This document shows, one piece after another, positions 1-64,000 of a stretch of DNA of 64,000 nucleotides. The translations under genes were made by a program, and so were the position numbers. The first letter of the stretch is position 1; the number at the start of each line of letters is the position of its first letter. This DNA is from Gammaproteobacteria bacterium (GTDB lineage: Bacteria > Pseudomonadota > Gammaproteobacteria > SZUA-229), in NCBI GenBank assembly GCA_016744065.1, contig JADGFA010000006.1, positions 49,104-113,103 on the forward strand, read 5' to 3'. The notes under the pieces were generated by a model. That model worked only from the letters and a program-made list of their open reading frames with translations. It was not told where the DNA came from and ran no database searches.

Positions 1-52
1 ATAGTGTAGTCAGGCCGATGCACACAACGGCGGTGGGGATTGCTTTTAACAT
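1..52 (-). CDS. start of an exported or membrane protein (partial)
   Basis: Reading leftward from an ATG at 52-50, the frame stays open to the window edge and encodes about 17 residues beginning MLKAIPTAVVCIGLTTL. This basic start followed by a hydrophobic stretch looks like the front of a signal peptide or a first membrane segment. Too little is present to name the protein, and no strong ribosome binding site is visible. It lies upstream of nothing recognisable on this strand in the window. It may be chance. Confidence 0.35.
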   Translation of the reverse strand, partial: MLKAIPTAVVCIGLTTL

Positions 53-261
53 GAGATGAGCCTTTGGTTTAAAATATTAGAAGGCGTACGTTATCAAGAC
101 AGCTCAAGGGGTTCAAGTAGGCTATGCCTGAAGTTGTATAAATTTCACAGTAATGCTTTAAATTACGCCTGCATATCCGTGTATATTCATTATTTAATGA
201 AGAATGGTGTCCATCGACGCATATTTTGTTTTAAAAGTGCGCAGGTGCTATTTGATTGTTG

Positions 262-708
262 TTAGCCTGGTGTGTTTTTTTCTATCCAGCGATTATTTTC
301 ATTTTCATTGTCTTTCAGATTTTCTTTTTTCCAGAAAGGTGCGCGGGATTTTAGTTCCTCCATAAGGTATCGACAGGCTTCAAAGGCCGCTTTTCGGTGG
401 GCAGACCAGACAACAGTCAGTACGATAGGATCATCAGGCTGTATTTTTCCTGTTCGATGAATAATCAGGCAGTCGATTAAATCCCAGCGCTGATTTGCCT
501 CCTCACAAATTTTATTGAGGTAGTTTTCAGTCATACCAGGATAGTGTTCCAGAGTCATGCTGGTTACATTATCGCCCTGATTGAAATCACGCATAGTGCC
601 TACAAAACTTGCTGTGGCACCATATTTGCCTCGTTCAAGCTGGGTTTGCTGGTGCTGCTGGGTTTCTTTCCAGGGGTCAAATGGTTCGGGTTTTATCAGG
701 CAGGGCAC
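262..708 (-). CDS. moaE: molybdopterin synthase catalytic subunit MoaE
   Basis: MoaE is the large subunit of molybdopterin synthase, which transfers sulfur from the MoaD thiocarboxylate to cyclic pyranopterin monophosphate to form the dithiolene of molybdopterin in the cytoplasm. The 148-residue protein has the family core: FVGTMRD near residue 36, the HRTGKI segment, and a C-terminal FWKKE containing the lysines expected in the active site. The start is a GTG at 708, one base after the moaD stop. A clear GGAGG lies just upstream, so the GTG start is well supported. The two genes are translationally coupled and transcribed away from moaC. Length is normal for the family. Confidence 0.93.
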   Translation of the reverse strand: MPCLIKPEPFDPWKETQQHQQTQLERGKYGATASFVGTMRDFNQGDNVTSMTLEHYPGMTENYLNKICEEANQRWDLIDCLIIHRTGKIQPDDPIVLTVVWSAHRKAAFEACRYLMEELKSRAPFWKKENLKDNENENNRWIEKNTPG

Positions 709-709
709 T

Positions 710-937
710 TTATCCTCCAGTCACCGGAGGAAAAAATGCGACTTCATCCCCGTCATTGATTGTTGCATGGATATCTACATATTCCATATTGATTGCACAC
801 AGGGTGTTATCAGGCATATCTATATTTTGTGTGGCCTGACGCCAGGCGGACTGTACGTCACTGGCGCTATCCAGAGAGATTTCTGCGTGGCCGACCTGTT
901 CTCTCAGGCGGGCAAAAAATTTGACTGTGATGCTCAT
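710..937 (-). CDS. moaD: molybdopterin synthase sulfur carrier MoaD
   Basis: MoaD is the small ubiquitin-fold sulfur carrier of molybdopterin synthase. The 75-residue protein starts MSITVKFFARLREQVG and ends in VTGG. The terminal Gly-Gly is the signature needed for adenylation and thiocarboxylation. It is the first gene of a two-gene moaD-moaE unit and is divergent from moaC across 65 bp, which must hold both promoters. moaA and moaB are not in this window, so the rest of the pathway is elsewhere. The ribosome binding site is weak. Confidence 0.9.
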   Translation of the reverse strand: MSITVKFFARLREQVGHAEISLDSASDVQSAWRQATQNIDMPDNTLCAINMEYVDIHATINDGDEVAFFPPVTGG

Positions 938-1002
938 TCGTAAAACTGGTTACCTTTTGTTAGGCTATGCGCTGAATATTATAATAGTAACAGGCATAAA
1001 GA

Positions 1003-1485
1003 ATGACTGAAAAGTTAACTCATTTTAACGCATCTGGCGAAGCACATATGGTTGATGTTAGTCAAAAAGACATCACAAAACGTCAGGCAGTGGCTGAGGG
1101 TGATATTTTTATGCAGACTGAAACCCTGCAACTTATTCAGCAGGGTAATCATAAGAAGGGTGATGTGCTAGGCATAGCGCGTGTTGCGGGCATAATGGCA
1201 GCAAAAAAAACACCTGATCTGATACCTTTGTGTCATTCCCTTGCATTGACCCATGTGGACATAGCGTTAAGCTGTAATACGTCTTTACCAGGCGTGCATT
1301 GTCAGGTGACAGTTGAGTGTAAAGGCAACACCGGTGTGGAAATGGAGGCATTGACTGCAGTACAGATTACTTTATTGACTATTTATGACATGTGTAAAGC
1401 GGTTGATAGAGGAATGCATATGGAGAATATCGGGCTTTTGACAAAGTCTGGAGGAAAGTCCGGGGACTGGTCAAAACGAGATTAG
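1003..1485 (+). CDS. moaC: cyclic pyranopterin monophosphate synthase MoaC
   Basis: MoaC converts the MoaA product (3',8-cyclo-GTP) into cyclic pyranopterin monophosphate, the first committed molybdopterin precursor. The 160-residue protein matches the family throughout: HMVDVSQKD near the N-terminus, the [13 protein letters not shown] block, the [13 protein letters not shown] block and a C-terminal KSGGKSGDW. The histidine in LCHS and the lysine in the GVEMEAL...MCKAVDRGM region are the residues expected around the active site. It is transcribed away from moaD-moaE. With them it forms a partial molybdenum-cofactor locus about 8 kb from the molybdoenzyme at 9446-12367, which may be its client. 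Confidence 0.95.
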
Positions 1486-1622
1486 AGCGTATTGTAAGTT
1501 AAAAGAAAAAAGATTCATTCTGGATAAAGGTGAAGAATTAGATTTAATAGATATTTGGGTATGAGGACGCATTGCATCCATCATACCCGTGCCGTTTAAC
1601 TGTTCTGGATTGCGGGTTATTC

Positions 1623-2705
1623 CTACCCCTGTTTCAAAAGCATACGTAAATCAATGACCGCCGCATTGGCTCTGGAAATATAATTTGCCATGACCAGCGA
1701 GTGGTTTGCAAACACGCCGAAGCCTCCACCATTTAGTATTATCGGGCTCCATACTGTTTCCTGTGTGGCGTCCAGTTCACGAATAATCTGTTGCAGGCTG
1801 ACGCGGGCATTTTTTTTGTTGAGAACATCCTGAAAATCAGATTCAGCGGCTTTTAATAGCTGGCTCAGGGCCCAGGCACTGCCCCGTGCTTCAAAGAAAA
1901 CATCGTCGATTTTAAGCCAGGGGGTTTTTACTTCAATAATATTTGTTGAAGGTGTTGATTGTTGCGCATTTGCATCACCTGCCAGGTCAGTATTTATGCG
2001 TGCCTGACCAACACTGGCACTCAGGCGTTGAGACAGACTTCCCAGGCGTTTAGAAACCAGGCCTAGCCATTCGCTCAAGTTGTCAGCACGGGCATAAAAC
2101 TGACCATCCTGTGTGTTTTTGTCCGATAGTCGGCCAAGATAGCTGTAAAGTGAATTGATGGCAGTGCGATATTCTGATTCGGCAGGGGGTAGCAACCATG
2201 AGTCTGAATCAATACGAAACTTGTTATCTGCTTTAATTATATCTATGTCTTCAATCGATTGTGATTGTGAACGGGTGATATCGTTACGTAGAGCCAGTGT
2301 TAAATCACGAATCTGTGTTAACACACCAAACTCCCAGTTGGGGATATTGTCCATAAATATGCTCGGTGGCGTCATATCATTACTAAGGTAGCCACCGGAT
2401 TTATCCAGTAAGGTTTCGGCTGTAACGATTAAAGCTGTGGTTGTGATGTAACCAGTGGCCATTTTTTCGCCACGTTCCTCAGATAATGAGACAGCTCGTT
2501 GTACAGGATCAAATGCATTGGGTTCAATATTCCACAAAAAGCCGAAGATGAGTGTGATTAATATGAGTAATGCCAGTAGTAAAGGAATAAAACGAGCAAT
2601 CAGTCCCAGGTTTTCATTATCCTGGCTGGCGTTGCCACCCGTGCGCCTCAGCAGGAGATTTCGCAAATTGTCGTAGGCATCAAAAAAGAAATCGAGTATT
2701 TTCAT
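1623..2705 (-). CDS. DUF2333 family inner-membrane protein
   Basis: This 360-residue protein matches the DUF2333 family, conserved in Gammaproteobacteria and without an assigned function. A short basic N-terminus is followed by a single strong membrane segment at about residues 36-58 (FIPLLLALLILITLIFGFLW). The rest is probably periplasmic. Family blocks visible are the ETLLDKSGGYLSND and PNWEFGVL region near residue 100-130, FYARADNL near 200, and LGSLSQRLSASVGQ. The C-terminus contains an NGGGFGVFANHSLVMANYISRA block. A GAGAC ribosome binding site lies a few bases before the ATG. It is divergent from the AsmA-type gene, which also concerns the envelope. Confidence 0.8.
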   Translation of the reverse strand: MKILDFFFDAYDNLRNLLLRRTGGNASQDNENLGLIARFIPLLLALLILITLIFGFLWNIEPNAFDPVQRAVSLSEERGEKMATGYITTTALIVTAETLLDKSGGYLSNDMTPPSIFMDNIPNWEFGVLTQIRDLTLALRNDITRSQSQSIEDIDIIKADNKFRIDSDSWLLPPAESEYRTAINSLYSYLGRLSDKNTQDGQFYARADNLSEWLGLVSKRLGSLSQRLSASVGQARINTDLAGDANAQQSTPSTNIIEVKTPWLKIDDVFFEARGSAWALSQLLKAAESDFQDVLNKKNARVSLQQIIRELDATQETVWSPIILNGGGFGVFANHSLVMANYISRANAAVIDLRMLLKQG

Positions 2706-2773
2706 ATGGGTCTCAGGTTATTTAAGCTAACATCGCATTACCGGTTAAATATTGTAACTGTTCGGAGAACAGA

Positions 2774-5077
2774 ATGAAATTTTTTAAAATCAGTTTATAT
2801 ATTCTTGTTGGCTTTGCCTTATTACTTGTTATTGGCGCCAGTGTTTTTATTGCAACGTTTGATGCTAATGATTACAAGCCCCTGATTAGTGAGCAGGTTA
2901 AACAGCAAACGGGTCGTGAGTTTACACTTGATGATATCAAGCCATCGGTATTTCCCTGGTTAGGGATTGAGTTGCAGCAAATATCCCTGAGTAATGCAAA
3001 GGGGTTTAAAGCGGATAACATGCTGACAATAGAACGCCTGGATGTGCGCGTTGAATTGCTGCCCCTGCTTAAACAGGAAATACACATAGATACCTTGCGA
3101 TTGCATGGGCTTGAGTTGCATCTTGAACAGGATAAAAAGGCAAAGACGAACTGGGATGATATTCTTGAGAAGCAGGCGGCGTTAGCCGGGAATAAGGCAG
3201 AAAAATCAGTCAGCCCGGAAAAAACAAAAGAAGTTGTATCAACTGACCCACTGGCCGCTTTATTAATCAATGGTGTGGAAATTAAAGATGCCAGTATTAA
3301 CTGGAGTGATGCTATTAGTGGGCAGGCTATTAAAGTACAAAAATTTAATTTAAATACGGGTGCTATTCGTCAGGGTAAGCCCTTGCCGGTAAATTTATCC
3401 GCATTAATTAATTTGTCAGAACCTGAGGCCAGAGTGATTACCGAGTTGAAAACCAGTATTGAGTTTGATCTGGCCACTCAGCAACTTAAATTAACGAATC
3501 TAAATGTGTTAGTTGATACTGCACTGGAACAGGATGCGTTAAAAAAATTACGCTTAAGCCTGGATGCGCAGCTTGATGCGGATTTGAAAAAACAGCATTT
3601 TGTTGTGCCGGCGTATGTGCTGGAGATTAATGCGCAGGGCAAAGCGATTCCCGGTGAAAAAATAACATCCAGTTTAAAGGGTGATGCTGATATTAATTTA
3701 AAAAATCAAACAGCAAAAATAGAAAAACTAGTATTTGAAACGATGGGGCTTAGTATGCAGGCGAAGTTAGCTGCAACAGATGTATTGTCCTCGCCTAATA
3801 TAAAGGGGCAGGTTAATTTAGATGATTTTAATCCTCAGGAACTGGCTAAAAAAATGGCAATTGAATTGCCGGAAACAAAAAATAAAAATGCATTAAAAAA
3901 GGCAAGTTTAAACTTTGATGTAATTGCAAGTAATGAAAATGTACAAATAAAAAATCTCAAGTTAAAGCTGGACAAGACGATGCTGCTTGCGGGCATTGAA
4001 GTGGAAAATTTTGAAAAACCAGAAATTAATTATACCATTAATATCGACCAGATTAATCTGGATGATTATTTGCCACCAGCAACTGAACCGACGACACCTG
4101 CCAAACAAAGTTCATTGCCAGTAGCTGCAAATGCTAATGCTGATATACCAATAACACTGCCCACGCCTTTGCTTCGGTCACTGAATGTTAATGGAGTGTT
4201 GAATATTGATTCTATTAATGCTTTTGAGCAGTCCATATCAAATTTAAAAATGGAAATGCTAGCTAAAGACGGTTTAATCAGAATGCCCGTGTTAAATGCG
4301 CAGCTATTAAAGGGGAACATCACATCTTCGGTGCAACTGGACGTTCGCAAAAACACGCCTCGCTATCAGTTTAAATTTAAAGGTAAAAATTTAAATGGCG
4401 ATTCAATTATAAACCCGATATTACAGGACTTATCGGGTGAAAAAAATGTTTCTATGAGTGGCGTTATGAATATGGCACTGAATTTAAAAACCAGTGGTCA
4501 GTCCGTTAATCAGTTAATCGCAGGGAGTAATGGGCAGTTTAATATGAAAATGGGTGCAGCCAAATTACATGGCGTTGATGTGGAGTACTTTGTGCGCAAG
4601 GGTGTTGTGGGTTATCTGGAGGAAAAGAAGCAGACACTACCTGAAAGCTGGCGAGGTGAGTATAAGCCCAAAGAAACAACAGCGCTTAAGGTAGCCAGTG
4701 CATCTGGCGTAATTAGAAAGGGTGTGGTTGAAAATAAAGATCTGTTGCTTGATTCTTCGCGCTTTAAAATAACGGGGGCTGGAAAAATAAATCTGCCGAC
4801 TGAAAAGCTGGATTATCGACTGGTTATTGATATAAACCAGGCTACAACAAAAACAGCAGCAGAACGGTTATTGGATATCCCTATGCCGGTGTTTATTAGG
4901 GGCGGCTTTTCACAGCCAGGCATTAGTGTTGATTCAAAAGTCTGGTTGAGAAGTGTGGGCAAAACGCTAAAGGCAGAGGCTAAAAAAGAAGTTAAGAAAA
5001 AGGTTAAACAGGAAAAGAAAAAGCAGAAGAAAAAAATAAAGAAAAAGCTAAAAGATAAATTAAAAAAATTGTTCTGA
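2774..5077 (+). CDS. AsmA family protein
   Basis: AsmA-type proteins are inner-membrane-anchored periplasmic proteins linked to outer-membrane assembly and, for several members, to phospholipid transport. The 767-residue protein has an N-terminal membrane anchor (about residues 7-29) followed by the family motif FDANDYKPLISEQV, a long repetitive beta-rich middle, and the C-terminal AsmA block with LDYRLVIDINQ and PVFIRGGFSQPGISVD near residues 690-730. A GGAG lies 8 bases before the ATG. The last ~40 residues are extremely lysine-rich, an unusual cationic tail. The mutY reading frame follows closely, so the two may be cotranscribed. Confidence 0.85.
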   Translation: MKFFKISLYILVGFALLLVIGASVFIATFDANDYKPLISEQVKQQTGREFTLDDIKPSVFPWLGIELQQISLSNAKGFKADNMLTIERLDVRVELLPLLKQEIHIDTLRLHGLELHLEQDKKAKTNWDDILEKQAALAGNKAEKSVSPEKTKEVVSTDPLAALLINGVEIKDASINWSDAISGQAIKVQKFNLNTGAIRQGKPLPVNLSALINLSEPEARVITELKTSIEFDLATQQLKLTNLNVLVDTALEQDALKKLRLSLDAQLDADLKKQHFVVPAYVLEINAQGKAIPGEKITSSLKGDADINLKNQTAKIEKLVFETMGLSMQAKLAATDVLSSPNIKGQVNLDDFNPQELAKKMAIELPETKNKNALKKASLNFDVIASNENVQIKNLKLKLDKTMLLAGIEVENFEKPEINYTINIDQINLDDYLPPATEPTTPAKQSSLPVAANANADIPITLPTPLLRSLNVNGVLNIDSINAFEQSISNLKMEMLAKDGLIRMPVLNAQLLKGNITSSVQLDVRKNTPRYQFKFKGKNLNGDSIINPILQDLSGEKNVSMSGVMNMALNLKTSGQSVNQLIAGSNGQFNMKMGAAKLHGVDVEYFVRKGVVGYLEEKKQTLPESWRGEYKPKETTALKVASASGVIRKGVVENKDLLLDSSRFKITGAGKINLPTEKLDYRLVIDINQATTKTAAERLLDIPMPVFIRGGFSQPGISVDSKVWLRSVGKTLKAEAKKEVKKKVKQEKKKQKKKIKKKLKDKLKKLF

Positions 5078-5199
5078 TATTATCTGTAAAAAGTGATTTA
5101 TAAATAAATATATTTTCAAAAAAATTATTAAACTGGTATGAGCAGCACGGCAGAAAAGATTTACCCTGGCAACAAAACCGCAGTGCTTATGGTGTCTGG

Positions 5200-6162
5200 G
5201 TGTCAGAAATTATGTTACAACAAACCCAGGTAAAAACGGTTATACCCTATTATGAAAAATTTATGCAACGTTTTGCTGATGTACAGGCATTGGCTGATGC
5301 GCACGAAGATGATGTTCTGCATCATTGGTCTGGTTTAGGGTATTACGCCCGAGCGCGTAATTTACATAAAGCGGCGCAGCAGGTGCGTGATGAGCATGGG
5401 GGGGAATTCCCCCTGGATTTTGATAATGTGCTGGCATTACCCGGCGTGGGGCGTTCCACAGCAGGCGCTATTTTAGCTCAGGCAGAAGGACAGCGACACG
5501 CCATTCTCGATGGCAATGTAAAGCGTGTGCTGGCACGCTTTCATGCCGTGCATGGCTGGACAGGGCAGAAAAAAGTGCAGGATCAGCTCTGGTTATTTGC
5601 CGAGCAACATACACCGAAAAAACAGTTAGCGGACTATACCCAGGCTATTATGGACTTAGGTGCAACCCTGTGCAGGCGCTCTAAGCCCGATTGTGAGCTG
5701 TGCCCGTTAAATAAAGAGTGTGTGGCTTATGCGACACAGCAGGTTGCCTTATTGCCCACGCCAAAGCCCAGAAAAACCCTGCCGGTTAAGGCTGTACGAA
5801 TGCTGTTACTGCGTAATAGTGAACGGCATATATTGTTAGAAAAACGCCCGCCTACGGGTATTTGGGGTGGTCTGTGGAGCCTGCCCGAAATGCCGCTTAT
5901 TGAATCGGTAGCAGACTGGTGTAATATTCATTACCAGTTTGATATTGATACCAGTGAAGAGCTACCCGTGGTGCGCCATACCTTCAGTCATTTTCATCTG
6001 GATATAACGCCCTGCATTGTTGAGGTGAATACCCCTGATCAAAGTGTGATGGAAGCGCAGCGCAGAGTCTGGTATAAAGCCTGCCAGAATGATCGTCAGC
6101 AGCCATCATTAGGATTAGCTGCTCCGGTTACCAGTTTGTTAAACCGTTTAAACGAGGAATAA
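5200..6162 (+). CDS. mutY: adenine DNA glycosylase MutY
   Basis: MutY removes adenine mispaired with 8-oxoguanine. The catalytic glutamate lies in SEIMLQQTQ and the catalytic aspartate in the [12 protein letters not shown] block. The Fe-S cluster ligands follow the classic C-x6-C-x2-C-x5-C spacing ([17 protein letters not shown]). A Nudix-like C-terminal domain has the FSHFHL motif. The GTG at 5200 is the first standard start codon. However, the same frame is open from 5104 and encodes about 30 further conserved MutY residues ([16 protein letters not shown]...), with no ATG, GTG or TTG upstream. Real initiation is probably at a non-standard codon such as ATA at 5104 or 5110, giving the usual ~350 residues. 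yggX follows two bases after the stop. Confidence 0.92.
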
Positions 6163-6164
6163 CC

Positions 6165-6440
6165 ATGAGCCGTATGGTGCAATGTGTAAAATTAGGGCGT
6201 GAAGCAGAAGGCCTTGAGCGTCCAACATATCCAGGTGATCTGGGTGCAAAAATTTATAATAATGTCTCAAAAGAGGCATGGGCTGAGTGGTTGCAGCACC
6301 AGACGATGTTAATTAATGAGTACCGATTAACACCGATTGAACCCAAAGCGCGCAAGTTCCTGGAAGACGAAATGGAAAAATTCTTTTTCAGTGAAAAAGG
6401 TGTCGCCGCTCCAGAAGGCTTTGTACCGCCCTCAAGTTAA
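6165..6440 (+). CDS. yggX: probable Fe(2+)-trafficking protein YggX
   Basis: YggX proteins protect Fe-S clusters from oxidative damage and are proposed to traffic ferrous iron. The 91-residue protein shows the whole family pattern: [17 protein letters not shown] at the N-terminus with the conserved single cysteine, PTYPGDLG, the [17 protein letters not shown] helix and [11 protein letters not shown]. It starts two bases after the mutY stop, so translation is coupled. The mutY-yggX pairing is common in Gammaproteobacteria and makes sense because MutY carries a 4Fe-4S cluster. Confidence 0.95.
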
Positions 6441-6534
6441 TAAAAAGGCGTATCAGGCGAGTTCTTATGCATAGATTTTTTATGCGGGAAAGGCATTTAG
6501 CCTGTACTCAGGCTTCATTTGCTAATATTTTTAC

Positions 6535-6563
6535 TTGACTCAGCTCGCCTGAACTTGTCTAAT
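6535..6563 (+). promoter_or_regulatory. sigma-70 promoter of tRNA-Phe
   Basis: TTGACT at 6535-6540 and TCTAAT at 6558-6563 are separated by exactly 17 bases, each one base from consensus. Transcription would start near 6570, leaving a leader of about 48 bases to the tRNA. The GCGC-containing discriminator region is typical of stable-RNA promoters. Confidence 0.7.
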
Positions 6564-6617
6564 ACGCCCTCTTTGCGAATCAGCGTCTTGCTGAAAGCAT
6601 GCAAAAAAGTTCAAAAT

Positions 6618-6693
6618 GGCCGAATAGCTCAGTCGGTAGAGCAGCGGATTGAAAATCCGCGTGTCCCTGGTTCAATTCCAGGTTCGGCCACCA
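6618..6693 (+). tRNA. tRNA-Phe (GAA)
   Basis: A complete 76-base cloverleaf with the CCA end encoded. The acceptor stem GGCCGAA pairs with TTCGGCC. The D-loop has AGCTCAGTCGGTAGAGC and the T-arm CTGGTTCAATTCCAG. The anticodon loop TTGAAAA places GAA at 6651-6653, giving phenylalanine. It stands alone rather than in a cluster and has its own promoter. Confidence 0.98.
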
Positions 6694-7027
6694 CTTTTTC
6701 ATATATATCTATGTCACATAAGCCTTTCGGGCGTTTTAAGTCTAATCTGGTTTTATAGAATACGAATGTCTTTCTAGTGTTACAGGGTAAAACATACCTG
6801 TTTTGTATCACTTTCAGCGTCACTTTTCACCGCCTTGTGCAATGTATAAAACCGCCCTGCTGCTATCTTTATCACTATCCCGTTATAACATTGCATTGTG
6901 TGCAATAGCCTTAAATCATGAAACCCCGCAGGGCTACGGCTTGAGCCAGCTTTATTGCATTTTAAAAAAAGGCACAAAAATGGTGAAAATAAAGCTCGGG
7001 CAGCGGATATCAATAAAGATTAATTTC
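6694..7027. other. intergenic region with no recognised feature
   Basis: About 330 bases between tRNA-Phe and the downstream regulator. Open frames on both strands here have no family resemblance, no good ribosome binding sites and overlap each other. No clear hairpin terminator for the tRNA transcript is visible. Confidence 0.5.
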
Positions 7028-7342
7028 TCATGCAAAATGTATATGGCCTATGTCTTCTGACTTTTCAGAAATAGTAATATTTATATCTTTATCAAGCGCA
7101 GTGAGATAACTGAATATTTTATCTAATGACAGGCTGCGAAATTGACCACGCAGTATTTTAGATATTTTGGGTTGATCAATACCTAGTGCGGTGGCTGCTT
7201 CAGCTTGTGTCATACCATTGTCTGTAATAGCTTTTGATAAAATCATGACAGCTTGTGCTTTCATTTTCATTTCAGCAGAATCATCAAGGCCGATGTCGTC
7301 ATAAACATTACCGTTACTGATTGTATAATTTAGATTTGACAT
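7028..7342 (-). CDS. XRE-family transcriptional regulator, HigA-like antitoxin
   Basis: This 104-residue protein has a helix-turn-helix at about residues 43-65 (NGMTQAEAATALGIDQPKIS), typical of the XRE antitoxins paired with HigB/Gp49-type toxins. It presumably binds its own promoter as a dimer. No intact toxin gene is adjacent. A short open stretch resembling the C-terminal end of such a toxin runs into its start in another frame (7330-7506). It is therefore probably an orphan antitoxin or a remnant of a toxin-antitoxin pair. The C-terminus SEDIGHIHFA extends past the DNA-binding domain. Confidence 0.75.
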   Translation of the reverse strand: MSNLNYTISNGNVYDDIGLDDSAEMKMKAQAVMILSKAITDNGMTQAEAATALGIDQPKISKILRGQFRSLSLDKIFSYLTALDKDINITISEKSEDIGHIHFA

Positions 7343-7506
7343 AATATTAGTCTCTTATTGTCTGCTTTGTTAAGGTGTTTTTTAAGATACCTTTTAATGA
7401 AGTTCGAATTTTCTGCTTCCAGTTTATTATGTATTTCTTTTGCTGTCTTGTACCTGCTTTCTATTAGATCTAGATCAGGCTTTGGTGTTGATGTTGTAAT
7501 TGCGCG
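7330..7506 (-). pseudogene. possible 3' remnant of a HigB/Gp49-type toxin gene
   Basis: Immediately upstream of the antitoxin-like gene, one minus-strand frame is open from 7506 to a stop at 7330 and overlaps the antitoxin start by 13 bases, the arrangement usual for toxin-antitoxin pairs. It encodes STPKPDLDLIESRYKTAKEI followed by a lysine-rich tail. That resembles the C-terminal 'TPKxxIxLxxxRyk' end of Gp49/HigB-like toxins. There is no start codon and a stop sits directly before it, and I see no toxin N-terminus upstream. The match is by pattern memory only. Confidence 0.35.
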
Positions 7507-7590
7507 TTAAGTGAAAATTTAGGTGTCTTAACTTAATATCTTTTAATCAGAGAATTTAAGAGAAAAATGGAATTTAAATTTTTTATCTAA

Positions 7591-7623
7591 AGAAAAAGAC
7601 CAGCTTCAAATGAGGCTGGTCTT
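7591..7623 (-). terminator. rho-independent terminator of the Aio-like operon
   Basis: On the minus strand, AAGACCAGC and GCTGGTCTT form a perfect 9-bp stem with a 10-base loop, followed by TTTCTTT. It lies about 60 bases after the porin stop at 7686, so it ends the operon. Confidence 0.8.
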
Positions 7624-7685
7624 ATGAGATCACATGCTATGTGAGAGCCGTGTAAAAAATGAGCAAAGCTAAGGGAGAGGCGTGC

Positions 7686-8753
7686 TTAGAATGTGTACTG
7701 TAATTGAACGCCTGCAATGGTGTTGCTGGTTTCAGCCGCTGTATTGTTATCTTTATCTTCAAAGGTAAAAATTTCAGGTCGGATTCTAAAGCCGCGGGCA
7801 ATCCAGGGAAGGTCAATTGGCATGCTTAAGCCAATCATGGTGCTTTCTGTGTCGACGCTATTGCTTTTTTCTACACCGGAAAAGCCGTAGATAAAGTGAA
7901 TAGCGCCTTTGGTTTCGTCACCGGTAAATCTAAACCCTATATCCATCCAGTACTGTAAAACATCAGCGTCTTCACCTGCGGTTTTGGTGGCATCTGTTAT
8001 GTTGTTTAAACCGCCGATTTTTTGAGTGGTATTGCCCCAGTTTTGGCCTGCACCTATTTCAGTTGCAAAGGTAACTGAACCTACAGCCGTTTTTGCTCCA
8101 ATCGAAATACCTGTTGCGGTTACATCGTCCTCTCCTTCGAATGACTGTTTGGCAATAAACAGGCTGGGAAACAGTTGCCAGTCGAAGGTTTTGTAGGCCA
8201 GACCCATATCCAGGCGTGGTAATGTGGTTTCTGATTCCGCATCATTGGGAGCGTTTTTTACAGTGGGGTCAACCAGAGCAACGGCTAAAGCGCCCTGACG
8301 ATTTAAAAATTTATAGGTATAACGAACCTGGGACAGGCGCCCGGCATTGATATTGCCGTAGTTGTCACCGGAGTTATTGACCATGGCGACATTTGGGTTC
8401 AGGGGGGCAAAGGGTGTAGAGGTTTGACCCGCAAGAAGTTGCCCGGTTTCACTAAAGTCCCATTTTCCATATGCATGACGTACGGTGTTATCGGAATTTT
8501 TCACCGCCATTTCAACATACATGCTGACATTGTCTTCGTTATCCCAGCGCACACGAAAACGAGAATTGTCAGCGACTTCTAATCTGGTTTTTTTAAGATC
8601 AGATGTTGTATTTCCTGCGGAGTCTTTTATTTCATTGTTTTCTGTAAATACATTTGTAAAAACAATGCCGCCAATGGTTGATTTTGCTGTAGCGCTGCCA
8701 TTAATGAGTGCCAGTGCAATACCAGTTGTAATCGGTAATAGTTTGTTTTTCAT
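7686..8753 (-). CDS. outer-membrane porin-like beta-barrel protein
   Basis: A 355-residue protein with a cleavable signal peptide (MKNKLLPITTGIALALINGS, cleaved after ATA) and many alternating hydrophobic strands. It ends in QLQYTF, the terminal-phenylalanine signal of outer-membrane barrels. The ATG at 8753 is chosen because GGAGGTG lies directly upstream; the frame continues 20 codons further without support. It is the last gene of the Aio-like operon, 125 bp after the small exported protein, and a terminator follows. It probably provides a channel for the enzyme's substrate or product, but nothing in the sequence identifies the solute. Confidence 0.75.
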   Translation of the reverse strand: MKNKLLPITTGIALALINGSATAKSTIGGIVFTNVFTENNEIKDSAGNTTSDLKKTRLEVADNSRFRVRWDNEDNVSMYVEMAVKNSDNTVRHAYGKWDFSETGQLLAGQTSTPFAPLNPNVAMVNNSGDNYGNINAGRLSQVRYTYKFLNRQGALAVALVDPTVKNAPNDAESETTLPRLDMGLAYKTFDWQLFPSLFIAKQSFEGEDDVTATGISIGAKTAVGSVTFATEIGAGQNWGNTTQKIGGLNNITDATKTAGEDADVLQYWMDIGFRFTGDETKGAIHFIYGFSGVEKSNSVDTESTMIGLSMPIDLPWIARGFRIRPEIFTFEDKDNNTAAETSNTIAGVQLQYTF

Positions 8754-8878
8754 TTTACACCTCCAGGTTATAAAAATAGTAGGACAGCCTGTAATGAAGC
8801 AGGCTGAATTCATTCATATAACCCCGGGTTCTGTTAAGTATGCCGTTTAAAAAAATATAGCTTTAAATATTTATGCAG

Positions 8879-9256
8879 TTAAAAATTTAACAGTGGATCA
8901 GGTGTTTCTATGTTTTGATCGGGCCTGGGCTTCTGGGTCTTTTTTATCTTCGTGTCCCTGGCTTTTTTGATTTTTTTAGAAACAGGTTGATCTTTTTGCT
9001 TTTTCTTTTTAGCTTCAAGTTGCCTTTCGAGAGGGTCTGGAGCTACTAATGCATTTTCTTTTTTGCCGTTTGGTGAAATACTGATATCAGAATCACCGTA
9101 TTTTACTTTTTTATCTTTAGGGGCGACATTTTGTAACAGAGCGTCCGGGGTTTCAATTTCGTTAGCCGTATTGGCTGGGTCTTTAGCATTTACGTTTAAG
9201 CTATGAAATAAGGAAAATAAAATAATTACGAATAAGGCTGACTGTTTTGTTTTCAT
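8879..9256 (-). CDS. small exported lysine-rich protein with three DPL motifs
   Basis: I do not recognise a family for this 125-residue protein. It begins with a Sec signal peptide ending around NVNA at residue 24. The mature part is low-complexity and highly charged (lysine-rich at residues 83-109). It contains three copies of one short motif: IETPDALLQNV (residues 34-44), LVAPDPLERQL (70-80) and IETPDPLLNF at the extreme C-terminus (116-125). The same motif occurs three times in the extra segment of the neighbouring molybdoenzyme. An AGGAG precedes the ATG. It lies 190 bp after the large subunit and before the porin on the same strand. A partner, tether or assembly role is inference. Confidence 0.7.
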   Translation of the reverse strand: MKTKQSALFVIILFSLFHSLNVNAKDPANTANEIETPDALLQNVAPKDKKVKYGDSDISISPNGKKENALVAPDPLERQLEAKKKKQKDQPVSKKIKKARDTKIKKTQKPRPDQNIETPDPLLNF

Positions 9257-9445
9257 TGTGTTCTCCTGAGAACGGGTTCAGTTTAGATTTAAGTGTTGGT
9301 CGATTTCAGTCGTTTCAATTCGTATTCCAGTATCACAACTTGAATGCACTTTGTAGGAAATGATCTCGAAAAAAATAAGTTAACATAAAAAAATAATTTA
9401 CTAAATTTTTAATGAGATTATTATTTCCAGTATTAAGTGTTCCTG

Positions 9446-12367
9446 TTATGTAATGCTGCGTGATTTAAAACTCATCTCAGAAAACGAGTGCTTGTACTTT
9501 GATTCCCCCACTTTTTTAATTATGCCTCTGGCTATTTTATAGCGTGGGCGCTGACTAATCGGGTCAAGGATGCGTCCTGCCAGTGAGTTGGTGATGCCTT
9601 TAGCTGATGGCATATTAAAGTAGGTAAATGTAACGCCTTTTTTTACCGCGTCGGTGACTATGGCAACGGCTTCAAAACTGGCGCTGTCGTACTCTACATA
9701 GCCGTTTTTCTGCATTTCAGAAAAGGTCATATGTTTAACGTCTTCCCAGCCCAGGCCAATGGCCGATTCCAGATTTTTCATAAGCGGGTCAAGTTCTTCA
9801 ATATCAGGATTCATAGGGTTGTCCTTTTCTTTGGGGTTGGGTCCTGTTTTCTGATCACCTAAAAAACTGAGTAGTGGGTCAGGTTCTGTAATGTCTGCGT
9901 TATCGGTGTTTCTTGCATGGATGCCTTTTGCGCCTCTGTATTCATTATCGACCAGTTGTTGTAAAGGATCTTGTTCAACAAGATCATCACTGGCCTGTAG
10001 TGGAATCACACCACGAACTTTTGCATCTTTGTCTGAGTTTGAGTACCCGCCGACTTCAATTGGAATTCGGTCACTGGAAATAACAAGCTGATCACCGCTT
10101 TCAATGCCGCGTTTTTTTGCATCATCAGGATGGATTTCCAGCCAGTTATCAGGCCAGCGTTGTCGGATGTAGGGTCGGCGCATCTGATCATCGAAACCGG
10201 ATTGCCAGATTTCATTAATGCGTCCGGTAGTCACCCAGAGTTCGTTGCCTTTGGGTTTCATAAACTCCCAGTAATCACCAAACATTTCCCAGTTCGCTTT
10301 TAATAAATTAGCGCGTCCGGTTTTGGTTTTAAACTTACGTAACCATTTTGGGTTGATCACGGTTAAACCGCTGGGGGTTCCTGTTTTTAATGTGCTGTCA
10401 TGCAGGCGTTTGGTGCCGATTAATTTACCATCCTCCCAACGAACAGGTGCCTGAATGCCTGTTGTGCCCATGTCTCTTAATACATCATGAGCACGGCGTC
10501 CTTTAGAGCGTGCATATTCAACCAGTGCAACATAACTGGTACGACGGCCACTGTTATAAAAAGCAGCATCTTCAAAGACGTCATTGCTATCTTTCCAGTC
10601 GAAGCCACTTAAGCCCATGCGTTGTGCAAACATGGCAGCAATTTTCCAGTCGGGTTTGGCTTCACCCGGAGCGTCATTGAATTTGGAGTAGAGTCGAATG
10701 CGTCGTTCCCCATTAGCACGTGTCAGGTCTTCTTCACCCCAACCGGCGGCAGGTAAAACAATATCGGAAAATTCAGTATTAATGGGTTTAACCGGGTATA
10801 TATCCTGGTCAACCATCACCATGCCGCCTCTATCAATGCGCCTTTTATATGTTTCGATAATATGTTCTTTATTGAGTTTGCTCGGGCGAATGGAATGATC
10901 ACTGGTCAGGGCTTTCAGGGTTTCGCTTAAGCGTTTGGATGCAACCATGGCGTGAGTCCAGGTGGTGCCAACAACCCAGACAAAACCGACTTTGCCTTCT
11001 TCTACCCAGCGATCCAGATCAATGCCCTGTTTTTTCCAGCCAGGAAATTTTTCCGGGGCTTCGGCTTCTGGGTACTGGCCGCCGGGCATCATGCCGCGCT
11101 GGTGACCACCAAAGCGGCCAATAACCTGCCCAGGTCGATTACCCGCGCCACAAATTAAACCCAATGCGGTAATGGCGGCGGTGTTGCCGTAGTTGTTTGA
11201 CCAGTACAGGCCTTTTTCAAAACCAAATGACGTTTTAGGGCGGCTGCCATCAGCTTTGGGTTTTGCAATCATTTCAGCCGCTTTGAAAATTTGTTCAGCC
11301 GGGATGCCGGTTTTTTCAGCCGCTATGTCCAGCTCAGCATATTTGTATTGGGTAATCCACTCTTTGAAATCATCGAAACCATCAGCCTGAAAAACTTCTT
11401 TATCACGCTCAGTTCGGTTATTAATCCATTTGTTAACAAACTCTGAGTCTTCCCAGTTATTTTCTACAATGATTCTAGCCATGGCATTTAATAATAAAAC
11501 GTCTGTACCCGGGTTTATTTCTAAATACATTCCACCGTTTGCTTCGGCGTAGGCAACCCCCGCTGTTTTTCGCGGAACCACTGAGATTACTTTCATTCCG
11601 TTATTAATGCCTTTCAGTATCCATTCATTAAAAATAATGGTTTTGGATTCAAATGCATCTGTACCAGCAACAAATAGAACATCAGCAGCAGACCAGTCTT
11701 CATAGGCGGGGGAAAAGTTATCAATACCCGCGTCGGACATGCCAGGTGTGTCTGGGCCATGGCCTGTTGGCTGATCATGCACGGCCCATGCGGGGGTTTC
11801 AATACCACGCAAAGCCAGTTTTGTGAGTGCATGGGTGTTTTCCCAATATTGATAAGAAAACATTTTCATTGCCCAGGCCGATTTGCCTCGGGTGTCTATT
11901 ACATATTTGGAAACTTCGGCCATAATATCGATAGCATCGTCCCAGGAAACGCGCTCCAGTTTTCCATTAATACGAATCATGGGGTATTTCAAACGGTCAT
12001 GGGTGAGGGTGTCAGGGTTGTAGCACTTTTGTGCAATCGTACCGCCGCGAATACTATGATCACCGCCAACGTTAACGACTTCAGTATCGCGATCTCCAAT
12101 AATTGCGATATTGTGTGGCTTGCCATTAACCGAAACAATATTGTGTTGCGTAGGACTGATCCAGCCACCGCTTAATGTGGCAACCGGGTAATCCATTTCA
12201 AATATATTATTTTCTGCTTTGGCTGAACCGTCTTTACCGACAGGCCAGCGATAAACTTTATAGCCGCAACCCGTAATGCAGTAATCACATGCAGTCGTAA
12301 AAATTTCTGCATCTTTTGGGGGGAGAGGCACTTTATCAACAGGTGTGCTATCTGATTTATTACTCAT
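9446..12367 (-). CDS. aioA: arsenite oxidase-family molybdopterin oxidoreductase, large subunit
   Basis: This 973-residue protein belongs to the DMSO-reductase superfamily, closest to arsenite oxidase AioA and the related iodate reductase IdrA. Cysteines 27, 30 and 34 (CDYCITGC) with serine 105 in the fourth position predict a 3Fe-4S cluster, as in AioA. The PAAGWGEEDLTRANGERRIR block and the C-terminal SFKSR also match AioA. Of the arsenite-binding residues of Alcaligenes AioA, the first histidine (H197), arginine (R418) and last histidine (H422) are present, but the glutamate position is a proline (205). It is about 145 residues longer than AioA, with a motif-bearing segment near 790-890. 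No Tat signal is present; export presumably rides on the Rieske subunit. The substrate is therefore uncertain. Confidence 0.85.
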   Translation of the reverse strand: MSNKSDSTPVDKVPLPPKDAEIFTTACDYCITGCGYKVYRWPVGKDGSAKAENNIFEMDYPVATLSGGWISPTQHNIVSVNGKPHNIAIIGDRDTEVVNVGGDHSIRGGTIAQKCYNPDTLTHDRLKYPMIRINGKLERVSWDDAIDIMAEVSKYVIDTRGKSAWAMKMFSYQYWENTHALTKLALRGIETPAWAVHDQPTGHGPDTPGMSDAGIDNFSPAYEDWSAADVLFVAGTDAFESKTIIFNEWILKGINNGMKVISVVPRKTAGVAYAEANGGMYLEINPGTDVLLLNAMARIIVENNWEDSEFVNKWINNRTERDKEVFQADGFDDFKEWITQYKYAELDIAAEKTGIPAEQIFKAAEMIAKPKADGSRPKTSFGFEKGLYWSNNYGNTAAITALGLICGAGNRPGQVIGRFGGHQRGMMPGGQYPEAEAPEKFPGWKKQGIDLDRWVEEGKVGFVWVVGTTWTHAMVASKRLSETLKALTSDHSIRPSKLNKEHIIETYKRRIDRGGMVMVDQDIYPVKPINTEFSDIVLPAAGWGEEDLTRANGERRIRLYSKFNDAPGEAKPDWKIAAMFAQRMGLSGFDWKDSNDVFEDAAFYNSGRRTSYVALVEYARSKGRRAHDVLRDMGTTGIQAPVRWEDGKLIGTKRLHDSTLKTGTPSGLTVINPKWLRKFKTKTGRANLLKANWEMFGDYWEFMKPKGNELWVTTGRINEIWQSGFDDQMRRPYIRQRWPDNWLEIHPDDAKKRGIESGDQLVISSDRIPIEVGGYSNSDKDAKVRGVIPLQASDDLVEQDPLQQLVDNEYRGAKGIHARNTDNADITEPDPLLSFLGDQKTGPNPKEKDNPMNPDIEELDPLMKNLESAIGLGWEDVKHMTFSEMQKNGYVEYDSASFEAVAIVTDAVKKGVTFTYFNMPSAKGITNSLAGRILDPISQRPRYKIARGIIKKVGESKYKHSFSEMSFKSRSIT
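9770..9979 (-). repeat. three-copy 30-residue DPL repeat inside the large subunit
   Basis: Within the molybdoenzyme, VEQDPLQQL, ITEPDPLLSFL and IEELDPLMKNL place their DPL triplets at residues 800, 830 and 860, an exact 30-residue period. The linkers are hydrophilic and rich in N, D, K and P, so this is probably an exposed flexible arm. Classical AioA lacks it as far as I can recall. The nucleotide sequences of the copies have diverged, so it is an old repeat kept for its protein motif. Confidence 0.75.
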
Positions 12368-12382
12368 AATATAATTACTCCT

Positions 12383-12931
12383 TTAAGAAATATTTGAGGT
12401 GTGGCCATAGATCAGCCCCATAATGCCGGTAACATAAATATTGTCGCCAACGATCTCCAGGCGTGCCTGGGGTAAGCTTTCTGTTGCGTGACCTGAGATC
12501 ACCATGCCATGACGGCTTAAATCAAAAGTGGTTAAGTGTAAAGGGCAGGGGCCCATTGCTTTATGTTTGGGCTTATAGGTGCCATTGAGTGGGCCTCCCA
12601 TATGGGTGCATAAATTACTGAAGGCGACAATGTCTTTATCTTTGCCAACACCACCACCTGCGGCTTCTCCTAGCTTAACCAGTACAAAAGTGGATACAGG
12701 ATTTTCAGGGGGGTACATAAAGTCAACAGCTTCATCCTGTTTTAATGTGCTGACAGAGCCAATTTTTATTCTTGGATAATCTTTTACCTGTAGCTTCATT
12801 GCGCCAGCGATACCGGGGACGGTTGTTAAGATAATAGTGCTGGCTCCAGCTAATAGAAAATGCCGTCTTGAAGTGCAGGTGTGATTTGAGTCTTTAATGG
12901 ACTCAGTATTTATTTCTATATTGCTCATCAT
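12383..12931 (-). CDS. aioB: arsenite oxidase-family Rieske iron-sulfur subunit
   Basis: This 182-residue protein is the small subunit of an Aio-type enzyme. It has a twin-arginine signal (SRRHFLLAGAS, residues 22-32) that would carry the folded complex to the periplasm. The Rieske 2Fe-2S ligands are in CTHMGG and CPLH. The extra cysteine pair forming a disulfide in quinol-oxidising Rieske proteins is absent, which is normal for AioB and usually means a higher dependence on soluble electron acceptors. The gene heads the operon, 15 bp before the large subunit. Two ATGs are adjacent; AGAGGA before them fits the second (12928) slightly better. Confidence 0.85.
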   Translation of the reverse strand: MMSNIEINTESIKDSNHTCTSRRHFLLAGASTIILTTVPGIAGAMKLQVKDYPRIKIGSVSTLKQDEAVDFMYPPENPVSTFVLVKLGEAAGGGVGKDKDIVAFSNLCTHMGGPLNGTYKPKHKAMGPCPLHLTTFDLSRHGMVISGHATESLPQARLEIVGDNIYVTGIMGLIYGHTSNIS

Positions 12932-12984
12932 CGTTCCTCTAGATATTTGTATAAAATGAAAATCTCTTTTTTAAGGCCGAGAGT

Positions 12985-12998
12985 ATTCGTATACAAAT
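12985..12998. promoter_or_regulatory. operator-like inverted repeat upstream of aioB
   Basis: ATTCGTATACAAAT is a 14-base dyad with only one mismatched pair, centred about 60 bases before the aioB start. It could be a regulator site, but no regulator gene of the known Aio types (AioSR, AioX) is in the window. Confidence 0.3.
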
Positions 12999-13193
12999 GA
13001 ATGTTTGCATTTGCTTATATTGTTATTTGTATTTTTAAAATTAAGTTTTTTAAAAACACGAGCACAAGAACACTAAAATACAGTTGTGAAAGTATTTTTA
13101 ACGAAAAAATTAAAACTTAACAGGGATAGAGCTGAGTGGGTTATGTATGGATGATCATTTGTGTTACTCCTGTATTTTATATTGGTTCCTGTT

Positions 13194-13233
13194 AATAACT
13201 AAGGCCGAGTATTACCCCGTAACTTTAGTTATT
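13194..13233 (+). other. 9-bp stem hairpin followed by T-run
   Basis: AATAACTAA at 13194-13202 pairs perfectly with TTAGTTATT at 13225-13233 across a 22-base loop, and T-rich sequence follows on the plus strand. The stem is AT-only, so terminator strength would be low. No plus-strand gene precedes it. Confidence 0.3.
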
Positions 13234-13734
13234 TTTATCGTTTTGTTTTTTAAATGTGTAATTTTATAGATTAAAATATTTAATAAAATCGTCACATTCA
13301 TTATAGCAATACGCCAATGTTTTTAAGAAGATCGTCTAACTATTTTTATAGTTTTTATTTGTCATGACACTACACTCATAAATTAATAGCGTCAACTAAA
13401 AAATAAATTTTCAAAAAATATTTTTTAATTTTCAAAACAGGTTAAATAATCATAAAAATATTAATTGATATTTTTATGATAAATTGTGATGAAGTATTTT
13501 CTTTTGAATTTTTATAATGCCCTGAATTTACAGGATTTTACGATTATTGTTTTTAATTAAATGTTGATTATGTTTTTGGGTGTAAAAGTTATTATTTTTT
13601 AGTGGGGATTGTCCCTTTGATTATTGCGGGAATAGAATTTAATGATATTTGCTAAAGTTTCAGCATAGGATAAACAATGGTTTTAAAAAATACACAGATA
13701 AAAATAGATTTGAATTATTGGCGTCTTTGAATAG

Positions 13735-13807
13735 CTGTCATTCTGCGCGAATGCGAGGGCCTTGAATGCCCGGGTAGTTAGATTCTTTGCATTCACTCAG
13801 GATGACG
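13735..13807. repeat. palindromic dispersed repeat, full copy
   Basis: A 73-base imperfect palindrome: CTGTCATTCTGCGCGAATGC at the left is mirrored by GCATTCACTCAGGATGACG at the right, with a CCTTGAATGCCCGGGTAG core. A second, one-armed copy in inverted orientation lies at 62532-62580. It resembles REP-type intergenic elements. Confidence 0.7.
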
Positions 13808-14020
13808 CTTTAAGGTGAATCAAAAGCATGGTTTATCAGTTTGTACAAATGGGTTAAATAGTTGTGGCTCTGGCATTGCTCGTTATTTAAATAAGAGGTG
13901 CTTGGCCTTGAGTAAGTGCTAGCAGGATTAGAGTTGAGTATTAAAAAATTGAAATATACAGGGGCTGACTTCAGGTCTTTGCTGTGCAAAGGTTTGTTTT
14001 TATCTGTCCCTATACATTAT

Positions 14021-14048
14021 TTGACAGGCGTCACTCAGAGGTTAAATT
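14021..14048 (+). promoter_or_regulatory. sigma-70 promoter of a candidate small RNA
   Basis: A perfect TTGACA at 14021-14026 is followed after 16 bases by TAAATT at 14043-14048. The predicted start is near 14055. The only plus-strand sequence before the next terminator is non-coding. Confidence 0.5.
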
Positions 14049-14054
14049 GTGTTT

Positions 14055-14165
14055 TACTTCCGGCTAAAAGAAAAATTATCAATGTTTAGAGGGTTGAAAG
14101 TAGAGCAGGGTCGCAATTTATGCAAACATAAAAAAGCCTCCTTAAATAAATTCAGGAGGCTTTTT
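14055..14165 (+). ncRNA. candidate small RNA of about 110 nt
   Basis: The stretch between a promoter with consensus -35 (14021-14048) and a strong hairpin terminator (14131-14165) carries no plausible plus-strand open frame. That is the usual layout of an orphan trans-acting small RNA. The terminator also serves the converging 65-residue gene on the other strand, so its presence alone does not prove a plus-strand transcript. No known RNA family is recognised. Confidence 0.35.
14131..14165. terminator. bidirectional rho-independent terminator
   Basis: The arms AAAAAGCCTCCT and AGGAGGCTTTTT form a long stem around an 11-base AT loop, with T-runs on both strands. It ends the minus-strand small gene at 14187-14384 and could end a plus-strand small RNA. 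Confidence 0.85.
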
Positions 14166-14186
14166 AATCCCAGGGGAGGGGTATCG

Positions 14187-14384
14187 TTAACGCAGTATTG
14201 ACTGTTTGGCATCACGATTTGCATCCCAGGCTTCATGTACCTGATTAATTGCATTTTTAATATGATTGTCAGTGATGTGAATTGCATCACCGTTGTCATC
14301 CATAATCATTCCGCCTTTGAAGCCGGTTTGCGTAATGGCATAGGCGTATTTGCCGCAATCGTCATTTTTAGTTGAGTTAGACAT
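14187..14384 (-). CDS. small hypothetical protein, 65 residues
   Basis: I do not recognise this protein. It starts MSNSTKNDDCGKYAYAITQ and contains GFKGGMIMDDNGDAIHIT, followed by a helix ending in DANRDAKQSILR. It is soluble, acidic in the middle and has one cysteine. The ATG at 14384 is preferred over two upstream in-frame ATGs because GGAGA lies at the right distance. A strong terminator follows the stop within 25 bases, which supports a real single-gene unit. Its only neighbours are non-coding DNA and a divergent hydrolase gene. Confidence 0.6.
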   Translation of the reverse strand: MSNSTKNDDCGKYAYAITQTGFKGGMIMDDNGDAIHITDNHIKNAINQVHEAWDANRDAKQSILR

Positions 14385-14682
14385 TGATGTCTCCATATAA
14401 AGTAAGAAATTCTGTATTTTTAACAACCCTGCTTATTATTTTTTTGGGCGGGTGGTTACAGGTATAGAATGAATCAGAGTAGGTGTATCTCTATCATCTA
14501 TCCTAATTAGGCGCGCGATTATATAGTATTTTTATGCTGCAATAAAACCCTTAAGGCTGATTATTTGTGAATTAGTTTTACTTATTTGATGACTGAACCA
14601 GCTTTCTTGTTTTATTGCGTGCTACCTTATTGAAATATATGTAAAAATGTATTTAGTGAAATATTGGAATAAAGTAAGAAAG

Positions 14683-15462
14683 ATGCCAGAAAATTTTAAA
14701 ATACAGTCTAAAGCAGTGCACTTTTCAGGTTTTGATGGCAGTAAACTGGAGGGTAATCTGGATTTCCCTCTGAATGTTGTGCCCAGGCAATACATTATAG
14801 TGAGTCATTGTTTTACCTGTACCAGGCAGATAATTACTACTGCTCGTTTAAGTCGAGGTCTGGCAAAGGCTGGATTTGCTGTATTGTCATTCGATTTTAC
14901 CGGGCTGGGTTATAGTGAAGGTGAATTTGCGGATACGCATTTTCGTAGCATGGTAAAGGATATTGAATGTGCAGCAGACTGGCTGTCAGAGCATTATGAG
15001 CCAGCCAGTATTCTAATTGGGCACAGTATGGGGGGAACGGCTAGCCTGGCAGTCACACAAAATGCCTGTTTCTCTCTTTCGCATATAGAGAAGATTATTA
15101 CGTTGGCATCTCCAGCGTCTCCGGCTCATGTATTACATCATTTTGGCTCGGCGATGGTTGATTTACAGCGTGGAGAGAATGCGCAAATTATGGTTGCGGG
15201 GAGAGCTTACCCTGTTAAACCTGCTTTTGTGAGTGATGTGCGCTCTTATAATATGGATCAGCAGATGACTGATTGTGATATACCTATTATGGCAGTGAGC
15301 GCTGGTGATGATACGCTTGTTGGCTTAGAAGCTGCGCAGCAGATATTGCAATATACGGGGGGTGAAAAATTTTTATGTCAGATTGATGGAGCGGATCATT
15401 TATTTAGTGATCGAAATCATGCGGCACAGCTTCTGTCTAGTATATTAGGCTGGGTAGATTAA
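14683..15462 (+). CDS. alpha/beta hydrolase of the OsmC-associated type
   Basis: This protein of about 259 residues is an alpha/beta-fold hydrolase. The nucleophile elbow is GHSMGG, with the serine near residue 115. The late GADHLF block supplies the catalytic histidine, and AGDDTLV the probable acid. The HCFTCTR and FDFTGLGYSEGEF blocks match the hydrolase domain often fused to OsmC peroxiredoxins, but no OsmC domain is present here. The frame extends to an ATG at 14647. I prefer 14683, where the family homology begins, though no strong ribosome binding site settles it. Substrate unknown. It is followed by the persulfide-dioxygenase-like gene on the same strand. Confidence 0.8.
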   Translation: MPENFKIQSKAVHFSGFDGSKLEGNLDFPLNVVPRQYIIVSHCFTCTRQIITTARLSRGLAKAGFAVLSFDFTGLGYSEGEFADTHFRSMVKDIECAADWLSEHYEPASILIGHSMGGTASLAVTQNACFSLSHIEKIITLASPASPAHVLHHFGSAMVDLQRGENAQIMVAGRAYPVKPAFVSDVRSYNMDQQMTDCDIPIMAVSAGDDTLVGLEAAQQILQYTGGEKFLCQIDGADHLFSDRNHAAQLLSSILGWVD

Positions 15463-15540
15463 CTGGATATAACACCGAAGATTTAATTATTTAATATTTA
15501 CATATAGAAATTTTTTTTGTTTTAGTTTGAGAGAGTTGTC

Positions 15541-16398
15541 ATGGTAGAAGTAAAAACATTTTTTGATAAGCAGACATTTACCTTTACACATCTGGTTTTT
15601 GATGCTGTAAGTAAGGATGCTGTGGTGTTCGATGCTGTTCTGGATCTGGATACAAGGGGCTGGCGTACATATAAAGATAGCTTACATACGTTGGATGGTT
15701 TTATTAGTGAGCATAAGCTGAATTTGCATTATGTTTTAGATACCCATATACATGCGGATCATTTAAGCGGTATGCAATATCTGAAAGAAAAATATAATGC
15801 CCCTCTGGTTATTAATTCAGCGATTACTGTGGTGCAGGAAACATTTAAGCAGGTGTTTAATTTAGGTGATGATTTTGATACCCATGGTAGTGATTTTGAT
15901 GTGCTGGTAAAAGAGGGTGAACAATTAATAGCTGGTACTATTCAAATCGATGTATTGCATACGCCTGGACACACACCTGCATGTACAACTTATAAAATAG
16001 AAAATAACTTATTTACCGGCGACGCGTTATTTGTTCCTGATATCGGTACGGGCCGATGTGATTTTCCGAAAGGCAGTGCAAAAGACTTATTTCATTCTGT
16101 AACGCAGAAATTATATACGCAACCAGATGACACAAAAGTGTTTCCCGGGCATGATTACCCAGAAAATAGAGCGTTACAGACTTTTACTACAATTGGGGAA
16201 AGTAAAAAATCAAATGTAGATTTACCCGAAAGCCGTAGCGAAGCTGAGTATGTTGAATTTATGGAAAAAAGAGACAGTAAGCTGCCGTTACCCAAACTGA
16301 TTTATCAGGGTGTACAGGTGAATTTAACAGCAGGTCAGTTACCGAAAAAAGAATCGAATGGGAAGCGTTATTTAAAGATACCTGTTTATAATGATTAA
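15541..16398 (+). CDS. metallo-beta-lactamase fold persulfide dioxygenase-like protein
   Basis: This 285-residue enzyme has the metallo-beta-lactamase motif THIHADH (about residue 68-74), then HTPGHTPA, TGDALF and FPGHDY. That set is typical of ETHE1/Blh-type persulfide dioxygenases, which oxidise glutathione persulfide to sulfite using a single iron. The spacing and the C-terminal LPLPKLIYQGVQVN region match the longer bacterial Blh group rather than glyoxalase II. A purine-rich GAGAG precedes the ATG. No rhodanese or sulfide:quinone oxidoreductase gene is adjacent. It implies handling of sulfide or reduced sulfur in the cytoplasm. Confidence 0.85.
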   Translation: MVEVKTFFDKQTFTFTHLVFDAVSKDAVVFDAVLDLDTRGWRTYKDSLHTLDGFISEHKLNLHYVLDTHIHADHLSGMQYLKEKYNAPLVINSAITVVQETFKQVFNLGDDFDTHGSDFDVLVKEGEQLIAGTIQIDVLHTPGHTPACTTYKIENNLFTGDALFVPDIGTGRCDFPKGSAKDLFHSVTQKLYTQPDDTKVFPGHDYPENRALQTFTTIGESKKSNVDLPESRSEAEYVEFMEKRDSKLPLPKLIYQGVQVNLTAGQLPKKESNGKRYLKIPVYND

Positions 16399-16482
16399 AA
16401 TAATTATAAATTTTTTACAGAAAAAAGAAGTAAGGTAAAATAAACAGGAGAAAATAAGAAAGCGCAGGGCACTTTCTTATTT

Positions 16483-16962
16483 TCAATATTCTTTTCGAGT
16501 GTTGTTAGATAGCCATTCATCAAAGCTTTTATTGGCGTCGTTGTGTTTGATGTGCTTTATTGAAATGCTTTTCTGAGATGCGGGTTTTGCTAGTTCGTCA
16601 TAAATGAACTGATCATCAAATCCGGCTTTTGCTGCGTCATTAGCGGTTGCTGCATAAACTAGTTCAGGAATGTGTGCCCAGTAAATAGCAGACATACACA
16701 TAGGGCAAGGCTCGCAGCTAGAATAAAGAGTGCAGTCGTTTAATTGATAGTCGTTAATGTTTTTACAGGCTTCACGTATAGCAATGATTTCAGCATGAGC
16801 TGATGGATCGCAGTTTTTAGTGACCTGATTATAGCCCTCTCCGATTATTTTATTGTTTTTAACTATGACCGCGCCAAAAGGGCCGCCTTGTTGTTTTGCG
16901 GATTGAATGGCAAGCTCTATGGCGCGCTGTAAAAAAGCGTCTGTTTTTTTTGTTCCGCTCAT
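16483..16962 (-). CDS. nucleoside/guanine deaminase family protein
   Basis: A 159-residue zinc-dependent deaminase of the cytidine/deoxycytidylate superfamily. HAEIIAI supplies the zinc histidine and the catalytic glutamate. CEPCPMC supplies the two zinc cysteines. The sequence around YWAHIPELVYAATANDAAKAGFDD and the length are closest to GuaD-type guanine deaminases and unlike tRNA-adenosine deaminase TadA. It ends an apparent operon with the STAS gene (6-bp gap) and hslO. The substrate is inferred from resemblance only. Confidence 0.83.
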   Translation of the reverse strand: MSGTKKTDAFLQRAIELAIQSAKQQGGPFGAVIVKNNKIIGEGYNQVTKNCDPSAHAEIIAIREACKNINDYQLNDCTLYSSCEPCPMCMSAIYWAHIPELVYAATANDAAKAGFDDQFIYDELAKPASQKSISIKHIKHNDANKSFDEWLSNNTRKEY

Positions 16963-16968
16963 AGTAAT

Positions 16969-17271
16969 TCAGGATATATTGAACTTTTGTGAAAAGTTAG
17001 CAATATTGAAAACCTGTTTGATATAATCGGAACAGTTTACAATATTAATTCGTTGAGTATTGAAGTGTTCATCCAGTAATAGCAGCATACCAAGTGCAGA
17101 TGAATCCATGTATTCGGTCTGGCTTAAATTAACGGAAATATCCAGTTTTTTGTCGGCTGTTATATTTTTATAAGCATCTCGAAATGAGCGGTATTCAGAA
17201 AAATTAAATGAGCCGGTGACGGTAATGACCAGCTTGTGATTCTCACTGTCAAAATTTTGTGTTATAGACAT
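16969..17271 (-). CDS. STAS-domain protein, anti-sigma factor antagonist-like
   Basis: A 100-residue single STAS domain. The conserved YMDSSALGMLL segment holds the serine that partner-switching kinases phosphorylate in SpoIIAA/RsbV-type proteins. No kinase, phosphatase or anti-sigma gene is next to it. It lies 11 bp after hslO and 6 bp before the deaminase gene, so all three are probably cotranscribed. The partner is unknown. Confidence 0.82.
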   Translation of the reverse strand: MSITQNFDSENHKLVITVTGSFNFSEYRSFRDAYKNITADKKLDISVNLSQTEYMDSSALGMLLLLDEHFNTQRINIVNCSDYIKQVFNIANFSQKFNIS

Positions 17272-17282
17272 TCAATAAACCT

Positions 17283-18191
17283 TTAATGGTGTGTTGTTGG
17301 GCCATTTGTCAGGGTGTTTGATGCAAACAGGTTTTCTACGTCAATGCTATCATAATTATATTGTGCGTTACAAAATTCACAATCAACCTGGATTTTTCCC
17401 TGTTCTGAAATGATACTGCGAGCTTCGTTCAGCCCTAAAGAAAAAATCATTTTACTAATGCGATCATTTGAGCAGTTGCAACGAAAGCTGATAGGTGATG
17501 GTTCAAACAGGCGAATGTCATCTTCGTGAAATAATCGATGAAGAATTTCTTTAGTTGATAGACTTAATAATTCGTCACGACTTAGCGTATTACTTAAGGC
17601 TTGCGCATGTTCCCAGTTGTTACGATCTTCATCGGGTGTGCTGAAAATGCCATTTTTAGTTTCAGGTAGTTCCTGCAAAAGGAAGCCGGTGCACGTATCT
17701 TTATTGGCTGCCAGCCAGAGTCGGGTGTTTAGTTGTTCGGATTGTTTGAAGTAACTTTCAATAGCATCCTGTATCTGTTTTCCTTCTAATGCAATTATGC
17801 CCTGGTAGGGTTCGCCAGAGGGCGGCTCTATGGTGATGACCATTTGAGCAGTGCCAAATATTTTTTTTAGGTCATCTTTGGGTACATCATCATTCCAGCG
17901 AGCAAGGCCACGTAAGGTGCCTTCAGATGTTGATTGTACAACGAGCAAGTGTAGTGGGCCGCTGCCACGGATCTGTAGGATTAATGAGCCTTCGTATTTG
18001 ATTGTGGCCGATAATAAGGCGCAGGCAGCAAAGGCTTCACCTAAAATGTGTTGTACGTTTTCTGGATAATCATAACGTTCGAGTACCGCTTTCCATGTGG
18101 CATTCAGGTGTACGACTTCTCCTCGTATTCGGGTGTTTTCAATGATAAATCGGTGGAGTAAGTCGTTGTCTGGCATGAGGTTTAGAGTCAC
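17283..18191 (-). CDS. hslO: redox-regulated chaperone Hsp33
   Basis: Hsp33 is a cytoplasmic holdase activated by oxidative stress, when a zinc centre is oxidised to disulfides. The 302-residue protein has the expected two parts: an N-terminal domain with VVHLNATWKAVLERYDYP and GEAFAACALLSATIKYEG, and a C-terminal redox switch with the four zinc cysteines in CNC (near residue 239) and CEFC (near residue 272). Both ends match family length. It is the first gene of a unit with STAS and deaminase genes. Confidence 0.95.
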   Translation of the reverse strand: MTLNLMPDNDLLHRFIIENTRIRGEVVHLNATWKAVLERYDYPENVQHILGEAFAACALLSATIKYEGSLILQIRGSGPLHLLVVQSTSEGTLRGLARWNDDVPKDDLKKIFGTAQMVITIEPPSGEPYQGIIALEGKQIQDAIESYFKQSEQLNTRLWLAANKDTCTGFLLQELPETKNGIFSTPDEDRNNWEHAQALSNTLSRDELLSLSTKEILHRLFHEDDIRLFEPSPISFRCNCSNDRISKMIFSLGLNEARSIISEQGKIQVDCEFCNAQYNYDSIDVENLFASNTLTNGPTTHH

Positions 18192-18328
18192 TGTTTTAAT
18201 GTTTAATATTACCCCGGTTTTATAGTACAGGTCATGATTACTTGTGCAGAATTTATCTGCTCTGTCCCTGCAGGCTGTGATTGGCTACAGGGGGTAATTA
18301 TGAGGCCTGTAAAATAGCCGCTTAATCT

Positions 18329-19759
18329 TTATTTTAGTTTGTCTTTAAGGATTGTATTAACCTGTGCCGGATTGGCTTTGCCCTGTGAGGCTTTCATAAC
18401 CTGGCCAACAAAATAACCGAATAACTTATCTTTACCTGAGCGATATTGTTCAAGCTGGTTCGGGCTGTTGGAAATCACCTCATCAATAATCGCTTCAATC
18501 GCAGAGTTGTCGGTGATTTGTTTTAAACCTTTCTTTTCAATAACCGTATCGGCATCGCCTTCGCCCTTCCACATGCCATCAAAAACATCTTTGGCTATTT
18601 TGCCGGAGATGGTGTTGTCTTCAATGCGTTTTAACATGCCGGCTAAGTGTATAACCGATACGGGGCAATCGGTGATACTTAAATCTTCTTTATTTAACCG
18701 TGCAGATACATCGCCGATAATCCAGTTGGCTGTTAATTTGGCCTCTACGGATTCGTTTATAACGGCTTCAAAGAAATCAGCCAGTTCACGAGATGTGGTT
18801 AGAATGCCGGCATCATACTCACTAAGGCCCAGGTCATTAACAAAGCGAGTTGATTTTTCTGCGGGTAATTCAGGTAATGTTTTACGCACTTCTTCAAGGT
18901 AGACATCATCGAGTACGACGGGTAATAAGTCCGGGTCAGGAAAATAACGATAATCGTTTGCTTCTTCTTTGGAGCGCATAGAACGGGTTTCATGCTTGTC
19001 AGCATCATAGAGTCGTGTTTCCTGAACAACTTTTCTACCGTCTTCAATTTCTTCAATTTGACGTTCAACTTCAAGGTTGATTGCGCGCTCAACAAAACGA
19101 AAAGAATTAATGTTTTTCAGTTCTGCACGGGTACCATACTCTTTTTGGCCTTTTGGGCGTACGGAAACATTGGCGTCACAACGAAATGAACCTTCTGCCA
19201 TATTGCCATCGCAAATTTCTAAATATTGCACAAGGGAGTGGATTTTTTTCATGTAGGCAACGGCTTCTTTAGCAGAGCGCATATCAGGTTCTGAAACAAT
19301 TTCTAGCAAGGGTGTGCCTGCACGGTTCAGATCAATTCCTGTCATGCCCTGATAATCTTCATGTAAAGATTTTCCAGCATCTTCTTCCAGGTGGGCCCGG
19401 GTGATACCAATGGTTTTTTTTGTGCCATCTTCAAGGTCAATGTCGATGGAGCCTACGCCAACAATAGGTAATTCCATTTGCGAAATTTGATAGCCTTTTG
19501 GCAGGTCAGGGTAAAAATAGTTTTTACGTGCAAATACAGAATGTTTACAAACTTCTGAGTTTGTTGCCAGACCAAATTTTGTTGCCATACGAATGGCTTC
19601 AGCATTGACGACAGGTAATACCCCCGGCAGTCCTAAATCAACCGCGCAGGCCTGTGTGTTTGGTGCGGCTCCAAATGCGGTTGATGCAGATGAAAATATT
19701 TTACTTTTAGTGCGCAATTGTGCGTGTATTTCTAAACCGATTACGGTTTCCCATTCCAT
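18329..19759 (-). CDS. gatB: Asp-tRNA(Asn)/Glu-tRNA(Gln) amidotransferase subunit B
   Basis: GatB is the tRNA-binding and kinase subunit of the GatCAB amidotransferase, which converts misacylated Glu-tRNA(Gln) or Asp-tRNA(Asn). The 476-residue protein starts [15 protein letters not shown], the family N-terminus. It carries [26 protein letters not shown] and CDANVSVRP, with the C-terminal YqeY-like domain ending in GKANPAQVN. The ATG at 19759 is preferred to a GTG 33 bases upstream because the homology begins there and GAGG is nearby. It is third in gatC-gatA-gatB. Confidence 0.95.
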
Positions 19760-19860
19760 ATTAGAATGCCTCTTTTTTAAAGGATTGGTCACAAGAGTAC
19801 GAAGAACATAGTGTTTTTATGAATAAGTAATGAATGTTCAGAGTCTCTTATGGCAAAAAA

Positions 19861-21318
19861 TTATTTAAACTGTTCAGGTATGGCTTTATGCCAGTCTGTT
19901 TTTTGCTGGTATTGATGCGCCACATTTAATAAGCGGGATTCATCAAAATGGTTTGCAATAATCTGTAAACCAACCGGCATTTTGTTGTTAAAACCTGCTG
20001 GCACGCTCATGCCTGGCAAGCCTGCAAGATTAACTGCAATGGTGTAAATGTCTGACAGGTACATAGAGATTGGATCATCTGATTTCTCACCAATATTAAA
20101 AGCCGTTTCTGGTGAAGTGGGTCCCATAATGACATCTACTTTTTCAAATGCTCTGGTGAAATCATCTGAAATCATGCGGCGTAGTTGCTGAGCTTTTATA
20201 TAGTAGGCATCGTAGTAACCGGCAGAGAGTGCATAGGTGCCAATTAAAATTCGACGCTTTACTTCGTCGCCAAAACCTTCGCCACGGGAGCGTTTGTACA
20301 GATCCTCCAGGTCTTTTGGTTCTTCACAGCGATGACCAAAACGCACACCGTCAAAACGTGATAGATTAGAGGAGCATTCTGCTGGGGCAACAACATAATA
20401 AACGGGCACAGCCAGGTGGGTGTTAGGTAAACTGATATCAATTATTTCAGCGCCCATTGCTTTGTATTCGTCAATTGCTTTTTGTACTATGTCGTTAGTG
20501 GTTTTACTTAGCCCTTCATCAAAATATTCTTTAGGCAGGCCAATTTTTAAACCATCAAGGGGTTTATTTAAATCAGCAGTATAATCAGGTACATCTTTCT
20601 CCAGCGATGTCGAGTCTTTAGGGTCAAAACCTGACATGGCATTTAAAAGTAATGCACAATCTTCAGCGCTCTGTGCCATTGGTCCCGCCTGATCCAGGCT
20701 GGATGCAAAAGCGATCATGCCATAACGAGACACGCGACCATAGGTTGGCTTCAATCCGGTGATACCACATAATGAAGCGGGTTGGCGAATTGAGCCGCCG
20801 GTGTCCGTTCCTGTGGCCGCAGGAGTCAGGCGTGCCGCAACTGAAGAGGCTGAACCACCGGATGACCCGCCGGGAACGGCTTTTGTGTTCCATGGGTTTT
20901 TGACCGGGCCAAAAAAACTGGTTTCATTAGAGGAACCCATAGCGAATTCATCCATATTAGTTTTACCCAATATGATCATACCTGCCTGTTGCATTTTTTC
21001 TACTACGGTGGCGTCATAGGGGGATACAAAATTATCCAGCATTTTTGAGCCGCAACTGGTTTTAATATTTTTAGTGCAAAAAATATCTTTGTGAGCAATG
21101 GGTATTCCGGTTAAAGGCCCGGCCTTACCTGCTTTGCGTTTTTCATCAGCTGCTGTAGCCGCTTTTAAGGCTGGTTCAGCCGTTATGGTTATAAAGCTGT
21201 TTAGTTCTGTATCATGATTCTTGATACGTTGTAAAAAATGTTCGGTTAGTTGCACTGAGGTGACATCACCTGCTTCAAGCAGGGCCGATAGTTCGCTCAG
21301 TGTTTTAGTGTGGTACAT
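19861..21318 (-). CDS. gatA: Asp-tRNA(Asn)/Glu-tRNA(Gln) amidotransferase subunit A
   Basis: GatA is the amidase subunit that releases ammonia from glutamine for tRNA transamidation. The ~485-residue protein shows the amidase signature with its Ser-cis-Ser-Lys triad: the lysine in [19 protein letters not shown], and [12 protein letters not shown]. The following [13 protein letters not shown] block is also typical. The ATG at 21318 has a GTGAAG-type site upstream and is preferred to a GTG at 21327. It sits between gatC and gatB, and the complex would act in the cytoplasm. Confidence 0.95.
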
Positions 21319-21434
21319 ATTCTTCACTCTGTTTTGTTTTATCTCAATAGATTTGCTATAGAAATAAGGTGATTTTATTTTTAATTAAAGTAGCCCTGTT
21401 CTCACCCTGTTTTTGTGGTGACATTAAATAACAG

Positions 21435-21722
21435 TTATTCAATTACCTGGGGTACAAGGTACAGGCCGTCTTTTGTTTCAGGGGCGACTTTCTGGAATAA
21501 TTCACGTTGATTTTCTTCCAGTACCTCATCTGCTCGCAGACGTTGTGATATATCCATGGGGTGTGCCATGGGTTTTATGCCGGTGGTGTCCACCGCGTTC
21601 ATTTCTTCTACCAGGCCTATAATGCTGCTCAGGGTTTTTGCATGTTCCTCGATATTTTTTTCATCAATTTCAAGGCGTGCCAGGTGTGCAATGCTTTTCA
21701 CATCATCGGATCCCAATGACAT
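21435..21722 (-). CDS. gatC: Asp-tRNA(Asn)/Glu-tRNA(Gln) amidotransferase subunit C
   Basis: GatC is the small stabilising subunit wrapped around GatA. The 95-residue protein has the family blocks VKSIAHLARLEI at the N-terminus, AVDTTGIKPMAHP in the middle and LRADEV near residue 70. It is the first gene of gatCAB and is divergent from mreB across about 255 bp, which must contain both promoters. GatCAB indicates that this organism makes Asn-tRNA or Gln-tRNA at least partly by transamidation. Confidence 0.93.
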   Translation of the reverse strand: MSLGSDDVKSIAHLARLEIDEKNIEEHAKTLSSIIGLVEEMNAVDTTGIKPMAHPMDISQRLRADEVLEENQRELFQKVAPETKDGLYLVPQVIE

Positions 21723-21965
21723 ATTATTCTCCGTGTTTGTTAATACCCTAAAATGGTATTAATATCGGTTTGATCTGATGTTAACTTCGAGTTTGCAATC
21801 GGAAAACATCAAATGCGTTAAAAACCGCGCAAAATTAGCATATTATGCGTGTTTAAGCCACCGCTAAGCTTGCTCTAATCGGTGCTCATTGATAGAGTAC
21901 CGCTAAATTGCATAATTTAAAGTCTAAAGTAATGCTTGGCTTTAATAAATCCTACAAAAAAATGA

Positions 21966-23027
<1,062 letters not shown>

Positions 23028-23250
23028 ATCACTGTGTATATCACCTTGGTGTATTTTTAATCTTTGCGTTAAAAACCTGCATTTAAACTTATATTTTTTG
23101 TTTTGATCTGAGGATATGCGAGGTAACCTGAGTAATAACTGGGGTTGTTCGGGTTGGTATTCACACTCATATTGTGAAAAATAAGCGAATTTATGATTCG
23201 TTTTTTTTTAATAAATTTTTGTTTTAAAACTTTAGGCTTGATGCGGTTTT

Positions 23251-24135
23251 ATGCAGCCATTATTTTTACAGGGTCCATCGGTTACGTTGCGCACCATTTT
23301 ACTGGTGATTGCTTCAGTTATTGTCATGGTAGCGGATCATCGTTGGCATGCGCTGGAAACGGTGCGTGGGGCGCTTGAAAGTTATGTTGTTTACCCCATT
23401 CGCTATACAATTAATCTTCCTTCGCGCCTTGTTGTCTGGGGTGATGAGTCCCTGAGTTCCCATCAGCAATTGCTTGATGATAATCGTAAATTACAGCAGC
23501 AGCAATTACGGGCTCAGGTGAGTTTGCAGAAATTGAGTGTGCTGGAAAAAGAAAATGACCGTTTAAGAAAAATGTTGAGTGCCCAGCCTAAAGTGGGTGA
23601 ACTGGTGTTAGTTGCTGAAATATTAGCGATTGATTTAGATCCTTATAAGCAGCAGGTTATTCTTAATAAAGGCAGTAATAAAGATGTATATATTGGTCAG
23701 CCTATTATCGATGCCTGGGGTGTGATGGGCCAGGTGGTTCATATGGGTGGCTTTTCTTCGACGGTATTGCTTATTTCTGACCCAAGCCACGCAATACCTG
23801 TTCAGGTAAGTCGAAGTGGCTTACGTAGCACCGCATTTGGTACAGGTAACTCACAGTTGTTGGAGCTGCGTTATATTCCGCATAATGCAGATCTTGAAAT
23901 AGGCGATGTGATTACAACTTCTGGCCTGGGGGGGCGTTTTCCGCCGAATTACCCAGTCGGTCGAATTACTTCAATTGAGCGCGCTGCGGGTGAGTCCTTT
24001 GCGACTGTGGTAGCAGAGCCTGTGGCACATCTGGACAGGAGTCGTGAAGTATTGCTAGTGTGGCATAAGTTACAGGTAAAAGAAGTGGATACAGATACGC
24101 AAACAACGGCTGTTGTGAAAGGTAAGAGTCAATAA
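23251..24135 (+). CDS. mreC: rod shape-determining protein MreC
   Basis: MreC is the periplasmic scaffold of the elongasome that links MreB filaments to penicillin-binding proteins. The 294-residue protein has one N-terminal membrane segment (about residues 13-30), a coiled coil (about 65-110, rich in Q, L and E) and the conserved double beta-barrel with GVMGQVVHMGGFSSTVLLI and TSGLGGRFPPNYPVGRI. Its stop overlaps the mreD start by one base (TAATG). Ribosome binding at its own ATG looks weak. Confidence 0.94.
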   Translation: MQPLFLQGPSVTLRTILLVIASVIVMVADHRWHALETVRGALESYVVYPIRYTINLPSRLVVWGDESLSSHQQLLDDNRKLQQQQLRAQVSLQKLSVLEKENDRLRKMLSAQPKVGELVLVAEILAIDLDPYKQQVILNKGSNKDVYIGQPIIDAWGVMGQVVHMGGFSSTVLLISDPSHAIPVQVSRSGLRSTAFGTGNSQLLELRYIPHNADLEIGDVITTSGLGGRFPPNYPVGRITSIERAAGESFATVVAEPVAHLDRSREVLLVWHKLQVKEVDTDTQTTAVVKGKSQ

Positions 24136-24626
24136 TGCGCTCACAGAGCTGTTTTCGAATTGTTATTCCCACGTTGATCGTCGCTCTAATGCTTCATATG
24201 TGGCCTTTGCCTGAATGGCTTGAGTATTTGCGTCCAGAATGGGTGGTGTTGGTATTAATGTATTGGGCTTTAGCAATGCCAGAGCAGATCGGCGTGACGG
24301 TCGCCTTTATTGTCGGGCTTTTACTGGATGTAACTCAGGGAGCTATTTTAGGACAGCATGCGGTGGGGCTGGTGCTTGTTATTTTTGTAATAAATACCCA
24401 GTATCAGCGTATTCGTGTTTTTTCGCTTGCTCAGCAGGCCCTGGTGGTTTTGTTGCTGTTGTTGATTAAGTCGGTGTTGGTGCTCTGGGTTAGTGGTATG
24501 GTAGGACAGGCGCCGGATATTGATCTGTATTTTCTACCCGCGTTAAGCGGTGCCATTTTATGGCCCTGGTTATTTATTGTGCTGCGGGATCTGCGCAGAC
24601 GGTTTACCGTTGCACGAAGTTTTTAG
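24135..24626 (+). CDS. mreD: rod shape-determining protein MreD
   Basis: MreD is the polytopic inner-membrane partner of MreC. The 163-residue protein has about five hydrophobic segments, and RPEWVVLVLMYWALAMPEQIG and GLLLDVTQGAILGQHA match the family core. It begins at the last base of the mreC stop codon, so the two are translationally coupled. It ends three bases before the converging AAA-ATPase gene, with no terminator visible between them. Confidence 0.93.
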   Translation: MRSQSCFRIVIPTLIVALMLHMWPLPEWLEYLRPEWVVLVLMYWALAMPEQIGVTVAFIVGLLLDVTQGAILGQHAVGLVLVIFVINTQYQRIRVFSLAQQALVVLLLLLIKSVLVLWVSGMVGQAPDIDLYFLPALSGAILWPWLFIVLRDLRRRFTVARSF

Positions 24627-24628
24627 GG

Positions 24629-26125
24629 TTAATCAACCGGCACCGTTCTTTCACTTGCCCATTCACGTAAATCTTGAATTTGTTCTGCCATCACGACTGA
24701 AAGTGGTCGAGTGCTTTCAATTTCGCGTAACATGACTTCAGTGTTAATTGCTACTTTAGCGCTATGGCAAGTATAAATTGCAGAAACGACAGTTTGTTCA
24801 ATCTCCGAACCTGAAAACCCATTACAGGTGCTGGCGATTTGAGTGATGTCTATATGTGAATAATTAACATCACGTTTATCAAAATGGATTTTAAAAATAT
24901 TGGATCGAGTTTCTGTATCGGGTAAATCGACAAAGAAAATTTCATCTAATCGGCCCTTGCGAATTAGCTCCGGGGGGAGTGCATCAATTTGATTGGCGGT
25001 GGCAACAATAAAAACCCGGGCTGATTTCTCGGCCATCCAGGTTAACAGGGAGCCGAGTAAACGTTTTGATGTTCCCTGATCGTCATTACCGGAAGAAATG
25101 CCTTTTTCCAGTTCGTCTATCCACAGTACGCAGGGAGACATGACTTCAGCTGTCTGTAATGCCTGGCGTAAATTTTTTTCAGTTTCACCAACGTATTTAT
25201 CGTATAAGCGACCAAAGTCGAGGCGTAATAAAGGTACGCCCCAGATACCTGCAACTGCTTTTGCTGCAAGGCTTTTACCGCAACCCTGTACCCCCAATAA
25301 TAATATTCCTTTGGGTGTATCGATGTGGGCAGTTTGTGATGTTTCTGCTGATTGTGTGAAAATAGACTGGCGTTGTTTAAGCCAGTTTTTTAATTTTTTC
25401 ATGCCACCCAATTCTGAAAAATGAGCAGTTTCAAATTCAAATGAGAGTATTTCATCTTTATTGAGTAGCTTGTATTTTGCCTGCATGACTTCAGGTAAGT
25501 CAGATTCTGTTATGGCGCCATCATCAATAATGGCATTGCGGATTAAGCGTTTTGCATCCCTGTGTGTTAAGCCAGACAGGTTTTGTATTAGTCTGTCCAG
25601 TGTTTCTCTATCGGTACGAACTTTTTTATTTTCAGATGTTTGCCATTTATGGGCTTCATTTCTTATCATTTCTTCCAGCACTTTTGCAGAAGGCAGGTTA
25701 AGTGAAAAGCGAGATGATAATGGGCGTAAATTGCCTGGCAGTTTTAACTGGTGGCTGAGTAAAATGAGCTTGCCTTTGTTGCCATCAAATATCATGGAGA
25801 TTTCTTTTAACAGGCGAATGTTAACTGGGTCCTGTAAATAGGGTTCAAAGTCCAGCAAAATATAGACGCCCTGAAGTGCGGATGATTTAATGTGTTTCAG
25901 GCCGTCCTGAGGGTCGGATACATGGCGTTGTGGGTCCAGGCTTAAATCCAGTCGCTGTAGGCCATCGGTTACTGTCCATTTGAATGTGGGTAAAAAGTCT
26001 TTACGTGAAGCGTTGATAATTAAGTCTAAAGCGCGACTTTCTTCATGTGTTTCAATGGTGATAATGGGTACATGTCCATGAATTAAAAGTTCCAGGTCAC
26101 GACTGTCGGGCATAGATCTATCCAC
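24629..26125 (-). CDS. Ycf46-like AAA+ ATPase
   Basis: A 498-residue protein matching the Ycf46/AAA group found in cyanobacteria, chloroplasts and scattered proteobacteria. The N-terminal half (to ~240) begins HVPIITIETHEESRALDLI and resembles a degenerate P-loop domain. The C-terminal half is a full AAA+ module: Walker A GVQGCGKS near residue 280, Walker B VLWIDELEKG near 338, ATANQID and an arginine finger region RKGRLDEIFFVDLP. The physiological role of Ycf46 is not established beyond reports linking it to photosynthesis regulation in cyanobacteria. It is divergent from a gene for a second, degenerate P-loop protein, which suggests they work together. Confidence 0.85.
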   Translation of the reverse strand: MDRSMPDSRDLELLIHGHVPIITIETHEESRALDLIINASRKDFLPTFKWTVTDGLQRLDLSLDPQRHVSDPQDGLKHIKSSALQGVYILLDFEPYLQDPVNIRLLKEISMIFDGNKGKLILLSHQLKLPGNLRPLSSRFSLNLPSAKVLEEMIRNEAHKWQTSENKKVRTDRETLDRLIQNLSGLTHRDAKRLIRNAIIDDGAITESDLPEVMQAKYKLLNKDEILSFEFETAHFSELGGMKKLKNWLKQRQSIFTQSAETSQTAHIDTPKGILLLGVQGCGKSLAAKAVAGIWGVPLLRLDFGRLYDKYVGETEKNLRQALQTAEVMSPCVLWIDELEKGISSGNDDQGTSKRLLGSLLTWMAEKSARVFIVATANQIDALPPELIRKGRLDEIFFVDLPDTETRSNIFKIHFDKRDVNYSHIDITQIASTCNGFSGSEIEQTVVSAIYTCHSAKVAINTEVMLREIESTRPLSVVMAEQIQDLREWASERTVPVD

Positions 26126-26256
26126 TCTTAATTATTGGTAATTCTGATATTACCTGAATGTTATTGAATTAAGTAAAAAATCAGTCATAGTGTATTCGTT
26201 CAAACTAGAAATGCCTCGGTGATTTGGCTGTTTTGTATTTAAGGTAGAGGTATATT

Positions 26257-26334
26257 ATGTCAGTATTAAAATCAGTAAAATTTAAATTACAGGTTCAAAT
26301 GGTTGTTCGAAAAACTAATTATGTATTCACCTAA
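26257..26334 (+). CDS. possible 25-residue leader peptide
   Basis: An ATG at 26257 with AGAGG six bases upstream opens a frame encoding MSVLKSVKFKLQVQMVVRKT plus five residues, then TAA at 26332. It overlaps the start of the next gene, whose own start codons (TTG 26303 or ATG 26321) have no good ribosome binding site. Translation of this short frame could therefore feed ribosomes to the larger gene. No family resemblance is seen. Confidence 0.35.
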   Translation: MSVLKSVKFKLQVQMVVRKTNYVFT

Positions 26335-27184
26335 GAAACCTCTTAAATCACTCTTATCGCAAAATGGCTTCACTTCAGGTGAGAGCTATGATCATGCTGT
26401 GCAGTGTTTTTTGAATAATCCGGCGGACCATATTCGCTGTATGCATATTGATGGCGACTGTGGACGGCGGCGTACAGCCTTTGCTCATGCGTTGGCGAAA
26501 ACGTTGCAGGTTTCGCAGCTTATATATTATGAGTTTGGTAAAGACAGGCCGGTTCCGCAGATTATTCGTGTTCAGGAGGGGGAGGAAATAATTGAAGAGC
26601 CCCCTGTTGATGCACTGGATCGGGTTTTGACGGAGGCCTGTGCCCAGAGTGAAGCAGAGTCGACGGTGCTTATACTGGATCAATTACATAAAACCCAGTT
26701 TTTAAATCACATTCACTTATATGAGTTTTTGCAAACCGGTCTATGGCAATACAGTGACGTGCAGTTTCAGGCCAATTTATTAAATTTGAGTGTGTATTTA
26801 ATATCGGATGAGCCCCTGTATCATTCACTTCAAAGCTGTTCTTTTCGTCTGTGGATTAATGAAACCAACCAGGCCGTTATAAATACATTAGCGGAAGATC
26901 TGGGGCTGGATAAACGCAATTGTCAGTGGTTGAAACCGGTGCAGAAATTGTTGAGCAAAGTAGGGGTTTCACCCGCTCTGGAAGAGTATCAGCGATTAGC
27001 TTTTGATATTGAGCAGCATATACATAACAAACAACAGCTTAAAATTTCATTATTTGGCTGGCTTGAAAATATTGATCGTACAAAGTTGGAAAGTGAAGAT
27101 TTACAGCCTTATCTTGATAATGTGCTGGATGCTATTTTACAGAGTAAAGGTGTTCATGAGGAAATTGAAATTTCTGATGTTTAG
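26303..27184 (+). CDS. uncharacterised protein with degenerate P-loop
   Basis: I do not recognise a named family for this 293-residue soluble protein. HIDGDCGRRRTAFAHALA (about residues 48-65) resembles a Walker A loop but lacks the GK[S/T] lysine (GRRRT instead). STVLILDQLHKTQF (about 119-132) looks like a Walker B. So it is likely an AAA/STAND-like fold that binds nucleotide poorly or not at all. The frame opens with TTG at 26303; ATG at 26321 is an alternative. It is divergent from the Ycf46-like AAA gene (177 bp), and a tandem pair of unknown genes follows. Confidence 0.7.
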   Translation: MFEKLIMYSPKKPLKSLLSQNGFTSGESYDHAVQCFLNNPADHIRCMHIDGDCGRRRTAFAHALAKTLQVSQLIYYEFGKDRPVPQIIRVQEGEEIIEEPPVDALDRVLTEACAQSEAESTVLILDQLHKTQFLNHIHLYEFLQTGLWQYSDVQFQANLLNLSVYLISDEPLYHSLQSCSFRLWINETNQAVINTLAEDLGLDKRNCQWLKPVQKLLSKVGVSPALEEYQRLAFDIEQHIHNKQQLKISLFGWLENIDRTKLESEDLQPYLDNVLDAILQSKGVHEEIEISDV

Positions 27185-27538
27185 AATTCGAGAAAATTAT
27201 AGTTACTGTTATAGATGCTAATGGTTAATGTGCAAATGACGTTAGAAAAGAGGTATAGCGCTATAATACAGATAGTTGCAAGTATGATAAATATCGATTA
27301 AATCTTAATTTGGGTTAATCTGCGTGCAGTTTTGTCGTATCATATGCACATTAGGAGCATGTGGGGCGTTTATTGGAGGGGGTAATCCTGTCAATAAAAT
27401 TTTGAATCGAATAGGAAAAGTACCTGAATTTCAGTAAACGGTGATATTTGCACTTTTTTGTGACCCGATTAACAGCGATTGTTTGTATCCGGTACTAGAC
27501 TGGTAGTCATTATTGAGGTATTAGGTGGTATTTTACAC
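27185..27538. other. intergenic region upstream of the tandem paralogues
   Basis: About 350 bases with no gene. It includes G-rich patches (GTGGGGCG near 27360, GGAGGGGG near 27375) but no convincing promoter hexamers, riboswitch or terminator that I can identify. Confidence 0.45.
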
Positions 27539-27907
27539 ATGCAGAGTAACGCACAGTTTCAGGAAGGACCTCTATATCAACGCGATGTGAGCAGCACGGC
27601 TAAACTTTTTAGTTTTGATCGTTCTGTATTTGTAACCGAACGGGTTTGGGAAGATTGTGTTGAGCTGGTAGGGGTTAATGGTAGAAATATCGATGAACTG
27701 GCTGTTTTGCAGCGGCTCAGGCATGTTCTATTTATGGCTTCGAGTGCATTGCATGGGCGTGTAGTTGATCTGGAATGTGAATTTAGTGTTCATCGTGTTC
27801 CCAATGATGGTGCGACCTGTCGCCCTGAGCAAACGATGCTTAAGCTTGTTGCGAGTACAAGTGAGCGGAATCAGTCGCAGATAACAATTAAACATCCTGG
27901 TGAGTAG
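27539..27907 (+). CDS. hypothetical protein, first of a tandem paralogous pair
   Basis: A 122-residue soluble protein of unknown family. The body contains STAKLFSFDRSVF, VWEDCVELVG and DELAVLQRLRHVLFMASSAL, shared almost exactly with the next gene. The tail ends in SQITIKHPGE, a beta-strand-like finish. The ATG at 27539 is chosen since the paralogue begins similarly and AGGTGG lies about 10 bases upstream; the frame extends to a TTG 60 bases earlier without support. The conserved core is amphipathic helix, so a protein-protein or dimer interface is plausible. It is followed by the paralogue and a receiver-domain protein. Confidence 0.72.
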   Translation: MQSNAQFQEGPLYQRDVSSTAKLFSFDRSVFVTERVWEDCVELVGVNGRNIDELAVLQRLRHVLFMASSALHGRVVDLECEFSVHRVPNDGATCRPEQTMLKLVASTSERNQSQITIKHPGE

Positions 27908-27922
27908 ACGAACGTGGTAGCT

Positions 27923-28306
27923 ATGTTTACAGATGAAAATATACAACTGAATTATGATCAGAGTCCTGAACTTCGAGATGTTACCAGTACAGCTCGTTTA
28001 TTTAACTTCAGGCGTCCTGTGCTGATGTCGACCCAGGTATGGGATGACTGTGTTGAATTAATGGCAGACGAAGGCAGGGCTTATGATGAGCTTGCTGTCC
28101 TGCAACGTCTGAGACATGTTTTGTTTATGGCTGCAAGTGCGCTTCATGGGCGGGTTGAAGACCTGGAATATGATTTTCGGGTTTACCGTGTTTCTAATGG
28201 TGCCCTGCACGGACAACGTCAGCCGGAACCTGTTAATCTGCATTTTCGTGCGCATAAAGATGAACATAACAGGCCAGTTATAACAATTGGTTTTCCTGAA
28301 ATGTAA
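27923..28306 (+). CDS. hypothetical protein, second of a tandem paralogous pair
   Basis: A protein of about 127 residues, homologous to its neighbour over nearly the full length: STARLFNFRRPVL, VWDDCVELMAD, then DELAVLQRLRHVLFMAASAL and HGRVEDLEYDFRVYRV. The end PVITIGFPEM mirrors the neighbour's ITIKHPGE. It starts 15 bases after the first copy's stop; a GTG at 27914 is an alternative start. Divergence outside the core shows this is an old duplication kept by selection, possibly a heterodimer. Function unknown. Confidence 0.72.
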   Translation: MFTDENIQLNYDQSPELRDVTSTARLFNFRRPVLMSTQVWDDCVELMADEGRAYDELAVLQRLRHVLFMAASALHGRVEDLEYDFRVYRVSNGALHGQRQPEPVNLHFRAHKDEHNRPVITIGFPEM

Positions 28307-28390
28307 GGAACCTCAAGTTTATCTTGTTGTAATGGATTAACCGCTCTCGCGTGTTATTAAGGACTAAATGTAAATTGAGTTATTACTAAA

Positions 28391-28903
28391 ATGAAAAATA
28401 TACTTCTTAACCGTTGGTTTGGTCATGCCAGAACAGCTACTGCGTCGCAGGTAAAGCTTCGTGATGGGTTAACAATTCTTATTGTTGATGATTCACGTAC
28501 GCAACTTTTCGCTCTGGAAAAAATGCTTAAAGCCGAAGGCGTGAAAACGTATACAGCGGAAAATGGTAAGCAGGGTATCTTGATGGCAAGGCATGTTAAG
28601 CCTGATTTAATATTAATGGATATCGTAATGCCTGAAATTAATGGTTTTCAGGCGACTCGTTATTTAACACGGCAGAAAGATACGGGACATATTCCCATTA
28701 TTATGATTAGTGGTTCCAGTGAGCAATCAGATAAATCCTGGGGCTTGAAGCTGGGAGCTAAGGATTATTTGCAAAAACCAGTAGATAAAAACTTATTATT
28801 TAAAAAAATCAGTCACTGGACGGCGGAAGTAGGTGTAGAAAAAGCGCCACCGATTGAAAATACAAAAGAAGATCGTAGTGAAGCCTGGGTAGAGGTAGGG
28901 TAA
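28391..28903 (+). CDS. single-domain response regulator, PilH-like
   Basis: A 170-residue receiver protein. After a 28-residue lead, the CheY fold shows the acidic pair in VDDSRTQL, the phosphorylation aspartate in LILMDIVMPEINGFQATR, the conserved threonine/serine position in MISGSS, and the lysine in LQKPVD. The pattern (VDDSRTQ, GHIPIIMISG) is closest to PilH/CheY-type regulators. No kinase or chemotaxis genes are adjacent. It lies downstream of the two paralogues of unknown function on the same strand, so it may share their pathway. There is no output domain. Confidence 0.85.
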   Translation: MKNILLNRWFGHARTATASQVKLRDGLTILIVDDSRTQLFALEKMLKAEGVKTYTAENGKQGILMARHVKPDLILMDIVMPEINGFQATRYLTRQKDTGHIPIIMISGSSEQSDKSWGLKLGAKDYLQKPVDKNLLFKKISHWTAEVGVEKAPPIENTKEDRSEAWVEVG

Positions 28904-29066
28904 GCGTATTATATTACGTTTGTTGTTGATTTTTTGTAGTTAGAGAAGGCTGTGTTTCTGTTTTTAAAATGACAGGAGCGCTGCGAAATGACTGGTTATC
29001 TTGTCTGTTCTAATCTGAGCAGTTATATGAAATTAGCGAAAGATGTCTTGAGCAAGCCCTTTGTCC

Positions 29067-29705
29067 TTAAATATAATAAGCCGACGTCGTCATTACTTTA
29101 GACATTCCTGTCATGAGTTTTTTAACTGGCCAGGGTAGTTTGGCTCCTCCATTTTCCAGTGCGACTGTTGCATGGTGAGCCTCATCTGTTTTCATTTGTT
29201 TTAGTACAGCCTCGCTGCGTAAATCATTTTTTGGTAGTTTGCTCAGGTGCTCATTTAGATGGTGAATGACCTGATGTTCTGTCTCTGCAACAAAGCCCAG
29301 GCTCCATTTATCTCCCAGTAACCCTGCGATAGCACCGATAGTGAATGACCCACAATACCAGACTGGATTAAGAAGGCTTTTCTGGCTGGAGAGTTCTGAC
29401 AGGCGTTGTTCTGTCCAGGCCAGGTGATCATTTTCCTCTAATGCAGCACGATGCATGCTTTCACGTACCTTATCGAGTTGGGCAGTTAATGCCTGACCCT
29501 GATACAGCGCCTGTGCGGAGACTTCTCCGGAATGATTAACACGCATTAAGCTAGAGGATAGCTTTCGTTCTGCTTCATTGAGAGGGCTGTCTGCAGTGTT
29601 TTTCGAAGGGTTTTCACGCTCTGTTGTGACGGGTTTGCCAAAAAGGGTGCGCAAAGCATGATCTGACTGCACAATAAATTGATCAACAGGGTTCAGGTAG
29701 CGCAT
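29067..29705 (-). CDS. coq7: 2-nonaprenyl-3-methyl-6-methoxy-1,4-benzoquinol hydroxylase Coq7
   Basis: Coq7 is the di-iron monooxygenase that carries out the penultimate hydroxylation in ubiquinone synthesis, used by many Gammaproteobacteria instead of UbiF. The 212-residue protein has the carboxylate di-iron motifs: the glutamate in NHSGEVSAQALYQGQAL, EENDHL, the TEHQVIHHL region and the terminal DEAHH. It overlaps the preceding glcF-like gene by 23 bases, a strong sign of coupled translation. The first residues MRYLNPVDQFI are typical. Confidence 0.92.
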   Translation of the reverse strand: MRYLNPVDQFIVQSDHALRTLFGKPVTTERENPSKNTADSPLNEAERKLSSSLMRVNHSGEVSAQALYQGQALTAQLDKVRESMHRAALEENDHLAWTEQRLSELSSQKSLLNPVWYCGSFTIGAIAGLLGDKWSLGFVAETEHQVIHHLNEHLSKLPKNDLRSEAVLKQMKTDEAHHATVALENGGAKLPWPVKKLMTGMSKVMTTSAYYI

Positions 29706-30921
29706 TTGGATTGTCTCCAGTTTGTTGTTCTTGAGTTTTTTGGGTCAACTGGCGTACCAGGTAACTAACTGGATGCATGACTTCAATATTGGGATTATAC
29801 CTGGTTATGGCTGATTTTATATGCAGGCTACAGCCAATATTATCACTAATGAGTATATTGGTTTGAGTTAGCTCAAAACTATTGAGTTTTTTTTCTAACA
29901 AAGCGTGTGCCTGTTGAGGATAGTTGATGGACTGTAATCCACCAGCTCCACAGCAGAGGGAAGGGTTGCTGGATTGCATAATTTGTATATCGGGTATGCA
30001 CTTTAATAGATCGATATTCAGTGTTTTTAGTTTGAGCATATTTCGGTGGCTACAGCTCTCATGCAGAGCGATAGCCTGAGCTGGTTTTGAAAAAGCTAAA
30101 GGTTGGTTTTGTAGCTCGTTGAGAATAAACGTTCGCACATCCATTACATTCACATTTTTACGTTGTATTAAACTTGCGCCACAGGCCGGGCTAAAAAATA
30201 AAATAATGTCTGAGCTGAATTGTTTTAGTTGTACCTGGTTTCTATTGAGGAGGGTTTGAGCTGTTTCTAACTGCCCACTGTGCTGATGCATTGCACCACA
30301 ACAACTCTGTTGTTTTGGGATGTTTACATCAAAGCCCAATTGATTGAGTAAGAATGCAGTGTCTTTAATGGTGCTGTAATCAGATGATTTACCAATGCAG
30401 CCGGTAAATAGTGATATTTCGCCGCGTCGTTGTCCTTGTTCAGAATACGCCCCGCGATAGAAATCTTTTAAGTGTGATGGGTCATTGGCTAGCGGATTTT
30501 CAGGCAGGCCTGTAAAGGTGCTACCTAGTTTTATCAGTTGCTTTAATGCCGGACGATTTGTAATAGATGCCAGGGCATTGAGGCCATCTGGTTTTACTGC
30601 CTGTTTTAGTATGAGTTTACTTAACCAGGGTTTGTTTATTGACGGGTTGAACTGGTCTCTGAATTCATCAATCAGTTTTCCATAAGGCACCAGGGAAGGA
30701 CAGATGGTTTCGCAATTAAGGCAGCCCAGGCAATGGTCAATATGCAGTAATGCTTTAGCGTCAGCATTGATTAATTGTTGATCAATGGCCTGCATCAGGG
30801 CAATACGGCCTCTGGGTGACTCGGTTTCGACCTGATATAGCTGGTACGTGGGGCACATAGGCAGGCACATACCGCACATCACGCATAAATCAGTCTCGGC
30901 AAGTTTGCTGGTATTTTTCAT
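29683..30921 (-). CDS. glcF: glycolate oxidase iron-sulfur subunit GlcF-like
   Basis: This ~412-residue protein matches the Fe-S subunit of glycolate dehydrogenase. It has two N-terminal 4Fe-4S motifs, CVMCGMCLPMCP and CLGCLNCETICP, then two cysteine-rich CCG domains (QSCCGAMHQHSG and SLCCGAGG), which pass electrons to quinone. The expected GlcD and GlcE flavin subunits are not adjacent, so they are elsewhere or the partner differs. The ATG at 30921 is favoured over TTG at 30930. The 3' end overlaps coq7 by 23 bases, linking it to the ubiquinone pool. Confidence 0.85.
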   Translation of the reverse strand: MKNTSKLAETDLCVMCGMCLPMCPTYQLYQVETESPRGRIALMQAIDQQLINADAKALLHIDHCLGCLNCETICPSLVPYGKLIDEFRDQFNPSINKPWLSKLILKQAVKPDGLNALASITNRPALKQLIKLGSTFTGLPENPLANDPSHLKDFYRGAYSEQGQRRGEISLFTGCIGKSSDYSTIKDTAFLLNQLGFDVNIPKQQSCCGAMHQHSGQLETAQTLLNRNQVQLKQFSSDIILFFSPACGASLIQRKNVNVMDVRTFILNELQNQPLAFSKPAQAIALHESCSHRNMLKLKTLNIDLLKCIPDIQIMQSSNPSLCCGAGGLQSINYPQQAHALLEKKLNSFELTQTNILISDNIGCSLHIKSAITRYNPNIEVMHPVSYLVRQLTQKTQEQQTGDNPNALPEPC

Positions 30922-31015
30922 TGTCGGCAATCTTATCTTATTGTGGTTAAATTTATCATTGTATAATGGGGTTATGTTATGAGTTCGGGCGTTTGTAAAA
31001 TATGAGTTACCCTCT

Positions 31016-31333
31016 ATGAGTTACTATCAGCAGCATGTTTTTTTCTGTACTAATCAGCGGGATGATGGGCGTAGATGCTGTGAGCAGGCAGGTGCCAGTG
31101 ATTTGCGCGCATATGCAAAAGCCAAAATAAAGTCTTTGGGAATATCAGGAAAAGATGGTGTCAGAGTTAATACAGCAGGTTGTCTGGATCGTTGTGGTCA
31201 GGGGCCGGTTATCGTGATTTATCCAGATGAAACCTGGTATCAGTACCAGAATAAAGCGGATATTGATGAGATAATTGAGCAGCATCTTATTAATAATCAA
31301 CAAGTTAAGAGGTTGATGCTTGATAAGGCATGA
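31016..31333 (+). CDS. thioredoxin-like [2Fe-2S] ferredoxin
   Basis: A 105-residue protein of the thioredoxin-like 2Fe-2S ferredoxin family. The cluster cysteines are in FFCTNQRDDGRRCC near the N-terminus and in AGCLDRCGQGPV (near residues 60-72). The fold and cysteine spacing match the shethna-type/NuoE-like small ferredoxins, and the electron partner is unknown. It is divergent from glcF and followed by a hairpin terminator at 31485-31513. Confidence 0.87.
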   Translation: MSYYQQHVFFCTNQRDDGRRCCEQAGASDLRAYAKAKIKSLGISGKDGVRVNTAGCLDRCGQGPVIVIYPDETWYQYQNKADIDEIIEQHLINNQQVKRLMLDKA

Positions 31334-31484
31334 ATGAGGTATTGATCGATAAAAATAGAAAAAGATTGCAAATCGTATTTTAATATATTAGTATTTAATT
31401 ATCTTATGAATTGCCAGTAATGGCTTATTTCATATTGTGACTCCTCCATTCTCCATATTTTTATATGTGTAAGAGAATTTTTAA

Positions 31485-31513
31485 GCGCAGCATCCCCTGT
31501 TGTGCTTTTTTTT
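31485..31513 (+). terminator. rho-independent terminator after the ferredoxin gene
   Basis: GCGCAGCA pairs with TGTTGTGC (8 bp with two G-U pairs) across a TCCCC loop and is followed by eight Ts. It lies about 150 bases after the ferredoxin stop and before the rplM promoter. Confidence 0.6.
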
Positions 31514-31583
31514 GTCTGTAATAAGGTGATAAAGTCAGGTTAGAGATAAATATCCTGTTTATTAATTTTATTGTCGTTACAGC

Positions 31584-31612
31584 TTGTATCAAGCCAGCTA
31601 ATTCTGTATTAT
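31584..31612 (+). promoter_or_regulatory. promoter of rplM-rpsI
   Basis: TTGTAT at 31584-31589 and TATTAT at 31607-31612 are exactly 17 bases apart. Transcription would begin near 31619, giving a leader of about 37 bases before rplM. Confidence 0.6.
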
Positions 31613-31655
31613 GTGCCGCCTTTCGTTGAGTACGAACATTTTAGGATTTAACAAC

Positions 31656-32084
31656 ATGAAAACATTCAGTGCCAAGCCCGAAACGGTAAAGCGTGACTGG
31701 TACGTAGTAGACGCAGACGGTAAAACGTTGGGTCGGTTGGCGACTGAAATTGCTCGTCGTCTACGCGGTAAGCATAAGCCTGTGTATACACCACACGTTG
31801 ATACAGGTGACTATATCGTCGTTATCAATGCAGAAAAAGTAGCGGTAACAGGTCGTAAGGCATCAGATAAAATGTATTATCATCACACGGGTTTCCCGGG
31901 TGGTATTAAAGAAATTTCTTTTGAGAAGCTGATTGATAAAAAACCAGAAATGGTTATCGAAAAAGCGGTTAAAGGTATGTTGCCAAAGAATCCACTGGGA
32001 CGTGCAATGTATCGTAAACTAAAAGTTTACGCTGGCCCAGAACACCAACATACAGCTCAGCAGCCGCAAGTGCTGGACATTTAA
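31656..32084 (+). CDS. rplM: 50S ribosomal protein L13
   Basis: L13 is an early-assembling protein of the large ribosomal subunit. From the ATG at 31656 the protein is 142 residues, the usual length, beginning [20 protein letters not shown] and containing [34 protein letters not shown]. An AGGA precedes this ATG; an in-frame ATG 45 bases upstream would add an unrelated N-terminus and is rejected. rpsI follows 14 bases after the stop. Confidence 0.97.
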
Positions 32085-32098
32085 GGTAGAGATAGCTC

Positions 32099-32491
32099 AT
32101 GGCAGAAACTCAATATTACGCAACAGGTCGACGCAAATCATCAAGTGCTCGTGTATTTATGACGGCAGGTAGCGGTGGAATTAAGGTAAATGGCCTTCCA
32201 ATTGAAAAATACTTTGGTCGCCAAACCTCAATAATGGTTGTTAAGCAGCCTTTAAGCATCGTTGAGATGGACGGTAAGTTTGATTTTAATATTACCGTTA
32301 AAGGTGGTGGTGATACAGGGCAATCCGGTGCTATTCGTCATGGCATTACTCGTGCGTTGATGAAATATGATGAAAGTTTACGTCCAGCATTGCGTAAGGC
32401 AGGATTTGTAACGCGAGATGCACGTGAAGTTGAACGCAAAAAAGTGGGTCTGCGTAAAGCACGTCGTGCTACACAGTTCTCGAAGCGTTAA
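32099..32491 (+). CDS. rpsI: 30S ribosomal protein S9
   Basis: S9 is a small-subunit protein whose C-terminal tail reaches the P-site tRNA. The 130-residue protein has [15 protein letters not shown] at the start, [19 protein letters not shown] in the middle and ends [17 protein letters not shown], the classic tail with terminal arginine. It is cotranscribed with rplM and followed by a strong terminator. Confidence 0.98.
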
Positions 32492-32537
32492 TTTATTGTT
32501 CGGCTTTTTTAAAGCCAGGTAAATTCGATGTAAAAAA

Positions 32538-32563
32538 AGCCGGTTATATAACCGGCTTTTTTT
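32538..32563 (+). terminator. rho-independent terminator of rplM-rpsI
   Basis: AGCCGGTTATATAACCGGCT at 32538-32557 is a perfect 20-base palindrome, followed by a run of Ts. An A-run precedes it, so it could also work from the other side. Confidence 0.9.
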
Positions 32564-33135
32564 ATGGCTTCGATTTAATATCGGATGTTTTTACCAACAG
32601 TTTTTTGGTTTGCCTGTCTCAGAGTGGTTGATTTGGGTCAAGGTAGTGGTTCTTAATGTTGCTCTTTCTTCGTGATATTAAAAAGGAAGGCGTAACTTGT
32701 ACGGCCATCGATTTAACTTTTTCCTGTATTAGTTCTTTATTATATTCCAGCTAAAAGCAAATAAATGTCCTGTTTATAGGGTTAAAATCGGCTAATTTCG
32801 ATAAAGGTGTTGCTTTATTTTTTTGTTTTCTGGCTTTTTCGGGATCGTGTGAAGGTCTCCAGGCATGCTTATTTATCGTTTTTACTCGATTTTGTTAAGT
32901 GGTAAAAATAATACATAATGTCGGAGTAACGATGTCTGGTTATGCCATTCGCACTCGTTAAGGTGTGCCTGTTAATTTTAGGTATGCTTTTTTAAAGTTA
33001 CTTTTTGAAGTTTAAAAATAAATAATATTAAATTTGGTTATGAAAAATAGATGTTTTATTTTTTATTAATAAAATTTTGGATAGCATTAAAGTGCTGTAT
33101 TTATAGGGCTATTTATGGTTTTTTGGTTAAAAAGG
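32564..33135. other. intergenic region between rpsI and the porin gene
   Basis: About 570 bases without a recognisable gene. A nine-codon frame (ATG at 32932, CGGAG five bases upstream, encoding MSGYAIRTR) is the only start with a good ribosome binding site. I see no known RNA family or repeat. Confidence 0.45.
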
Positions 33136-33163
33136 TTGACTAAATTTCGTAATCGTATATAAA
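33136..33163 (+). promoter_or_regulatory. promoter of the porin gene
   Basis: TTGACT at 33136-33141 and TATAAA at 33158-33163 are 16 bases apart. The predicted start near 33170 leaves an untranslated leader of about 70 bases, the kind of leader often targeted by porin-regulating small RNAs. Confidence 0.65.
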
Positions 33164-33239
33164 TACATTAGATTTTTTGTTTGACCACACAAAAAGTTAT
33201 AGCTATGACAATAAACTACAAATGCAGGAGTCTTGCATA

Positions 33240-34166
33240 ATGAAAAAACGTTTCCTAGTGGCTGCGGTTGCAGCAACATTAGTTTCACCTTTGGCCGCTC
33301 AAGCGGACGCTACTGTCTACGGTAATGTTCACTTGAGTATTGATTCATTTGATTCAGCTGATAACCTGGATATGAATAGCAATACATCAGCTATTGGTGT
33401 TAAAGGTAAAGAAGATTTGGGTGGTGGTATGACTGCACTGTTCAAAATTGAATTTCAGGTTGATCCATCTGAGCGTAATTCAGGCGGTGCATTGACAGAT
33501 CGTGACCAGTGGGTTGGTCTGAAAGGTGCAATGGGTACAGTTAAGTTCGGTACTATGTCTAATAACTACAAAATGATGGGTGGTAAGCTTGACCCAATGT
33601 ACCGTACTCGTTTAGAAGGTCGTGGCTTTATGGGCACTCAATCTGGTTTGCACGGTGGTGCTGGCGAGAATGGTGGTCGTAGTACAAACACATTACAGTA
33701 CGTTTCTCCTAAAATGAGCGGCATGAATGTAGTATTTAACTACACAATTGCAGGTCAGGATGACGAGACTATGGGTATTGGTGTTCACTATAAGACTAAG
33801 CAAGTTATTGCTTTTGTTGATTATTTAGATGTTCAGGGTGTTCCTTCACCTGGTGAATCAGAAGCAGCATTCAAGCTTGGTGGTAGCTATAAGATGGGCG
33901 CTATGACTTTCGGTCTTCAGTTTGAGTCTGTTGAAGATGTTGTTGGTGGTGATATCTTCTTTGCAAGCTTTAATTATCAGGTGAATGATAATGATAATGT
34001 TGCTGTTACTTTAGGTGATAACGACACTGATGATGTGGGCTACGCGTTTATGTATAACCACAAAATGAGCAAGCGCACTAATGTGTATGCTGGTTACGGT
34101 GATAATGCAAGTAACGAAGCTGCTGATGATCAGGATATTACAGTTGGTATCCGTCACAAGTTCTAA
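33240..34166 (+). CDS. general outer-membrane porin
   Basis: A 308-residue Gram-negative porin of the OmpC/PorB type. It has a Sec signal peptide (MKKRFLVAAVAATLVSPLAA, cleaved after AQA) and a mature start DATVYGNVHLSID. It carries the porin block GVKGKEDLGGGMTALFKIEFQ and a terminal phenylalanine (GIRHKF). The ATG at 33240 is chosen over one 63 bases upstream because AGGAG precedes it and the signal peptide starts there. Codon use is strongly biased, as in highly expressed genes. It has its own promoter and terminator. Confidence 0.93.
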   Translation: MKKRFLVAAVAATLVSPLAAQADATVYGNVHLSIDSFDSADNLDMNSNTSAIGVKGKEDLGGGMTALFKIEFQVDPSERNSGGALTDRDQWVGLKGAMGTVKFGTMSNNYKMMGGKLDPMYRTRLEGRGFMGTQSGLHGGAGENGGRSTNTLQYVSPKMSGMNVVFNYTIAGQDDETMGIGVHYKTKQVIAFVDYLDVQGVPSPGESEAAFKLGGSYKMGAMTFGLQFESVEDVVGGDIFFASFNYQVNDNDNVAVTLGDNDTDDVGYAFMYNHKMSKRTNVYAGYGDNASNEAADDQDITVGIRHKF

Positions 34167-34195
34167 TCGAATACTCGATTTTAATTTGAAAAAAA

Positions 34196-34221
34196 ACAGG
34201 GCTTCGGCTCTGTTTTTTTTT
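34196..34221 (+). terminator. rho-independent terminator of the porin gene
   Basis: ACAGGGC pairs with GCTCTGT (one G-U pair) closed by a stable TTCG tetraloop, followed by nine Ts. It lies 30 bases after the porin stop. Confidence 0.92.
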
Positions 34222-34409
34222 GTCCTTTAAAAACGCCCTTGTTTTTAGCTAAAAAACAGGTTATCCGTAGTGGTGAAAGACTTGTTGATTTTATTGTTTC
34301 AGGTTTTGTGTTTACAGATTTAGTTTTAACTGGTTATAGGATGGTAAGTGAGCCACCAGGAATAAAAGAATAGTCTGGTGAAGACCCAGAAACCATATCT
34401 TGTCTTTTA

Positions 34410-34418
34410 TGCTAGAAT
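34410..34418 (+). promoter_or_regulatory. extended -10 promoter of the FAD/Fe-S gene
   Basis: TGCTAGAAT is an extended -10 element (TGn plus TAGAAT) about 38 bases before the ATG at 34457. No good -35 hexamer is present, as is usual with this promoter type. Confidence 0.4.
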
Positions 34419-34456
34419 CCCCGGTCATTAATTAAACAACTGGCAGCTTTCCCAGA

Positions 34457-37400
34457 ATGAGTTCAAATACTCGAATTCGCGAAATTCCCTATAACTATAC
34501 TTCTTTTTCTGATCGTGAAATTATTATTCGTTTCCTTGGTGAGCCTGTCTGGTTGCTGATCAATGAATTACGTGATGAGCGACAGACAGGCCACTCTGCA
34601 CGGATGTTATTTGAAGTGCTGGGTGATATGTGGGTAGTGCAGCGAAATCCTTTTTTACAGGATGACTTACTGGAAAATCATCGGCGTCGTAAGCAGCTTA
34701 TAGCCGCACTGAATCATCGAATTGAACAAATTGAGCAGCGTGCTAACGGTAACCAAAAAGCTATTGAACTAGCGGTTGCTGCCCGTATAGCAGTAAAAAC
34801 GTTTTCTGACTGGTTTGGCGCACAAAATACATTACGCATAAAAGCGCTTAAGTCTCTGTCAAAAGCAACGAGCAAGGATAATGTCGATTTTAGTGGTGTG
34901 GCGAGAGTAAGTCATGTTACAGATGCCACAGACTGGCGTGTTGAGTTTCCATGTGTTGTATTAACACCTGATACAGAAGATGAAGTGCCTCAGCTTGTTA
35001 AGCGCTGCATAGACCTGGGTTTAACGCTAATAGCAAGGGGTGGGGGTACGGGATATACCGGTGGTGCGGTACCGCTTTATCAGAATACGGCGATTATCAA
35101 TACGGAAAAATTACAGGCAATTGGTACTTTTGAGCATAAACAAATAGCGGGTATTGAAAAACGGGTGCCTGTTGTGAGAGCTGAAGCAGGCGTGGTAACA
35201 CGTAGAGTTTCGGAAGTCGCTGAGCTTAATGGGCATGTATTTGCAGTTGACCCAACCTCACAGGATGCATCGACTATTGGCGGTAATATAGCCATGAATG
35301 CCGGCGGTAAAAAAGCCGTAATGTGGGGGACAACACTGGATAACCTGGTGTCATGGAGAATGGTAACGGCCGATGGGAACTGGCTGGATGTGGAGCGTAT
35401 TAATCATAACCTGGGGAAAATTCATCAACAGGAAGAAGTAAAGTTTAGATTAAGTCGTTTTGATTCTCAAACACAGCAGTTAATATGTGAACCTGAAGTT
35501 CTGGTGTTTAAAGGTGCTTCATTACGTAAAGAGGGTCTGGGTAAAGATGTAACTGATAAGTTTTTAGGTGGATTACCGGGTGTTCAGAAAGAAGGCTGTG
35601 ATGGCATTATTACTTCAGCGCATTTTTTGCTACATACTATGCCACAGCAGGCACGTACCATTGCACTCGAATTTTATGGGCAGGATTTACAGCGCTCAGT
35701 TCCGGCTATTGTCGAAATAAAAGATTACCTGGATAACAACCCGAATGTTCTGTTGTCTGGACTTGAGCACCTGGATGATCGATATATTCGCGCCGTCAAT
35801 TATAGCCCGAAAGCGTCCCGTGGTTGCCTGCCAAAAATGTTGCTGGTGGCCGATGTTGTTGGTGTAGATGATGCCGCCGTTAGTGAAGCTGCTTCACAGG
35901 TTGTGCGTCTGGCCAATGCGCGTGATGCAGAAGGCTTTATTGCGGTTAGTGCGGAGGCAAGAAAGAGTTTCTGGTCTGAGCGTAGTCGTACAGCGGCTAT
36001 TGCTGCGCATACTAATGCATTTAAAATTAATGAAGATGTGGTTATTCCGTTAGATCGGCTGGCAGATTATACATTGGGTACAGAAACCATTAATGTGTTT
36101 CAGTCTATTCGTAACAAACTAGCGATGCTTGATGCTTTAACTGATTATATTAATAGTGAGCAATTGCTGTTAAGGGAATCTGATATTGAATCATCGCAGT
36201 ATCTGCTTCCACGTTTCTCAGATGCAATTAAATTAATAGAGCGGGCACGATTACGTTGGACTGCATTATTAAATAATTTTACCAATAATATTCAGAGCCA
36301 GAAAGCGTATTTACTGGAAACTGAAATAACATCAGGTGCTTTTGTCAGTGACTTGAGTGTTATACAGTCTGTGCTGAACGCGGATGTTAGAGTTTCATAT
36401 AAAAAAGAAGTTGAAGAACCTTTAAAGACATTATTTAGTGGGCATGAATTAACATACTTACATTTACAGTTTGAAGAAATACATAGCCAGGTTTTATCCA
36501 GTAGAATTTTTGTTGCTCTGCATATGCATGCAGGTGATGGAAATGTGCATACTAATATTCCGGTGAATTCAAATGATTACAACATGATGCAGGAAGCAGA
36601 GCGTGTCGTTGACCAGATTATGGAATTAGCCGCTTCGCTTAATGGTGTTATTTCGGGTGAGCATGGTATTGGTTTAACCAAAATGCAATATCTTGATGAT
36701 TCGATTATCGATGCATTTGCGGATTATAAAAAGAATGTTGATCCAGGCGATGTGTTTAATAAGGGGAAACTACAGCGTAATACAGGTGGACTGGAGTCGG
36801 CGTATACACCTTCATTAAGGTTATTAAAGCAGGAAGCTCTGATCCTTGAAGAAAGTGAACTGGGCGAGCTTAATGATGATATTGCCCATTGTTTGCGTTG
36901 TGGAAAATGTAAACCGGAATGTTCTACACATGTGCCAACGGCCAATATGCTGTATTCGCCGAGAGATAAAATTCTGGCGACAGGTTTGATTATTGAAGCT
37001 TATTTATATGAAGAGCAGACTCGCCGAGGTATTTCATTAAGGCATTTTGATGAAATGAATAACGTTGCGGATCACTGTACAATTTGTCATCGTTGTTTAA
37101 ATCCTTGTCCAGTGAATATTGATTTTGGTGACGTGACGATAAAAATGCGTCATATTCTTAAAAAACAGGGTAAGCGTAGAGAAAATATAGGTACAAAAAT
37201 GTCTATGGCATTTTTAAACGTAACTTCACCGGGCAAGGTAAAGATAATGCGGGCCGGATTAATTCAGGCAGGTTATCTGGGTCAGCGATTAATGCACAGC
37301 TCGTTAAAAATGATTCCAGGTGTGTTACCTAATTCTTTAGGTGCAGGTTATAAAAAATCTAAATTGTATCGGCCTAAATCAACCACGGGTAAACCTGTTG

Positions 37401-38332
37401 TAAAAGAGCAGGTGATTCAGTTTTTTAGTAAACCTATGCCGGCTAATGTGCCTACGGGGACAATGCGTTCAGTGCTGGGAATTGAAGACGATAAAACAGT
37501 TTCAATTTTACGAGACCCACAAAAAACAGATGTGAATAGTGAGGCAGTATTTTATTTTCCTGGTTGTGGTTCTGAACGATTATTTAGTCAGATTGGTGTT
37601 GCGACCCTTGCCTGGTTATATGAGCTTGGAATTCAAACGGTTTTACCTCCAGGGTATTTGTGCTGCGGTTATCCTCAGACAGCATCTGGTGATATTGAAA
37701 AGGGCAAGCAGATTACAACCAGTAATCGTGTGCTATTTCATCGAATGGCGAATACATTAAATTATCTAGATATTAAAACGGTGGTGGTATCCTGTGGTAC
37801 CTGTATTGATCAGTTATTAAAATACCAGTTTGAGCATATTTTTCCTGGGTGTCGTTTACTGGATATACATGAGTATTTGATGGAAAAAGGTGTAACGATG
37901 GATGGTGTTGGTGGTACAAAGTATTTGTATCATGAACCCTGTCATACACCGATGAAACAGCATAATGGTACAGAGGTAGCCAGTGTATTAATGGGTAAGG
38001 ACGTCACATTATCAGATCGTTGCTGTGGTGAGTCAGGGACTTTTGCTATTTCACGGCCAGATATTGCAGCCCAGGTAAAACATAAAAAACTCGAAGAGCT
38101 AAAGCTGGATATTAAAAATTTAAGTGGTCATGATAAAGCATTAAATAATAATGTGAAAATGCTGACGTCATGTCCTTCCTGCCAACAGGGCTTAGAGCGT
38201 TATCGTGAAGATACGAATATGGACGTAGCTTATATTCTGGTCGAACTTGCAAAATTCAAGCTAGGGGATAACTGGCAGAAAATGTATTACGAAAAAGTAA
38301 AGCAAGGTGGAATTGAGCGAGTTCTTTTGTAG
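34457..38332 (+). CDS. giant FAD/Fe-S oxidoreductase with DUF3683 domain
   Basis: A 1291-residue single-chain oxidoreductase fusing flavin and iron-sulfur parts. Order of domains: DUF3683 (about residues 5-120), an FAD-binding type 4 domain with [15 protein letters not shown] (about 195-210) and [20 protein letters not shown], and an FAD-oxidase C-terminal domain with [12 protein letters not shown]. Two 4Fe-4S motifs follow ([11 protein letters not shown] from C812, [12 protein letters not shown] from C874), then two CCG domains (CCGYPQ and CCGESG). The layout combines GlcD- and GlcF-like halves, so a 2-hydroxyacid such as lactate or glycolate is the probable substrate, with electrons to quinone. 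That is inference; the family is unassigned. It stands alone with its own promoter. Confidence 0.9.
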
Positions 38333-38440
38333 TAATACAGTCTCAGCAGTGTAATGAGGCCTGGTGTATTGTGCTTTGTTCTGCTTCGTTCCCATCGGGG
38401 AAAGGTCGCGTTTTTTGCGCCCTGTCCCCTGTTGTATTTT

Positions 38441-39103
38441 TTATTTAGGCATTACTGTTTTTGCACCGTCAGGTGTTCCTAAAATAAGAACATCAGCACC
38501 TTTTCTCGCAAACAAACCGCAGGTTACGACACCAGCCCAACTATTTATTTCATCTTCCGTTTTTACAGGTTGCATAATATCCATGTCGTGAACATCTAAA
38601 ATTACATTGCCATTATCGGTAATAAAATTTTCGCGCCATACCGGGCGACCACCTAAAGCAACCAGTTTACGGGCGATATAACTTCTAGCCATAGGGATGA
38701 CTTCTACAGGGAGTGGAAACTTACCCATTACATCGACCAGCTTACTTTCATCGGCAATACAGACAAACATTTTACTGGCACCAGCGATAATTTTTTCACG
38801 GGTTAAAGCGCCACCACCACCTTTGATAAGCGATAAGTTATGGTTGGATTCGTCGGCACCATCAACATAAACAGGAATATAGTCCACACTGTTTAAATCA
38901 AAGACCTGAATGCCGCGTTCTTCCAGTAATTTAGTTGAGGCTTCAGAACTCGACACAGCACCTTTGATTCTGCCTTTAATTTCGGCCAGGCAGTCTATAA
39001 AATGATTGACAGTTGAGCCTGTGCCAACGCCAACAATTTCATCATCAACAATATATTTCATAGCGGCTTCTGCTGCTTTTCGTTTCATTTCATCTTGGGT
39101 CAT
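38441..39103 (-). CDS. rpiA: ribose-5-phosphate isomerase A
   Basis: RpiA interconverts ribulose 5-phosphate and ribose 5-phosphate in the pentose phosphate pathway. The 220-residue protein has the expected signature [37 protein letters not shown] with the catalytic residues, and PVEVIPMA. An AGGAT precedes the ATG. It is divergent from ilvA across about 190 bp, an arrangement widespread in Gammaproteobacteria. Confidence 0.96.
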
Positions 39104-39319
39104 CTTGTTTATCCTGTTTTGTTACTTGGTATTTATTCTGGCTCAGCCTTTTCGGGCTGTATAGCTGTTTATTTTAATCTATGGCTTTGCATTTCTTTTC
39201 AGGCCCGGTCATAGTATTCTTTAATCCTGATAAAGTCAGTTGGATATGGAATTCCATGATTCATCTGGTTTTTCAGGATAATAATAATCTGAACCGTGAA
39301 TTCTAACCCTTTAGGCCCC

Positions 39320-40852
39320 ATGACTCAAAAATACATTGAAAAAATTCTGACAGCCCGTGTTTATGACGTGGCAGTTGAAACACCTCTGGACCGTGCTCGA
39401 CGCCTTAGTGTGCGTTTGAATAACCAGGTTTTACTTAAAAGAGAAGATTTGCAGCCGGTGTTCTCGTTTAAGCTGCGTGGAGCATATAACAAGCTTTACC
39501 AGTTGAGTCGCACAACCGATTTGAAAGGTGTGATTGCTGCTTCTGCGGGTAACCATGCGCAGGGGCTGGCATTAGCGGCTAGCAGGTTAGGTGTAAAGGC
39601 AATTATTGTTATGCCGAAGACCACACCCAAAATTAAAGTTGATGCGGTTCGTGCATATGGAGCAAAAGCGGTGCTTGTCGGTGATACATACGATGAGGCG
39701 TCTCTTTATGCCCATGAACTGTCTGAGAAAGAGGGCTTTTCTTATATTCATCCATATGATGACCCCGATGTCATTGCAGGGCAGGGTACGGTGGCTGTGG
39801 AAATATTACGCCAGTATACGGATGATATTGATGCAATATTTATCCCTGTTGGTGGTGGTGGATTGATTGCGGGAATGGCGGCTTTTATCAAATATTTGCG
39901 CCCGGAAGTAAAAGTGATTGGTGTTGAGCCGGCTGATGCTGCCTGCCTGGCCGCAGCCATGGAAAAAAATCGCCGTATTGTGCTAAATCAGGTCGGCTTA
40001 TTTGCAGATGGTGTCGCGGTTAAACAAATAGGCCGTGAGACCTGGCGTATTGCTCGCCAGGTAGTTGATGAAGTTATTACGGTTAATACAGATGAAATTT
40101 GTGCTGCAATAAAGGATATATTTGATGATACCCGTTCTATTATGGAACCGGCTGGAGCGCTTGGGGTTGCAGGTATTAAAAAGTATGTAGAAAAAAACAA
40201 AGTAAGCAATCAAACCTTAATTGCCATAAACAGCGGCGCCAATATGAACTTTGATCGTTTACGTCATGTTTCAGAGAGGGCCGAGTTAGGTGAGCACCGT
40301 GAAGGTTTAATTGGCGTGACTATTCCTGAAGAACCCGGTAGTTTTTTGCGCTTTTGTCGTTTAATAGGTAAAAAAGGTATTACTGAATTTAATTATCGTT
40401 ATTCAGATAATCGAAATGCGCATGTGTTTGTGGGTATTCAGCTGGCAGATGGTTTACCTGAGCTGGAGGTGCTCATTAAAAAATTAAGGGATAAGGCTTA
40501 TTCCGTACTGGCTATGAGTGATAATGAAATGGCCAAACTGCATGTAAGGCATATGGTGGGTGGTCATGCAAATAAAATAGAAGACGAAGTTCTATATCGC
40601 TTTGAGTTTCCCGAGCGCCCCGGGGCTTTGTTGGCGTTTCTTGCGTATATTGGTAAACGCTGGAATATTAGTTTATTTCATTATCGAAACCATGGTGCTG
40701 CTTTTGGTCGTGTGCTGGTAGGGTTGCAAGTGCCGGCGGGTGAACGAAAAGATGTAAAAGTTTTCCTGGATGAGCTGGGTTATAACTGGTGGGATGAAAG
40801 TAATAACGAGGCTTATCGGATGTTTCTGGGGCCCGCTGAGAATGATGCTTAG
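39320..40852 (+). CDS. ilvA: threonine ammonia-lyase, biosynthetic
   Basis: IlvA deaminates threonine to 2-oxobutyrate, the first step of isoleucine synthesis. The protein has the PLP lysine in PVFSFKLRGAYN, SAGNHAQG, and the glycine loop PVGGGGLIAGMA. The C-terminal part carries two ACT-like regulatory domains (about 330-500; IPEEPGSFLRF and FPERPGALLAF) for isoleucine feedback. This marks the long biosynthetic type rather than TdcB. I choose the ATG at 39320 by homology (MTQKYIEKILTARVYD); a GTG at 39296 is possible. Confidence 0.95.
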   Translation: MTQKYIEKILTARVYDVAVETPLDRARRLSVRLNNQVLLKREDLQPVFSFKLRGAYNKLYQLSRTTDLKGVIAASAGNHAQGLALAASRLGVKAIIVMPKTTPKIKVDAVRAYGAKAVLVGDTYDEASLYAHELSEKEGFSYIHPYDDPDVIAGQGTVAVEILRQYTDDIDAIFIPVGGGGLIAGMAAFIKYLRPEVKVIGVEPADAACLAAAMEKNRRIVLNQVGLFADGVAVKQIGRETWRIARQVVDEVITVNTDEICAAIKDIFDDTRSIMEPAGALGVAGIKKYVEKNKVSNQTLIAINSGANMNFDRLRHVSERAELGEHREGLIGVTIPEEPGSFLRFCRLIGKKGITEFNYRYSDNRNAHVFVGIQLADGLPELEVLIKKLRDKAYSVLAMSDNEMAKLHVRHMVGGHANKIEDEVLYRFEFPERPGALLAFLAYIGKRWNISLFHYRNHGAAFGRVLVGLQVPAGERKDVKVFLDELGYNWWDESNNEAYRMFLGPAENDA

Positions 40853-40898
40853 TGAGTTAAAAGTAAAAAATTTTTGGTTTTAAATATCCTTATAAAAC

Positions 40899-41774
40899 TT
40901 AATATATTGACTTACAGCCCTCGGGCTGTTTTTTGAATCTTTTATATGTCCACTGATATTGGTGTGGGTTTTCACGTATCAATTTTTCAACATCCATATT
41001 CATTTGTATTGCCGCCTGTTCCAGATCCAGTGAGGCTAAGTCTTCACTGGCCTGGCGAAAAATTAATTTAAAACCACGACTATTATCCAGTCGTTGTGCA
41101 TAGGTAAATAAAACAACAGCATTAGTTTTTTTAGCTAATTTGGGTAGCAGTGTCATGGTGTAGCAGGGTTGTTTGAAAAAAGGAATAAATATACCGTTTT
41201 CATCGGGTGACTGATCAGGCAATATGGCAACAAGTTCAGTTTGTTTTAATGCTTTGATCATAGCGCGAATGCCATGAATATTTGTCGGTACAAGTTTGGC
41301 ACCAGTGCGTTGCCTGGCTTGCTTAACCAGCGTATTTGTTCTCTGGTCTATTTGAGGAGCATACATGGATGTCATTGTGTAGTGCTTTGCACAATATAAC
41401 CCGGCCAATTCCCATGAGCCATAATGTGGGATTGCAAGAATAACGCCACGTCCCTGTTGTTGTGCCTGTTTTATCAGGTGTTCATTCTCACATTCTTTTA
41501 TCAGGGTCAGGGTTTGTTGAGCATTTTGTTGCCACATTTTTCCTGTTTCCAGAATGACTTTTCCTGTTTCATTCAGGATTTCCTGGGTTAGTTTTGTTTG
41601 TTGCTGGGCACTTAACTCAGGAAAACAGTGTTTTATGTTTTTTTCAGTAATGTGTCGAATTCGGCTGTTAGTAATCCATGTGAGTTTGCCGATTATTTTA
41701 CCTAGAAAATGTACGAAATTAAGGGGTAATAATGCAGTTATTACTAATATGAGTTTGAATATAATAAATTTCAT
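40899..41774 (-). CDS. LpxL/HtrB-family lipid A acyltransferase
   Basis: A 291-residue membrane-anchored acyltransferase. One N-terminal hydrophobic segment is followed by the H-x4-E catalytic motif HYGSWE (near residue 116) and LPDQSPDENGIFIPFF. These place it in the late lipid A acyltransferase family (LpxL/LpxM/LpxP), which adds secondary acyl chains on the cytoplasmic face. Which member it is cannot be told. Its ATG overlaps the stop of the 5-FCL gene by four bases (ATGA), so translation is coupled. Confidence 0.88.
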   Translation of the reverse strand: MKFIIFKLILVITALLPLNFVHFLGKIIGKLTWITNSRIRHITEKNIKHCFPELSAQQQTKLTQEILNETGKVILETGKMWQQNAQQTLTLIKECENEHLIKQAQQQGRGVILAIPHYGSWELAGLYCAKHYTMTSMYAPQIDQRTNTLVKQARQRTGAKLVPTNIHGIRAMIKALKQTELVAILPDQSPDENGIFIPFFKQPCYTMTLLPKLAKKTNAVVLFTYAQRLDNSRGFKLIFRQASEDLASLDLEQAAIQMNMDVEKLIRENPHQYQWTYKRFKKQPEGCKSIY

Positions 41775-42379
41775 TTGCAGAGATACAGTTGTTGTTCTGT
41801 GGCAACCATAAGCATGGGTACATCATGTGGTTGATGGGTTAACTTTTTTACCAGCTGTAACTGGTGTGCCAGACCAATTAAATAAGGTTTATAAGGTGTT
41901 TTTCTGGCACGGCTAAAATTTAAGCTGCGGTCATAATAGCCACCACCCATACCTAACCTGTTACCCATTTTATCAAAACCAACCAATGGCATTAAAATTA
42001 AGCTAAGTTGCTGTGGTTTTAGCCAGTGTTTTGGGTGTACATGGGGTTCGGCAATTTTGTAACGATTGAGTTTCATTTTACTATTTTTAAAATAGGGGGC
42101 GAAATAAAGGTGGTTACCAAAAGGCGCCAGTACAGGAAGATATATTTTTTTATTTAAGCGCCAGGCATTTTCAATTAAAACTTCAGGGTCAATTTCACCG
42201 TCTTCAGCTAGATAAAGGCCAATATGCTGGCTGCGTTTGAATAAGTTACAGTGGCGAAGTTGTTTTTCTAAACCCAGTGCATGCTCTCTTTGTGTTCTTG
42301 TGTCGAGAGCATTACGCTGTTGGCGTAAACGCTTGCGCAGGTTTTTTCTCTGTTTATCTGAATTGGCCGGGTTATTCAT
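41771..42379 (-). CDS. ygfA: 5-formyltetrahydrofolate cyclo-ligase
   Basis: This enzyme converts 5-formyl-THF to 5,10-methenyl-THF with ATP. The 202-residue protein begins with RKNLRKRLRQQRNAL and includes LPLVGFDKMGNRLGMGGGYYDRSL, the family's glycine-rich ATP/folate site. It lies directly downstream of 6S RNA on the same strand. That conserved ssrS-ygfA order is known to yield a joint transcript in E. coli. Confidence 0.94.
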   Translation of the reverse strand: MNNPANSDKQRKNLRKRLRQQRNALDTRTQREHALGLEKQLRHCNLFKRSQHIGLYLAEDGEIDPEVLIENAWRLNKKIYLPVLAPFGNHLYFAPYFKNSKMKLNRYKIAEPHVHPKHWLKPQQLSLILMPLVGFDKMGNRLGMGGGYYDRSLNFSRARKTPYKPYLIGLAHQLQLVKKLTHQPHDVPMLMVATEQQLYLCK

Positions 42380-42397
42380 AATACGGGTGATTCATAA

Positions 42398-42423
42398 TAA
42401 AAAAGCCTCGCGATGTGCGAGGC
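42398..42423 (-). terminator. terminator between 6S RNA and ygfA
   Basis: On the minus strand GCCTCGC and GCGAGGC form a 7-bp stem around ACATC, followed by TTTTTT. It ends just before the ygfA ATG at 42379, so read-through would give the dicistronic transcript and termination gives 6S RNA alone. Confidence 0.85.
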
Positions 42424-42432
42424 CGATGTTAG

Positions 42433-42627
42433 GAGGGTGCTACCATAAATGCCGTAGCTTTTCTCACGAACCTTGAACCAGAAGTTCAGGTGGGAACTAG
42501 CGCCGATGTATAAGGCTTCCCGCATAAAGCGGTAATGCACACAGCACCGACAGACACATTCCCGGGGTCGATGAGTAAGGCTCAAGGGTTTTATAAGTAA
42601 GCTTACAAACACCACAGAGGCACCCAA
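42433..42627 (-). ncRNA. ssrS: 6S RNA
   Basis: 6S RNA mimics an open promoter and sequesters sigma-70 RNA polymerase in stationary phase. On the minus strand this ~190-nt segment has a closing stem (GGGTGC at 42620-42625 with GCACCC at 42435-42440). It contains conserved pieces CCCTTGAGCC, AATGTG, GAAGCCTTA and the C(C)TGAAC...GGTTCAAGG hairpin. Position between zapA and ygfA, the classic location, confirms it. Exact ends are approximate. Confidence 0.9.
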
Positions 42628-42676
42628 ACTTGTTTTGCCGTTATTCAGCCTTGCTGAAAGGCCTGCATCCAGATTT

Positions 42677-42709
42677 AGATGATATTTACACCTGTAAACT
42701 CATCTTTTT
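42677..42709 (+). other. plus-strand terminator-like hairpin upstream of 6S RNA
   Basis: AGATGA...TTACA CC TGTAA...TCATCT forms a bulged stem and is followed on the plus strand by TTTTT. No plus-strand gene lies before it. It would end a transcript running antisense through the 6S RNA gene. It also sits inside an 11-bp inverted repeat (GTTATTCAGCC at 42640 and GGCTGAATAAC at 42750). Confidence 0.4.
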
Positions 42710-42821
42710 GTTTGATCTGAAAGCCCTGTCTTAATAAATATGTAAGGCAGGCTGAATAACAACAGTAATTTCTTATTTAAATAATCTATGTAACAAATTT
42801 AATTTATATTCTAGGCTTTTT

Positions 42822-43124
42822 TCAGGCTACTTCAATATCATGAAGCGCAATATCTATTTTTTTCTGTAAATTTAACATTCTGCCATCAATATCACTAAAG
42901 TTATCGACTGAATCCTGGCTGTTAAGTAGCTCATGCGCTAAATTGAGAGCCGCCATAACGGCAATACGTTCAGTACCAATGATAGAGCCTTTGTTTTTGA
43001 TGTCATTTAAACGGTCATTCAGAAAGTCAGCAGAATTCTTTAATGAAGAATGTTGTTCCTGAGGGCAGGCTATACGGTATTCCTTATCCATTATTCTGAT
43101 ATTAAGACCGCTGTTATCACTCAT
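42822..43124 (-). CDS. zapA: cell division protein ZapA
   Basis: ZapA bundles FtsZ filaments at midcell. The 100-residue protein has the family start LNIRIMDKEYRIACPQEQ, a globular head, and a C-terminal coiled-coil half with ERIAVMAALNLAHELL. It lies upstream of 6S RNA and downstream of a small coiled-coil protein gene on the same strand, the usual cell-division grouping. Confidence 0.92.
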   Translation of the reverse strand: MSDNSGLNIRIMDKEYRIACPQEQHSSLKNSADFLNDRLNDIKNKGSIIGTERIAVMAALNLAHELLNSQDSVDNFSDIDGRMLNLQKKIDIALHDIEVA

Positions 43125-43232
43125 TGAACATACCCATTAGAACAATTAAAAATGTATAAATATAAAACGATAAGACCCAGAAAGCTTATATTAGATCACT
43201 GATCTGATAAAACGTCACGATAAGCAAGAAAA

Positions 43233-43448
43233 TCAGGCTATTTCGATTGTCTTAAGGCGCGTAATCATTGACTCTACCTGGTTTCGCACTTGTTCTTTTT
43301 GTTCAAACAAATGAGCTCGATCGCCCTTAGTGTCCTGTAGCTGTTGTTTTAATTCAACATTTTCAGCGGACAGCTTTTTAGACAGGGCCAGTAGCTCTTC
43401 TACCTTGTTTTCCAGTACTTCGATATTACTTTTGTTTTCAGTGCTCAT
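43233..43448 (-). CDS. small coiled-coil protein, TIGR02449/ZapB-like
   Basis: A 71-residue protein that is almost entirely coiled coil (VEELLALSKKLSAENVELKQ and following heptads). It fits the small TIGR02449 family next to zapA and is probably a ZapB-type FtsZ-ring partner. The ATG at 43448 is chosen because the coiled coil begins right after it; 41 upstream codons in frame are unrelated. The ribosome binding site is weak. Confidence 0.75.
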   Translation of the reverse strand: MSTENKSNIEVLENKVEELLALSKKLSAENVELKQQLQDTKGDRAHLFEQKEQVRNQVESMITRLKTIEIA

Positions 43449-43656
43449 AGTGCTAAATATAGTTAGTCTTGAGCGATAGGTCAAATTTTTCAGACTCTGA
43501 CCATCGCATGTTAGTATGATTAGGTAAAGTAAACTATAATGCAAGATCATGACTATAATTCTCTTTTGCATTATATTTCAATAAGTTGTCGTAACTTTAG
43601 AGTGCTAAATAATATCTTTTCTAGTGCTGGCGACAAAATACTGACAGGAAAAATAC

Positions 43657-44217
43657 ATGATTCCCAGACCGGATTATAACAGCTTAACCGATGTATTGGC
43701 CAAGGCCGAAGCAGATTTAGTTGCATCTGAGTCCCATGGTTCGCTTTGTGGCATGCTTTGCGCGTCTGGAACAATAGAGTTAAGTGACTGGCTAGAGCAG
43801 ATATTTGAAGAATTTGACGTAAATAATATGCTGGTCAAAGAGGCCAGTCAGTTATTGGTGGGTTTGTACAATAATACACAGGCACAGTTAAATGATTCAG
43901 ATGCAGAGTTCCAGCTGTTATTGCCAGAAGATAATGAGTCACTGGCTCAGCGAACTGAAGCGTTGGCTTCATGGTGTCAGGGGTTTACTTATGGTCTGGC
44001 TGCAGGCGGTCTGAAAAAAGATCAGAAATTACCGCAGGATACGGCAGAGCTGATTAAAGATATGGTGGAAATTGCCAGAGCAGGTCATGACCTGGGTGAT
44101 GACAGTGAGTCAGATGAAGAGTCTTATATGCATATTTATGAATATGTACGTATGGGCGTATTGTTAATAAATGAAGAATTACAGCCGTCACATAAGGCAT
44201 CCGAAACGTTACAGTAA
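43657..44217 (+). CDS. ygfB: UPF0149 family protein YgfB
   Basis: A 186-residue member of the UPF0149/YecA-like family, always found near zapA and pepP. It contains SHGSLCGMLCASGTIELSDW near residue 28 and the WCQGFTYGLAAGG block. In Pseudomonas aeruginosa YgfB affects expression of peptidoglycan-recycling amidase AmpDh3; whether that holds here is unknown. It is divergent from the zapB-like gene and precedes pepP on the same strand. Confidence 0.9.
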   Translation: MIPRPDYNSLTDVLAKAEADLVASESHGSLCGMLCASGTIELSDWLEQIFEEFDVNNMLVKEASQLLVGLYNNTQAQLNDSDAEFQLLLPEDNESLAQRTEALASWCQGFTYGLAAGGLKKDQKLPQDTAELIKDMVEIARAGHDLGDDSESDEESYMHIYEYVRMGVLLINEELQPSHKASETLQ

Positions 44218-44322
44218 ATTCTAGGTGCTCCTTCGGTGTTCAGGAGGTATATTATTCTCCTGGTATGTATTTAAATGTATTTATAAAAAAACCTCCCTGA
44301 ATAAAATGAGATGAACGTTTGA

Positions 44323-45627
44323 ATGGACCAGAAAATTCACGCACGACATAGAAAACAGCTTCTTCGAATGATAGGTGAAGATGGCATTGCCATTTTGCCC
44401 GCAGCGCCGGTTCGCTGTAGAAATCGAGATGTCGATTACCCCTACCGCCAGGATAGTGACTTTTTTTACCTGAGTGGTTTTCCCGAGCCTGAGGCGGTTA
44501 TTGTGCTGGTGCCGGGGCGTAAAAGTGGTGAATATGTATTGTTTTGCCGTGATAAAGATAAAGAGCAGGAAATCTGGCATGGGCGTCGCTGTGGTCCTGA
44601 GGGGGCTATCGAACACTATGCTGCGGATGATGCATTTCCGATAGATGATATTGATGATATTTTGCCGGGTTTAATGGAGCACTGTGAGCGGGTTTATCAC
44701 ACCATGGGTCTGGACCCTCAGTTTGATAAACGGGTTATGGACTGGGTAAACTCGTTACGTAAACAGTCCCGCTCCGGTGGGCATGTACCTTATGAGTTTG
44801 TCTCGTTAGATTATCTGCTGCATGACATGCGTCTGTTTAAAAGCCGTGATGAATTACGCTTAATGAAAAAGGCGGCAAAAATATCTGTAGAAGCGCATAA
44901 ATGTGCCATGCGAATTTGTAAGCCAGGAGTTAATGAGTATCAGCTTGATGCGGTGATTATGTATGAGTTTCAGCGTAATGGCGCTACCTGGGCTTACCCC
45001 AGTATTGTAGGTGGCGGTGCCAATAGCTGTATTTTGCATTACACCGAAAACAATATGCCACTGAATGATGGCGAACTGGTACTAATTGATGCGGGTTGTG
45101 AATTGGGTGGTTATGATGCTGACATTACCCGCTCCTTTCCGGTTAATGGTAGATACACCGAGGCACAGAAGGAAATTTTTGACCTGGTTGTGCAGGCTAA
45201 TCTGGCGGGTATAAAACAGGTGAAGCCTGGAAATCACTGGAATGACCCACATGTTGCTGCAGTGAAAGCATTAACGAAAGGTATGATTGAGCTGGGTTTA
45301 TTAAAAGGCGTCTTGAGCAAGCTCATTAAAGAAGAAGCCTATAAGAAATATTATATGCACCGTACCGGACACTGGTTGGGAATGGATGTGCATGATGTAG
45401 GTGATTACAAAGTCGATGATGAGTGGCGCCTGCTAGAGCCTGGAATGGTATTAACAATTGAGCCAGGACTCTATATTCCCCACGGAAGCAGAGGGGCAAA
45501 ACGCTGGTGGGATATTGGTGTCAGAATAGAAGATGATGTTGTTGTAACCAAAAAAGGCTGTGAGGTTTTGACAGATGGCTTGCCAAAAACTACAGAAGAA
45601 ATTGAAGCCATTATGGCTGGTGGATAA
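44323..45627 (+). CDS. pepP: Xaa-Pro aminopeptidase
   Basis: PepP removes an N-terminal residue before proline and uses two manganese ions. The 434-residue protein has the creatinase-fold metal ligands: both aspartates in DAGCELGGYDADITRSFP, the histidine in HRTGHWLGMDVHD, the glutamate in LTIEPGLY, and the last glutamate in GVRIEDDV. The N-terminal domain begins HARHRKQLLRMI. It starts the pepP-ubiH-ubiI unit. Confidence 0.96.
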   Translation: MDQKIHARHRKQLLRMIGEDGIAILPAAPVRCRNRDVDYPYRQDSDFFYLSGFPEPEAVIVLVPGRKSGEYVLFCRDKDKEQEIWHGRRCGPEGAIEHYAADDAFPIDDIDDILPGLMEHCERVYHTMGLDPQFDKRVMDWVNSLRKQSRSGGHVPYEFVSLDYLLHDMRLFKSRDELRLMKKAAKISVEAHKCAMRICKPGVNEYQLDAVIMYEFQRNGATWAYPSIVGGGANSCILHYTENNMPLNDGELVLIDAGCELGGYDADITRSFPVNGRYTEAQKEIFDLVVQANLAGIKQVKPGNHWNDPHVAAVKALTKGMIELGLLKGVLSKLIKEEAYKKYYMHRTGHWLGMDVHDVGDYKVDDEWRLLEPGMVLTIEPGLYIPHGSRGAKRWWDIGVRIEDDVVVTKKGCEVLTDGLPKTTEEIEAIMAGG

Positions 45628-45644
45628 AGAGTTTTTTATAAATA

Positions 45645-46871
45645 ATGAGTGATCAGTACGACATAATTATTATTGGTGGTGGCATGGTCGGTGCCAGTCT
45701 TGTTGCTGCCCTGAAAAAAATTATCGGGGAAAGTCACAATAATAAAAAAATTGCTGTAGTTGAGGCCGTTCCTGTTAATTCAGAATCACAACCCAGTTTT
45801 GATGATCGCTCTATTGCGCTTTCATATGGTTCCCGACGTATCTGGGAATCAATGGGGTTGTGGGCAAGTTTAGCGCCTGAAATAGAAGCGATAAAATCCA
45901 TTCATGTTTCTGATCGAGGGCATCTGGGTGCAACCCGTATTACACACACGGAAGAAAAAGTTGAAGCACTGGGTTATGTAGTAGAGAACCGAGTGATGGG
46001 TCGGGTGTTAATGGATGAAGTCGGCTCATTAAATCATGTCGACTGGTATTGTCCGGCAACTATTGAGGCGCTTGAGCAAACAGAACAGCAGGTATCGGTT
46101 CAAATTAAAACGGAGCAGGGTGAGATAAACCTTAAAACTAAATTGCTGGTTGCTGCGGATGGCGTGTTATCCGTTACACGACAATTAGCGGGTTTAGGTG
46201 TTAAACGTGAAGATTATAAACAGTCAGCTATTATTGCGAATGTTCTAACAGATCAAAAACATCAGGGTATTGCTTATGAGCGATTTACCACCAGCGGCCC
46301 AATTGCGTTTTTGCCCATGACTGAAAATCGTTACTCCGTTGTATGGACATGCCGGGAAGAAGAAACATCACGCATTATGCAACTTCCTGATGATGAGTTT
46401 ATAAATGCATTACAACAACGCTTTGGATTCCGTGCGGGGGTGATAGAAAAAACCGGTGAGCGTTTTTCATATCCGTTAGCCTATACAGAAACAGAACAGT
46501 TAACGAAAGGTCGAGTGGTTGTTATTGGTAATGCGGCGCATGCATTACATCCCGTATCTGGTCAGGGTTATAACCTGGCCTTACGTGATGTTGCAGAACT
46601 TGCTGAAATGATTGTTAGTAATGAAGATCCTGGGCATCCATTGTTATTAGCCGAGTACCGTGGGAAACGATTAAAAGATATGCGTCGTGTATATCGAATT
46701 ACCGATTCAATGGTAAAGCTTTTTTCAAATAATATTTCACTTGTCGGGCACTTAAGGGCATCGGGTTTGATTGCAGTAAATTTAATATCACCGATACGCT
46801 CATTGGTCGCGCGGCAGAGTATGGGGTTGTTAGGCCGCATGAGTAAATTACAACGCAGGTTGCCTCTGTAG
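45645..46871 (+). CDS. ubiH: 2-octaprenyl-6-methoxyphenyl hydroxylase UbiH
   Basis: A flavoprotein monooxygenase of aerobic ubiquinone synthesis. The 408-residue protein has the FAD dinucleotide motif IIIIGGGMVGASL at the N-terminus, FDDRSIALS, the DG motif region VAADGVLS, and GNAAHALHPVSGQGYNLALRDV (about 295-315), the second FAD contact. It lies 17 bases after pepP and its stop directly abuts the ATG of ubiI, so they are coupled. UbiH is assigned by order and by closeness to UbiH's NAAH variant. Confidence 0.92.
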   Translation: MSDQYDIIIIGGGMVGASLVAALKKIIGESHNNKKIAVVEAVPVNSESQPSFDDRSIALSYGSRRIWESMGLWASLAPEIEAIKSIHVSDRGHLGATRITHTEEKVEALGYVVENRVMGRVLMDEVGSLNHVDWYCPATIEALEQTEQQVSVQIKTEQGEINLKTKLLVAADGVLSVTRQLAGLGVKREDYKQSAIIANVLTDQKHQGIAYERFTTSGPIAFLPMTENRYSVVWTCREEETSRIMQLPDDEFINALQQRFGFRAGVIEKTGERFSYPLAYTETEQLTKGRVVVIGNAAHALHPVSGQGYNLALRDVAELAEMIVSNEDPGHPLLLAEYRGKRLKDMRRVYRITDSMVKLFSNNISLVGHLRASGLIAVNLISPIRSLVARQSMGLLGRMSKLQRRLPL

Positions 46872-48089
46872 ATGAATAAACAATACGATATTATTATTAT
46901 TGGCGGAGGAATGGTGGGTTTAACCCTGGCCTGTGCACTGGGTCAGCAACAATTTAATATTGCACTTGTTGAGGCGTATGCACCTGAAGATATAAAACAC
47001 AATGATGATTATGAGTTGCGTGTGTCCGCTATCAGTAAGTCGTCACAACAGATTTTGCAAAGTGTGAATGCCTGGCAGGGTATGTTAAATCGTCGGGCCT
47101 GTGCTTATCAGTCTATGCATGTCTGGGATGCTACAGGCGATGGCAATATACATTTTGATGCAGCTGAGCTGGGGCTGGATTCCCTGGGGCACATTATAGA
47201 AAATAAAGTAATTCAATTTTCATTATTAGAGCAATGCCTGAGATTACCTAATGTTGACTGGTTATGTCCTCAACAGATAAAAGAAATACATTTTTCCGAT
47301 ACTCTGCAAGAAGTGGTTTTAAGCGACGGTGATGTAATCAATGCTCGGCTCCTGGTGGGTGCTGATGGTGCAAACTCTAAAGTACGTGAAGCCGCAGGTA
47401 TTGAAATCAATCAATCACCCTATGAACAAAAAGCCGTAGTGGCTGTTGTTAAAAGCACATTGCATCATAAAAATACGGCATGGCAACGTTTTTTACCAAC
47501 AGGTCCACTGGCTTTCTTGCCACTTGGTGATGGCTCCTGTTCAATTGTCTGGTCGGCTGAAAATCAGCGAGCAGATAAATTGATTGAAATGGATGAAGCG
47601 CTTTTTATAAGCGAGCTGCAAAGTGCATTTGAAAATACTCTGGGCAAAGTTGAGAAAGTAAGTCAACGCGCTGCTTTCCCGCTGGTTCGTCGGCATGCCA
47701 ATGAATATGTAACGCCGGGTTTAGCTTTAGTGGGGGATGCAGCACATACCATACATCCACTTGCAGGGCAGGGTGTGAATTTAGGTTTGCTGGATGCCGC
47801 GGCACTGGCTGAGGTTGTTATTAAAGCAAAATCCCAGGGTAAAAACATAGCTTCGTTAACAACACTAAGAAAGTATGAGCGCTGGCGTCGAGCAGATAAT
47901 AGTCTGATGATGTATAGCATGAGTGGTTTTAAAAATTTATTTAGTAATGATCAGGCTGAATTGTCATTAATTCGAAATGCGGGTTTGAATCTTATAAATA
48001 ATATGGGGCCGGTGAAAAACAAATTTATGCGACATGCTTTAGGGCTGGAGGGAGACCTGCCGGAAATGGCAAAATCAATTGGCTGGTAG
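46872..48089 (+). CDS. ubiI: 2-octaprenylphenol hydroxylase UbiI (VisC)
   Basis: A second FAD monooxygenase of ubiquinone synthesis, hydroxylating C5 of the ring. The 405-residue protein starts IIIIGGGMVGLTLACAL, and has VSAISKSSQQIL, VGADGANSKVRE and GDAAHTIHPLAGQGVNLGLLD. It follows ubiH with no intervening base. Like coq7 at 29067, it shows the ubiquinone genes of this organism are spread over at least two loci. Confidence 0.92.
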   Translation: MNKQYDIIIIGGGMVGLTLACALGQQQFNIALVEAYAPEDIKHNDDYELRVSAISKSSQQILQSVNAWQGMLNRRACAYQSMHVWDATGDGNIHFDAAELGLDSLGHIIENKVIQFSLLEQCLRLPNVDWLCPQQIKEIHFSDTLQEVVLSDGDVINARLLVGADGANSKVREAAGIEINQSPYEQKAVVAVVKSTLHHKNTAWQRFLPTGPLAFLPLGDGSCSIVWSAENQRADKLIEMDEALFISELQSAFENTLGKVEKVSQRAAFPLVRRHANEYVTPGLALVGDAAHTIHPLAGQGVNLGLLDAAALAEVVIKAKSQGKNIASLTTLRKYERWRRADNSLMMYSMSGFKNLFSNDQAELSLIRNAGLNLINNMGPVKNKFMRHALGLEGDLPEMAKSIGW

Positions 48090-48247
48090 TTGTCTGTAAT
48101 AATATTTTAAATGCTATATAGCTCATTAATTAAATGCTGGATGAGCTACTTCGTACAGTTCTGGATGGTATTAATACAGGAGGCAGAGTGAAAAAACAGC
48201 GATCTGTCTCCGATGGTGATGTGCCTTAACAGGGTGAACAGTCTTTT

Positions 48248-49324
48248 TTATTTATCTTTCGGAAGTTCTTTAATATACAAATCCTGTTTGGTGTAAGGAA
48301 TTTCAATATTGTGTTTATTAAATTCTTTGTAAGTTGTGGTTAATAAAATATCAACGACCTGGCCGCGTAATGAGGGGTCTTCTACCCAGCATAATAAGTC
48401 CAGATCCAGGCTGGAGTTTCCAAAGCTTCTAAATCTCACGCGAGGAGGTGGGTCAGTGCATACTGTTTTTTCAGCGAGTGCGACATCAAATAATATCTGC
48501 TTAACCTGATCAATATCACTTCCATATGCCACACCCACTCTAATCTGGATGCGGAATTTTTTATAAGGGCCGCCAGACTCGTTAATGATTTTGGTATTGC
48601 CCATAATTGAGTTAGGTATAGTGAGTTCAACATCAGCCCGTGTGAGCATGCGTGTACTGCGAATACCGATGTGTGTGACCATGCCGCGTTCACCGGAATC
48701 GAGTACGACATAATCACCAATTTTGTAGGGTGCGTCCGCGAGAATTAATACCCCGGAAAATAAATTTGCCAGGGTGTCTTTAGCAGCAAAACCAACTGCT
48801 ATACCCACAATACCTGCTGATGCCAGCCAGGCGGTCATGTCTATATTCCATAGAATAAAAATGATATAGACAGCTAAACCAGAGATAATTAATGCCGATA
48901 GATTTTGAAATAAAGGCAGAGTCTGGGTAGTGACCAGGGGGAGAATACGTTCGTTGTGACTTGAATGGATAAGTACTATGCGGTTTAAACGCATAAAAAA
49001 TAGTGACCATACCAGTAAAGCCAGAGTGTAGAGAATATGTGATGCAAACTGACCAGACTGCTCGGGAAAGGTCAGCTTGCTGGCCAGGCCCAGGGCAATA
49101 AGGATAATACTGTTACTGACTGTTGGCCGGCTGATCTGGATGATCTGGTTATCTAAATGTGTTTTGGTTTTATCGGCAATTTTTAATATGAGTTTGCTGA
49201 TAATATTATTAAACAGGCGTGCCAGTAGCAGGCTACAAAGTACAATAATAATCGCCTGGTAAAATGGGTTTTCACTGAAAATATTTAATAAATCAATAAG
49301 TTGGTCTTCATTTAACCAGTCCAT
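48248..49324 (-). CDS. MscS-family mechanosensitive channel
   Basis: A 358-residue small-conductance mechanosensitive channel that opens on hypo-osmotic shock. It has several N-terminal membrane segments (about residues 17-38, 60-80, 85-105, 130-150), then the pore-lining TM3 with AWLASAGIVGIAVGFAAKDTLANLFSG, and the beta domain beginning APYKIGDYVVLDSG with IGIRSTRMLTRAD. The C-terminal vestibule ends PYTKQDLYIKELP. Length is intermediate between MscS and larger paralogues. It is convergent with ubiI. Confidence 0.9.
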   Translation of the reverse strand: MDWLNEDQLIDLLNIFSENPFYQAIIIVLCSLLLARLFNNIISKLILKIADKTKTHLDNQIIQISRPTVSNSIILIALGLASKLTFPEQSGQFASHILYTLALLVWSLFFMRLNRIVLIHSSHNERILPLVTTQTLPLFQNLSALIISGLAVYIIFILWNIDMTAWLASAGIVGIAVGFAAKDTLANLFSGVLILADAPYKIGDYVVLDSGERGMVTHIGIRSTRMLTRADVELTIPNSIMGNTKIINESGGPYKKFRIQIRVGVAYGSDIDQVKQILFDVALAEKTVCTDPPPRVRFRSFGNSSLDLDLLCWVEDPSLRGQVVDILLTTTYKEFNKHNIEIPYTKQDLYIKELPKDK

Positions 49325-49492
49325 ATGGAGGTCTTTTATTATGAGAAAGTCAGATAATCCCAGAATACTTAGTAGATTACAAATGATAGTTACTTCGTGT
49401 GGTTAACTAAATCTATAACATGAATTGACAGGCCGTGTGCCTGCTCCTGTGCCTAGTAATTCACACCTATCTGGTTTATAGTACGCGCTCAA

Positions 49493-49520
49493 TTTAGAGC
49501 ATACATGATGAATATATAAT
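49493..49520 (+). promoter_or_regulatory. probable promoter of the glycine riboswitch-gcv operon
   Basis: A consensus TATAAT at 49515-49520 with a weak TTTAGA 16 bases upstream (49493-49498). The predicted start near 49527 lies just five bases before the riboswitch's first stem. Confidence 0.5.
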
Positions 49521-49531
49521 GTATGGTTTGA

Positions 49532-49736
49532 AGCTGTGGGAGAGACCTTTCTTTAATATACATTAATGCAAGGCACCGAAGGCGCAACCGCCCGGAAACG
49601 CTCAGGTAAATGGACTACAGCTTTACGTCAGTATTACTGGCAATTGACTCTGGAGAGCAGCCTCATTCGAAGGCTCACCGAAGGGGACGCGTAGACGTAA
49701 TGTCTGTGTCAATCTCTCAGGTAACAAGGACAGAGG
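49532..49736 (+). promoter_or_regulatory. tandem glycine riboswitch
   Basis: Two glycine aptamers in series upstream of gcvT. Aptamer 1 (49532-49622) is closed by AGCTGT/ACAGCT and has GGGAGAGACC, CACCGAAGG and the CTCAGGTAAATGGAC core. Aptamer 2 (49647-49736) is closed by CTCTG/CAGAG and repeats the pattern: TGGAGAGC, CACCGAAGGGG and CTCTCAGGTAACAAGGAC. The linker is about 24 bases. Glycine binding would switch on the cleavage operon. No separate terminator is obvious between aptamer 2 and gcvT, so control may be at translation. Confidence 0.95.
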
Positions 49737-49766
49737 GGTTTCTTTAAACTTGGGAACCTTTTAGTC

Positions 49767-50849
49767 ATGAGTCAAAAAACCTGTCTATTTAAAAATCACC
49801 AGAATCACGGTGGCAAAATCGTTGATTTCGCCGGTTGGGAAATGCCCATTAATTATGGCTCTCAGGTTGAAGAGCACCATCAGGTACGTACTGATGCGGG
49901 TATGTTTGATGTTTCTCATATGACTGTCGTTGATTTAGAAGGCGATAAAGTCATCGCTTTTCTGCAATACTTACTGGCCAATGATGTGGCTAAATTAAAA
50001 ACCGAAGGTAAAGCTTTATACAGCGCCATGCTCAATGAGCAGGGTGGTGTTATTGATGATCTGATTGTTTATTATATGAATGATCAGTGGTTTCGTATGG
50101 TTGTTAATGCGGGCACACGAGATAAAGATCTGGCGTGGATAAACAAACAGTCCGGTGCTTTTGATGTGTCTGTAACTGAACGTCCCGAACTGGCAATGAT
50201 TGCGGTGCAGGGCCCTAATGCAAGGGAAAAAGCATTGTCTGCTTTGCCACTGGATGTTAGTCAGGCATCGGCTGCATTAAAACGTTTTGTCGGTACAGCT
50301 TCAGGGGACTGGTTTGTTGCGCGTACCGGTTATACCGGAGAAGATGGGTTTGAAATTATGCTACCTGAGTCTGAAACGCCTGCATTCTGGGAGGCGTTGG
50401 TAGAAGCCGGAGTAAAACCGATTGGTCTGGGTGCCAGAGATACTTTGCGTTTAGAAGCGGGTATGAATTTATATGGTACGGATATGGATGAGTCTACATC
50501 ACCTCTTATTTCTAATCTGGGCTGGACTATTGCCTGGGAACCAGAGGGCAGGAATTTTATTGGCCGTGATAAAATAGCCGCCGAAAAAGCAGCCGGGGTA
50601 AAACAGAAACTGGTTGGTCTTGTGCTGGAAGGTAAGGGTGTTTTACGTGGTCATATGAAAGTTGTGTGTGAAGCTGGTGAAGGTGAAATTACCTCGGGGA
50701 CTTTTTCTCCGAGTTTAAAGCAGGCCATTGCTATTGCTCGTGTACCCGTTGCAATAGGTGAAACCTGTGATGTGGAAGTGCGCGGTAAATTATTAAAAGC
50801 CCGAGTAGTTAAACCGGTGTTTTTCCGTGAAGGAAAACCCTGTTTATAA
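49767..50849 (+). CDS. gcvT: glycine cleavage system T protein (aminomethyltransferase)
   Basis: GcvT transfers the methylene from aminomethyl-lipoyl GcvH to tetrahydrofolate, releasing ammonia. The 360-residue protein has the family features [42 protein letters not shown] and [16 protein letters not shown] with the catalytic aspartate. It is first in gcvT-gcvH-gcvPA-gcvPB, about 30 bases after the riboswitch. Confidence 0.97.
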
Positions 50850-50867
50850 ACAGGGCTTGTCGTTTTT
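50838..50867 (+). terminator. hairpin at the end of gcvT, possible partial terminator
   Basis: CCCTGTTTATAAACAGGG is a perfect 18-base palindrome containing the gcvT stop codon. Eight bases later come five Ts. The gap makes it a weak terminator; it may instead tune the ratio of gcvT to downstream genes or protect the mRNA end. Confidence 0.4.
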
Positions 50868-50905
50868 AAAATATAGAATATAAATTGTAACAAGAGGTTA
50901 TCAAC

Positions 50906-51295
50906 ATGAGTGAAATACCAACAAATGTACGTTATACATCATCACATGAATGGGTTCGTCTGGAAGATGATGGCACAGTAACAATCGGCATTACTGATCA
51001 TGCACAGGATGCATTGGGTGATATTGTTTTTGTTGAATTGCCCGAGATTGATTCAGAGTTATCACAGGGTGCTGCATGTTGCGTAGTTGAGTCAGTAAAA
51101 GCGGCATCAGATATCTATATGCCAATCAGCGGTGTCGTTGTAGATACTAATCAGGTATTAGTTGATGAGCCTGAAATGATAAATTCGTCTTCTTATACTG
51201 ATGGCTGGATATTTAAAATAAAGCCAGCAGATGAAGATGATATTGAGCAGTTGATGGATGCAAGTTCATACGAAGCTGAATGCGACGACGAATAA
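50906..51295 (+). CDS. gcvH: glycine cleavage system H protein
   Basis: GcvH is the lipoylated carrier that shuttles the aminomethyl group between P, T and L proteins. The 129-residue protein starts with YTSSHEWVRLEDDGTVTIGI and contains the lipoylation site VVESVKAASDIYMP, the lysine at about residue 65. An AAGAGG precedes the ATG. Length is normal. Confidence 0.98.
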   Translation: MSEIPTNVRYTSSHEWVRLEDDGTVTIGITDHAQDALGDIVFVELPEIDSELSQGAACCVVESVKAASDIYMPISGVVVDTNQVLVDEPEMINSSSYTDGWIFKIKPADEDDIEQLMDASSYEAECDDE

Positions 51296-51305
51296 AAGAT
51301 AAAAA

Positions 51306-51345
51306 ATTGCCAAAGAGACACAGAGCTTTCCGTGCTTCTTTGGTA
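51306..51345 (+). other. inverted repeat between gcvH and gcvPA
   Basis: TTGCCAAAGA at 51306 pairs with TCTTTGGTAA at 51336 (10 bp with one G-U), with an inner CAC/GTG pairing. It lacks a T-run, so it is more likely an RNA processing or stability element than a terminator. Confidence 0.4.
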
Positions 51346-51375
51346 AAAAGTAATTAATTAAAGTAGTGATTTAAC

Positions 51376-52749
51376 ATGCCATTTGTACCCCATACCGAAG
51401 ATGAAATTAAAGAAATGTTGTCAGTCATTGGCATTGATAGCATTGATAATTTATTTGATGAAATTCCCTCGCATTTAAAAATTCAAGGGCTTGAAAAAGT
51501 GCCTGCAGGTTTAAATGAAATGGGCGTTAATCGTTTGATGCAAAATCGTGCTGCAGAAGATGGTCAAGCAATCTGTTTTATGGGGGCAGGAGCATATGAT
51601 CACCATATTCCTGCGGCGGTGTGGCAAATTACTACCCGTGGTGAATACTATACGGCTTACACGCCTTATCAGGCAGAGGCATCCCAGGGTACCTTGCAGC
51701 TTACTTATGAATACCAGAGCATGATGGCGGCGTTAACAGCTATGGATGTTTCTAATGCATCATTATATGACGGTGCATCGGCCGTTGCAGAAGCAGTATT
51801 AATGGCAGTACGCTCAAATCGAAAATCTAAATCACGTAAAATTTTAGTGCCACGTTCATTAAATCCTGTGTATACAACGGTAACGAACACCATCGTTAAA
51901 CACCAGAATATTGAACTGATTGATGTGGCTTTTGATGGTGTGACAGGTAAAACACCGATGAGCGCTCTTGAAGGTTTTACTGGTGAAGATATTACTGCTG
52001 TGGTTATTTCACAACCTAATTTCTTTGGTACGTTAGAAGATGTGGGTAAAATTACTAACTGGGCACATGAGAATAATATCTTTGTTATTGCGGTGGTTAA
52101 TCCGTTAAGTCTGGCATTGTTAAAACCACCTGGTCAATGGGGTGAAACCGGTGCTGATATTGCGGTAGGGGATGGGCAGCCCCTGGGTGCACCAATGTCA
52201 TCTGGTGGGCCATATTATGGTTTTATGTGCTGTAAAAAAACGCTTGTAAGGCAAATGCCCGGGCGTATTGTTGGCCGTACCGTTGACCAGCAAGGTCGTG
52301 AGGGTTTTGTATTAACATTGCAGGCACGAGAACAGCATATTCGTCGATCTAAAGCGACTTCAAATATATGCACTAATCAGGGTCTGGTTGTTACGGCTTC
52401 TACTATCCACATGAGTTTGTTAGGGCCTGAAGGCTTAAAGCAAACTGCAATTAGCTGTCATCAAAATACTCAGTTAATGGTTGAAAAATTAACCGCGATT
52501 GATGGTGTTGACCTGGTGTTTGATCAGCCACGTTTTCATGAAGTGGTTTTACGATTAAGCAAACCTGCAGCGGATATTATTAATACGTTAGCGGATCAAA
52601 ATATTCTAGCGGGCTATGATTTATCAAATGACTATCCTGCACAGGACTATCCAGAATTAGAAAATTGTATTTTAGTTTGTGCAACCGAATTACGTGTTGC
52701 GGAAGATATTGAATTATTTGCAGCTGCTTTGGCTGAAGCACTTAAATAG
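51376..52749 (+). CDS. gcvPA: glycine dehydrogenase (decarboxylating) subunit 1
   Basis: GcvPA is the N-terminal half of the split P protein, which decarboxylates glycine with PLP. The 457-residue protein carries [42 protein letters not shown] and EHIRR-type [16 protein letters not shown]. Many Gammaproteobacteria have a single fused GcvP; the two-gene form here is a useful lineage marker. gcvPB follows 11 bases later. Confidence 0.96.
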
Positions 52750-52760
52750 GGTAAGTTATT

Positions 52761-54230
52761 ATGTTAATTTTTGAACACTCAGCCAAAGGCCGACAAACTA
52801 AAATTCAGGCTGCTACAGGTAATAAAATGCCGACAGATATTCCTGTAGAACTACTGCGTGAGGAAGCGCCCGGTTTACCTGAGGTTTCTGAAATGCAGGC
52901 GGTACGCCATTATACTTCTTTGTCACAGAAAAATTTCAGTATCGATACGCATTTCTATCCGCTGGGTTCCTGTACCATGAAGCACAACCCACGGGTGTGT
53001 AATTCACTGGCTATGCTGCCTGGTTTTCTTTCACGTCATCCTTTAGCACCAGATCAGAATTCACAGGGTTTTATGGCCTGCATGTATGAACTACAGGAAA
53101 TGTTATGTGATGTAACAGGCATGGCCGGTTTTTCATTAACACCTATGGCTGGTGCGCAGGGTGAGTTTGCCGGCGTTGCAATGATACGTGCCTATCATGA
53201 TGCAAATGGTGATACAGAAAGAAAAGAAATTTTAGTGCCAGATGCGGCTCACGGGACCAACCCAGCGACTGCAACCATGTGTGGTTTTACTGTAAAAGAA
53301 ATTCCAACTCTGCCCAGTGGTGATGTGGATGTGGATGCATTAAAAGCAGCGGTTGGTCCACAAACAGCGGGTTTAATGTTAACAAACCCATCTACCCTGG
53401 GTGTGTTTGAGCGGCAGATTGAAGAAATTGCAAAGCTGGTTCATGATGCAGGTGGCCTGCTTTATTATGATGGTGCAAATTTAAATGCCATTCTGGGGAA
53501 AATTCGCCCCGGTGATATGGGGTTCGATGTGATTCACTCAAACCTGCATAAAACGTTTTCGACACCGCACGGTGGTGGAGGCCCGGGTTCAGGTGCGATA
53601 GGTGTAGCTGAGCGTTTAAAACCGTTTATGCCTTTACCCGTAGTTGCTAAGACAGAGTTTGAAAAAGAAGGTGACGGTTATCGTTGGTTAACGGAAAAAG
53701 ACTGTCCACAAAGTATTGGTCGTATGTCTGCCTTTATGGGTAATGCGGGTGTGTTATTACGTGCTTATATTTATATGCGTTTATTAGGTGCAGAAGGTAT
53801 GCGTCGAGTAGGTGAGTTTGCAACACTTAATGCAAATTACATGATGGCGCAATTGAAGGCCCGTGGTTTTGAAGCCGCTATCCCAGATCGTTATGCATCA
53901 CATGAATTTATTATTACCCTGAAAAAACAGGCTAAAGAGCTAAATGTGAGCGCCATGGATTTTGCCAAGCGGTTACTGGATTTAGGTTATCATGCACCAA
54001 CAACTTATTTTCCATTATTGATTCCAGAGTGTTTGTTAATAGAGCCAACCGAATCAGAGGCAAAGGAAATGTTAGATGGTTTTGTTGAAGCGCTTGTGCA
54101 AATACAGCAGGAAGCAGAAGCTGATCCTGATATGTTGCATAACGCACCTTACACCATGCCAGTTAACAGGCTCGATGAAGTGCGTGCAGCTAAGCAGTTA
54201 GATCTGGCCTGGTCTGCTGAAAAAGATTAA
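52761..54230 (+). CDS. gcvPB: glycine dehydrogenase (decarboxylating) subunit 2
   Basis: GcvPB is the PLP-binding half of the P protein. The 489-residue protein has [24 protein letters not shown] and the PLP lysine motif [18 protein letters not shown] (about residue 263). The C-terminal part has [23 protein letters not shown]. It forms a heterotetramer with GcvPA and is the last gene of the operon; the L protein (lipoamide dehydrogenase) is elsewhere. Confidence 0.97.
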
Positions 54231-54310
54231 ACAAATTTATTTTAAGCTGTTTTTATTGCTTCTCGATGGGTGGTGTAGCAAAACAGTGTAACTCTTAAAC
54301 AGGGGCAAAA

Positions 54311-54685
54311 ATGGCAGACAGTGGTAATACAGGTTTAACTCGCATTATCAAAGCCACGGGGTATTCATGGCAGGGCTTAAAAGCAGCTTATAAAAATGAA
54401 GCCGCTTTTCGTCAGGAGTTGTTATTGGCTGTGGTGCTAATACCACTTGCAATCTGGCTAGCGGATAATGTTATACAGATGGCACTAATGATTTCTAGCG
54501 TAATTCTAGTGTTAATAGTTGAGATATTGAACTCTGCAATTGAAGCTGTAGTTGATCGTTTTGGTGGTGAGTTACACGAATTGAGTGGTCGTGCCAAGGA
54601 TATGGCGTCGGCGGCTGTTTTTTTTGCGCTTATTTATATGCTGGTAATTTGGGGTTTAATGCTCTGGCAGATATTCAGGCTATAA
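54311..54685 (+). CDS. dgkA: diacylglycerol kinase DgkA
   Basis: DgkA is the small trimeric inner-membrane kinase that recycles diacylglycerol made during membrane-derived oligosaccharide or lipid A modification. The 124-residue protein has an amphipathic start, three membrane helices and the catalytic VEILNSAIEAVVDRFG motif, nearly identical to the E. coli one. Its 3' end overlaps the converging GGDEF gene by 11 bases. Confidence 0.95.
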   Translation: MADSGNTGLTRIIKATGYSWQGLKAAYKNEAAFRQELLLAVVLIPLAIWLADNVIQMALMISSVILVLIVEILNSAIEAVVDRFGGELHELSGRAKDMASAAVFFALIYMLVIWGLMLWQIFRL

Positions 54686-55367
54686 CGGCCTGGCTGCGGC
54701 CATTGTTTTTTGCATTATAAAGTGCTTTGTCTGCACGTTCTAGAATGCTGTCAATACTATCATTTTCAATATCAAACTCAGTGATTCCCGCACTAAAGGA
54801 TATTGTTTTTACTCGTTTAAATTCATGCTCGTCAATCGCTTTTTTGATGCGACTATACAATGTATAAGCTGCATTTTTATTAGTCATATGTGCGAGAATG
54901 ATGAATTCCTCTCCACCAAATCGTGCAAAAACATCAGATTCACGATTTATTTTATTAACAATGTCTGAAAAACCTTTTAATACTTCGTCTCCAGTAATAT
55001 GGCCATATTGGTCATTAACCTGTTTGAAGTGGTCGAGGTCAAGGTAAATAATAGAAAAGAGGTGTTTATAACGTTTGGCTCTATCTATCTCTTGATTGAG
55101 CCGTTTATCAAAATATAATCTGTTGGCGGCACCTGTTAGTTTGTCGGTATTTGCCAGTTGAATTAATTCAAGCTGTAAAATCTTATTACTTGCAAATGTA
55201 AAGCCAACTACGATACTTACAAATACAGGGATTAAAAAATGAACGGGGCGTATTGGGTTGTCTGTTATCCATAAGTGAATAAGGGTTAAAAAAGAAAATA
55301 CTATAATGGAAGCCAGTATATAGCGTGTAAATAAATTAAGGTGTTGTTTATCTTTTGAGCTAAGCAT
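54675..55367 (-). CDS. membrane-bound diguanylate cyclase (GGDEF)
   Basis: This 230-residue protein makes cyclic di-GMP. Two membrane helices (about residues 14-34 and 43-60) are followed by a complete GGDEF domain: DKLTGAANRLYFDKRL, DLDHFKQVNDQYGH, and the active site RFGGEEF. An inhibitory I-site RESD sits exactly five residues before it, so product feedback is likely. There is no sensor domain beyond the membrane helices. The 3' end overlaps dgkA. Confidence 0.93.
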   Translation of the reverse strand: MLSSKDKQHLNLFTRYILASIIVFSFLTLIHLWITDNPIRPVHFLIPVFVSIVVGFTFASNKILQLELIQLANTDKLTGAANRLYFDKRLNQEIDRAKRYKHLFSIIYLDLDHFKQVNDQYGHITGDEVLKGFSDIVNKINRESDVFARFGGEEFIILAHMTNKNAAYTLYSRIKKAIDEHEFKRVKTISFSAGITEFDIENDSIDSILERADKALYNAKNNGRSQAVIA

Positions 55368-55435
55368 GTTTTTTCTGTGAAACCGGATTATCGTAGAGTA
55401 TAGTGTTTTTAAATTAAATAACCGAGTATCCTAAT

Positions 55436-56032
55436 ATGAAAATCTCATTACGCTTATATCAGGCTCTTTTAGGCTTTTCTTTATTCTTCGTATTAAATAC
55501 TAATTTATTTGCACGTGAGGTAGCTGATGTGAAGCTGGATGAGCAAATATCAGTAGATGGTATCGATAAAGCGCTGGTGTTAAATGGCGCAGGTATTCGG
55601 TATAAGTTCTTTTTTAAGATTTATGTGGGTGCTCTTTATTTATTAGAAAAGCAGGATAATGCCAGTGTGATTTTAAAGGATTCCCAGGCTAATCGAATCG
55701 TTATGCATTTTCTTTATGATGATGTGGCAAAGAACAAGCTGGTTAATGCCTGGCTAGAGGGTTTTGAAGATAATCTTGAAAGTAGCAAGCTTGCTGCAAT
55801 AAAAGATCGACTCGATAAGTTTAATGAGATGTTTTCGGACTTGCATCAGGGTGATGTTGTACTGCTGGATTATATTCCACAAAAAGGTACTCGGGTAACA
55901 ATCAAAGGAGAAGATAAGGGTATGATTATGGGTGAAGATTTTAATCGGGCGCTGTTATCTGTCTGGCTAGGTGAGGAGCCGGTAACAGAAGAGTTAAAAG
56001 ATGCGATGTTGGGAATTATTGAGGAAGAATAA
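55436..56032 (+). CDS. exported chalcone isomerase-like protein
   Basis: A 198-residue protein with an N-terminal signal peptide (cleaved near LFA-REV) and a chalcone isomerase-like fold: GAGIRYKFFFKIYVGALYL near residue 50, then VMHFLYDDVAKNKLVNAWLEGF and GVDFNxALLxVWLGxxP-type GEDFNRALLSVWLGEEPV. Bacterial members are periplasmic and not enzymes of flavonoid synthesis; fatty-acid binding has been proposed for relatives. No partner gene is apparent. Confidence 0.85.
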   Translation: MKISLRLYQALLGFSLFFVLNTNLFAREVADVKLDEQISVDGIDKALVLNGAGIRYKFFFKIYVGALYLLEKQDNASVILKDSQANRIVMHFLYDDVAKNKLVNAWLEGFEDNLESSKLAAIKDRLDKFNEMFSDLHQGDVVLLDYIPQKGTRVTIKGEDKGMIMGEDFNRALLSVWLGEEPVTEELKDAMLGIIEEE

Positions 56033-56090
56033 AGTATAGCCGCAAGTTAAAGGTTATACTTTTCTCTTTGGTCTGTTTTACTTTGCTTTT

Positions 56091-56639
56091 TTATGCGCTA
56101 CTCATCATGGCTACTTGCACGGCTTCTTCATCCTGAAAAATAGCCGTTAGTAACAGGCTGATTTGTGGCATTATTTCATTTGTAGACTCAATACTATCGA
56201 GTGTATTGATATAAGACTTTATATTACTGAGACTGCATTCAATATTGTTCAGGTCCTTACAGGGTGAAATCTTTTCAGGCTTAAGTACTTTTTCCAGTGC
56301 CAGTTGAGTCATATGTTCCGCATTGAGCTCCATTTCATTCATATTGGCAATGGTCTGGTTTACTACATTTGCAGGCATCGCAATTAAATGTTGTTGCATC
56401 ATTTTACGTGAGTCTCGTAGGGGGGTAATAATTGTTTGCCAGGGTTGGACAGTATCCAGCAATGCCTGTAAGTCATCGTCATTCAAGCTCAGGTTTTTAT
56501 CACCCATCCAGCAGCAATATAGCAACATATTAACATTTGCATTGTAGGTATTTTGCAAATTCAGACAAATACCTTCAACTTCAGGTAATGTCCAGATTTG
56601 AGTAGAGTAGTTCCAGAGTTCACTGTTTGGAAAATTCAT
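56091..56639 (-). CDS. TIGR02444/DUF2390 family protein
   Basis: A 182-residue cytoplasmic protein matching TIGR02444 (DUF2390). The start ELWNYSTQIWTLPEVEGICLNLQNTYNANVNMLLYC is the family signature (Lwxfxxxx...Cl.lQ....nVNlLLfc.W). The rest is helical and variable. The family is common in Gammaproteobacteria and uncharacterised. It is next to a DsbA-like gene on the same strand, with an 80-bp gap. Confidence 0.82.
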   Translation of the reverse strand: MNFPNSELWNYSTQIWTLPEVEGICLNLQNTYNANVNMLLYCCWMGDKNLSLNDDDLQALLDTVQPWQTIITPLRDSRKMMQQHLIAMPANVVNQTIANMNEMELNAEHMTQLALEKVLKPEKISPCKDLNNIECSLSNIKSYINTLDSIESTNEIMPQISLLLTAIFQDEEAVQVAMMSSA

Positions 56640-56716
56640 AAAATCAGGTTGTGAAAATTAATTTAACTTAAGCCTAGTTCAGATTAAGTGTGATTTCATT
56701 AGTTTCCAGATTTCTT

Positions 56717-57343
56717 TTATAGCATCTGACTGGCGGTTTGAAGTAACTTTTTTCTGGAAACTGCGCCATTGAGTACCTGATTGTCAAAAATAAAAGTAGG
56801 CACACTTTTCGCTTGTAGGTAGCCAGCATATTGTAAATAAGGTAGCAGGCCGGCAGGTGTCGCGTTGGCTGGGCCATTGGCATATTCATCACTCCATGTC
56901 TGATTAATCAGGTTTTCAGGGATATTGTTTTCTTTGGCGATGTCTCTGAGTACTGTTTCATCACCAATATTTTCCTTCAATGAAATGTGCAGTGAATAAC
57001 TGCTTATGCAGGGGTAAAAACATCTGCGCCCGGGGTTAACGGCGTCACTGAGCAATAAAGCTTTACGGGAATTGTGCATAATGGTCTGTTTGTGTAATTT
57101 AATGCCTTCTTCATCGGCAAGCTGTTTCAGCTCTTTAATTATTTTATCCCAGACCTCATTCGCGTAGTTCAGCGTTTTTACGGAGCCTCCTTCGGGAAGA
57201 GTTTCCGGGTGGGTTTCGATAAAGCACCAGTTGATTTTCAGGGTGTAAATGTCACGTAGCGCACCAAGGTGCAGGTTCCCAATAAAACAGAAAGGGTAGA
57301 TATAGTCACAGAGAATGGAAATTTTTAGTTCAGGCTTCTTCAC
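56717..57343 (-). CDS. DsbA-family (FrnE/HCCA isomerase-like) oxidoreductase without CxxC
   Basis: A 208-residue thioredoxin-fold protein of the DsbA/FrnE superfamily. The usual DFVCPWCYVG active site is replaced by CDYIYPFCFIG, so the first catalytic cysteine of the CxxC pair is lost and only the second is kept. The C-terminal cis-proline region SVPTFIFDNQVLNGA is typical. It is cytoplasmic (no signal peptide). Loss of CxxC points to a glutathione-dependent isomerase- or transferase-type reaction instead of dithiol exchange, as in GST-kappa and HCCA isomerases. Confidence 0.8.
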   Translation of the reverse strand: MKKPELKISILCDYIYPFCFIGNLHLGALRDIYTLKINWCFIETHPETLPEGGSVKTLNYANEVWDKIIKELKQLADEEGIKLHKQTIMHNSRKALLLSDAVNPGRRCFYPCISSYSLHISLKENIGDETVLRDIAKENNIPENLINQTWSDEYANGPANATPAGLLPYLQYAGYLQAKSVPTFIFDNQVLNGAVSRKKLLQTASQML

Positions 57344-57469
57344 GGTGACCTTGCTTATAGCATATAGTTAGACAATGGTCTGATTTTTATTATAAATCAA
57401 ACTCGAACTATACTTAATCACAGGCTATGCTTTGGGTATTCTGTTGAATCATAGAATTATAGGAAAATT

Positions 57470-57874
57470 ATGAAACGCTTATTTACCATTTGTTTTATAT
57501 TATTTATGTTTAACCAGCAAGTTATAGCGAGAGATTTTGAGGGAGGGTATGCCGTTTACAGCGCAGGAGGAGAAAGTTGTAAGGCTTATCTGGATTCAAT
57601 GAAAAGTGGTCAAAAACAGGATTATTTTATTGACTGGACCATTGGGTATTTAACCGCATTTAATGTCATTATGCCTGATACATATAATATTTTGGGAGAG
57701 TCGGGTTTTATTGAGTCACAGGGCTGGTTACAGCGTCATTGTAATCGATACCCTAAACAGTTGTATATTAATGCGGTGATTAAGCTAACTGAAGTGCTGT
57801 ATCCGTTGCGTTATCAGTCTGGCTTAAAGAAACCAGCCCCAGGCTTAAAAGATGTGAGTAAAGCCGTAAAATAA
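57470..57874 (+). CDS. small exported protein with two cysteines
   Basis: A 134-residue protein of no family I can name firmly. An N-terminal signal peptide (cleaved near VIA-RDF) precedes a mature part with CKAYLDSMKSGQ, IDWTIGYLTAFNVIMPDTYN and WLQRHCNRYPKQLYINAVI. The two cysteines, about 60 residues apart, and the W-x-GYL and W-L-x2-C-x2-P pattern resemble HdeA/Rap1a-like small periplasmic proteins stabilised by a disulfide. That resemblance is by pattern only. It is divergent from the DsbA-like gene. Confidence 0.65.
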   Translation: MKRLFTICFILFMFNQQVIARDFEGGYAVYSAGGESCKAYLDSMKSGQKQDYFIDWTIGYLTAFNVIMPDTYNILGESGFIESQGWLQRHCNRYPKQLYINAVIKLTEVLYPLRYQSGLKKPAPGLKDVSKAVK

Positions 57875-57942
57875 AGATTTGAATTAGTTGCTGAGGCGTA
57901 GTGTTTTTTGTAGATTCTGTATCTCTGCTCTTTGTGGCTTTT

Positions 57943-58734
57943 TTAACTGGTAAATAAATATATAGCCAGGCCAATTAGTAAAAATGCAAAAACACGCTTC
58001 AATTTATTTACTTCAAGTTTGTGCGCCAGACTGGCTCCAAATGGTGCAAAAAAAACACTACTCAGGCTTATGCTGATCAGGGCCGGAAGATAAATAAATC
58101 CCAGAGAGTGCTGTGGAAGTAAGCTGTGATTCCAGCCTGTATATAAATAACTGATAGACCCTCCTAAGGCAATCGGAAAACCCACTGCAGCCGAAGTCGC
58201 TATGGCTTTATGAATACGGTTGCCATGCCACATTAACCAGGGTGTGCTCATGCTGCCACCCCCTATGCCGACAATGGATGAAATAAAGCCGATTATCCCC
58301 CCACTAATACTGAAATTAACTAAAGAAGGAGTCGTGTTGTGATACTGGGCTTTAACACTAAAGAGCATATAGACTGCAATGATTAGTTCAAATACGGCAA
58401 AGACAGGTTTTAAAATATCACTGCCTAAATAACTGGTAAATAATCCACCGCACCAGGCTCCCAGTAGAATGGAGGGTGTGAGTTTAGCGGCCTGATTCCA
58501 GCTTACAGCCTGGTGTTTATGGTGGCTGTAAACGGATGAAATAGAGGTAAAAAGAATACTTGCTAAAGAGGTGCCCAGGGCCAGGTGCATAATGATGTCA
58601 TTGGGCAAACCGTGATAAACAAAAATAGCTGCCAGAGCAGGTACGATAATTAAACCGCCACCCACACCTAACAGGCCTGCGAGAATGCCTACAACAGCGC
58701 CGAGTATCAGGTAAAAAACCGTTTCGATTATCAT
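57943..58734 (-). CDS. TauE/SafE family transporter
   Basis: A 263-residue polytopic membrane protein with about eight helices. The duplicated family motif is present: GLLGVGGGLIIVPAL (near residue 20) and SSIVGIGGGSMSTPWLMW (near 155). TauE/SafE proteins export sulfite or small organosulfur anions, among other substrates. With a persulfide-dioxygenase-like enzyme elsewhere in the window (15541-16398), sulfite export is plausible but unproven. It ends just before a small secreted-protein gene on the other strand. Confidence 0.88.
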   Translation of the reverse strand: MIIETVFYLILGAVVGILAGLLGVGGGLIIVPALAAIFVYHGLPNDIIMHLALGTSLASILFTSISSVYSHHKHQAVSWNQAAKLTPSILLGAWCGGLFTSYLGSDILKPVFAVFELIIAVYMLFSVKAQYHNTTPSLVNFSISGGIIGFISSIVGIGGGSMSTPWLMWHGNRIHKAIATSAAVGFPIALGGSISYLYTGWNHSLLPQHSLGFIYLPALISISLSSVFFAPFGASLAHKLEVNKLKRVFAFLLIGLAIYLFTS

Positions 58735-58828
58735 GTTTTCAATGGTGCATGAGAAACCTGATCACGATATTCAGATCGTGATCAGAGTTGTAATAACCTT
58801 ATCCGAGAGTAGGTAGCTTGGAGAGTTC

Positions 58829-60172
58829 TTAATTATCAGAAGTCGCTTTTTTAGCCTGGTGAGAGTTATGTGACTTATGATTGCTATGGTTGCGATTATG
58901 ATGCCTGTTACCCTGCTGGTTTCGATTACCAGACCGATTACCTGGCCTGTGACCGTGTTTGTTTTGCCCACCATAACGTTCAACTTTTGCTTTTGGCTTA
59001 AGTTCTACCAGTAACTCACCTGACACAGCTTCATTTGGAATGGAGTGGTTAATGTACTCTTCAATTTCCGGTAAAAAATGGGCATAGTCTTCACAGGCGA
59101 AGCTAATGGCTGTACCAGAAGCACCGGCACGAGCCGTTCGTCCAATACGGTGAACATAGTCTTCTGCCTGTTGAGGTAAATCAAAATTAAATACATGGCT
59201 GACTTCGGGGATATGTAAGCCACGAGCGGCTACATCGGTGGCAACCAGAATGGTGCTTTCTCCATCCTGAAATTTCTTCAGCAGATTCTGGCGTTTTTTC
59301 TGAGGGACATCACCCGAAAGGATTGCAGGTGGCATATCATTACCTGTAAGCCAGGCATTAATATTTTCTGCAACGCGTTTGGTGTTAACAAAAACGATAC
59401 TACGCGAAGGTTGTTCTTTTTGTATCAGGCCAATTAAAAGGCGAATTTTTTCATCGTTGGCGGGGTAGTAAACCCGTTCTTCTATTTTATCTGCAGTACG
59501 ATTTTCAGACTTTATTTTAATATGCTTTGGCGCATTCATCAGGTCATATGCCAGTTCCTGTACTCTGAAGGACAAGGTAGCAGAAAAGAGCATGCTTAAA
59601 CGGTGTTCGGGTTCAGGGCAGCGGTGAATTAAATAACGAATATCGTTAATAAACCCGAGGTCAAACATGCGGTCAGCTTCGTCTAAAACAAGTGATTGCA
59701 CCATTTTGAGGTTATAAACATGCTTTTTGAAGAAATCAATCAGGCGCCCTGGTGTGCCAATGAGTATATCTACGCCATCTGTAATGGACTGTTGTTGTTT
59801 TTCATAGTCAGTACCGCCATAAATCAGAGCCAGTTTCAGCCCCGTGTTTTTGCCAATTAATAGCGCATCCTTATGAATTTGAATAGCCAGCTCACGGGTA
59901 GGTGCTAATATTAATGAACGAGGTTGATTCGGCTTTCTAAATTCAGGGGCCGGCTCAGTCAGTAGTCTATTGTAAACGGCGACCAGGAAGGCAATTGTCT
60001 TACCTGTCCCTGTTTGCGCCTCTCCTGCAACATCTTCTCCTCCCAGTGATATTGGGAGGCTATCAGCCTGGATTGGGGTACATAGTTCGAATCCAGCCTG
60101 ATTCAGTCCTTGCAGAAGTGACTCAGGTAATTTATATTGATCAAATCTTTGATCAGTTAAGTGTGTGCTCAT
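58829..60172 (-). CDS. rhlB: DEAD-box RNA helicase RhlB
   Basis: A 447-residue DEAD-box helicase, probably the degradosome-type RhlB. Motifs in order: THLTDQRFDQYKLP lead, Walker A AQTGTGKTIAF (about residue 55), PTRELAIQ, TPGRLIDF, VLDEADRM, SATL, VFVNTKRVAE, and HRIGRTARAG. The gene lies divergent from trxA and near rho, the same order as in E. coli. The last 40 residues are H/N/R/G-rich and differ from E. coli; an RNA- or protein-binding tail is likely. Confidence 0.93.
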   Translation of the reverse strand: MSTHLTDQRFDQYKLPESLLQGLNQAGFELCTPIQADSLPISLGGEDVAGEAQTGTGKTIAFLVAVYNRLLTEPAPEFRKPNQPRSLILAPTRELAIQIHKDALLIGKNTGLKLALIYGGTDYEKQQQSITDGVDILIGTPGRLIDFFKKHVYNLKMVQSLVLDEADRMFDLGFINDIRYLIHRCPEPEHRLSMLFSATLSFRVQELAYDLMNAPKHIKIKSENRTADKIEERVYYPANDEKIRLLIGLIQKEQPSRSIVFVNTKRVAENINAWLTGNDMPPAILSGDVPQKKRQNLLKKFQDGESTILVATDVAARGLHIPEVSHVFNFDLPQQAEDYVHRIGRTARAGASGTAISFACEDYAHFLPEIEEYINHSIPNEAVSGELLVELKPKAKVERYGGQNKHGHRPGNRSGNRNQQGNRHHNRNHSNHKSHNSHQAKKATSDN

Positions 60173-60342
60173 TGCCTTAGCATATAGTATGCGGCCTGAC
60201 TGTACAAATCTGTAAAATTAGCTAATATGGTTTTTAGCGAAAACATAACAAATAACCCATTTAAATAGTTGCTCTGCCTGGTTTAAGAATAAATCAGGAA
60301 AAGCTATTGATGTGGTAAATCCCAACCCGGAGGTTAAACACT

Positions 60343-60666
60343 GTGAGTGAGATCGTTCATGTATCTGATGACAGTTTTGAAAGTGATGTATTAAATTCTG
60401 ATGTACCTGTGCTTGTTGATTACTGGGCAGAGTGGTGTGGACCATGCAAAATGATTGCGCCCATACTTGAAGAAATTGCCGGAGCTTATGATGGCAAGGT
60501 AAAAATCACTAAATTAAATATTGACGAAAATCCGGGTACGCCACCCAAGTTTGGTATTCGTGGCATTCCTACATTGATGCTGTTTAAAAATGGTGAAGTA
60601 GAAGCGACTAAGGTAGGAGCTTTATCTAAATCACAGTTAACCGCATTCCTGGATAGCAACATTTAG
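60343..60666 (+). CDS. trxA: thioredoxin 1
   Basis: Thioredoxin is the main cytoplasmic dithiol reductant. The 107-residue protein has the active site [19 protein letters not shown], the cis-proline [13 protein letters not shown] and the family length. It starts at a GTG (60343) with CGGAGG about 9 bases upstream. The order rhlB-trxA-rho is conserved. It is followed by a 240-bp leader region before rho. Confidence 0.98.
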
Positions 60667-60904
60667 ATATGTATATGGGTTTTGGGGCGTTTATTAAACG
60701 GTAGACGTCTCGAAATTTGTGTGCTAAAGTCTGCCCGGTAAGTTGATCGCAGTTGGCAATTCTTAGTCAACCTGAATGTGATCCGAAATCAGACCTAATC
60801 AAGGCTGAGTAAAAAACCAAATAATATAAGTCAATAAAATCATTTTAAAAATTTAATATTACTAATATTCCGTCTAATCCCTATTCCTCAAAAAAATTTC
60901 AACT

Positions 60905-62164
60905 ATGAATCTAACTGAATTAAAGAAAAAAGCACCTGCCGAACTTGTTGAGCTTGCTCAATCCATGAAACTGGATAACTTAGCCCGTGCTAAAAAACAG
61001 GATATTATATTTGCCATACTTAAAGCTCATGCTAAAAGTGGTGAAGATATATTTGGTGATGGTGTTCTGGAAATATTGCAAGATGGCTTTGGTTTTTTAA
61101 GGTCGGCGGAAGGCTCATATCTGGCGGGTCCTGATGATATTTATGTTTCTCCCAGTCAGATCAGGCGTTTTGGTTTAAGAACGGGTGATACTTTAGCAGG
61201 TAAGATTAGACCACCAAAAGACAGTGAACGTTATTTTGCTATGTTAAAAGTTGATACGATCAACTTTGATCCACCAGAGCAGGCAAAAAATAAAATAGCA
61301 TTTGAAAATTTAACGCCATTACACCCTGAAGAGCGTTTATCACTTGAGCGTGGTAATGGTAGTTCAGAAGATATTACCGGTCGTATTATTGATTTAGTTT
61401 CACCCATTGGTAAAGGTCAGCGTGGTTTGATTGTTTCGCCACCTAAAGCTGGTAAAACCATGTTATTAAGTAACCTGGCTCAGTCAATTGCTGCTAATCA
61501 TCCTGAATGTTACCTTATTGTTTTACTAATTGATGAGCGCCCTGAAGAAGTAACCGAAATGCAACGCATGGTGTGTGGTGAAGTAGTGTCATCGACATTT
61601 GATGAGCCTGCAAGTCGTCACGTTCAGGTAGCTGAAATGGTTATCGAAAAAGCGAAACGTTTAGCTGAACATAAAAAAGATGTAGTGATTTTATTAGACT
61701 CAATCACGCGTCTGGCTCGAGCATATAACACGGTTATTCCATCATCAGGTAAAGTACTCACCGGTGGTGTAGATGCTCATGCATTGCATCGCCCAAAGCG
61801 ATTTTTTGGTGCAGCGCGTAATATTGAAGAAGGTGGAAGTATTACTATTCTTGCTACTGCATTAGTCGATACGGGTTCAAAAATGGATGAAGTTATCTAC
61901 GAAGAATTTAAAGGTACAGGTAACTCTGAGATACACCTGGATCGTAAGATTACAGAAAAACGCATTTATCCTGGTATTAATATAAATCGTTCTGGTACGC
62001 GTCGTGAAGAGAAGCTGACGGATGCTGAAGAGCTGCAAATGATGTGGGTATTACGTAAGGTATTACACCCAATGAATGAAACAGCTGCTATTGAGTTTAT
62101 GTTAGAGCGTCTGGCGACAACGAAAACAAACACAGAGTTCTTCGAACTAATGAGAAAGGGTTAA
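60905..62164 (+). CDS. rho: transcription termination factor Rho
   Basis: Rho is the hexameric RNA helicase that ends transcription at rut sites. The 419-residue protein begins [14 protein letters not shown], has the cold-shock RNA-binding domain ([20 protein letters not shown]), the Walker [12 protein letters not shown] (about 177-187), [16 protein letters not shown], the Q-loop and R-loop region [16 protein letters not shown], and ends MRKG. The ~240-bp leader could carry autoregulation, as in E. coli, but no leader peptide of note is seen. Confidence 0.98.
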
Positions 62165-62167
62165 TCA

Positions 62168-62336
62168 AGACCGATTGCACTTAATGTGCAATCGCAGCTC
62201 GATTAACGACCCGCAGGGATGCGGGGCCGGCATCAGCACCAGGGATGGTTTATACGCCATAATAAATCTGATGAAAGTGTTTTCTGTTAATCTTTAAATA
62301 AATACCGAGACCGATTGCACCCCCAATGTGCGATTG
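62168..62336 (+). repeat. direct repeat of an ~28-base hairpin unit, two copies
   Basis: AGACCGATTGCAC occurs at 62168 and again at 62308, followed in each by a short spacer and ATGTGC[A/G]ATTG or similar. In the first copy CGATTGCAC pairs perfectly with GTGCAATCG around TTAAT. In the second the pairing is degraded. Being right after rho, the first may help end or stabilise the rho mRNA. Confidence 0.55.
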
Positions 62337-62531
62337 CCGCTTTATTCATATTCAGTATATTTCATTATTTATTTTCATCATTTAAATTAGTTCATATCTT
62401 AATGCCGTCTGCTCAAGACGACTAAGCACCCCTTATTTAAATGCACTAAAAGTGCAGACCAAGCAAGGTGAATCCACCGTCTGTTAAATAGTAAGCAATG
62501 TCGGGTCTGCTGTGTTCGATTCACCCCGCAA

Positions 62532-62580
62532 CTGTCATCCTGAGCGAATGCGAAGGATCTAGCTACCCGGGCATTCAAGG
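62532..62580. repeat. palindromic dispersed repeat, one-armed copy
   Basis: CTGTCATCCTGAGCGAATGC through CCCGGGCATTCAAGG matches the reverse complement of the element at 13735-13807, but the second arm is missing. It shows the element exists in at least two places and both orientations. Confidence 0.65.
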
Positions 62581-62881
62581 TTATTCACATATGTTAGCTT
62601 GTGTGTTTTTTAAAACCAGTAATGACCTTGTACTGAGGCTTAAGTAAGCATTATTAAGTTCATATCTGACAGATACGAGAATTCAAATTACGGAATGATT
62701 ATGTATGTTATCTTATTGGGGCAGGAGCGCCATGGGTCAATTGTTAGTTTATGTATGGTAAAAAATTCATAAAGAAAGATTAAATGATTTTTTCTAGTTA
62801 ACAGTGTGTTTTAGTTATGGGCGTTCGCTTAATGGGTAATGATACTGCTTTTAATATTTTAAGTTAATCAGAGGGGAGTGT

Positions 62882-63802
62882 ATGCGTAAATCAAAGTTAT
62901 TATTTCTTATTTTAATGGTGTTTTCGATAGAGGTTTTTGCGAACCGTTTGCCAGATGAGTTATTAAATATCCCAATATCTTTTATATCTGGTGAGCAAAT
63001 ATCACTTGCTGCATATAAGGGTAAAAAACCTGTTTATATAAAATTCTGGGCAAGCTGGTGTCAGCCGTGCAGAAAAGAAATGCCTCATTTTGAACAGATA
63101 CAAAATAAATATGGTGAAAGGGTTGAGGTTATTGGTGTAAATCTCGGTATTAACGATGATATAGAAGCGGTTGAAAAGGTAATTAAAGAGTTTGGTTTAA
63201 CCATGAATATGGTAATTGATGAAAAGGGTGATTTAGCGCAGGCATTTCGATTAATGGGTACGCCTTATCATTTATTATTTGATCGTGATATGAATTTGAT
63301 TTATCGAGGGCATAAAGCAGATGAATCTCTCGATAATAAAATTGCTTTAGTGTCGCAACTTAAGGCTGCGGATTCGCTTGATACTGACCTGTTATCAGAA
63401 AAAGAATCGGATGTAGGAATTGTTCTGGGTGATGGTAAAGTTCATGCGCTATTTTTTACAGCAACCTGGTGTGACTGGTACTTTAAAGAAAGTCGCCCTC
63501 AATTTTCAAAAAACTGTATAGAAGCACAGAATAATGTGAATTTTCTTTATAAAAAATATTCGAATATTGTCTGGGATGGAATTGTATCAAGGCTATGGAC
63601 AGGAGATAAGGATTTATTAGAGTATAAGAAAAAATATTCAATTACACATCCCGTTGTAATAGATAAAAGTAATCGTTTATTTCACCAGTATTCAGTTAAA
63701 AATTTGCCCGTATTGGTATTAATAAAAAATAATAAAGTTATTTTTAAATTGACGGAATTGAATGATAAAGAAAAGTTAATTGCGTTATTGGCTAAATATT
63801 AA
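62882..63802 (+). CDS. exported protein with two thioredoxin-like domains
   Basis: A 306-residue periplasmic protein with a signal peptide (cleaved near VFA-NRL). Domain 1 (about 25-155) is TlpA/ResA-like with active site FWASWCQPCRKEMPHF and the later GTPYHLLFDRD. Domain 2 (about 175-306) is a second thioredoxin fold with ATWCDWYFKESRP, in which the second catalytic cysteine is replaced by tyrosine; its cis-proline region is NLPVLVLIKNN. Domain 2 thus has one cysteine and may act as a trap or docking domain. No cytochrome-maturation genes are adjacent. The paired arrangement is not one I know by name. Confidence 0.8.
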   Translation: MRKSKLLFLILMVFSIEVFANRLPDELLNIPISFISGEQISLAAYKGKKPVYIKFWASWCQPCRKEMPHFEQIQNKYGERVEVIGVNLGINDDIEAVEKVIKEFGLTMNMVIDEKGDLAQAFRLMGTPYHLLFDRDMNLIYRGHKADESLDNKIALVSQLKAADSLDTDLLSEKESDVGIVLGDGKVHALFFTATWCDWYFKESRPQFSKNCIEAQNNVNFLYKKYSNIVWDGIVSRLWTGDKDLLEYKKKYSITHPVVIDKSNRLFHQYSVKNLPVLVLIKNNKVIFKLTELNDKEKLIALLAKY

Positions 63803-63867
63803 ATGGGTAAGTCTGGTCGTTTTTTATTTACCTGAGGTAGAAGGTATGGTTTTAAAGGGGGCTGTGT

Positions 63868-63896
63868 CCCTGGCTATTAGTTGAAATTAGCCAGGG
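63868..63896. other. 9-bp stem hairpin near the IS end
   Basis: CCCTGGCTA at 63868 and TAGCCAGGG at 63888 form a perfect stem around an 11-base loop. There is no T-run on either side. It lies between the double-thioredoxin gene and the IS fragment and could be a terminator for the former acting weakly, or a target-site structure. Confidence 0.4.
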
Positions 63897-63911
63897 TTAT
63901 GAGTGTTCTGG

Positions 63912-64000
63912 TCAAGTCCAACCGGACACTTTCTTTAGAGATTTTTCATAGTTAACGGGTGATTGATCACCATTCGCAGTATGCAGCCTCTCAAGGTTGT
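63912..64000 (-). mobile_element. IS3-family transposase, C-terminal end (partial)
   Basis: On the minus strand the last 89 bases encode the C-terminal end of an IS3-type integrase-core transposase: NLERLHTANGDQSPVNYEKS and then LKKVSGWT before a TGA at 63914-63912. RLHxxNGxxSPVxYE is the usual end of these enzymes. The GTCCGGTTGGACTTGACCAG just inside is likely near the terminal inverted repeat. The element continues beyond the window. Confidence 0.8.

What the first reader, a model, noticed from the sequence alone, without database searches (positions are those of the whole stretch)
8879..12367. A shared DPL motif links the molybdoenzyme and a small secreted protein
Seen directly: the Aio-like large subunit carries three copies of [I/V]xxxDPLxxx[L/V] at residues 800, 830 and 860, exactly 30 apart. 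The neighbouring 125-residue exported protein carries three more (positions 38, 74, 120), one forming its C-terminus (IETPDPLLNF). The copies differ at the DNA level but keep D-P/A-L, so the peptide is under selection. Both proteins should end up in the periplasm. Inference: both present the same ligand to a common receptor, or the small protein mimics or competes for the enzyme's arm, for example to assemble, tether or dock the enzyme with an electron carrier or the porin. I know of no described system like this.
Basis: partly seen in the sequence, partly recalled or inferred. Interest (0 to 1): 0.85.

Follow-up and report, generated by a model that had tools for sequence, protein, structure and literature searches.

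The report
Shared docking motif links enzyme, porin
A predicted molybdenum enzyme and a small, predicted-to-be-exported protein encoded next to it carry the same short repeated peptide motif, and in 11 of the 13 gene neighbourhoods examined a dedicated, predicted outer-membrane porin gene comes next; the motif likely grips that porin from the inside and would hold the enzyme where its substrate is predicted to enter.

Summary
The enzyme's DPL repeats sit in a ~90-residue arm, predicted disordered, that marks one clade of AioA/IdrA-like enzymes (91 tips, support 0.969). In 79 members Asp800 is present in 79, Asp830 in 78, Asp860 in 58; the rest of the arm varies. In 13 of 13 insert-bearing loci with gene context the next gene encodes a small, apparently exported protein, little conserved between lineages outside its motifs: three copies in the 12 complete ones, the last 5-9 residues from the C-terminus. 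A motif matrix trained on enzyme arms alone finds them (13 of 13, p<=0.001; 0 of 178 trimmed control ORFs).

A porin gene follows in 11 of 13, against 0 of 95 insert-lacking loci as far as their flanks reach; 85 of those 95 have idrP1/P2-like peroxidase genes, seen in 0 of 13 here. The porin has the predicted 16-strand trimeric-porin fold; against the nearest other porins, its inserted residues all fall in three periplasmic turns.

Best reading (binding untested): the motif docks enzyme and small protein on the porin's periplasmic face, placing the enzyme at the substrate's entry point. Receptor identity is the weak step. My searches of open-access papers found no such system.

The parts
12383..12931 (-). 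Rieske [2Fe-2S] small subunit (AioB/IdrB-like) with a Tat-type signal (SRRHFLLAG)
   Evidence: TIGR02694 115.9 bits (cut-off 95.65), PF00355; the Tat motif is recalled and read by eye
9446..12367 (-). Molybdopterin large subunit, 973 aa, AioA/IdrA-like, of the insert-bearing clade
   Evidence: TIGR02693 448.8 bits (cut-off 359.05), PF18465, PF00384, PF01568; clade support 0.969
9770..10042 (-). Predicted disordered arm (residues 776-866) inserted in the C-terminal domain; positions 786, 800 and 830 are gaps in 124 of 124 insert-lacking homologues aligned
   Evidence: AlphaFold2 pLDDT 28-49 per 10-residue block over 791-870
9962..9970 (-). Arm motif 1, Asp800-Pro-Leu (VEQDPLQQL)
   Evidence: Asp 79 of 79, Leu/Ile/Met at +2 79 of 79; low-confidence helix 801-806
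9872..9880 (-). Arm motif 2, Asp830-Pro-Leu (TEPDPLLSF)
   Evidence: Asp 78 of 79, Leu/Met at +2 79 of 79; low-confidence helix 831-834
9782..9790 (-). Arm motif 3, Asp860-Pro-Leu (EELDPLMKN), weaker: not present in all of the clade; no helix predicted on it
   Evidence: Asp 58 of 79
8879..9256 (-). Small three-motif protein, 125 aa, Sec-like signal by eye, no known family
   Evidence: no Pfam or NCBIfam hit; only itself found among 5.8 billion proteins at E<=1; positional counterpart in 12 of 12 other insert-bearing loci
9137..9145 (-). Small-protein motif 1, Asp38-Ala-Leu (IETPDALLQ)
   Evidence: matrix score 23.0
9029..9037 (-). Small-protein motif 2, Asp74-Pro-Leu (LVAPDPLER)
   Evidence: matrix score 14.7
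8891..8899 (-). Small-protein motif 3 at the C-terminus, Asp120-Pro-Leu (IETPDPLLNF)
   Evidence: matrix score 22.1
7686..8753 (-). Dedicated porin, 355 aa from the start used by P0122; predicted 16-strand barrel of the trimeric-porin fold, C-terminal Phe
8295..8309 (-). Porin periplasmic turn T3 (residues 149-153), holds a module-only residue (150)
   Evidence: gap in 23 of 23 outgroup porins
7908..7922 (-). Porin periplasmic turn T6 and first residue of the next strand (278-282), module-only residues 279-282
7788..7823 (-). Porin periplasmic turn T7 (residues 311-322, PIDLPWIARGFR) with a module-only three-residue insertion, here Pro-Trp-Ile
   Evidence: three extra residues in 96 of 97 module-type porins (the other is a fragment), 0 of 23 outgroup porins; Pro-Trp-[Ile/Met] in 11 of 11 porins beside insert-bearing enzymes

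Best explanation
The enzyme's arm and the small protein carry the same Asp-Pro-Leu-Leu-type peptide motif, in up to three copies each, which likely docks both on the periplasmic face of the predicted porin encoded with them, so that the enzyme would be held under the channel through which its substrate is predicted to enter. Shown by sequence: the shared motif, its conservation inside an otherwise variable arm, the three-copy layout of the small protein with one copy at its very C-terminus, and co-occurrence of arm, small protein and porin where relatives have idrP1/P2-type peroxidases. Predicted: the arm is disordered, with low-confidence short helices at motifs 1 and 2 (I read Asp as helix cap and Leu-Leu as the sticky face), and the porin has the trimeric-porin fold. 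Inferred, untested: that the periplasmic turns with module-specific insertions (T3, T6, T7) form the docking site; that three motifs suit a trimer; and that the small protein is a trivalent adaptor or competitor that sets how many enzymes sit on one trimer. The substrate is unknown; an oxyanion is a guess from the enzyme family.
For: Motif conservation: Asp800 79/79, Asp830 78/79, Asp860 58/79, against a median top-residue frequency of 0.32 over the arm. Small protein next to the enzyme in 13 of 13 insert-bearing loci; last motif 5-9 residues from the C-terminus in 12 of 12 complete ones (His for Asp there in L011); motif 1-2 spacing 26-31 in enzymes and 28-36 in small proteins. Enzyme-trained matrix finds the small proteins in 13 of 13 (p<=0.001) and 0 of 178 control ORFs. 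Porin next to the small protein in 11 of 13, in 0 of 95 insert-lacking loci within their held flanks, and in 1 of 369 genomes of the window's class at E<=1e-15, the window's own. 36 of 84 insert-bearing protein clusters share their longest-contig length with a porin cluster, against 0 of 36 insert-lacking. The module-only insertions of the porin are all in periplasmic turns, the two outgroup-only ones in extracellular loops; the T7 insertion is Pro-Trp-[Ile/Met] in 11 of 11 porins with proven context. Precedent: colicin E9 uses several short epitopes on one disordered chain to bind two subunits of one OmpF trimer, OBS1 from the periplasm (PMC8561637, passages).
Against: No binding was tested and no complex was modelled. 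L006 has the small protein but no adjacent porin (only a porin fragment at a contig end elsewhere in that draft genome); L007's draft genome gave no porin match. Module-specific porin positions are enriched near periplasmic turns at +-2 residues (11 of 21 against 68 of 332, p=0.0008), +-3 (p=0.005) and +-4 (p=0.002), but not at +-0 (p=0.16) nor against module-conserved positions only (p=0.15). Net charge of the periplasmic turns does not differ from outgroup porins (3.8 against 4.1). The third arm motif is missing in part of the clade, so three-for-a-trimer is not strict. Own-pair motif similarity exceeds cross-pair only modestly (18.1 against 16.1, p=0.012), the own partner ranks first in only 2 of 13, and descent is not controlled. 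The matrix does not separate every case: with whole sequences, five other ORFs in the 13 loci score as high as or higher than the L012 small protein.
Confidence: 0.48

Rival explanations
1. The motif binds the enzyme itself (body or Rieske subunit): arms of one enzyme dock on a neighbour, and the small protein bridges or caps enzymes, making oligomers or clusters. The porin would be only the channel.
For: Explains why enzyme and small protein share the motif. Clade-specific changes exist in the enzyme body: a loop near residue 325 is missing that the 10 insert-lacking rows printed all have, and residues such as 199-201, 324-329, 426, 610-611 and 939 differ.
Against: In the single-chain model the arm has low confidence (pLDDT 28-49), so it gives no sign of packing on the body; coordinates were not inspected. 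Several body changes lie beside the conserved His197 and Arg418/His422 in sequence, so they may reflect substrate instead. Does not explain the porin's confinement to the module or its periplasmic-turn insertions.
Confidence: 0.2
2. The motif binds a third periplasmic partner encoded elsewhere (an electron carrier or envelope protein), and the small protein tethers or competes for that partner.
For: By eye, a small cytochrome c gene lies near 3 of 13 loci (L007, L011, L120).
Against: By eye no carrier gene recurs in most loci. A narrow EXPDPL DNA scan of the window's genome found one site besides the small protein's, as many as its reversed control (1), so no further motif client appeared.
Confidence: 0.17
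3. The small protein is a dedicated export or assembly chaperone that mimics the arm to keep it from binding its target too early, and is not part of the final complex.
For: Small size, lysine-rich stretches between motifs by eye, always directly after the enzyme gene.
Against: Three of 13 (L005, L006, L011) may be lipoproteins by eye (MLGC, ASGC), which would suggest a stable envelope part, though none matches a strict lipobox pattern. Mimicry still needs a receptor, so this adds to the best reading more than it replaces it.
Confidence: 0.1
4. The motif is a chance or compositional feature of acidic linkers with no binding role.
For: The motif is short and degenerate; D[PE][LIM] counts alone exceed shuffles clearly in only 7 of 13 small proteins (p<0.02).
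Against: Near-invariant Asp in an otherwise variable arm; enzyme-trained matrix p<=0.001 in 13 of 13; 0 of 178 controls.
Confidence: 0.03

Closest known systems
Iodate reductase module idrABP1P2 (Denitromonas sp. IR-12, Pseudomonas sp. SCT; PMC8692401)
   Same: Same plan: Rieske plus molybdopterin subunit, signal only on the Rieske subunit (one section and passages read). The insert-lacking homologues here mostly have the peroxidase layout of this module, so I take it as the nearest characterised relative; no confirmed IdrA sequence was compared.
   Different: No idrP1/P2-like gene seen in 13 of 13 insert-bearing loci; arm, small protein and porin instead; residues near the conserved His197 differ and a loop near 325 is missing. 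The paper set its IdrA score cut-off so as to exclude genomes without adjacent IdrP1/P2.
Arsenite oxidase AioAB
   Same: Passes the TIGR02693 and TIGR02694 cut-offs; same subunit plan.
   Different: In the two PDB alignments printed, the match stops at residue 766 and resumes at 894: the arm has no counterpart.
Shewanella DmsEFAB, extracellular iodate/DMSO reductase (PMC9732548, PMC9048795; listing and start of abstract only)
   Same: A molybdoenzyme encoded with an outer-membrane porin (porin role of DmsF recalled).
   Different: Extracellular, with multihaem cytochrome and an MtrB-type porin (recalled); no shared motif or adaptor known to me.
Colicin E9 epitopes on OmpF (PMC8561637, passages)
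   Same: Works like it: several short linear epitopes on one disordered chain engage more than one subunit of a trimeric porin, one of them from the periplasmic side.
   Different: An imported bacteriocin using a general porin; no sequence relation claimed or tested.
MlaA-OmpC (PMC10719372, passages)
   Same: A lipoprotein bound to a trimeric porin that recruits a soluble periplasmic protein.
   Different: Folded MlaA in the membrane, phospholipid transport; no shared linear motif in the passages seen.
Encapsulin cargo-loading peptides (recalled, not searched)
   Same: Works like it: different clients share one short peptide read by one dedicated receptor in the operon.
   Different: Cytosolic protein shell, not an outer-membrane porin.
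DcaP porin (PDB 6eus)
   Different: 16% identity; no enzyme docking known to me (recalled; PMC12338516 seen in a listing only).

Membership tests
Iodate reductase IdrABP1P2 | Two di-haem peroxidase genes (idrP1, idrP2) adjacent | tested here: not met
   0 of 13 insert-bearing loci, 8 of which hold at least 4.8 kb upstream of the enzyme (the others 0.7-1.9 kb); 85 of 95 insert-lacking loci have at least one, and 9 of the other 10 hold under 1 kb upstream
Iodate reductase IdrABP1P2 | Catalytic subunit inside the clade that has the peroxidase context | tested here: inconclusive
   Insert-bearing enzymes form their own clade of 91 tips, support 0.969, with no insert-lacking member inside; but the tree was midpoint-rooted with neither AioA nor a confirmed IdrA in it, and insert-lacking tips lie on both sides of that root, so sister or nested is open
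Iodate reductase IdrABP1P2 | Iodate reduction | not testable with these tools
   needs enzyme assay
Arsenite oxidase AioAB | Large-subunit model TIGR02693 above cut-off | tested here: met
   448.8 against 359.05 bits; sources also give this name to insert-lacking relatives, so it is not specific
Arsenite oxidase AioAB | Rieske small subunit TIGR02694 above cut-off | tested here: met
   115.9 against 95.65 bits
Arsenite oxidase AioAB | Substrate-pocket residues of AioA (His195, Glu203, Arg419, His423; recalled) | tested here: inconclusive
   His197, Arg418 and His422 lie at or near the matching places; the Glu203 region differs (PTGHGPDT)
Trimeric general porin (Porin_4, DcaP-like) | 16-strand barrel fold | tested here: met
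Trimeric general porin (Porin_4, DcaP-like) | Pfam Porin_4 match | tested here: not met
   0 families for the window porin (E<=0.1); 3 of 93 aligned relatives match Porin_4
Trimeric general porin (Porin_4, DcaP-like) | Trimer | not testable with these tools
   the fold matches are trimers (recalled, and in some titles); this porin's state was not tested
Any known family for the small protein | Profile match | tested here: not met
   0 Pfam and 0 NCBIfam families at E<=0.01; PHROGs and PADLOC not searched

The most novel reading that the evidence does not exclude
A previously undescribed periplasmic docking system: a peptide code of the form x-x-[P/E/D]-D-P-L-L, shared by a molybdoenzyme's disordered arm and a trivalent adaptor protein, plugs both into the underside of a dedicated porin trimer, making an outer-membrane metabolon in which the substrate passes from channel straight into enzyme, and the adaptor-to-enzyme ratio sets occupancy.
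Probability: 0.4. Interest if true: 0.92.

Novelty: categorically new. Interest (0 to 1): 0.82.

Why it matters
Porins are usually described as passive sieves and periplasmic respiratory enzymes as freely diffusing. A conserved peptide code that ties an enzyme and an adaptor to one dedicated porin would be a metabolon at the outer membrane, in a clade of arsenite/iodate-type molybdoenzymes whose substrate is unknown. It would make the question of what these peroxidase-less enzymes do testable through the porin's selectivity, and offer a short portable tag for fixing proteins to the inner face of the outer membrane.

Tried and rejected
Homologue search with the small protein alone found only itself; its relatives were found by gene position instead. 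Counting D[PE][LIM] alone is too strict: six small proteins have a single such site; L007's is cut by the contig end, and the other five show three sites by the enzyme-trained matrix, which replaced it. In the matrix test the first 20 residues of each control ORF were cut as a stand-in for a signal peptide; scored whole, one of those controls (L010:8323-8652) ties with the lowest small protein at 17.2, and four longer ORFs (231-787 aa) score 17.2-23.0. Motif covariation between an enzyme and its own small protein is weak and not controlled for descent; not used as main evidence. A profile of the porins matched no solved structure by sequence except marginal hits to processing peptidases, taken as chance. 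A narrow EXPDPL DNA scan of the window's genome found no further clear client. Wider genome searches found no insert-bearing locus beyond those held: (E<=1e-100, 1e-150 in the rest; few candidates per genome scored); the other matches end near residue 770 of the model, bar one enzyme split over two frames (G785). Periplasmic-turn charge did not differ. In 95 insert-lacking loci 11 of 5,523 ORFs of 60-250 aa reach the lowest module score; none is a separate gene directly after the enzyme. Literature: searched for such an enzyme arm, motif or porin docking; no title or abstract start listed describes it, and only PMC8692401, PMC10719372 and PMC8561637 were opened, in part. Only open-access full texts are held.
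Full report
What is there. On the minus strand the window holds a four-gene run: a Rieske subunit (12383-12931), a 973-residue molybdopterin large subunit (9446-12367), a 125-residue protein with a Sec-like signal by eye (8879-9256) and a barrel protein (7686-8753). The large subunit passes the arsenite-oxidase model (448.8 bits, cut-off 359.05), but the two AioA alignments printed stop at residue 766 and resume at 894. They are at 800, 830 and 860, as stated; the small protein's are at 38 (DAL), 74 and 120. All six differ in their codons.

The arm is a clade marker and the motif is what selection keeps. A search with residues 690-973 returned 749 proteins, 120 listed; 84 of those (P0002-P0085, the window's own included) carry the insert and 36 do not. 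In 79 insert-bearing rows Asp800 is present in 79, a Leu/Ile/Met two residues on in 79, Asp830 in 78, Leu/Met after it in 79, and Asp860 in 58; the median top-residue frequency over 776-866 is 0.32. In a tree built without the insert columns, the 91 insert-bearing tips (80 protein clusters, 11 locus copies, partly the same proteins; four fragments left out) form one clade (support 0.969) apart from 124 insert-lacking ones. The tree is midpoint-rooted, without AioA or a confirmed IdrA, so whether this clade is sister to the others or nested among them is open. AlphaFold2 leaves the arm disordered (pLDDT 28-49 per block of ten over 791-870); the only helices of four or more residues in that stretch, 801-806 and 831-834, sit on motifs 1 and 2, at low confidence; motif 3 has none.

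The small protein recurs although its sequence outside the motif is hardly kept between lineages (by eye; one search found only the query itself). Of 80 loci from the genome scan, 11 (L003-L013) have the whole insert-bearing enzyme; with the window and the split locus of genome G065 (L029/L120) that makes 13, titled Alteromonadaceae, Algicola, Methylococcaceae, Thiomargarita, Gammaproteobacteria, Sulfurimonas and Helicobacteraceae. In 13 of 13 the next gene on that strand encodes a 95-165-residue protein with an apparent export signal (L007's runs off the contig). The 12 complete ones have three sites, the last 5-9 residues from the C-terminus (in L011 it reads HHPLL, without the Asp); L007 shows two. 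Three (L005, L006, L011) may be lipoproteins by eye, though none fits a strict lipobox pattern. Motif 1-2 spacing is 26-31 in the enzymes and 28-36 in the small proteins. A matrix made from 144 distinct enzyme-arm windows gives the small proteins p<=0.001 against shuffles in 13 of 13, and 0 of 178 other ORFs of 90-180 aa in the same loci, with their first 20 residues cut, reach the lowest of them. Over all 651 ORFs of 60 residues or more, scored whole, the 25 best are the 13 enzymes and 12 small proteins; the thirteenth (L012) ranks about 30th, behind or level with five unrelated ORFs. The small proteins took no part in training.

A module swap. In 95 insert-lacking loci (92 of them aligned and confirmed without the insert), 85 have at least one idrP1/P2-like peroxidase gene, and 9 of the other 10 hold under 1 kb upstream of the enzyme. 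None shows this porin at E<=1e-5, though 6 hold under 500 bases downstream and the 26 loci from the genome search hold at most about 1.2 kb. In the 13 insert-bearing loci no such peroxidase gene was seen (8 hold at least 4.8 kb upstream) and the porin follows the small protein in 11. Of the two others, L006's genome has a porin fragment at another contig's end, and L007's contig ends 465 bases after the enzyme and its draft genome gave no match. Thiomargarita has both kinds of enzyme: one with the insert beside small protein and porin (L011), one without it beside a peroxidase gene (L119). A genome of the window's own genus, G050, has the peroxidase layout without the insert (L122). Among protein clusters, 36 of 84 insert-bearing ones share their longest-contig length with a listed porin cluster (120 of 124 listed), against 0 of 36 insert-lacking; length identity stands in for contig identity, and five offset controls gave 0, 0, 0, 1 and 0 collisions. 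In 369 genomes of the window's class (unnamed by the tool; taken as Gammaproteobacteria) the porin occurs once, in the window's own genome (E<=1e-15), while 14 have an enzyme of the wider family. Reyes-Umana et al. (PMC8692401, author names recalled; one section and passages read) report that all idrA-clade neighbourhoods have idrABP1P2 and set their cut-off to exclude genomes without adjacent IdrP1/P2. The clade here fails that criterion, so calling it an iodate reductase is not supported.

Mechanism. A shared motif plus co-occurrence suggests that enzyme and small protein meet the same partner. The porin is the only other gene seen to be tied to the arm, was found only with it, and has changed on the side that should face the periplasm. 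I therefore hold that the motifs dock both on the porin's inner face (0.48). Colicin E9 shows that one disordered chain with several epitopes can occupy two subunits of one porin trimer, one from the periplasmic side, and MlaA-OmpC that a porin can be a platform for periplasmic proteins. Binding to the enzyme body is the main rival. Enzyme residues near the conserved His197 and Arg418 also differ from the insert-lacking relatives (HDQPTGHGPD against HDTP-SDVTS and the like), so the substrate may have changed together with the docking.

Limits. Thirteen loci with context is a small number, several from draft genomes; no complex was modelled; periplasmic location, trimer state and substrate are inferred. 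'Categorically new' refers to the combination of motif, adaptor and dedicated porin; the enzyme and barrel folds are known, and the absence of a description rests on the searches named in Tried and rejected.

Noticed in passing
L007:1024-1314, L011:6074-6709, L120:2639-2935: Small c-type cytochrome genes (CxxCH read by eye) near the module in three of 13 loci, a possible electron partner; none seen beside the module genes in the window.
   Followed up: partly
window 9446-12367, enzyme residues about 318-334: The insert-bearing clade lacks a loop (SGFGQGTRNTPWQWRTTWG-like) present in all 10 insert-lacking rows printed; Glu324 faces Gly in 124 of 124 insert-lacking rows. It might be a contact of the peroxidase-type system.
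   Followed up: partly
L122:3350-10123: A same-genus genome (G050) has the peroxidase-type module with a different 339-aa barrel-like protein (by eye) directly after the enzyme; another porin pairing worth a look.
   Followed up: no
L011 and L119: Thiomargarita nelsonii holds both enzyme kinds in one genome, each with its own neighbours.
   Followed up: partly
window 33177-34166: A second, ordinary-looking general porin (329 aa, by eye), an in-genome control for porin binding tests.
   Followed up: no
window 34457-38332: A 1291-aa apparent fusion of FAD-linked oxidase and iron-sulfur (CCG-type) domains, judged by eye only.
   Followed up: no
L011:4395-4600: A short duplicated stretch before the Thiomargarita small-protein gene that repeats its first codons.
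   Followed up: no
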